A DNA stretch of 29,167 nucleotides from a virus. Every line of letters begins with the position of its first letter. Position 1 is the stretch's first letter. The position numbers and the translations under genes were made by a program. Below, one piece after another: positions 1 to 29,167 of the stretch. A model generated the notes under the pieces. That model was not told the origin of the DNA. It saw only the letters and a list, made by a program, of their open reading frames with translations, and did not search any database. The stretch covers positions 1-29,167 of the IMG/VR virus record IMGVR_UViG_3300005548_000484. One strand, written 5' to 3'.

Positions 1-402
1 ATGAGTGCCACCGCGATCATCATCCAGAAACTGCTGGCTGATTCAGACGTTACGAACGTTGTTGGCCAGACAATCCGGCCGGTGCTGTTCGAGAAGACCG
101 ACGCGCCGCCGAGCATTCTGGTCAACATCGTCTCTGGCCGTGACGGCCTCTCGCTCGCTGGCGCCGACCAGTATTTCACCGACCGGATGCAGGTCGAGTG
201 CCTGGCACGATCGGCGACCGATGCCGAGACCCTGAGCAAGCTCGTCATGAGGACGCTCAACGGCGTCATCAAGGAGTCGATCGCCGGCTGCGTCGATGTC
301 GACATCTGGTTCGCCGGGACGTCCTTCAGCCGATACAGCGACGACCTGATCACCTTTAGCCGGGTCCTGCAGTTCTACGTGCAGTGGAGAGAGACTCCAT
401 AG
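1..402 (+). CDS. tail terminator / tail completion protein (DUF3168-like)
   Basis: The 133-aa product resembles the DUF3168 family, small alpha/beta proteins related to lambda gpU that cap the finished tail tube and join it to the head. What I see is the usual pattern: an N-terminal helix (AIIIQKLLADSDVTNVVG), a 'PSILVNIVSG' strand, a central 'DRMQVECLARSATDAETLSKLV' strand-helix unit, and a final strand ending in QFYVQW. The ATG is the first base of the window, so its ribosome-binding site is not visible. The stop is directly followed by the ATG of the next tail gene. In many HK97-like phages the gp10-like gene comes first and DUF3168 second; here the order is reversed. The family call is by pattern only. 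Confidence 0.75.
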   Translation: MSATAIIIQKLLADSDVTNVVGQTIRPVLFEKTDAPPSILVNIVSGRDGLSLAGADQYFTDRMQVECLARSATDAETLSKLVMRTLNGVIKESIAGCVDVDIWFAGTSFSRYSDDLITFSRVLQFYVQWRETP

Positions 403-921
403 ATGGCAGCTCCCGTCATGCGGGGCGATGCCGAGTTGACCGCTGCGCTGCGCGAGCTCGGTAAGGGCCCACGCGCCGCTGATATCGATGCCGCGGCAAA
501 GAATTCGCTGGCGCCGATGCTGCAGCAGACCAAAGACGCGATGCGCGCCAACCGCAACTACGTCGGCAAGTATCCTGCCTTCTTCCCACAACCTGAATCG
601 CCGCGTGACGGCGGTTTCGTGGATGCCGGCGTTGCTATCAAGCGATCGACGGTCACGCCGACGCGCCGCACCTACAAGATGGGCGCCACGAGCCGCCGTG
701 CTCGCTACCTGCTGCATCTGCTCGAGTTCGGCACGATGCCTCACTACCAGCCCCACTTCCATGGCGGCTGGCAGCATCCTGGCGCTGCGCCCAACCCCGC
801 AATGGTGCCGGCCTACGAGAACAACAAGGCCGGGGCGATCAGCAGCTTCAGCAATGACCTTCTGGCCCGCATCGAGGCCAGAGCCAATGCGATGGGCATG
901 AAGTTCCGTCGCTCCAATTGA
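403..921 (+). CDS. HK97 gp10-like tail completion / neck protein
   Basis: The 172-aa product looks like the HK97-gp10 family, which acts at the head-tail joint or in tail completion. Supporting features are the N-terminal helix with 'LRELGKGP', the basic central part (RANRNYVGKYP), and the typical C-terminal signature in which 'HLLEFGTMPHY' is followed about 20 residues later by a proline-rich 'NPAMVPAYE' and a closing helix. The ATG follows the TAG of the upstream gene with no gap, so translation is probably coupled. Its place before the tail tube gene agrees with the role. The long minus-strand reading frame covering the same DNA has no support. Confidence 0.75.
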   Translation: MAAPVMRGDAELTAALRELGKGPRAADIDAAAKNSLAPMLQQTKDAMRANRNYVGKYPAFFPQPESPRDGGFVDAGVAIKRSTVTPTRRTYKMGATSRRARYLLHLLEFGTMPHYQPHFHGGWQHPGAAPNPAMVPAYENNKAGAISSFSNDLLARIEARANAMGMKFRRSN

Positions 922-932
922 GGAGATCCGGA

Positions 933-1190
933 ATGGCTGATGCCGCTCCCGCTGCCGCAGCGCAGCCCGCCGTAGTCTCGGCAACCGCAACTGCCGCTCC
1001 CGCGCCTGCAGCGCCGGTCGCTGCCTCTGCGCCTGCGAAGGACGCCCTTGCGGCCGACGCCAAGCCGGAGTCGCGAGACATCGGCACTTGGAAGTTCCGG
1101 CCTTGGAATGGCGTCGACCACTGGGTCCATGAGCGGCTCGGCCTATCGACCTTCAAGGAATCCGAGGCCCGCCGGCAGCGCCGGCTCTAG
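933..1190 (+). CDS. small Ala/Pro-rich phage protein, function unknown
   Basis: This encodes 85 aa. I chose the ATG at 933 because AGGAG lies 7 bases upstream; an in-frame TTG at 918 overlaps the previous gene and has no ribosome-binding site. Residues 1-45 or so are almost only Ala, Pro and Val and should be disordered. The last 35 residues (IGTWKFRPWNGVDHWVHERLG then a basic end) look folded, with four Trp. It sits between the tail completion genes and the tail tube gene. I do not recognise a family. A minor virion component or a tail assembly helper is possible, but nothing in the sequence shows it. Confidence 0.6.
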   Translation: MADAAPAAAAQPAVVSATATAAPAPAAPVAASAPAKDALAADAKPESRDIGTWKFRPWNGVDHWVHERLGLSTFKESEARRQRRL

Positions 1191-1302
1191 CCAACCCCTC
1201 CATCGACGAATGCGCCCGTCCTGGCTGACCGCCGGGCCGGCTCGTCACGCCCAAAAAACCTAGCCGCCCGGGGCAGCGGCCATACCTCCACAGGAGCGAC
1301 TT

Positions 1303-1758
1303 ATGACGGGCGTAGCATCGACCGGCAAAATTGGTATTGGCGTTCTGCTTCAGGTTTCCGACGGCAATCCGTCGCCGACCTGGGCGACCGTCGCCAACGT
1401 GACCACACTCAGCGGCGGCGGCGCCACGCTGGACATGGTGGATAGCACCCACCTCAACAGCCCCGACTTCTACGCCGAGATGACTCCCGGCCTGAAGCAT
1501 TCGACGGCTTGGACTGGCACCGTCCAGTGGGATCCTTCCGATCCTACCCTGGGCCCGGTCTCTGGCCTCGCCAAGTTCCTCGAGGATCGCTCGATCCAGA
1601 CCTTCCGCATCAACCCGTCGCAGCTCGGCATCATGACTACGCTCGAGTGCGATGCGTATTGCTCGGAGCTGGGCAACATCGACGTGTCCCCGACCGGCCT
1701 GATGACTCAGGCTTTTACACTCACGCCGACCGGCGCCATCCGCCGCGTTGATCTGTAG
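1303..1758 (+). CDS. major tail tube protein
   Basis: The 151-aa product is in the position of lambda gpV and reads like a tail tube protein. It starts with a short strand (GKIGIGVLLQVSDG), followed by 'TWATVANVTTLSGGG', an acidic 'DMVDSTHLNSPDFYAEMTPGLKHSTAWTG' section typical of tube proteins of rhizobial siphophages, and a last strand 'MTQAFTLTPTGAIRRVDL'. Such subunits stack as hexamer rings around the tape measure protein. The start has AGGAG 8 bases upstream. The gene is preceded by a 112-bp gap, the longest in the tail cluster, which fits a separately tuned, highly expressed structural gene, although I see no clear promoter there. Confidence 0.8.
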   Translation: MTGVASTGKIGIGVLLQVSDGNPSPTWATVANVTTLSGGGATLDMVDSTHLNSPDFYAEMTPGLKHSTAWTGTVQWDPSDPTLGPVSGLAKFLEDRSIQTFRINPSQLGIMTTLECDAYCSELGNIDVSPTGLMTQAFTLTPTGAIRRVDL

Positions 1759-1766
1759 GAGCTCGG

Positions 1767-2246
1767 ATGAGCAGACCTGCCAACAAGGCAAGGGGAGAGG
1801 TCGCCATCTCCGGATTCGGGGATGGCGCCTTCCTTCAGTTCACCATCGACTCGATGGAGCGCTTGCAGAGCGCTTACAGCGATAAATGGCTCGACACCGT
1901 CCTCGCCGGCCTTGCCGATTTCAACGTCCCAGCCTTCAAGACTTGCATCGAAGTCTCGCTGATTGGCGGCGTCCGCGCCGACGATAAAGAAGCGCCCCTA
2001 GATTTCTCTGGGTTGCGCAATCTCGATGAAACCCGGGACGCGATCTACGACGCGCTATTCCTGCAGCTCTACGGCAAGACATTCGCCGAAAAGAAGCTCC
2101 AGGAGGAAGCTGAGTATCTCGAGACAACCAAGAAGAGGTTGAAAGAGATCGACGGCGACCCTCATCTAGCGGCGTTGATTTTCTCACAACAGTTCGGACG
2201 GCCGCCTACCGAGCCGGGCTCCGACCTGGAGAAGTCCGCCGCCTAA
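1767..2246 (+). CDS. tail assembly chaperone, gpG-like short form
   Basis: The 159-aa product lies between the tail tube and tape measure genes, where lambda has G/T and gene transfer agents have gp10. Chaperones of this type coat the tape measure protein and recruit tube subunits. The N-terminal part contains 'GEVAISGFGDGAFLQFTIDSMERLQSAY', similar to the GTA_gp10 pattern (Gly-rich strand, then 'L...' helix). The C-terminus after about residue 140 is polar and Pro-rich. The ATG has GGAG 7 bases upstream. An open -1 frame overlaps its last ~130 nt and encodes a chaperone-like motif, so a longer frameshifted product is likely (see the next entry). Confidence 0.7.
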   Translation: MSRPANKARGEVAISGFGDGAFLQFTIDSMERLQSAYSDKWLDTVLAGLADFNVPAFKTCIEVSLIGGVRADDKEAPLDFSGLRNLDETRDAIYDALFLQLYGKTFAEKKLQEEAEYLETTKKRLKEIDGDPHLAALIFSQQFGRPPTEPGSDLEKSAA

Positions 2247-2497
2247 CGGTGCTTGAGATTCGTGACTACTGTCACGAGCAGGGCGACGCAGCCTGGGAAC
2301 GGGTTGTGCAGTCCGCCTGGCTCACAGGCCAATTGGTGACCATCGGGCATCACATCCCGAAGGATTACCCCAAGTCCATCGACAAATTGCTTGGCCGCGC
2401 CGAACCGGCGCCCAAACCGGCAACGGCTCAGCAATGGGCTGCGCTCCTCTCCCAAATGAGCGGGGCGCCGGTGAAGATGGCTGAGCCCACACTCTAG
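2114..2497 (+). CDS. tail assembly chaperone, gpT-like -1-frame extension (or separate ORF from GTG 2249)
   Basis: A gene caller would give an 82-aa ORF from GTG 2249, two bases after the upstream TAA. The same frame, however, is open back to 2114 and lies in -1 relative to the gpG-like gene. The segment before the GTG translates as 'AGLRPGEVRRLTVLEI', which resembles the 'GL.P.e...LT..E' motif of tail assembly chaperones. A start at 2249 would lose half of it. This supports a lambda-like G-GT fusion of about 240 aa. I found no standard X-XXY-YYZ slippery heptamer between 2114 and 2190; the best candidate is ATT-TTC at 2178-2183, where tRNA-Phe could re-pair with TTT. Coordinates give the open -1 frame. 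Confidence 0.6.
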   Translation, partial: VSRDNQEEVERDRRRPSSSGVDFLTTVRTAAYRAGLRPGEVRRLTVLEIRDYCHEQGDAAWERVVQSAWLTGQLVTIGHHIPKDYPKSIDKLLGRAEPAPKPATAQQWAALLSQMSGAPVKMAEPTL

Positions 2498-2506
2498 GGG
2501 CGATCC

Positions 2507-5500
2507 ATGGCGGCCGATGCAGTCGGCAATATCTACATCGCCCTGATGGTAGATACGGCTGGCGCTCGTAATTTCACGAGCGCCGCCTCCTCGATCGACC
2601 GCGACAGCCAGCGAATCCGGACGTCGCTCAACAACACCTCTCGTTCGGTTACGTCGCTCCAGTCGTCGATGAACCAGAACCTGCGCGTGAAGCTCTTCAG
2701 CAACATGCTGAAGGACGCTTCGACTGCGGGCAGCGAGGTCGGCAAACTGCGCGCGGCCATGCTTGGTCTCGCCGCAATCACCGGCACGTCTCTGACGTCG
2801 GCCTTTGCGGCCACCTTCCTGCTCAAGACGGCCGACGCCGCCAAGCTGATGAGCAATCAGCTCAAGACGGTGACGGACTCGAGCGAAGATCTCGCGGCGG
2901 TCCAGAAGAAGCTCTACGACGTGTCGCAGGACACGCGCTCCGGCATGGAAGCCACGGTGACCATGTATGCGCGTCTCGCGCGTGCGGCCACCAACTACGG
3001 CATGACGCAGGACCAGTTGGTCCGTGTCACCTCCACGGTGCAGAAGGCGTTCGCCATCGGCGGCGCCACGCCCGAAGAAGCCGCCGGCGCCGCGCTGCAG
3101 TTGTCGCAGGGTATCGCGTCCAACCGCTTCAGCGGTGACGAATACCGTTCCGTCGCCGAGAACGCGCCAGTGCTGCTGCAGGCCATGGCCAAGCAGCTCG
3201 GCGTCACGATCGGCCAGCTTCGCCTGATGGGCCAGGCCGGCAAGCTGACGGGCGAAGTGGTGGCCAGGGCTATCCTCGGCGCCAGCGACGAGATCGACAC
3301 CAGCTTTGCCAAGACTTCGGTCACGGTCGGGCAGGCGATGACCCGCGTCGGCAATGCCTTTCTCATGTACATCGGCGCCGGCGATAAAACGTACGGCGTA
3401 ACCGGCAAGCTGGCCGGGGCACTCTCGAGTCTCGCCGACAATTTCGACGAGATCGCGAAGTACCTCACCCTGATTGCAGGTCTTTCAGCCGCGGCGTTCG
3501 GGGGTAAGCTCCTGGGCGGCGCGACGACGAAGGCCTATTCCGCGCTCATTCCTAACAAGGCTGAGGTCAAAGCTGCGCAGGCCGAGCTTGAGGGTATTTC
3601 GAAGCAGCGTGACGCGATCGCGCAGGCCATTGCCCAGACCAACTCGAACCTGGCCACGTCGACGCCAGAGGGCGGTGTCGGCCCGGCGCTGCCCGATGCT
3701 TACACCCGCAAGGCGATTGCCGCTCAGCAGCCGGCGATTGCAAGCGCCACCAATGCGCAGGCGCGGGCGCAGGAAAAACTCAACTCTTTGGAAGTCGAGC
3801 GGCTGATCGCCGAGGAGAAGCTCGAAACCGCGCAGGCGAAGCTCATCGAGAATCTCGACAAGCAGGTAGCCAAGGCTCAGCAGCTCAACGCCGCCGATGC
3901 GGAACGCGTCGGCTTGGCCATGAAGGCCGCGGCCGCGGAAGAGGCGATGACGCACCTCAAGGTCGCGAGCAACGCCAGCGTTGGCACGCAGTCGCTCGAG
4001 CAGAGCATGGCGGCCGAAGCCGAGGCGATGTCGCGCTTCGATTCATCGCTCGGAAAGCTGCAGACCGCCCGCCAGTCATTGTCGCAGGCCGCTGCCGGCG
4101 AGTTCGACACCAAGGCGATCACGGCCGCGGCCGCTCAGGTCAATGATCTCGACCGCCAGATCACCAAGGCGCAAGCCGATGTCGCGGCAGCGGCGACGAA
4201 TGTCGACAAGGCCTACGTTACCAGCACAGAGTCTCTGAAGGCTGCCGATGCCGATCGCGCGGCCGCAATCACCAACATCTCGCAGCTTCAGGAAGCCGAT
4301 ACCGCTCTTCGCACCAAGGCGATTGCGGTTACCGATCGGCTGACGCTGTCGCAGCGCGCCCTAAGCGTTGCCCAGAAGGCCGGCGGTTCGGTGCTGGCAT
4401 TTCTCGGCGGCTGGACGGGCGTCGCCTTCATGGCGGCGATCGCCGGCATCGGGCTCTACGAGTCCAACGTCGAGGCCAGCATCCAGAAGACGGCCGACAT
4501 CCGCAAGGAGATGGAAGATCTAGGCCTGGTCAGCAAGGACACGGCTGACGCCCTCAACGGTGTCGGCAAGTCGATCGCCGATATGACGCAGGACGAGCTG
4601 CGCAGCAAGCTCCGCGAAATCAACGACGAAATCGCGAAGATGAAGAATGGGCAGAACGCGATCGACGCGGTCTTCCACTACGATCCGCAGAACCTGCAGA
4701 ACATCCTCAATGCGCTGAATGCGATCACCGCGCCGCGGATGAGTCCCAAAGGCGGCAACTACTTCGTTGCTGACCAAGCCTCGCGTGATGCCGCCGCGCA
4801 GATCGCCGACATGGTCACCCAGTTCGAGGCCGGCAAGAAAGACGCCAAGGACGTCAACGATCTGCTCGACCAGATCAGCAAGCAGAACTTGAGCGGGCCG
4901 ATGGACGATCTGATCGGCCGCCTGCGCACCGCCATCCCCCTGCTCGCCGGACTGCTCACCTATCAGCAGCACGTCGGCGCGGAAGTCAGCGGCGTCGCGA
5001 TGATCGACCAGGACACCGACAAGCGCAATGCCGTGGCTTTCAACAAGGGCCAGGACATCACCGATGCCTACACCGAGAACCTCCTCCGGCAAGCCAACGA
5101 GACGGCGCAGCAGCGCCAGATCGAAACCAAGGCAAAGTCGCTGCAGAAGTCCGTTCCGGCCGGCGGCAATCCGTTGTCCGACGCAACAGCCAAAGCCCTC
5201 GCCACAACGATTGTCCAGAAGGAAGCAGCCGAGTCCGCTGCGCTGAAGTCGGGCACCTCCGACGCGAAGAAGTTCACCGAGGGCATGGAAAAGCTCAACG
5301 ACGAGATCGCGGCGTCGCCTCTCGACGAATTCGGCCAAAAGGTTGTCGAGACCGCGCGCACTATGGGCATCGGCGAAAAGGACATCGAGGCATACGCCGC
5401 GGCCTTCGCCTCAGATGACATGACCAACGCGCCGAAGAAGCTCGTCGAAATCGCGGACGCGATGCGGAAGATCAACGCCGCGAAGATCCAGCAGAACCTG

Positions 5501-6289
5501 GCCTTTGATAGCAGCCAGCTCTTCGCCTCCGATGCCGACCAGAAGATCGCCAGCACGTTGCAGGGATCGGGCCTGTCGGCGACAGACGGGCAGGGCCTGC
5601 TGATCGCCAACGAGATCCGTTTCAACGATACCCTGCAAAAGACGCACGATCTCGCACAGGGTTTTCTCGACGGCTTCCTCAGCGATCTGGAGAACGGCGT
5701 CAGCCTCCTCGACGCGCTCAACAACGCCTGCGGCAAGCTGGCGGAACAGCTCCTTCAGATGGCGCTCGACGCCAGCATCAACAAGCTGTTCCAGGGCCTC
5801 CAGGGTCTCGGCAGCGGCAGCGGCGGCCTGTTGGGCGGCATTCTGTCGGTCTTCGGGATCGGCGGCAGCAGTGCTGCCGGCACGGGGCTTGGCGAGCTCG
5901 GCGGCTACGGTTCGTCCTACGCCGTTGGCGGCTACACAGGCGACGGCGGTCGTTTCACGCCAGCGGGCATCGTCCACAAGGGCGAATACGTCTTCAATGC
6001 AGCGGCAACCGCTCGCATTGGTCGTGCCCGTCTCGACAACCTTCAGGGTTACGCCGACGGCGGGTTCGTTGGTGCTGCTGCGAACAGCAACATCGACGGC
6101 GGTCTCCGCGTGGAGATCTACAACGAGGGCGGCGATCCGATCGCTGCCAAGAGCGCATCGCTCTCCAAGGATGCCAAGGGCATCAACGTCGCCAAGATCG
6201 TGGTCGGGGCGATGAAAACCGCAATCGCCGACGGCACCATGGATGGCACCATGAGCCAGGTTTATGGCCTCAAACGTCAGGGTCGATAG
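2507..6289 (+). CDS. tape measure protein
   Basis: The 1260-aa product sets tail length and is probably delivered into the cell envelope at infection. Residues ~130-290 carry the tape-measure N-terminal domain: 'DTRSGMEATVTMYARLARA', 'SRF.GDEYRS..ENAPVLLQAMAKQLGV' and 'GQLRLMGQAGKLTGEVV'. Residues ~345-610 are Ala/Gln/Lys/Glu-rich and heptad-like, as expected for a long coiled coil. A hydrophobic segment at ~625-652 (VLAFLGGWTGVAFMAAIAG) could insert in a membrane. The C-terminus has a Gly-rich stretch and the usual 'GGYTGDGG.F.PAGIVHKGEYVFNA' end motif of phage tape measure proteins. It follows the chaperone genes by 9 bases and starts at ATG 2507 behind AGGGG. Confidence 0.93.
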   Translation: MAADAVGNIYIALMVDTAGARNFTSAASSIDRDSQRIRTSLNNTSRSVTSLQSSMNQNLRVKLFSNMLKDASTAGSEVGKLRAAMLGLAAITGTSLTSAFAATFLLKTADAAKLMSNQLKTVTDSSEDLAAVQKKLYDVSQDTRSGMEATVTMYARLARAATNYGMTQDQLVRVTSTVQKAFAIGGATPEEAAGAALQLSQGIASNRFSGDEYRSVAENAPVLLQAMAKQLGVTIGQLRLMGQAGKLTGEVVARAILGASDEIDTSFAKTSVTVGQAMTRVGNAFLMYIGAGDKTYGVTGKLAGALSSLADNFDEIAKYLTLIAGLSAAAFGGKLLGGATTKAYSALIPNKAEVKAAQAELEGISKQRDAIAQAIAQTNSNLATSTPEGGVGPALPDAYTRKAIAAQQPAIASATNAQARAQEKLNSLEVERLIAEEKLETAQAKLIENLDKQVAKAQQLNAADAERVGLAMKAAAAEEAMTHLKVASNASVGTQSLEQSMAAEAEAMSRFDSSLGKLQTARQSLSQAAAGEFDTKAITAAAAQVNDLDRQITKAQADVAAAATNVDKAYVTSTESLKAADADRAAAITNISQLQEADTALRTKAIAVTDRLTLSQRALSVAQKAGGSVLAFLGGWTGVAFMAAIAGIGLYESNVEASIQKTADIRKEMEDLGLVSKDTADALNGVGKSIADMTQDELRSKLREINDEIAKMKNGQNAIDAVFHYDPQNLQNILNALNAITAPRMSPKGGNYFVADQASRDAAAQIADMVTQFEAGKKDAKDVNDLLDQISKQNLSGPMDDLIGRLRTAIPLLAGLLTYQQHVGAEVSGVAMIDQDTDKRNAVAFNKGQDITDAYTENLLRQANETAQQRQIETKAKSLQKSVPAGGNPLSDATAKALATTIVQKEAAESAALKSGTSDAKKFTEGMEKLNDEIAASPLDEFGQKVVETARTMGIGEKDIEAYAAAFASDDMTNAPKKLVEIADAMRKINAAKIQQNLAFDSSQLFASDADQKIASTLQGSGLSATDGQGLLIANEIRFNDTLQKTHDLAQGFLDGFLSDLENGVSLLDALNNACGKLAEQLLQMALDASINKLFQGLQGLGSGSGGLLGGILSVFGIGGSSAAGTGLGELGGYGSSYAVGGYTGDGGRFTPAGIVHKGEYVFNAAATARIGRARLDNLQGYADGGFVGAAANSNIDGGLRVEIYNEGGDPIAAKSASLSKDAKGINVAKIVVGAMKTAIADGTMDGTMSQVYGLKRQGR

Positions 6290-6649
6290 ATGGAAGCTTG
6301 GCCAGGTGGGGTGCCGTCTAGCCCGGCGCCCAACAGTCTATCCACGACTCCGTTTCGGGCTCCGCTCGCGACGGACATGGATGACGGCAATACGCGCCAG
6401 CGTCGCTCCACCACCAAGAATATTGCGACGCTGGCGTTCTCGATCCCGATGACCAACGCGCAGTTCCAAACCTTCAAGGCTTGGGTGCGCGACACACTGG
6501 TCGACGGGACGCTGCAGTTCACGGCGCCCATCTGGGATGGGTCTGCCCACACCACCAAGAACTGCACTTTCACCGCTCCCTACAAGGACAGCATGACCGC
6601 GGACTCTCTGCACGTGGTCTCTGTCAGCCTCGATGTTGAGGACTGGTAA
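6290..6649 (+). CDS. minor tail (tip) protein, gpM-like by position
   Basis: The 119-aa product comes right after the tape measure gene, the place of lambda gpM. It is predicted mostly beta, with 'TTKNIATLAFSIPMTNAQFQTFKAWVRDTL', 'GTLQFTAPIWDGS' and a last strand 'SVSLDVEDW'. Small proteins of this kind join the tape measure complex to the tail tip. The ATG directly follows the TAG of the tape measure gene, and its stop overlaps the next start (TAATG), so it is within one translationally coupled run. Function rests on position and general shape rather than on a diagnostic motif. Confidence 0.65.
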   Translation: MEAWPGGVPSSPAPNSLSTTPFRAPLATDMDDGNTRQRRSTTKNIATLAFSIPMTNAQFQTFKAWVRDTLVDGTLQFTAPIWDGSAHTTKNCTFTAPYKDSMTADSLHVVSVSLDVEDW

Positions 6650-7218
6650 TGCCAGATTGGACTGCTGCCCTCGCCGAGGCATACGCTTCGGCGCCGGCGG
6701 ACGACTATGTTGTCCAAACCCTCGAGCTCCTGCATCCCGCCTTCGTCGACGGCGACAACAACGCCGACTCCGTGCGTGTTGCGCTCGACGATCGCGACTG
6801 GGATCTGACCTACGAGGATGACGCCCCACTGTTCGGCGGCGAGACCAAGACGTTTTCGTCGCTCGCCATGACGGTGACGTTGCCGGAACAGACCGACAGC
6901 AGCTTCGGCTCACTGTCGATGGCGATCGATAATGTCCCCCGGTCGATCTGGCCCAAGCTGCAGGCGGCGGCTCGAGTCCGCGCGTCTGCCATGGTCATCT
7001 ACCGGGAATGGGTGGCGATCCGTAACCCGTCGACCGGGGTGTACACGCCTTCGGCGGCGCCGGACATGAAGATCGACCAGCTTACGATGAAGGTTGTGAC
7101 GGCGACCCTGTTGCGGCTCGAGGGCTCGGCATCATTCGTCGACCTCCTCAATGCCCAGTTCCCGCGGCGCAAATTCAGCCGCGATGACTTTCCGGGCCTG
7201 TTCGGCGGATCGAACTGA
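6649..7218 (+). CDS. minor tail protein, DUF1833 / gpL-like
   Basis: The 189-aa product matches the DUF1833 pattern: an N-terminal helix (WTAALAEAYASAP), 'LELLHPAFVDG' strand, Asp-rich loop, 'FSSLAMTVTLPE', and the family's 'MAIDNVPRSIWPKLQAAA' section, followed by 'IDQLTMKVVTATLLRLEGSA' and an Arg-rich C-terminus ending FPGLFGG. In lambda order this is the gpL position, next to the NlpC/P60 protein. The start overlaps the previous stop as TAATG and the stop overlaps the next start as ATGA. The assignment is good at family level; the precise role in the tip is inferred from gene order. Confidence 0.78.
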   Translation: MPDWTAALAEAYASAPADDYVVQTLELLHPAFVDGDNNADSVRVALDDRDWDLTYEDDAPLFGGETKTFSSLAMTVTLPEQTDSSFGSLSMAIDNVPRSIWPKLQAAARVRASAMVIYREWVAIRNPSTGVYTPSAAPDMKIDQLTMKVVTATLLRLEGSASFVDLLNAQFPRRKFSRDDFPGLFGGSN

Positions 7219-7709
7219 TGACCGATCGAGCTGCTCTCATCAACGGACTGATCGGCACGCCGTACCGGCTAGGCGGGCAGGGCCCTGGCGAAGTCGATTG
7301 CTGGAGCGCTGCGCGCATCTTGCAAAAGGGGCTGGCCGATCGAGACATGCCGGCCTTTGAGATGCCGTCGACGGCGGGGCGCATCGCCATCGCCTCGGCG
7401 ATCGCGGTTCATCCAGAGCGCAATCGCTGGGTCGAGATTGCGTCCCCGGTGGACGTTTGCTTGGTCACGATGGCCCATCAGCATGTTGGCTATCACATCG
7501 GCACATGGGTCGTCGAAGATGGCGGCCTGATAATCCACGCCATCGAGAAGTGCGGCGTCGTCGCCGATCGCCTCATCGAGCTGCAGGCCATGGGCTGGCG
7601 GCGCGTCAGGTTCCACGTTCCGGCCGAGAACAGCGTCCGCGCCATTGTTGTTGAAGCGGTGAAGACTGCTCTCGCCGCAGGCGAGATGGACGTCGCTCTG
7701 CGCGCCTGA
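7218..7709 (+). CDS. tail tip NlpC/P60 peptidase, gpK-like
   Basis: The 163-aa product is an NlpC/P60 cysteine peptidase like lambda gpK and GTA gp14. The 'GTPYRLGGQGPGEVDCW' section holds the catalytic Cys28. The His pair is H89 (HVGYHIG) and H107 (LIIHAIEKCG); the spacing of 18 is longer than the usual ~12 because of a short insert (TWVVEDGG). No JAB domain is present before it, unlike lambda gpK. Such proteins help assemble the tail tip and may cut peptidoglycan when DNA enters. It is 16 bases ahead of the TipJ-like gene, whose N-terminus has a ubiquitin-like look with an R-GGG motif. Confidence 0.85.
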   Translation: MTDRAALINGLIGTPYRLGGQGPGEVDCWSAARILQKGLADRDMPAFEMPSTAGRIAIASAIAVHPERNRWVEIASPVDVCLVTMAHQHVGYHIGTWVVEDGGLIIHAIEKCGVVADRLIELQAMGWRRVRFHVPAENSVRAIVVEAVKTALAAGEMDVALRA

Positions 7710-7725
7710 CTTCCGGAAGATTCTA

Positions 7726-10700
7726 ATGCATCCCAACGCCCCAGAGATTGCCGGCGGCCGCGTTGTGCTGCTCTCGGGCCCGTTTGGCTCGCCTGAGCGC
7801 ACGATCGAGCTCGAGCGGCCGATGGCAGTCGCCGAGATCGTGGCGGCCTATGATCTCGCCTTCAACGTGCCGACCGTCGCCGTCATGGATGGCGAGCCCG
7901 TTATGCGCGGGACGTGGGCCGTCAAGATGGTGCGCCCCGGCGAGTCACTGGCGTTCATCGCCGTGCCGCGCGGCGGTGGCAACGGCGGCGGAAAGCAGAT
8001 CGTTGGCCTAATCGCGGCGATCGCGCTGTCAGTTGCCGCCCCGCTGGTCGGCGGGTTCGTCGCCGGCGCATTGGGCTTCACGGCGGGCACGGCTGCGTTC
8101 ACCATCGCATCGTCTGTGACGTCGATCGCGTTCCTGCTCGGCGGCACGGCGCTTCTCAGCCCGCTGCTGTCGCAGCCGTCGCCTTCGTCGTCGAACGACA
8201 CCGCAGGTTCGGTTTATTCGGCAAGCGCTGCCAGCAACACAGCGGCGCCGCTCGACATCATCCCGGTGCTCTACGGGCGCCTCCGCTACCCGCCGCGCTT
8301 CGCGTCGCGCCCCTACGCGGAGTATTCGGGCAACGACCAATATCTCTACCAGCTTTTCTGCCTGACGCCGGGGCTGGCCAAGGTCGAGAAGATCGAGATC
8401 GATGACACCGAAGCGTGGAACTCCACGGACGGCTACTCGGCCACCTTTACGGATCTCACCTTCGAATTCATCGAGCCAGGCGACTCGATTACGCTGTTCC
8501 CGGCGAACGTCGAGACCTCTTCGGAGGTGTCCGGCCAAACGGTGCCGGATCCGCCGGCGGTGCTCGGCCCCTTCGTGGTCAACGCTTCCGGCACGACGAT
8601 CAATCGCATCGCCGTCGACTTCGCGTTCCCGGCCGGCTTGGGCCAGTCCGATAGCGGCGGGCAGGGCATCGATACCCTGTCGGTTAAGCTGCGCGCCGAA
8701 TATCAGCAGGTAGATGACAGCGGGACGCCGATCGGCGGTTGGTCCGATGTCTTCCGCGAGACGATCTCGTTCGGGACGCGCACGCCGCAGCGGCTGAGTC
8801 GCGCGGCTGATGTAACACCGGCTCGCTACCAGGTCCGCTTCTCGTCGGAACAGGCCTTCAATCCGGACAGCACCACCAAGGTAGACGCCTGCTCGTGGGT
8901 AGGCCTGCGCGGCTACCTCACCGGCTTCGTGACGCCGCCGAATTGCACGATGCTGGCCATGAAGATCAAGGCCAACGATCAGCTCAGCCAGTTCTCGGCG
9001 TCCCAGATCAACGTCACCGCTCAGCGTTGGCTGCCGATTTGGGACGGCACGTCATGGAGCGCTCCGCAGTCGACGCAGTCGATCGCCTGGGCAGCCGCAG
9101 ACATGCTGCGCGACACGAGCTACGGCATCTCGGTCGCCGATACAAAATATGATGTATCAGCTCTTTTGACGCTCGATGCGACCTGGACGAGCCGTGGCGA
9201 CACCTTCAATGCCATTTTTGATAGCGCTCAGACCGCCAAGGACGCGCTGACCGCGATCCTGCGCGCCGGTCGCACCCAAGCGGTTCGCATGGCTGGCCGG
9301 ATCGGCTTTGTCCGCCTTGAGCCCAAGTCGATCAAGCGCGCGGTCTTCACGCCGCTCAACGTCATCCGCGGCTCGTTCCAGCACAAGCTTGTCCTCTTCG
9401 ATGATACGGCGCCGGATAGCGTCAATATCTCGTACTTCGACAAGACGGTATGGGACACCCGCGAGGTGCTCTGCACCATCGGCGCCATTGGCAGCGAGGA
9501 TCCGCAGGATGTCACGCTGTTCGGCGTCGACAATCACGACCAGGCTTGGCGTGAGGGCATCACCGCCGCTGCGATCAACGCATATCAGCGCGAGTTCGTC
9601 AGCTTCACGGCAGAATGGGAAGGCAAGCTTCTCGTTCGCGGCGACCCCGTGCTTGTCATGCATCCATTTATCGAGGGTGTTGCGCAGGCCAAGGTTGCCT
9701 CGCGAACGGCGCGAGTCATTACGATCGATAGAGATGTCGATCCGCCGGAAGCCGATGGCTATGTCATTCTTCGCGATGCAACCGGGCAGGAATGGGGACC
9801 CTGCCTGATCACGTCAATAGTTGGCCGGGTCATCACTCTTGATGCCACCGACTTTGGCATCGTCGAAGCCAACATGGGCGATCTTGACGATCTGCTGGCC
9901 GGCGATCGCGAAGAAAGTGCCGCCCTCCTGCTATGCGATGGCGAGACGAGGCCTTTCAACGGGCTTGTGGTTTCGGCGACACCAGATTCTTCCGGCCACG
10001 TCGATCTCCTTTGCGTAATCGACGCGCCGGAGGTCTACGCCGCCGATCATACCGAGACGATGCCGTCGCCATGGACGACGCCGACGTTGCCACCGGCGAC
10101 CAACCCTCTGCCGGTGATCTACCAGTTGACCGGCGCCCTGGTTGCTGCGGTTGGAGGTCTCGAGCTCACGGCGATGTGGTTGCCAGCCGCCGGCGCGACC
10201 TCCTATGTGGCTGAAGCATCTTACGATCTAGGCGCGACATGGACGCCAGTATACTCGGGCGCCCAGAACCGCTTCACTGCGTCCATAAACCCTCAGCCGC
10301 CGATGCTGCGTGTGGCCGGCATCAATGTTGCTCAAGGGCCGTGGAGCACGCTGACCTTTTCGGTCCTCGATATGCCGCCGGGCGGCGGCTACATCGGCAT
10401 TCACGGATTCGATCCTCAGCTCCGGGCCCTGCAGTCTTACGTTACCCAGTCGATCGCCGATCTCAGCGAAAATCTCGAAGCGGTGTCGTCGACGCTGCAG
10501 GACCAGGATATGGCCAACGCCGTCGACAAGCGGCAGGTGCTCGCAGACTTAAGTTCGCAGGTCGGCAGCGTGTTGGCGACGGTGCAGATCGTCGCGGAAA
10601 CGCTGGCGACCGCTACTGCCGCCGCTGCCGCCGTTGCGACCCTGGCGCAGGCCACTGCTAATGGTGCGAGTGCCTCCGGTCTCATCAAGATGGAAGTCCA

Positions 10701-10920
10701 GTCGACGCCATTAGGGGCGGCGGTGAAGGTCATCCAGAGCCTCCAAACAGATGACAGCGGTGTCGTCGTTAGCGCCATGGAGGCCCTTCAGATCGACGAA
10801 GACGGTCTCTCGACGAAGACAATAATCGCCGACATCTGCCTTTGGACGAACTCCGATGGCACCGCCGCCATGATCTGGGACTCCCGGTTCGGCAATTTCT
10901 CTGTGGGATCGGCAACATGA
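7726..10920 (+). CDS. tail tip host-specificity hub, TipJ/gpJ-like
   Basis: The 1064-aa product is the central tail tip protein that contacts the receptor, in the position of lambda gpJ. Residues 1-82 look like the beta-grasp (gpI-like) domain seen at the start of TipJ proteins and end in PRGGGNGGG. Residues ~92-150 are very hydrophobic and Gly/Ala-rich. Then comes 'LDIIPVLYGRLRYPPRFASRPYAEYSGNDQYLYQL', typical of this family. A fibronectin-III-like stretch lies around 790-885, and Ala-rich helices near 905-990 resemble a coiled-coil stalk before a short beta end. The start is ATG 7726, downstream of a CTTCCGGAAG palindrome whose GGAAG can act as ribosome-binding site. The stop overlaps the next start as ATGA. 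Confidence 0.88.
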   Translation: MHPNAPEIAGGRVVLLSGPFGSPERTIELERPMAVAEIVAAYDLAFNVPTVAVMDGEPVMRGTWAVKMVRPGESLAFIAVPRGGGNGGGKQIVGLIAAIALSVAAPLVGGFVAGALGFTAGTAAFTIASSVTSIAFLLGGTALLSPLLSQPSPSSSNDTAGSVYSASAASNTAAPLDIIPVLYGRLRYPPRFASRPYAEYSGNDQYLYQLFCLTPGLAKVEKIEIDDTEAWNSTDGYSATFTDLTFEFIEPGDSITLFPANVETSSEVSGQTVPDPPAVLGPFVVNASGTTINRIAVDFAFPAGLGQSDSGGQGIDTLSVKLRAEYQQVDDSGTPIGGWSDVFRETISFGTRTPQRLSRAADVTPARYQVRFSSEQAFNPDSTTKVDACSWVGLRGYLTGFVTPPNCTMLAMKIKANDQLSQFSASQINVTAQRWLPIWDGTSWSAPQSTQSIAWAAADMLRDTSYGISVADTKYDVSALLTLDATWTSRGDTFNAIFDSAQTAKDALTAILRAGRTQAVRMAGRIGFVRLEPKSIKRAVFTPLNVIRGSFQHKLVLFDDTAPDSVNISYFDKTVWDTREVLCTIGAIGSEDPQDVTLFGVDNHDQAWREGITAAAINAYQREFVSFTAEWEGKLLVRGDPVLVMHPFIEGVAQAKVASRTARVITIDRDVDPPEADGYVILRDATGQEWGPCLITSIVGRVITLDATDFGIVEANMGDLDDLLAGDREESAALLLCDGETRPFNGLVVSATPDSSGHVDLLCVIDAPEVYAADHTETMPSPWTTPTLPPATNPLPVIYQLTGALVAAVGGLELTAMWLPAAGATSYVAEASYDLGATWTPVYSGAQNRFTASINPQPPMLRVAGINVAQGPWSTLTFSVLDMPPGGGYIGIHGFDPQLRALQSYVTQSIADLSENLEAVSSTLQDQDMANAVDKRQVLADLSSQVGSVLATVQIVAETLATATAAAAAVATLAQATANGASASGLIKMEVQSTPLGAAVKVIQSLQTDDSGVVVSAMEALQIDEDGLSTKTIIADICLWTNSDGTAAMIWDSRFGNFSVGSAT

Positions 10921-11717
10921 ACTCTCGCGCCGTAGCCCTTAACGATCTCGACATCGTGGCCATTATCGAGAGCGCACCTGGCGGGGGTAGGCTCACGGAG
11001 TCGTCGGCGCCGTGTAATCGCCCGGCCGTCGATCCAGCGAATTGGCTCGCCAACAACAAGTTTAACACCGCGTTCGATTACTACGAGCTGCTTGTCCCGG
11101 TGCAGACTGTTTCGATTACCCATGCGCTGCTCGCAACCGCGTCGAATCTGGTGTTCTCATCTATCGGCCTGTCGATCACCATCAAAGGTACGCAGGCCGA
11201 TAGAGACATCGTGCTTTACGCGCACGGCCTGGGGTACGTCCCGACCTATATGGTTGCGTACAACGGCGCCCGCCTGCCGGCGGGAATGCATACTATTATC
11301 CGCGGGTCCGGCACCACTTCACAGCGCAGCCGCGCCATATCCCATTGGGCCGACACGACCAACATCTACCTGCGCGAACACTGCACGTCAGGCGATGTCG
11401 ATCTCGAGGCCGACACTCTCTCGTACCAGGTGCTGATCTTCACGCGGCCGGCCCGCGATCCGCTGGTGCAGGATCTGCTGTCCTACAATGACACTACCGG
11501 TGTCGCGCTTATTGATCACGGCCGCGTCCGCAGTGACCGCCACTACCTGCGGAAGGCAATAGCCGCGGAAAGCAGCTTCGACATCAATCTTGGCGCGACA
11601 ATGGATCTCAACGACGGCTTCGTCCGCGTCGTCACCGGCGGCGTCATCTTTGATGAACCGGGCTACGGCGGCTCGTGGGCCGGCCCCCCGTTCGTACCGG
11701 TCAGCGGTGTCTACTGA
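10917..11717 (+). CDS. tail-associated protein, function unknown
   Basis: This encodes 266 aa. I chose ATG 10917, which overlaps the TGA of the tip gene (ATGA); a longer frame exists upstream but lies inside the tip gene. The protein looks beta-rich, with a N-terminal section containing 'PANWLANNKFNTAFDYYELL', a middle part 'ADRDIVLYAHGLGYVPTYMVAYNGARLPAG' and a Gly/Pro-rich C-terminus. I do not recognise a family. Its place between the host-specificity hub and the fibre genes, with coupled starts and stops on both sides, suggests a tip or fibre-attachment component. Confidence 0.7.
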   Translation: MNSRAVALNDLDIVAIIESAPGGGRLTESSAPCNRPAVDPANWLANNKFNTAFDYYELLVPVQTVSITHALLATASNLVFSSIGLSITIKGTQADRDIVLYAHGLGYVPTYMVAYNGARLPAGMHTIIRGSGTTSQRSRAISHWADTTNIYLREHCTSGDVDLEADTLSYQVLIFTRPARDPLVQDLLSYNDTTGVALIDHGRVRSDRHYLRKAIAAESSFDINLGATMDLNDGFVRVVTGGVIFDEPGYGGSWAGPPFVPVSGVY

Positions 11718-12532
11718 TGGGACGGTTTGCCTACGACAATATCGCTGGTGCCTTCGAGCACCTCGATAGTGGGGGCCGCGTCGTATGGCGCAGCGACGCG
11801 GCGCCAGCCGCGCTGTTGCCGCCATCGTCGTGGCTAAGCTATTCGGGAAACGTAGTCTTTCCTGAGTTCTTCCATGGCAACGCCATCTACTACGGATGGA
11901 ACGGCGGCGTTGGCGGCGGGGCGGTCTATCAGGGAGTTAGCTTTGCCACGGTCCATCCAGGAACGTGGGGGCCGGATCAAGCCAGTCCTTATAACATCCC
12001 TCGCGTCACAATCGGGACAGTGCCGAAGGACTGCAACTACATCGATGTGGTCGCCAATCTAACGCAGACCCAAGGCACTTATTCGTTCTTCTTCTCGTTG
12101 GTGTCGATCTACCAGAAGCAGGGCCAGAGTACATATCTCGACGGCGGCTGCGCGGTCTTGGAGGGAACGCACGCCTGGCGCAAGATCATCAAGGTTGTTC
12201 TCGCGCCAACCGATAACGGCGATGGTACGCGCAACGTCTACCTCGAAGCCTACCAATCGGTGAAATACCAGGCGCAGTTCACCAACGACATCGGCGGCAA
12301 TATGAAGACCGGCGTGCAAAGCTACGACGGCAGTGCGACGGCGGCTTGGCAGAATCTTTGGACGCACGATGGCGATCCCACCGGCTGGTTGAGTTTTCCG
12401 CTGGCCGGTAGCGGCAACGACATCCATTCGATGCGCGGCGGCTCCGGTCAGCCATCAACGTCAGACCCAACGACGTACACCTCAACTTGGGCCGTCACGC
12501 TAAGCGTCCGTCCCGGATTCGCGCACCCCTAA
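11717..12532 (+). CDS. tail-associated protein, function unknown
   Basis: This encodes 271 aa from ATG 11717, coupled to the previous gene as TGATG. It is rich in aromatic residues and Gly (for example 'WLSYSGNVVFPEFFHGNAIYYGWNGG') and appears all-beta, with 'NYIDVVANLTQTQGTYSFFFSLVSIYQ' and a closing 'TSTWAVTLSVRPGF'. Aromatic, beta-rich proteins in this position often form part of the distal tail or bind a surface sugar, but I cannot name a family. The next gene starts 18 bases downstream with a TTG codon. Confidence 0.7.
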   Translation: MGRFAYDNIAGAFEHLDSGGRVVWRSDAAPAALLPPSSWLSYSGNVVFPEFFHGNAIYYGWNGGVGGGAVYQGVSFATVHPGTWGPDQASPYNIPRVTIGTVPKDCNYIDVVANLTQTQGTYSFFFSLVSIYQKQGQSTYLDGGCAVLEGTHAWRKIIKVVLAPTDNGDGTRNVYLEAYQSVKYQAQFTNDIGGNMKTGVQSYDGSATAAWQNLWTHDGDPTGWLSFPLAGSGNDIHSMRGGSGQPSTSDPTTYTSTWAVTLSVRPGFAHP

Positions 12533-12550
12533 ACTCCTCGAGGCATCCCA

Positions 12551-15255
<2,705 letters not shown>

Positions 15256-15259
<4 letters not shown>

Positions 15260-16488
15260 TCATCCTTCCCGACAAAAACCGGCCAGTTAGCCGCGGCGTT
15301 TTTATGCCGATGCGGCGTAAGGACTGGATGTGGGGTTCGCAGCGGCGAAGCTGCAGCGATACGGCCGATCAGACCAGATGGCATATCGACGCGCTTCATC
15401 CCGATACGCGCGAAGTCATGTGGCGGGGATGGTTCGACGATCGCGAGGACGCCGACGCGTTTCTCTTCGCCGCGATCACCGGCTCGATCATCAGTGAGCC
15501 ATCGATCGCCGCTCTCCCCGTGGAGACGTGGCCATCGTTTTGGCATCCCGACATTTTCGGCGAAGTGCCGGTTCTCTACGCCGCCACGTCAGTCACATTT
15601 CTGACCACCACCGGGGCCGGCAGTTATTCGGTTCCACTCGATTGGACTAACAACGCCCTCAATTCCGGGAAGACGATAGGAGGCGGAGGGACTGGCGGCA
15701 TCTCGGGAGCGGCCGGCAACGGCGGCGGCGGCGGCGGCGCATATTCTTCGACCTCAAATATCACGCTGACACCCGGTGGAACCGCCAGCTATTCAGTAGG
15801 CAATACGGCGGGGGACAGCTGGTTCAACGGCGCTTCCCTGGCGGCTTCGTCGGTGGGTTCCAAAGGTGGAACCAGCGCATCAGTTCTGACGGCCGGCAGC
15901 GGTGGTGTAGGCACGAGCGGTGTCGGAACCGTCCGCAACAGCGGCGGCAACGGTGGCACCGGCAGCAACAATACCGCAGGCGGCTCGGGCGGCGGGGGTG
16001 CCGGAGGTCCAAACGGTCCCGGCGGCGCCGGAGGCAATAGCTCGAGCAGCAACGTCTCGAATGGTGGCGGCGGCGGCGGAAGCGGCGGCGGCGGAAGCGG
16101 CACCGGGGGCGCCTCTGCAAGCGGTGCATCAAATTCCGGCAGCACCGGTACAGCCGGCGGCAACAACTCCGCAGGCACCGGCGGAGGAACCGCGGGCACA
16201 AGTTCGGTTGCGGGCGGCGCGGGCTCGAATGGCGGCGGCGGCGGCGGTCACGGTGACACTTCCGGCGCAGGCGGTGTCGGCGGAGCAGGCGGCGCCGGTA
16301 CCGATTTCGACGCGAGTCATGGTCCCGGCGGCGGCGGCGGCGGCTCTCGAAATGGCAAGGCCGGCGGTGTTGCGGCGCTATATGGCGCCGGCGGCGGTGG
16401 CGGCAACTCTCCCGCAACGGGGGCGAAAGGCATCGTTGTTGTCACCTACGTGCCAATCGTCAACTCGATGCTGATGATGTTTTACTAG
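15256..16488 (+). CDS. glycine-rich tail fibre adhesin
   Basis: This encodes 410 aa from ATG 15256, overlapping the fibre stop (ATGA). Residues 1-105 form a folded N-terminal part with many Trp/Asp ([12 protein letters not shown], '[20 protein letters not shown]'). After '[18 protein letters not shown]' the rest is a glycine-rich domain: long runs of GGxGG, GGGGGG and GSGG, and the typical end '[12 protein letters not shown]'. Domains of this type in phage adhesins (for example the polyglycine II sandwich of T-even gp38) carry variable recognition loops. It probably forms the tip of the neighbouring collagen-like fibre. The stop codon is part of CTAG, shared with the opposing gene. Confidence 0.82.
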
Positions 16489-16763
16489 GAGCCCTTTTGG
16501 GCGACTTCTCTCTGCTTTGCTGCAGCCACGGCGTCGTCCAAAATCTTCAGATACCGCTCGAAGGCGACAAGTTCCTCGGGGCTCATTGGCTCGCCGGGTC
16601 GCCAGCTAAATGGGACCGTGTTCGCGAACGCAGTCTTCTCGTCGTACCCTTGCGACTCGGCGTCGTTCCGATCTGCCGCGCCGTCCTCGACGAGCTTATT
16701 CATTAGTTTGGTTCGCCCCGGGTTATGTCGTTTCGACGCGTATACCTTAGTATATTCCAGCAT
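16485..16763 (-). CDS. small conserved-looking protein of unknown function, opposite strand
   Basis: This encodes 92 aa. I chose the ATG at 16763 because GGGAGG lies about 10 bases upstream; the frame stays open further but that part overlaps the glycosyltransferase start and is Arg-rich and unlikely. The protein is soluble and charged: 'LEYTKVYASKRHNPGRTKLMNKL', 'SWRPGEPMSPEELVAFERYLKILDDAVAAAKQRE'. It ends tail to tail with the glycine-rich adhesin, both stops coming from one CTAG palindrome. It is the first minus-strand gene after 16 kb of plus-strand late genes, so it may be expressed in the lysogen. I do not recognise its family. Confidence 0.6.
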   Translation of the reverse strand: MLEYTKVYASKRHNPGRTKLMNKLVEDGAADRNDAESQGYDEKTAFANTVPFSWRPGEPMSPEELVAFERYLKILDDAVAAAKQREVAQKGS

Positions 16764-16788
16764 CAGGCAATAGGCCTCCCTTCCGAAA

Positions 16789-16804
16789 CCTTGCAGTCGC
16801 AAGG
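16789..16804. promoter_or_regulatory. inverted repeat in divergent intergenic region
   Basis: CCTTGC-AGTC-GCAAGG is a perfect 6-bp inverted repeat with a 4-base centre. It lies in the 68-bp gap between the divergent small minus-strand gene and the glycosyltransferase, so it could be an operator serving either gene. No clear -35/-10 pair is visible. Confidence 0.3.
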
Positions 16805-16831
16805 CTTCCCGCGTTCTCCAGAGGAATCTGC

Positions 16832-17983
16832 ATGCGTTTTCACGTCGTAGCGTTGCCGCATACCCAAACCACATCGGCGTTCTCGGCCTGTGCCTACACC
16901 AACAAGGTAGTCGGCTTTTGCAAGATGATGATGGCGCGCGGTCACGAGGTCTTCCTCTACGCCGGCGAGCAGAACGACGCACCCTGCACCGAACTGATCA
17001 CCTGCGTCAGCGAGACCAAGCGTGCCGAGATCGTCGGCGACAAACCCTATGTCGAGGCCAGTTTCGACTACCTGCTGCCTCATTGGCAGACGTTCAACTA
17101 CCGTGCGATCGCCGGGATCATCGAACGCCGTCAACCCCACGACTTCCTGTGCCTGATCGGCGGCCTTGCTCAAAAGCAGGTGGCGGATGCACTGCCTGGC
17201 ATGACGGCTGTCGAATGGGGCGTGGGCTACGGTGGCGTATTCGCGCCATACCGCGTTTTCGAGAGCTACGCCTGGATGCATACCCACTACGGCGCCGCCG
17301 CGAGAAGTCCGACCGACGGTGACGGCAAATGGTACGATGCCGTGATCCCGGGCTACCTCGACCCTGCCGATTTCCCATTCAAGGGTGATCAGCCGGCACA
17401 AGCCAAACCCTATTACCTTTTCATAGGGCGCCTCGTCGAGCGCAAGGGTTTCCAGATCGCGATCGATGCCTGCAACGCGTTGGGTGCCCATCTTGTGCTT
17501 GCCGGTCCAGGCGCGCCTCCGGCTGGCGCCGACTATCGGGGAGTCGTCGGGCCGGTTGAGCGAGGTCGACTGATGGCCGGCGCGACTGCAGTGTTCGTGC
17601 CCACGCGCTATATCGAGCCGTTCGGCAACGTCGCGATCGAGGCCATGGCCTGCGGCACGCCGGTCATCACCACGGACTGGGGAGCCTTTACCGAAACGGT
17701 CGTCGACGGAGTCACAGGCTTCCGGTGTCACACGCTTAGAGAGTTCGTCGACGCCGCAAAGCGCGCGCCAGAACTCGATTCTTCGGTTATCCGGAAGCAT
17801 GTCGTCGAGCGTTACTCACTTGAAGTCGTTGGCGCCAAATACGAACGCTATTTCAAAAGGCTCGATGGCCTCTGGGGCATCGGGTGGCACGACCTGTCGG
17901 GCGTCGAAGCCGAACCGGCGCACCTTGGCGCGCCGGTTAAATCGCGGCGACGGGCTAAAACTTCCAGTTCAAGCCGACCTTGA
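16832..17983 (+). CDS. glycosyltransferase, GT-B fold, GT4 family
   Basis: The 383-aa product is a retaining GT4-type sugar transferase. The C-terminal donor domain is clear: 'YYLFIGRLVERKGFQIAIDA' (residues 195-214), 'LVLAGPG', and the E-x7-E motif E262-PFGNVAI-E270, followed by 'AMACGTPVITTDWGAFTETVVDGVTGF'. The N-terminal acceptor domain has 'CAYTNKVVGFCKMMMARGHEVFLYAG'. The start has AGGA 7 bases upstream. The last ~35 residues are basic, Ser-rich and overlap the opposing barrel gene by 29 bp. A phage enzyme here could alter the host O-antigen or capsule (lysogenic conversion) or glycosylate virion proteins such as the Thr-rich collagen-like fibre; the sequence alone does not tell which. 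Confidence 0.88.
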   Translation: MRFHVVALPHTQTTSAFSACAYTNKVVGFCKMMMARGHEVFLYAGEQNDAPCTELITCVSETKRAEIVGDKPYVEASFDYLLPHWQTFNYRAIAGIIERRQPHDFLCLIGGLAQKQVADALPGMTAVEWGVGYGGVFAPYRVFESYAWMHTHYGAAARSPTDGDGKWYDAVIPGYLDPADFPFKGDQPAQAKPYYLFIGRLVERKGFQIAIDACNALGAHLVLAGPGAPPAGADYRGVVGPVERGRLMAGATAVFVPTRYIEPFGNVAIEAMACGTPVITTDWGAFTETVVDGVTGFRCHTLREFVDAAKRAPELDSSVIRKHVVERYSLEVVGAKYERYFKRLDGLWGIGWHDLSGVEAEPAHLGAPVKSRRRAKTSSSSRP

Positions 17984-18647
17984 CGGTGTCGAACCCGAGG
18001 TTCGTCCAGTTGTCGAACTTGTATCCTGCCGGCGTCGGCGGGTCGGCCGCGATTGCGGTCTGGTATCCATGCCCGGTTCCGAAGCCGTAGTGGTCGTATT
18101 CGACCTTGACGCTAACATTTTCGGTCAACGCTTGCTCGAGCCCGACTCCGGCAACCCAACCGAGGAAGCCATCGGCCGGCGTTCCGACGTAGTTGGGGTT
18201 CGTGGTCTGCTGAAGAGCGCGGCCGCCATATAAAGCTGCACCGCCCTTGGCATAGAGCAGAGTATTGCCGAAACCGACGCCGAGGCGCCCCGTGAGATCT
18301 GCATAGGCACCTCCGCTAAGCGTCAAGTCCTGATGCGACGCGGCGTGAGACGAGCCGATAACGCCGGAGCCGGAGGCCGAGGCATAGCCGACGTCAACTT
18401 CGGGGCCGAAGACGATATTGCCAGTCTGGAAGTTGTACCCGGCCTGTACGCCACCAAGGGCTCCGGCGACCGGATAGTTGAACGGGCCCGGGACGACGCC
18501 CGGCGAGGTATCGCTTACCGATGCGCTGCCCCAAGCATAGCCGCCGTGGACGCCGATATAGCCGCCCGACCAGTCGTGAACGTCACCCGCAAGGGCGGGC
18601 CCCATCATCAGGGCAAACACAGTCATCAGGATTGAAATAAACTTCAT
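17955..18647 (-). CDS. outer-membrane beta-barrel protein, Omp25/Omp31-like
   Basis: The 230-aa product has a clear signal peptide, MKFISILMTVFALMMGPALA, cut before GD. The mature part is a small barrel: 'WSGGYIGVHGGYAWGSAS', 'GALGGVQAGYNFQTGNIVFGPEVDVGYAS', 'LTGRLGVGFGNTLLYAKGGAALYGG', 'FLGWVAGVGLEQALTENVSVKVEYDHYGFG', and a final strand ending in Phe (VGLNWKF), the usual signal for outer-membrane insertion. ATG 18647 has AAGGAG 7 bases upstream; the upstream in-frame extension is discarded. It overlaps the glycosyltransferase tail to tail. Such barrels in phages are candidates for lysogenic conversion, for example receptor masking or replacement. Its leader contains a striking inverted-repeat structure. 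Confidence 0.87.
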   Translation of the reverse strand: MKFISILMTVFALMMGPALAGDVHDWSGGYIGVHGGYAWGSASVSDTSPGVVPGPFNYPVAGALGGVQAGYNFQTGNIVFGPEVDVGYASASGSGVIGSSHAASHQDLTLSGGAYADLTGRLGVGFGNTLLYAKGGAALYGGRALQQTTNPNYVGTPADGFLGWVAGVGLEQALTENVSVKVEYDHYGFGTGHGYQTAIAADPPTPAGYKFDNWTNLGFDTVKVGLNWKF

Positions 18648-18663
18648 GCGCTCTCCTTCTCGC

Positions 18664-18788
18664 TCGATCTGTCGGGGAGTTGGAAAGACCGCATCTGATG
18701 AGGTCCGCATTGACCTTGCAGAAAACGGCCGAGCACGAGGCGCGGCAGCCCTGTCAATATACGTCAATGCCTCCCCGACAGAGATCGA
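18664..18788 (-). ncRNA. candidate structured leader RNA upstream of the barrel gene
   Basis: Read on the minus strand, TCGATCTCTGTCGGGGAG (18788-18771) pairs with 18679-18664 over 16 bp with only a 2-base bulge. Directly inside, GCATTGAC (18770-18763) pairs with GTCAATGC (18714-18707). Within that loop, 18746-18728 forms a hairpin (GCCG-C-GC..GC-T-CGGC). Between the two 3' arms, 18705-18687 forms a 7-bp hairpin with one mismatch (GACC-T-CAT-CAG-ATG-C-GGTC). Together this is a closed, branched fold ending 16 bases before the barrel ATG. The arm CTCC could instead pair with the GGAG of the ribosome-binding site, so a switch is possible. Complementarity is seen; RNA function is inferred. DNA-level operators are an alternative. 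Confidence 0.45.
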
Positions 18789-18801
18789 GGAGCGCGTAGT
18801 T

Positions 18802-18882
18802 CGGTCCTATTAGACCGTCAGATGCGGGGTTTCCACGCCCCAGAGCACCTGCAGGCGCTCCAAGCCAATCCATATACGGATT
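18802..18882. promoter_or_regulatory. cluster of dyads in the divergent barrel/lysis intergenic region
   Basis: Four inverted repeats follow one another: CGGTC-6-GACCG (18802-18817), GGGG-8-CCCC (18826-18841), the near-perfect palindrome GAGCACCTGCAGGCGCTC (18843-18860, one mismatched pair) and AATCCATATACGGATT (18867-18882, one mismatched pair, TATA centre). They lie between the minus-strand barrel gene and the plus-strand lysis genes. This looks like an operator region for one or both promoters. No confident -35/-10 pair could be assigned. Confidence 0.4.
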
Positions 18883-18940
18883 AGCCCTGACGAATCAATC
18901 GGCCGACGCGACCTAAGAATACTTACACGGAGCGTCCCTC

Positions 18941-19243
18941 ATGAGACTCGCCGCCGACTGGCGCCGGGTGCTTCGGCACGCCTGGAGCATCCGTTTCATC
19001 ATTATTGCCGGCCTGTTCAACGGCGCGTCCGCCGCGGTCGGCTTCCTCAAACCAGATTTGCTGCCACCGCGCTGGTGGTGGGTGCTGCCGGTCGCGGGCT
19101 TCGCGATCGACGCAGCCGCCTTCTGGTCCCGCATCCTCGCTCAAAAGGAATTGTCTGATGGCGATCAAGATCAAGGGTCGGCACATCGCCGCCCTCGGGG
19201 CTGGCGCGCTTGGGCTCGCCGGCTTCTTGATAACTGGCTTTGA
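18941..19243 (+). CDS. two-helix membrane protein, candidate holin (DUF7940-like)
   Basis: The 100-aa product has two membrane segments, about residues 17-36 (SIRFIIIAGLFNGASAAVGF) and 46-64 (WWWVLPVAGFAIDAAAFW), with a basic N-terminus, as in class II holins or pinholins. It resembles small DUF7940-type proteins before phage endolysins. The start has GGAG 9 bases upstream. The frame runs 86 bp past the start of the endolysin gene, so the C-terminal ~28 residues (Arg/Trp-rich) overlap it. With a SAR endolysin downstream, a pinholin that only depolarises the membrane would be enough. Role is inferred from position and topology. Confidence 0.65.
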   Translation: MRLAADWRRVLRHAWSIRFIIIAGLFNGASAAVGFLKPDLLPPRWWWVLPVAGFAIDAAAFWSRILAQKELSDGDQDQGSAHRRPRGWRAWARRLLDNWL

Positions 19244-19691
19244 AAGCCCGAACGGCGAAGCAGTGCTGCAGGTCTACCCTGACCCTGTCAGCCATGGCGC
19301 GCCCTATACGTATTGCGACGGCCTGACGGCCCATCCGAAATTCGGCCACCACTACACCAAGGCCGAATGCGACACTGAGACGGCTGCCGAGGTTCGCGCG
19401 ACCAACTCCGCCGTCCTCGCTTGCACCCGGCCGGTACTCACCATCCCCGTTCAAGCCAGCTTCGTGAGCCTGGCTTGGAATATCGGCGTGCCGACGTTCT
19501 GCAAGTCGTCGATCGCCTCGAATGCCAAGGCCGGCAATTTCCCGAAGGCTTGCGCAGCGATCTCCCTCTACGACAAGGCCGGCCCGCGAGGTCACGTCCG
19601 CGCGATTCCCGGGCTGACGTTCCGCCGAGGGCAGGAGCGCCAGGTCTGCGAAGGCCAGATCCCCACCAACTGGATCGTGGCGGTGAACTGA
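19158..19691 (+). CDS. SAR endolysin, phage lysozyme (GH24)
   Basis: The 177-aa product is a GH24 lysozyme that cuts peptidoglycan. The start is ATG 19158 with AAGGAA upstream; longer frames overlap the holin gene. Residues 9-27 (HIAALGAGALGLAGFLITG) form a weakly hydrophobic Gly/Ala-rich segment right before the catalytic Glu29, the arrangement of signal-arrest-release endolysins. The catalytic set is Glu29 (GFES), Asp42 (YPDP) and Thr51 (PYTYC), with a longer Glu-Asp spacing than T4 lysozyme. The core 'FVSLAWNIGVPTFCKSSIASNAKAGNF' and the end 'GLTFRRGQERQVCEG' are typical. Several Cys could control release. The i-spanin start overlaps its stop (TGATG). Confidence 0.92.
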   Translation: MAIKIKGRHIAALGAGALGLAGFLITGFESPNGEAVLQVYPDPVSHGAPYTYCDGLTAHPKFGHHYTKAECDTETAAEVRATNSAVLACTRPVLTIPVQASFVSLAWNIGVPTFCKSSIASNAKAGNFPKACAAISLYDKAGPRGHVRAIPGLTFRRGQERQVCEGQIPTNWIVAVN

Positions 19692-20116
19692 TGCTGACCA
19701 TCCTCAAAGCAATCCCCGCCGTCCTCGTTCTCGTCATCGGCCTCGCCGGTGGCGGAGTGCTGACCGGTGGCATTGGGTCGGCGTGGCTGACGTTTATCCA
19801 CGATCCGGCCCTTAAGAGAGAGGCGACTGCGACCCTGACCGTCGAGGTCCGGCGCGCTGCGGATGCTGCGCAGGCAGCGCAAGCATCGCTTCAGTCAACG
19901 GCGCTGGCCACGGCTCAGCGTCAATACCAGGAGCAAAAAGCCAAGGACGACGCCGCGAATGCCGACGCGCTCGAGGCGATGGACAAGGACATCAACCGCT
20001 ATGAAGCTCAAAAGAAAGCCGACGATGCCGCTAATCCGGCCGGTCCGCAGCGCACTACTGTTTGCGGCCTCAATCAGTCTGATCTCGATTTCCTTGGTGG
20101 GGTGCAAGACCACTGA
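19691..20116 (+). CDS. i-spanin, Rz-like
   Basis: The 141-aa product has one N-terminal membrane helix (about residues 4-25, LKAIPAVLVLVIGLAGGGVL) followed by a long Ala/Gln/Lys/Glu/Asp-rich coiled coil (~40-115), the layout of lambda Rz. Such proteins sit in the inner membrane and, with the outer-membrane partner, fuse the two membranes at the last step of lysis. It is coupled to the endolysin gene by TGATG. The outer spanin gene begins inside it in another frame, which supports the call strongly although spanins show little sequence conservation. Confidence 0.82.
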   Translation: MLTILKAIPAVLVLVIGLAGGGVLTGGIGSAWLTFIHDPALKREATATLTVEVRRAADAAQAAQASLQSTALATAQRQYQEQKAKDDAANADALEAMDKDINRYEAQKKADDAANPAGPQRTTVCGLNQSDLDFLGGVQDH

Positions 20117-20360
20117 CCCCTTGACGCAGGCGGCCGATGATCTCGGCCGCGCCAATGCTGGTATCCATCTCGATCTTCAGCCGCCGACTTGCTGGAAAGA
20201 CATTGAGAAGGCCAAGCGTAAGCTCGGCGACGATCCTGTCGTTATCCTGCATCTCGACGATCATCAGATCGACCTTGCCAACCAGCAGGGCAGGGGGTGC
20301 GCCGCCTTCAACGACAACCGTGCCACGCTGCTGGAGAAGACCAATGCAGCATCCCGATAA
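20001..20360 (+). CDS. o-spanin lipoprotein, Rz1-like
   Basis: The 119-aa product starts inside the i-spanin gene in another frame and runs 244 bp beyond it. It has a basic N-terminus (MKLKRKPT), a hydrophobic stretch (SALLFAASISLISISL) and a lipobox LVGC with Cys35 as the lipidated residue, so the mature protein is an outer-membrane lipoprotein of ~85 aa. An alternative in-frame ATG lies at 20025. It is longer and less Pro-rich than lambda Rz1; the C-terminal region is folded-looking (WKDIEKAKRKLGDDPVVILHLDDHQIDLANQ). Position, overlap and lipobox make the role likely. Confidence 0.78.
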   Translation: MKLKRKPTMPLIRPVRSALLFAASISLISISLVGCKTTDPLTQAADDLGRANAGIHLDLQPPTCWKDIEKAKRKLGDDPVVILHLDDHQIDLANQQGRGCAAFNDNRATLLEKTNAASR

Positions 20361-20850
20361 GAACTTCGGCATTTACGCGCGCATCGTGCGGGGAGTCGTC
20401 CGCCACTTCCCGCTGCGTTACCTCGAATGGATCATGGGGGTTTGGGCGGTAGCGTGGGGCGCCAAGCTGATCCTCGATCCCGCCGACAATTTCTCCACTA
20501 CCTCCGGCAGCTTCAACATCTTGGCCGCCATCTTCCATGCCGATTGGGTGTTCGGCGCCCTTATGGTGTTTTTTGGAGGATGGCGGCTCGTTGCTCTCAC
20601 AGTCAACGGCACCTTCTCCAACACGATCTATGCCCAATACTCGCCGGTCGTTCGAGGCGTCACATCGTTCCTTTGCGGGTTCGGGTGGTTCCTTGTCGCT
20701 TTGTCGGCGTTCCCCGCAGCGTCCCTAGCCGCCTTCACCTTTCCCTTCCCGTTCATAATCGAATTCTTCACGGCCTATTACGTCGTGGCGGAAAGCGGGG
20801 ACACTTTGCGAGCGCATCGACATGGCAGAAGCAACGTCGGGGCTAGCTGA
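20344..20850 (+). CDS. polytopic membrane protein, function unknown
   Basis: The 168-aa product starts at ATG 20344, with GGAGAAG 5 bases upstream, overlapping the o-spanin end by 17 bp. Three to four membrane helices are visible: 'WIMGVWAVAWGAKLIL', 'WVFGALMVFFGGWRLVALTV', 'FLCGFGWFLVALSAFPAASLAAF' and 'FIIEFFTAYYVVA'. I do not recognise a family. Being next to the lysis genes it may be a further holin or antiholin, but the length and number of helices would also fit a lysogenic membrane protein. The end overlaps the next gene by 29 bp. Confidence 0.68.
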   Translation: MQHPDKNFGIYARIVRGVVRHFPLRYLEWIMGVWAVAWGAKLILDPADNFSTTSGSFNILAAIFHADWVFGALMVFFGGWRLVALTVNGTFSNTIYAQYSPVVRGVTSFLCGFGWFLVALSAFPAASLAAFTFPFPFIIEFFTAYYVVAESGDTLRAHRHGRSNVGAS

Positions 20851-21298
20851 CATCTTCCAGAGCCTGCCGGCGGCCCTCCAGGTCGTTGTCACTTTCGGCG
20901 TTGGTATCGGCGGCTCAATCATCCTTTGGCAGCGCTTCGCTCGAAGCTTTCGAGGCGAGACACCTGACTCGAGAGAGATGTTCATCGGCGGTCCAACAAC
21001 CTTCGCCGACCTGCAGCCAATCCGGGATCTGACCAAGAGCGTCGACGCACTCATCCAGCAGGAGATGAAGACCGAGGGCGCCATCCTGACGACGGCTGGT
21101 GCCCTCACCGCGATCGCTGCCCAACAGGCAGAGTTCCTGAAGCTCCTGATCGAGGACCGCGAGAAGCGCGAGCGCGCGGACGAAATCCAAGAGTCGCTTC
21201 AGCGAATGCGCATCAAGGAGCTCGAGGAGGAGGCCCTCAAGCGCCGCCGGCGGCGAGTGAGCAGCGCCCGCACCAGAGCGGCGAAGACAACCACCTAA
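20822..21298 (+). CDS. membrane-anchored coiled-coil protein, function unknown
   Basis: This encodes 158 aa. One membrane segment lies at about residues 19-37 (LQVVVTFGVGIGGSIILW). After it comes a soluble region with 'FADLQPIRDLTKSVDALIQQEMKTEGAIL', and from ~105 a strongly charged helix (KLLIEDREKRERADEIQESLQRMRIKELEEEALKRRRRR) that should form a coiled coil, ending in a basic tail. The pattern resembles the previous membrane gene's partner or another spanin-like or holin-like accessory protein, but no family is recognised. A GC-rich hairpin follows its stop directly. Confidence 0.65.
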   Translation: MAEATSGLADIFQSLPAALQVVVTFGVGIGGSIILWQRFARSFRGETPDSREMFIGGPTTFADLQPIRDLTKSVDALIQQEMKTEGAILTTAGALTAIAAQQAEFLKLLIEDREKRERADEIQESLQRMRIKELEEEALKRRRRRVSSARTRAAKTTT

Positions 21299-21319
21299 GC
21301 GGGCGCCACCGGCGCTCGC
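21299..21319 (+). terminator. GC-rich hairpin, possible terminator
   Basis: GCGGGCGCC-ACC-GGCGCTCGC forms a 9-bp stem (one G-T pair) starting right after a TAA stop. It is followed by CCCCTTCTTCT, which has too few T in a row for a textbook terminator. It may end or attenuate the lysis transcript before the phosphoesterase cassette. Confidence 0.4.
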
Positions 21320-21347
21320 CCCCTTCTTCTGTCCATTGTGAGGACTC

Positions 21348-22604
21348 ATGCCAACTCTAGGCAAACACCTTTCGCCGAAAGAGCGAGAGGCGATCAAGGC
21401 TGCGCTGAAAACAGCGCCTTCGTCAGTATCAGTCGCCACTTCTCTAGGCGTCACGGCGGGAACAGTGCAGCGTATCGCTCGTGAAATGCGGGAGCGCGGC
21501 GAGCTGCCGCCGGTAGGCCGGGGCATCAACCTCGATGGGAAGACGGCGGAAGCGCCATCGCCCATTGAGATTCGTGACGCAGCATTCTGGCGGCGCAAGG
21601 CGGCGACGCTCGAGAAGCAGGCCGCGGACTCGGATCATATCCTCCGGGAAATGTCGGGCATGTTCGCTCGGCCGTTGAATATTCCCGACTGGGCGCTTCC
21701 GGTGCCCGGGCGCACGCGGCGCGCGGTGGGGTTGCTTCACCTCTCCGACCTTCACGTCGGCGAGGTTGTGCGCGCTGAGGAGACTGGCGGGATCAACGCC
21801 TACTCGCCGGAGATCTTCCAGCGTCGGTTCCGCCGCATGATCGCGGCCTCGATCAACATCCTGCCGCGCTGGTCGGCGGACTGCGACCTGCAGGGCGTTG
21901 TCGTTGCACTCAACGGCGACCTGATCAGCGGCGATATCCATGACGAACTGCGCCGCACGAATGCCCTGACCGCGCACGAGCAGGTGGCGCTGGCCACGGA
22001 TGAGATTGCAGCCGGCATCCTGCAGATCGCCGACCGCTTCGGGCAGGTACTGGTGACAGTTACGCCGGGCAACCACGGGCGATCGACTGAGAAGACGCAT
22101 GCCAAGCGCATGGCAGCCCTCTCCTACGACACGATGGTCGGCAACATCCTGACCCGGCAGTTCGCCAACGATAGCCGGATCACCATCAATCTCTCGTCCG
22201 GCCCCGATATCTTGTTCTCGATCTTCGGCTGGTCGATCCTGCAGACCCACGGCGACAGCATGGGCACCGGCGGCGGGCAGGGCTTCGCTGGCCCTGAGCT
22301 GCCCATCGTCCGTGGCGGCAAGAAGGTGAAGCTGGCGGGCTTCGCGGCCGGCGAGCGCTACGACATCATTCTTACCGCCCACTACCACACGTCGAGCAAC
22401 CCCGGGACGGTCCTCGCGAACGGCTCCATGGTTGGCTACTCGGAATACGCCGTCCGCATCCGCGGCGTGCCTGAGCCGCCCATGCAGTGGCTGGCGCTGA
22501 TCCACGAGAAGTGGGGCCTTCGGGAGCGCGTCCCGGTTGTCCTCGAGGATCCGCACCAGCCGGAACGTCCCCGTGTCCGCGTGCCTGCCGGAATGTCCAC
22601 CTGA
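21348..22604 (+). CDS. HTH-domain calcineurin-like metallophosphoesterase
   Basis: The 418-aa product has an N-terminal helix-turn-helix-like region (residues 8-50: 'SPKEREAIKAALKTAPSSVSVATSLGVTAGTVQRIAREM'), a linker helix, and a metallophosphoesterase domain with all motifs: D134-L-H136, G190-D191, G241-N-H243, H301-G-D and H345-Y-H347. These bind two metal ions and hydrolyse phosphate esters or diesters. ATG 21348 has TGAGGA 8 bases upstream. Such enzymes in phages act on nucleic acid or nucleotides. The HTH part may bind DNA or simply be structural. The stop is followed by a coupled start (TGATG) of the DUF1937 gene. Confidence 0.85.
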   Translation: MPTLGKHLSPKEREAIKAALKTAPSSVSVATSLGVTAGTVQRIAREMRERGELPPVGRGINLDGKTAEAPSPIEIRDAAFWRRKAATLEKQAADSDHILREMSGMFARPLNIPDWALPVPGRTRRAVGLLHLSDLHVGEVVRAEETGGINAYSPEIFQRRFRRMIAASINILPRWSADCDLQGVVVALNGDLISGDIHDELRRTNALTAHEQVALATDEIAAGILQIADRFGQVLVTVTPGNHGRSTEKTHAKRMAALSYDTMVGNILTRQFANDSRITINLSSGPDILFSIFGWSILQTHGDSMGTGGGQGFAGPELPIVRGGKKVKLAGFAAGERYDIILTAHYHTSSNPGTVLANGSMVGYSEYAVRIRGVPEPPMQWLALIHEKWGLRERVPVVLEDPHQPERPRVRVPAGMST

Positions 22605-23032
22605 TGGACAGGGAAGCAGGCGATATCTCAATGACGCGCCCGATGCGCTGCGGCCGCGAGCCGACGCTCGAGTCGATCACCGAACTGCCCGGGTACGTCT
22701 ATCTGGGCAGCCCCTATTCCAAGTTCCCGGCCGGCCTCGACGAGGCCTGTCGCCAAGTGCAACTCGCCGCCGCCAACCTGATGCTGGCCGGCGTCCGCAT
22801 CTTCTGCCCGATCGCCCATAGCCACGGCATCGGCAAGGTCGGCCACCTCGACAACAAGGATTGGACGTTCTGGCGCGCTCAGGACCATCCGCTGATGGTC
22901 GGCGCCTCGGCGATGATCGTTCTCAAGATGGAGGGCTGGCGTGAATCCGTCGGCCTCAACGACGAGATCGACACCTTTACGCTGGCGGGCAAGCCCATCC
23001 TCTACCTCGATCCCAAGGAGGTTGGGCTTTGA
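22604..23032 (+). CDS. DUF1937 protein, nucleoside deoxyribosyltransferase-like fold
   Basis: This encodes 142 aa from ATG 22604 (TGATG overlap); ATG 22631 (133 aa) is an alternative start. It matches DUF1937: 'YVYLGSPYSKFPAG' (Y33-S39), 'RIFCPIAHSHGIG', a 'WTFWRAQDHPLMVGASAMIVLKMEGWRESVGLNDEI' block and 'AGKPILYLDP'. The layout is that of nucleoside 2-deoxyribosyltransferases, with Glu121 (NDEI) in the place of the catalytic Glu; activity is not shown for the family as far as I know. Downstream, a dNMP-kinase-like gene starts in its stop codon, so a nucleotide-related role is the natural inference. Confidence 0.78.
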   Translation: MDREAGDISMTRPMRCGREPTLESITELPGYVYLGSPYSKFPAGLDEACRQVQLAAANLMLAGVRIFCPIAHSHGIGKVGHLDNKDWTFWRAQDHPLMVGASAMIVLKMEGWRESVGLNDEIDTFTLAGKPILYLDPKEVGL

Positions 23033-23568
23033 GCCAGATCATCGGCCTCACCGGCCGCCGCCACGTCGGTAAATCCGAGAGCGCCATCTGGCTGCAGGAG
23101 CTCGGGTTCATCAAATGCCATGCGTTCGAGGGCGGTAAGGCGGCCGCAGTTGGCTACTTCCGCCACCTCGGCGCCAGCGAGGATGTCGCCCACCGCATGG
23201 TGCACGGCGATCTTCGCGATGTCCCATCGCCATTGCTGCCGGACAACCAGACGCCACGTTATTTCCTCGAGATCTTCGGCAAGTTCATGGGCACGACACT
23301 CGGCCCGGAGTGGACCTTGGGCTTGGAGCTGCGCCGCGTGCGCGCCGCATGCCCGGGCAAGTCGATCATCGTCGAGTCCGTCGTCTACGAGGCCGACTGC
23401 TTCCGAGCCGCTGGCGGGACGATCGTGCGGATTATCCGACCGGGCCATCAAGGCCCGACCGGGATGATGACCGACGCGGCAGAGGCTGAAATCGCCGCCG
23501 ATGTCGAGATCATCAACGACGGCAGCCTTGCCGATCTCAAGGCGAAAGTTTTGGCGCTCGTCGCCTGA
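23029..23568 (+). CDS. deoxynucleoside monophosphate kinase-like P-loop protein
   Basis: The 179-aa product has a Walker A motif 'GRRHVGKS' (G9-S16) at its N-terminus and the layout of phage dNMP kinases: 'IIGLTGRRHVGKS', a helical section with 'KFMGTTLGPEWT', 'CPGKSIIVESVVYEAD', and a C-terminal 'IINDGSLADLKAKVLALV', a usual ending in this family. It would phosphorylate dNMPs for DNA synthesis. The start is TTG 23029 inside the previous TGA; a perfect AAGGAGG (23015-23021) seven bases upstream decides this start. In other phages such kinases sit with replication or DNA modification genes rather than behind lysis genes. Confidence 0.8.
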   Translation: MSQIIGLTGRRHVGKSESAIWLQELGFIKCHAFEGGKAAAVGYFRHLGASEDVAHRMVHGDLRDVPSPLLPDNQTPRYFLEIFGKFMGTTLGPEWTLGLELRRVRAACPGKSIIVESVVYEADCFRAAGGTIVRIIRPGHQGPTGMMTDAAEAEIAADVEIINDGSLADLKAKVLALVA

Positions 23569-23609
23569 CCGAACACCCGGCGGTTCCGGGAAATCAAGAA
23601 GAGAGAGTC

Positions 23610-23906
23610 ATGACGCAGATTGCCGAGCCGGCGAAAATGCGCGCGAAGATGCGCGTTGCCGACATCAATACCTATCCCCGCGGCGAAGGTCCGATCACGC
23701 AGCAGACGCTGGTCATGTATGCGGTGGCCCGCAGCGACAGCTACCCCGCCGATGGCAGCGACGAAAACAACAGCTACGCCCGCTGGTCGCCGAGCGGCCG
23801 CCTCGAGCTGACAATCGCCAACCCGGCGTTGTTCGACGCGTTCGAAGTCGGCGAGGAATATTACCTCAACTTCATCAAGGCGGAGAAGCCGGCACCGACG
23901 GCGTAA
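23610..23906 (+). CDS. small conserved phage protein, function unknown
   Basis: The 98-aa product has an N-terminal basic helix (KMRAKMRV) and a beta-rich core with 'YPADGSDENNSYARWSPSGRLELTIANPAL' and 'FEVGEEYYLNFIKAE'. The 'DENN.YARWSPSG.L' segment looks like a conserved motif of small proteins in alphaproteobacterial siphophages. ATG 23610 follows GAGAGAG. It may be a virion or late protein. No function is known to me. It is followed by two tandem hairpins before the spike base gene. Confidence 0.65.
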   Translation: MTQIAEPAKMRAKMRVADINTYPRGEGPITQQTLVMYAVARSDSYPADGSDENNSYARWSPSGRLELTIANPALFDAFEVGEEYYLNFIKAEKPAPTA

Positions 23907-23923
23907 CGGCCGAGCATACCAGC

Positions 23924-23968
23924 GGCTCAAAAATGAGCCAGTGGCCGCCTGGGCACGTCCCGGCGGCC
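23924..23968 (+). repeat. two tandem hairpins between small gene and spike base gene
   Basis: GGCTCA-AAAA-TGAGCC (23924-23939) is directly followed by GGCCGCC-T-GGG-CACGT-CCC-GGCGGCC (23943-23968), a 10-bp stem with one bulged T. No T-run follows either. They fill most of the 91-bp gap and could end transcription in a factor-dependent way or stabilise the ends of processed mRNAs. Confidence 0.45.
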
Positions 23969-23997
23969 GCTTCCATCCATCGACATCGGAGATCACG

Positions 23998-24264
23998 ATG
24001 ACCGACCCCTTTGCAGGGTATGCGGGCAGCCTCGTTTCGCCTCCCGCCAATGCTTTTGACGTGACGCCCAGCGACACTCAGGACCTCCCGAACTCCGTCC
24101 GCGCCATTTACCTCGCCGTTTCGGGCGACGTGAAAGTCGACATGGTCGGCGTCGGCACTGGCCTCGTCTACCCGGCCGTGCCGGCCAACCAGTGGTTCGC
24201 GCTCCGCGCCAAGCGAATCTACGCCACCGGCACGACGGCAACCGGCATCAAGGGCGGCTACTGA
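23998..24264 (+). CDS. spike base protein, GTA RCAP_rcc01079-like
   Basis: The 88-aa product matches the spike base protein of gene transfer agents and related phages: it begins 'DPFAGYAGSLVSPPANAFDVTPSDTQDLPNS', then 'VRAIYLAVSGDVKVDMVG', 'WFALRAKRIYATGTTATGI' and ends with an aromatic residue. In Rhodobacter capsulatus the homologue joins a spike to the particle. ATG 23998 with GGAG 7 bases upstream is the start; a longer frame upstream covers the hairpins and is rejected. It is coupled (TGATG) to the large spike gene, as expected for base and spike. Confidence 0.82.
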   Translation: MTDPFAGYAGSLVSPPANAFDVTPSDTQDLPNSVRAIYLAVSGDVKVDMVGVGTGLVYPAVPANQWFALRAKRIYATGTTATGIKGGY

Positions 24265-26399
24265 TGTCGCTCGGCGTGGGAATTGGGATCGGGTTCGATT
24301 GCGGCCCGGGCGGACCCGGCGCTTGGGATACCACGCCGTATTACACCTCGATCAACGCGTTCAATTACGGCTATCCCGAAGCGACGCATCCGCCGGCGAT
24401 CAAGCTCGACGATGGCCGAGTTGTCCTGCCCATCATGGATTACAACTACGGCACGTCGAAGCTTCGGACCAAGCTGTCCACGTGCAAGGGAGGCGTATTC
24501 GCCAGCCCGTACACAGTCGGCGACCATGCCAGCGGCACCGACAATCACGGCGGCCCCAGCAACGCCAAGGATAAGGACGGCTATCTCTATTCAGCCGGCC
24601 GAACCCACAATGGCCCCATCACGGTCGCTTCGACGTCGACGCCGGGCGACCTGTCGACCTTCACCGATCGCGGCACCATCGCCACGCTCGGCACCTATCC
24701 GCATCTGCATTACTTCAACACCGCGCAGGTCGCCCATAAGCTCTACGCGCTCTGGCGCGAAGCCGACATCCCGAACAACCGCTACGAGGGCTATTTCAGC
24801 GCCACCAGCTCGCTGGTGAGCGGCGTTCCGACCTGGAGTAGCACGACAGGCACCAAGATCATCGATCTCGGCGACGACAGCCGCTGCTACTGGGGACACA
24901 GCGAGGAGATCGGAAACGAGATCGTCGCGGTCATCACCCGCGCCAATGCGGCCGATACCCTGCGCCGCGATTGCTTCGTCGTCCGGTTCGACGTCTCCGC
25001 CGGCAAGATCTACAATTTCGACCATAGCGTGAACGTGGCATCCGGCTCCTGGCCGCTGACGCTGACACAGCTCAATACGAGCTTCCGCGTCGTCGATCAG
25101 ACCGACAGCCTAAAGGAAGGGCAGGTCCAGTCCTTCGCTTACAACTCGACGACCGACGAGTTGGTCATCATTTATTTGGACGGCCTGAGCTCGGGCAACG
25201 CTCGAGACATCAATACCCTGTCGATCACCGGCTTCGCACGCGGCACCCCGACGCTCGGCTCGCCGGTCAAGATCGGCTCGACGGATATCTCGTGCACCTC
25301 TGTGGCTATCCGGTTCCGTGCCGATGGCTCGCTCGACGCGCTCTTCACGACGCCATCCGTTGCGGTGCCGATCACCGCGACGTCGGGCTCCCATGCTCAG
25401 GGCGGCGACATCAATCAGGCTGTCCGCTCGCCGAGCGGCACGTGGGGCGCAGCATCGGTCATCCATTCGTGCCGGCGCGAGCATGCGCTTTCGCAGATCT
25501 CGGAGGTCAAGTTTGGCACCGATGATGCGGCGTTTATCTGGTGCGAGACGATTGGCTCGTCGACCTCGGGAATCGAGAACGGCCATAACTGCCGCGGCTA
25601 CCTATGGTCGCCAACCAAGGGGTTCATTGGCAAGCAATTCGCCAAGTCGACGGTGACCTCGTCCTACGTGTCTCAGTTCACAACGCCTGAGCCGCTCGCC
25701 AATATCAAGGCGATCGACGAGGCGATCCGCAACATCAATGACGCCGGCTTCTGGGCCAACTTCGAATTCCTCTATCTCCTGATGCTCGGCTCGCAGCAGG
25801 CCAGCCTTATCGATGTTACTGGGCGCCACCCGGCGTTGACGATCCACGGGATCGTGACCTTTACGCCCTACAAGGGGTTCAAGGGCGACGGCACCGCCGG
25901 CTATGTGGAAAACGCGTGGAATCCCAACACGTCGCCGGGCGTGACCAGCCTGAACGATATGCTCATCGGCGCGTATCACTACGAGAACGCGCAGTCGGAC
26001 GCCGCTGACATCGGCAACTTGGTGCAGAGCACTCCCGGTCTGTCGCAGGTGCCGCGCACGACGTCGAACACGTTCACGGCACGCATCAACTCGGCCACCA
26101 CGAGCACCGCCTCGAACAGCGACAGCCGCGGCAACTCGGTGTCGTTCCGCAAGGACAGCGCCAGCCAGTTCGGCATTCGCAACCAGACGATGCTGATCAA
26201 CGGTGCCGCTGCGGTCTCGACGGCGGTGCCGAACGGGGTTGAGCGCGCCATGGCGGGTCTCTCCACCTTCAACCCGACGGGGATGTGCGCCTACTACGCT
26301 GGCAAGAGCATGCCGGCGGAATTCCTGTATGGTCTCGGCAACATCCTCACCGGCCTCGCCGGCGATCTCGGCGTCCCGCTCGACCAGATCACGCACTAG
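24264..26399 (+). CDS. tail spike with BNR-type beta-propeller
   Basis: The 711-aa product starts at ATG 24264, overlapping the spike base stop. Residues ~40-460 read as a BNR_4-like beta-propeller: 'PPAIKLDDGRVVLPIMDY', 'DNHGGPSNAKDKDGYLY' (93-109), 'TYPHLHYFNTAQVAHKLYALWREAD' and later 'QSFAYNSTTDELVIIYLDG'. Propellers of this family occur in sugar-binding proteins and in some polysaccharide lyases. From ~470 a C-terminal part with 'GFKGDGTAGYVENAWNP' and 'GVERAMAGLSTFNPTGMCAYYAGK' is a lectin-like domain common in prophages. It probably binds or cuts capsule or exopolysaccharide of the host. Enzyme activity is not shown. A strong terminator follows. Confidence 0.82.
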   Translation: MSLGVGIGIGFDCGPGGPGAWDTTPYYTSINAFNYGYPEATHPPAIKLDDGRVVLPIMDYNYGTSKLRTKLSTCKGGVFASPYTVGDHASGTDNHGGPSNAKDKDGYLYSAGRTHNGPITVASTSTPGDLSTFTDRGTIATLGTYPHLHYFNTAQVAHKLYALWREADIPNNRYEGYFSATSSLVSGVPTWSSTTGTKIIDLGDDSRCYWGHSEEIGNEIVAVITRANAADTLRRDCFVVRFDVSAGKIYNFDHSVNVASGSWPLTLTQLNTSFRVVDQTDSLKEGQVQSFAYNSTTDELVIIYLDGLSSGNARDINTLSITGFARGTPTLGSPVKIGSTDISCTSVAIRFRADGSLDALFTTPSVAVPITATSGSHAQGGDINQAVRSPSGTWGAASVIHSCRREHALSQISEVKFGTDDAAFIWCETIGSSTSGIENGHNCRGYLWSPTKGFIGKQFAKSTVTSSYVSQFTTPEPLANIKAIDEAIRNINDAGFWANFEFLYLLMLGSQQASLIDVTGRHPALTIHGIVTFTPYKGFKGDGTAGYVENAWNPNTSPGVTSLNDMLIGAYHYENAQSDAADIGNLVQSTPGLSQVPRTTSNTFTARINSATTSTASNSDSRGNSVSFRKDSASQFGIRNQTMLINGAAAVSTAVPNGVERAMAGLSTFNPTGMCAYYAGKSMPAEFLYGLGNILTGLAGDLGVPLDQITH

Positions 26400-26421
26400 C
26401 CTCTATCTCTCAAAACAGTTT

Positions 26422-26454
26422 GCCCGGTCTCGCTTCGGCGGGGCCGGGCTTTTT
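26422..26454 (+). terminator. strong rho-independent terminator with UUCG loop
   Basis: GCCCGGTCTCGC-TTCG-GCGGGGCCGGGC forms a 12-bp stem (two G-U pairs), very stable TTCG tetraloop, followed by TTTTT. It lies 22 bases after the spike stop and ends the late transcript. On the other strand the two G-U pairs become C-A mismatches and no T-run follows, so it works in one direction. Confidence 0.93.
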
Positions 26455-26459
26455 GCGTT

Positions 26460-26630
26460 TCAGCGCACCTTTTCCACGCGGTCGACCGATAGCGTGATCC
26501 GACTCAAGGACCAGCCGCGTACCTCGACGGTGACTTCCTCGTCGACGACCCGCGTAACAGTGGCGCGCAGAATGACCTCGTCACCGGGCACAACCTTGCT
26601 GCGTTTTCCCTGTACCGGTCGCTTTTCCAT
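26460..26630 (-). CDS. small basic protein, function unknown
   Basis: The 56-aa product starts at ATG 26630; the longer frame upstream is Arg/His-rich and overlaps another gene, so it is not believed. The sequence 'KVVPGDEVILRATVTRVVDEEVTVEVRGW' followed by 'ITLSVDRVEKV' reads as a small all-beta barrel of the type found in short phage and rhizobial proteins. I see no ribosome-binding site. It ends 6 bases from the late terminator on the opposite strand. It is divergent from the next plus-strand gene. Confidence 0.5.
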   Translation of the reverse strand: MEKRPVQGKRSKVVPGDEVILRATVTRVVDEEVTVEVRGWSLSRITLSVDRVEKVR

Positions 26631-26669
26631 GCGCCCATAATGGCGCGAAGAAGGTTGAGGAGCGGTGAA

Positions 26670-26879
26670 ATGCATGAGCAAAGCGAGCACGCCAAGGCGG
26701 TCGAGCCCTATGATGCCGCGCTCAGGATGCTCTGGGATGCGATCAACGAGCTCTTCGGGCTGGATGCGGCGTTGCCCAACGAGGATGCAGTTCTCATGCC
26801 GCGGCCGGAACAGCGAGCCGAGGCGATGATCGAAGGCCTGCAGCGCGTCGCTGCGGTGAGACCGCGCCGGCGTTCGTAG
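26670..26879 (+). CDS. small protein, function unknown
   Basis: The 69-aa product starts at ATG 26670 with GAGGAG 8 bases upstream, which decides against the in-frame ATG at 26640. The protein is helical and acidic in the middle (EPYDAALRMLWDAINELFGLDAALPNEDAV) with a basic C-terminus. No family is recognised. It lies just upstream of the LexA box of the next gene. Confidence 0.55.
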   Translation: MHEQSEHAKAVEPYDAALRMLWDAINELFGLDAALPNEDAVLMPRPEQRAEAMIEGLQRVAAVRPRRRS

Positions 26880-26884
26880 GGCTT

Positions 26885-26899
26885 GTTCTCTATTTGTTC
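26885..26899 (+). promoter_or_regulatory. LexA (SOS) box
   Basis: GTTC-TCTATTT-GTTC is an exact match to the alphaproteobacterial LexA recognition pattern GTTC-N7-GTTC, and the T-rich surroundings agree with rhizobial examples. It lies 19 bases upstream of ATG 26918 in a short gap between genes, so it should repress that gene and the coupled one behind it until DNA damage. Confidence 0.8.
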
Positions 26900-26917
26900 T
26901 CGTGGCAGGTTCTCGCC

Positions 26918-27163
26918 ATGAGCATCCTTCCCTATGGCGAATTTCCTTGGCACGTCGTCGAGCTGCAGGGCGACAAGATCTACGAGCACATCGCACTCAG
27001 CGTGAATTTCACGGCGGCACGCGCCGCGTTCTTCGCCGTGCTGCCGGATCGAAAGGGCAGGGAGATCGTCCTCAAGCATGGCATCCGGATCATCCTCGAG
27101 GCAAAGGAATTTGGCTACAGCGGAATCGACCCCATTTTGCGCCGCGGTTCGCGCCATGGCTGA
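26918..27163 (+). CDS. SOS-controlled small protein, function unknown
   Basis: The 81-aa product starts at ATG 26918; an in-frame TTG at 26894 lies within the LexA box and is rejected. The protein looks like a compact alpha/beta fold: 'MSILPYGEFPWHVVELQGDKIYEHIALSVNF', then 'RKGREIVLKHGIRIILEAKEFGYSGIDPILRRG'. I do not recognise it. The LexA box directly upstream indicates induction by DNA damage, as for a prophage gene used at induction or an SOS accessory gene of the host group. The stop overlaps the start of the next gene by 8 bp. Confidence 0.65.
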   Translation: MSILPYGEFPWHVVELQGDKIYEHIALSVNFTAARAAFFAVLPDRKGREIVLKHGIRIILEAKEFGYSGIDPILRRGSRHG

Positions 27164-27443
27164 CGACCCGCTCACCATCGGAACTGCTACCGAACGGCGT
27201 TTCTACGTCCGCTGCAGCGTTTGCCCGCGGCGCGGAAGATACAGGACGTCGACGCTGGTGAAGCAGTTCGGCGCCGACTTCCAGCTACCCGGCCTCGCCC
27301 GGGCGATAGCGACCTGGCGAGGCTGCGAGCACGTAAACGTTCTGCCGCTGCAAGCTGGCATCGCTTGCGGCGCCCAGATTGACCTGGCTGCCATGTACCT
27401 AGAGCTCAAACGCGAGATCTATGAGCACAAGCACCGCCGGTAG
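27156..27443 (+). CDS. small Cys-containing protein, possible zinc-binding
   Basis: The 95-aa product starts at ATG 27156, overlapping the SOS-controlled gene by 8 bp, so both are probably co-transcribed. It has a CxxC pair (C20, C23) followed by basic residues (PRRGRYR), and C57 and C71 further on, which could bind zinc together. The middle 'TLVKQFGADFQLPGLARAIATWRGCEHV' resembles the short zinc-ribbon-like proteins found in rhizobial genomes. It may bind nucleic acid, but this is a guess. The gene ends 2 bases before a convergent one. Confidence 0.6.
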   Translation: MADDPLTIGTATERRFYVRCSVCPRRGRYRTSTLVKQFGADFQLPGLARAIATWRGCEHVNVLPLQAGIACGAQIDLAAMYLELKREIYEHKHRR

Positions 27444-27445
27444 TC

Positions 27446-27727
27446 TCAGCCGTCTACCTCCTCCAGAGGTCGATCGGTCGGGGCATATCCGTCGTGAGCA
27501 ACGTCATCAATGCCGCAGTCCTCTTCAGGTTCAAGGTCGGGATCGCCGTCCATCCTGTCGAGCATTTCGATGAGGTGTTCGATTGTCGCCGAGATCGCAA
27601 TTCTAATATATGCGCTCGCACGACTAGCATCCTCTTCTAGCGTCAGTTCTTGAGTTTCGCCCGCCGTAATCAGTAAAGTTTTTACACCAACAACCGCAAC
27701 TACCACGTCATTCCCTGTTGTCGTCAT
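27446..27727 (-). CDS. small acidic Hyphomicrobiales-type protein, function unknown
   Basis: The 93-aa product starts at ATG 27727; the frame is open to 27973, but that upstream part is low-complexity and forms hairpins. The protein has a hydrophobic 'DVVVAVVGVKTLLITAGE' segment, a helix 'ASAYIRIAISATIEHLIEMLDRMDGDPDLE' and a very acidic tail. The 'DGDPDLE' sequence is frequent in short Rhizobiales proteins and marks the host group. No function is known to me. Hairpins directly upstream could cover the start codon. Confidence 0.55.
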   Translation of the reverse strand: MTTTGNDVVVAVVGVKTLLITAGETQELTLEEDASRASAYIRIAISATIEHLIEMLDRMDGDPDLEPEEDCGIDDVAHDGYAPTDRPLEEVDG

Positions 27728-28057
27728 TACCCGGCCGCTGCCGCCAGCCGGGGGGTAGTAACCTGCCAATGAGACAGGCCGGACGCTTTTAGGTTTCCCT
27801 TGGACAGCACGACCGCCCCCGGCCAAAAGGCCGAGTACGGAGCCATGCCGCCAAGCACGCCCGCTCGCATCTGCGACGCTCAGATGCGTTTTCACTGTCC
27901 GCTCAATACGCGGAATCGCTCCCGGAAATGGGGAGGCGACAGCGATATCATTGGTCCGGGTTACTACGCCCAATCACCAGCAATAGGGCATATGAGCGCA
28001 TGCTTCAAGCGAGGTAGCGCGGTCTCGAATACTGATGTCAAATTTTAAGCATCCGGC
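27728..28057. other. 330-bp region without a convincing gene; hairpins near 27730-27770
   Basis: Read on the minus strand, a nested hairpin (TTAC..CCGG-CTG-GCGG-CAG-CGG-CCGG-GTAA) ends at the ATG of the acidic protein, and a short CCTG..CAGG stem precedes it. A plus-strand frame at 27800-28048 starts with TTG and lacks a ribosome-binding site. No tRNA or clear att core is visible. This gap lies at the 3' end of the integrase gene, where attP would be expected if the window were from a free phage genome. Confidence 0.4.
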
Positions 28058-29167
28058 CTAGCACGGCGTCTCACCCGTTAGGATTTTCAGCCATTTCCAG
28101 TTCGCATATTTGTCGCCGACTTGCCTTATGTGGGTATAACGCTGAAGAGAAGCCCACGACCTGTGCCCGCTGACGCCGGCCGCGCGTGGAATGCTCCAGC
28201 CCATCTCGAAGAGTCGCGATACACCTTCATGCCGAAGATCATGGAAGTGAAGGCGGTCTTCATCCTCCATTTCCGGCTTGTTGATGCCGAGCGCATAGCA
28301 CGCCCGGGTAAAGGACGCGCTGATCGCGTCCGCCGTATACGGGAAGATCGGCCCCTGCGTTCTGGGCATCGTCCTGATGACCGATAGGGCTTCGGGGACG
28401 AGCTCGCACCAGACATCGTTTCCGATCTTCTGGCCGGGATGTTTCATGTCCTTGATAAGGACTCGGCTACCATCCTCGTCGAGGTTAGACCACAGTGGAC
28501 GCACGATCTCGTCTTGCCGACGGGTCGAGAAAATCGCAAAGGCGATGATCTTGTGCATAGGCGCTGCTTCTGGGCTGCGCACACGACGCTCGTAGAAGAA
28601 GGTCATGAGCGCGTTGAGCTCGTCTAGCGTTGGGCGCCGTTCCCTCTTTTCGGACTTGCCGGTGAGGCCCAATCGTTTTGTGACCGAGAAAGCACCCTTC
28701 ATGACTTCTGCGTCCAGCGGGATACCCCATGCTGGCTTCGCTATCGCAAACACCGCCCCGAGGTGGGAAAGGTAGTTCTGGACGGTCTGCGGCTTCATTG
28801 ATTGCCCTAGCTGTTGGGCTAGGCGCACAATGTCTTCCGACGCGACTTCGGACGCCTCAATGTCGGCAATGTCATACTTCTTAAGAGACCGCAGCACCTG
28901 AGCCTTGGTGCGGCCGATCTTCTTGACGCTGCTCTCGACATAGCGGTCGATGGTCTCGCCAACCGTGATGCCGCGGATCTTCGCCTTCTCGATGCCGCCA
29001 GGTTGCTTGAGCTCGGCCTCGCGGTTTTTCATCCACGCGACGGCACCGCCGCGTCTGTCGAAGGTGGCCGCCTCTCGATGGGTCGGCTTTCCCTTGCGCC
29101 TCAAGATGATTTGGGCTGTATAGCCGATCGATCCGTCGCGGCGTTCTCGCTCTCGAATGGTGCCCAT
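28058..29167 (-). CDS. int: tyrosine recombinase, phage integrase
   Basis: The 369-aa product is a tyrosine site-specific recombinase that integrates and excises the phage. Residues 1-65 form an arm-binding type N-terminus (GTIRERERRDGSIGYTAQI..), ~70-160 the SAM-like core-binding domain, and ~178-369 the catalytic domain. Catalytic residues are visible: Arg217 (STRRQDEI), Lys242 (IKDMKHPG), His309-x-x-Arg312 (FHDLRHEG), His335 (SGHRSW) and Tyr344 (LQRYTH). All are present, so it should be active. The ATG is the last three bases of the window, so its promoter is not visible. It faces the tail genes, unlike the plus-strand late genes. Confidence 0.93.
   Translation of the reverse strand: MGTIRERERRDGSIGYTAQIILRRKGKPTHREAATFDRRGGAVAWMKNREAELKQPGGIEKAKIRGITVGETIDRYVESSVKKIGRTKAQVLRSLKKYDIADIEASEVASEDIVRLAQQLGQSMKPQTVQNYLSHLGAVFAIAKPAWGIPLDAEVMKGAFSVTKRLGLTGKSEKRERRPTLDELNALMTFFYERRVRSPEAAPMHKIIAFAIFSTRRQDEIVRPLWSNLDEDGSRVLIKDMKHPGQKIGNDVWCELVPEALSVIRTMPRTQGPIFPYTADAISASFTRACYALGINKPEMEDEDRLHFHDLRHEGVSRLFEMGWSIPRAAGVSGHRSWASLQRYTHIRQVGDKYANWKWLKILTGETPC

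What the first reader, a model, noticed from the sequence alone, without database searches (positions are those of the whole stretch)
18664..18788. Branched RNA-like structure in the leader of the outer-membrane barrel gene
On the minus strand a 16-bp stem with a 2-base bulge (18788-18771 with 18679-18664) encloses an adjacent 8-bp stem (18770-18763 with 18714-18707). It also encloses a mismatch-containing hairpin at 18746-18728 and a 7-bp hairpin at 18705-18687. The arms fit a single closed, three-way-junction fold that ends 16 bases before the ATG. The arm's CTCC could alternatively pair with the GGAG of the ribosome-binding site, giving two exclusive states. I do not recognise it as a described riboswitch or leader. 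It could be a new regulatory RNA controlling a surface protein carried by a phage.
Basis: partly seen in the sequence, partly recalled or inferred. Interest (0 to 1): 0.65.

Follow-up and report, generated by a model that had tools for sequence, protein, structure and literature searches.

The report
Unlisted leader RNA with barcoded pseudoknot
The folded sequence in front of this phage's outer-membrane gene belongs to a large RNA family that is absent from the public RNA library Rfam 15, sits in front of many accessory genes on plasmids, phages and chromosomes of Alphaproteobacteria, and contains a knot-forming helix whose letters differ between copies while staying complementary; what it senses or controls is still unknown.

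Summary
The minus-strand RNA spans about 18863-18669 and belongs to a structured RNA family that Rfam 15 does not hold. A covariance model built only from 16 other sequences (15 plasmids, one phage-labelled record) finds the window at 74.3 bits, E 2e-17. The family also lies upstream of traM on pTiC58, in hundreds of Rhizobiales plasmid records, in 60/397 genomes of one order and 47/387 of its class, and in the same slot of a related phage with a different cargo gene. In one genome the paralogues differ 3.7% outside this helix and 43% inside it, complementarity kept. A -10-like box precedes the element and a same-strand gene usually starts 15-75 nt after it, so the best reading is a cis-acting 5' leader of accessory genes. 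Ligand or partner and mechanism are unknown. A second, divergent copy lies at 27889-27744. No expression data were available.

The parts
18669..18863 (-). Whole leader RNA element, divergent member of an RNA family absent from Rfam 15
   Evidence: CM R1, built without the window, 74.3 bits, E 2.2e-17, full model length
18871..18898 (-). Probable promoter: TTGATT (18898-18893), 16 nt, TATATG (18876-18871); transcript start inferred near 18863
   Evidence: sequence. In the family a TATAAT-like hexamer peaks 4-5 nt before the element start (30 of 83 with >=4/6 matches at one offset). The window's own box is weak, 8/12, and not found by the stricter scan
18843..18860 (-). P_a hairpin GAGCGCC-TGCA-GGTGCTC
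   Evidence: sequence; family helix 1, 99.8% of cells paired, 6/6 pairs covary
18826..18841 (-). P_b hairpin GGGG-CGTGGAAA-CCCC, most conserved block
   Evidence: and alignments
18818..18825 (-). Pseudoknot P_c, 5' strand GCATCTGA
   Evidence: 8 perfect pairs with 18698-18691; family test self vs cross
18691..18698 (-). Pseudoknot P_c, 3' strand TCAGATGC, in the loop of P_i
18802..18817 (-). P_d-equivalent small hairpin CGGTC-TAATAG-GACCG, unlike the family's longer P_d
   Evidence: sequence; the window's P_d is not matched by the model (alignment)
18771..18788 (-).
   Evidence: family helix 98.4% paired
18664..18679 (-). P_f 3' strand, core CTCCCCGA
18763..18770 (-). P_g 5' strand GCATTGAC followed by conserved GTAT
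18707..18714 (-). P_g 3' strand GTCAATGC
18715..18762 (-).
18687..18705 (-). P_i hairpin GACC...GGTC whose loop supplies P_c 3'
   Evidence: family helix 10, 99.7% paired, 4/4 pairs covary
18653..18658 (-). Shine-Dalgarno AAGGAG of the barrel gene, mostly unpaired in the predicted ensemble
17955..18647 (-). Outer-membrane beta-barrel gene, 230 aa, PF13505, with signal peptide; cargo of the leader
27744..27889 (-). Second, strongly diverged copy of the RNA element; keeps P_a, P_e, P_f, P_h (TGTCCAAGG-GAAA-CCTAAAA) and P_i, no detectable P_c
   Evidence: 31 bits, E 1.8e-6, 2e-8 unfiltered; P_c test negative
27446..27727 (-). Small ORF (93 aa, MTTTGNDVVV...) directly downstream of the second copy; no Pfam or PHROG match

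Best explanation
The feature is a divergent member of an RNA family, not catalogued in Rfam 15, that forms the 5' leader of accessory genes in Alphaproteobacteria. Shown by sequence comparison: a conserved roughly 170-200-nt fold (hairpins P_a and P_b, a variable hairpin P_d, a stem P_f enclosing P_g/P_h and P_i, and a pseudoknot P_c between the strand after P_b and the P_i loop); position directly upstream of same-strand genes of many kinds; a promoter-like -10 box just before it. Inferred: transcription from a promoter of its own starts at P_a, the RNA folds as it is made, and the state of the pseudoknotted domain (bound or unbound by an unknown ligand, protein or RNA) decides whether the downstream gene is expressed, by translation initiation where the start codon follows closely (as in the phages) and perhaps by transcription attenuation where a hairpin with a T-rich run follows. 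In the phage the leader and its cargo gene form a moron cassette on the strand opposite to the late genes.
For: Independent CM hit to the window. Covariation in plasmids: 88.7% of cells paired vs 34-55% slid, 21 pairs with both-side changes; 87 copies 95.3% vs 40-53%, 42 of 43 pairs (alignment fitted to the model). P_c, absent from the model, self mean 6.6 vs cross 3.1, 93% vs 5.5% at >=5. Same-strand genes usually start 15-75 nt after the element: traM, DUF2285/RovC-like, XRE regulators, nucleases, methylase, barrels. -10 box enriched at a fixed offset. Related phage L167 has the RNA in the same slot, same relative strand, with another gene. No copies near 80 chromosomal barrel relatives, so the model is specific and the RNA is not tied to this protein family. 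Published: TraM (Atu6131) protein falls in an Agrobacterium hfq mutant (PMC4201532), compatible with RNA-level control of traM.
Against: No transcript, start site or expression change was seen by me. Downstream genes share no pathway, so no ligand is suggested. The expression platform differs between members, and downstream genes were assigned by a simple ORF rule outside annotated plasmids. The window copy has diverged in P_d and P_h, and the second copy lacks P_c, so either could be decaying. A trans-acting role is not excluded.
Confidence: 0.7

Rival explanations
1. The element is a trans-acting small RNA gene (for example the pTi sRNA QfsR or a relative) that merely sits upstream of genes.
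For: A pTi-encoded sRNA, QfsR, is reported to pair with trb and flagellar mRNAs (cited in PMC7912708 and PMC7843513). Some members have a hairpin plus T-rich run right after P_f. The pTiC58 copy is in the conjugation region.
Against: The gene-to-element spacing and orientation are constant over unrelated genes; phage and many plasmid members run straight into the RBS or start codon without a terminator; the most variable segment is paired internally, unlike a conserved seed.
Confidence: 0.17
2. The RNA is a general processive antitermination or Rho-protection leader (working like HK022 put RNA) that keeps transcription of foreign genes going.
For: Starts at the inferred +1, found on mobile elements in front of diverse genes, no common pathway.
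Against: Cargo is usually a single short gene; no terminator downstream was examined that needs overcoming; size and fold differ from put.
Confidence: 0.1
3. It is a mobile repeat (MITE-like) carrying a promoter, and the structure reflects its terminal repeats.
For: Several copies per genome, present on plasmids, ICE-like loci and phages; in two genomes the whole promoter-leader-gene unit is duplicated.
Against: In those genomes the shared sequence runs on into the gene, the element ends at genes in one orientation, and copies are mostly too divergent for recent transposition; internal covariation is not expected of a MITE.
Confidence: 0.04
4. Chance stable fold of a GC-rich phage sequence.
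For: Other stretches of the window fold as stably for their GC.
Against: Independent CM hit, covariation, 8-bp pseudoknot, synteny in another phage.
Confidence: 0.01

Closest known systems
QfsR, sRNA of the Agrobacterium fabrum Ti plasmid (Diel et al. 2019)
   Same: On pTi, linked to quorum-sensing-controlled conjugation (PMC7912708)
   Different: Its sequence and coordinates are not in the held library, so identity could not be tested; described as trans-acting, while this element is a gene-proximal leader on many replicons
Rfam Atu_Ti1 (RF02506), Rhizobiales sRNA
   Same: Also in conjugation regions of Rhizobiales plasmids
   Different: Detected elsewhere, at L092:2583-2674 minus, not overlapping the element
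Widely reused riboswitches with diverse cargo (for example cyclic-di-GMP-I)
   Same: Structured 5' leader at the transcript start in front of many unrelated genes, with translational or terminator-like platforms
   Different: No conserved ligand pocket known here; no Rfam match; one helix is hypervariable between paralogues
HK022 put RNA and other cis-acting antitermination leaders
   Same: Leader RNA at the start of transcripts on mobile elements, independent of gene identity (from general knowledge)
   Different: Much larger fold with pseudoknot; antitermination not tested
Antisense-controlled plasmid RNAs and type III antitoxin RNAs
   Same: RNA segments that diversify between copies so that each pairs with its own partner (from general knowledge)
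   Different: Here both partners of the variable pairing lie in the same RNA; no antisense gene or toxin pairing was found

Membership tests
The RNA family defined here (model R1) | Full-length match to a covariance model built without the window | tested here: met
   74.3 bits, E 2.2e-17, model positions 1-178
The RNA family defined here (model R1) | Pseudoknot between the strand after P_b and the P_i loop | tested here: met
   GCATCTGA/TCAGATGC, 8 bp; not met in the second window copy
The RNA family defined here (model R1) | Position directly upstream of a same-strand gene | tested here: met
   ATG of the barrel gene 16 nt after P_f
The RNA family defined here (model R1) | Family P_d hairpin, P_h hairpin and 3' hairpin GCGG-GGGCGCA-CCGC | tested here: not met
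   Replaced or lost in the window; the 3' hairpin is also missing in other members
Any Rfam 15 family | Score at or above the gathering threshold over the element | tested here: not met
   Window 0 hits; weak search of 500 nt only chance-level hits; L006 and 20 diverse loci, nothing over the element
QfsR | Same sequence and locus on pTiC58 | not testable with these tools
   Paper not held; the pTiC58 copy here is NC_003065.3 149935-150109, upstream of traM
Riboswitch | Ligand-dependent change of structure and expression | not testable with these tools
   needs probing and reporter assays
   SD mostly unpaired in the ensemble; outer helix absent from the family consensus and not evident in L167
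tRNA or tmRNA | ARAGORN detection | tested here: not met
   0 genes
Put-like antitermination leader | Read-through of downstream terminators in cis | not testable with these tools
   -

The most novel reading that the evidence does not exclude
The pseudoknot is a self-recognition tag: leaders of different loci in one cell carry different, internally complementary 6-9-bp barcodes so that folding or autoregulation stays locus-specific and copies do not pair in trans, giving mobile elements an RNA-based orthogonality or incompatibility system in front of their regulators (traM, DUF2285) and morons.
Probability: 0.2. Interest if true: 0.92.

Novelty: new variant of a known kind. Interest (0 to 1): 0.76.

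Why it matters
A pseudoknotted RNA of about 200 nt in front of traM on the Ti plasmid, one of the best-studied conjugation switches, and in front of many accessory genes in roughly one in seven to eight sampled Alphaproteobacterial genomes, is missing from the reference RNA library. If it controls expression it adds an RNA layer to plasmid conjugation, ICE regulation and phage morons, and it can be tested at once in Agrobacterium laboratory strains. The fast diversification of one helix inside otherwise near-identical paralogues is unusual and asks for an explanation.

Tried and rejected
Direct DNA similarity of the leader in phage records: none. In plasmids only nine short matches; those in Sinorhizobium and Rhizobium (H7, H9) lie inside a phenylacetate-CoA ligase-like coding sequence and were judged chance; the Sphingobium and Streptomyces ones were not pursued. 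The Shinella match was the true lead. I first suspected an IS110 bridge RNA because an IS110 transposase follows it there; rejected because the other copies have no IS110 and the Shinella copy is broken at its 3' stem where the IS-side sequence begins. Barrel-gene homologues as a source of leader homologues: no use, their upstream regions lack the RNA. HDV-like ribozyme considered from the crossing of two helices and a GCUAAAGG motif; rejected by eye because a long insertion separates the strands and there is no matching P4; not tested by tool. First register of P_d in model R1 was poor (helix 4), so P_d carries little weight. Literature: no description found in 8 searches of open papers; QfsR paper not held. 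Folding energy as proof: rejected.

Full report
What was checked. Other parts of this GC-rich window fold about as well for their composition, so stability alone would not carry the claim.

How the family was found. The leader has no match in phage records. In plasmids a 35-nt match in a Shinella plasmid proved to be part of a colinear element. With that element as query, 342 plasmid records matched over about 165 nt, mostly Agrobacterium, Rhizobium, Bradyrhizobium, Shinella and Methylobacterium, in places mostly without annotation. Seventeen of these (one labelled phage) plus the window align over the whole length. Conserved blocks are the P_b hairpin GGGG-YGTGGAAA-CCCC, GACGTATGTCCA, CTAAAGG and CGGTTTTCCAACTCCCCG.

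Model and test. Sixteen sequences, without the window and without the Shinella element, were aligned and made into covariance model R1 with nested helices only. R1 finds the window at 18863-18669, 74.3 bits, E 2e-17; the Shinella element, 156 bits; pTiC58 upstream of traM, 133 bits; and a second window copy at 27889-27744, 31 bits, E 2e-6 (2e-8 without filters over 1.1 kb). Over 662 kb around 80 chromosomal relatives of the barrel gene it finds nothing below E 0.1. E-values from the short calibration are rough.

Structure. On the 16-sequence MAFFT alignment 88.7% of cells pair, against 34-55% when partners are slid, with changes on both sides at 21 pairs. On 87 copies aligned to R1, 95.3% against 40-53%, with 42 of 43 pairs changed on both sides; that alignment leans towards the model. 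The pseudoknot P_c is not in the model, so its test is independent: the longest helix between the strand after P_b and the P_i loop averages 6.6 in the same RNA and 3.1 between different RNAs; 93% against 5.5% reach 5; 89 distinct sequences among 107. In the window P_c is GCATCTGA (18825-18818) with TCAGATGC (18698-18691).

A hypervariable helix. In genome G045 four paralogous units (promoter, leader, small membrane protein gene) differ by 3.7% outside P_c and 43% inside it, and each P_c is still complementary; in G200 six copies give 11.6% and 28%. In 13 of 14 further genomes with two to four copies examined all copies have different P_c (G391 has two identical ones). Drift with rare compensatory pairs does not easily give this; selection for difference or an exchange mechanism is implied but not shown.

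Context. A TATAAT-like hexamer peaks 4-5 nt before the element, so transcription probably starts at P_a. In the window the corresponding box is weak (TATATG, with TTGATT 16 nt upstream). A gene on the same strand usually starts 15-75 nt downstream: traM on several plasmids, XRE regulators, DUF2285/RovC-type proteins (PF10074), a chemotaxis receptor, PDDEXK-like and Mrr-like nucleases, a DNA methylase, beta-barrels, small membrane proteins (many of these names are my reading of the translations rather than database hits). Some members carry a hairpin with a T-rich run after P_f; the phage and several plasmid members do not. PF10074/DUF2285 proteins are known both as activators and antiactivators of conjugative elements (PMC10359603, abstract), so two families of antiactivator genes carry this leader.

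The phage. The window is the last 29 kb of a 112-kb contig (G001) in which terminase, portal, protease and capsid genes precede it (names from reading the translations); it holds tail, endolysin and integrase genes. The barrel gene with its leader lies between tail/glycosyltransferase genes and the lysis genes, on the opposite strand, as a moron would. A related phage contig (L167; one tail protein 30% identical) has the RNA in the same slot and relative strand, with a different 62-codon gene, and with its own pseudoknot GCACAGAG/CTCTGTGC. The leader is thus kept while the cargo changes.

Mechanism. Shown: a conserved pseudoknotted RNA directly upstream of genes. Inferred: it is transcribed as the 5' leader and controls expression in cis. 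Which signal, protein or RNA the domain responds to is unknown.

Known or new. No Rfam 15 family covers the element in the window or in 21 other loci. Eight literature searches of the open library found no description. The pTi sRNA QfsR could be the same RNA; its paper is not held. I therefore call it a probably undescribed RNA family and rate the novelty as a new variant of a known kind (structured leader RNA), with the copy-specific pseudoknot as the unusual part.

Noticed in passing
window 27744-27889 (-) and 27446-27727 (-): Second diverged copy of the RNA upstream of a 93-aa ORF of unknown family next to the integrase; its P_c partner was not found.
   Followed up: partly
L247-L250 (G045), L236-L241 (G200): Dispersed near-identical units of promoter, leader RNA and a small membrane protein gene, differing mainly in the pseudoknot helix.
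   Followed up: partly
L006:3160-3356: In Shinella the element loses its 3' stem where sequence leading to an IS110 transposase begins; a sub-threshold sX15 match (31.5 bits) lies there on the minus strand (3343-3198).
   Followed up: no
L168:29936-30110 (NC_003065.3 149935-150109): Copy upstream of traM on pTiC58; TraM protein is reported lower in an hfq mutant (PMC4201532).
   Followed up: partly
L193-L202: DUF2285/RovC-type genes in Hyphomicrobiales carry the leader, parallel to traM: both may be antiactivators of conjugation.
   Followed up: no
L105 (MT836939.1): Phage-labelled record from faeces carries the element upstream of a chemotaxis receptor gene; probably not phage sequence.
   Followed up: no
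window 12551-15259 (+): Long tail-region ORF with collagen-like GPTGATG repeats, and a glycosyltransferase moron (PHROG 3408) at 16832-17983.
   Followed up: no
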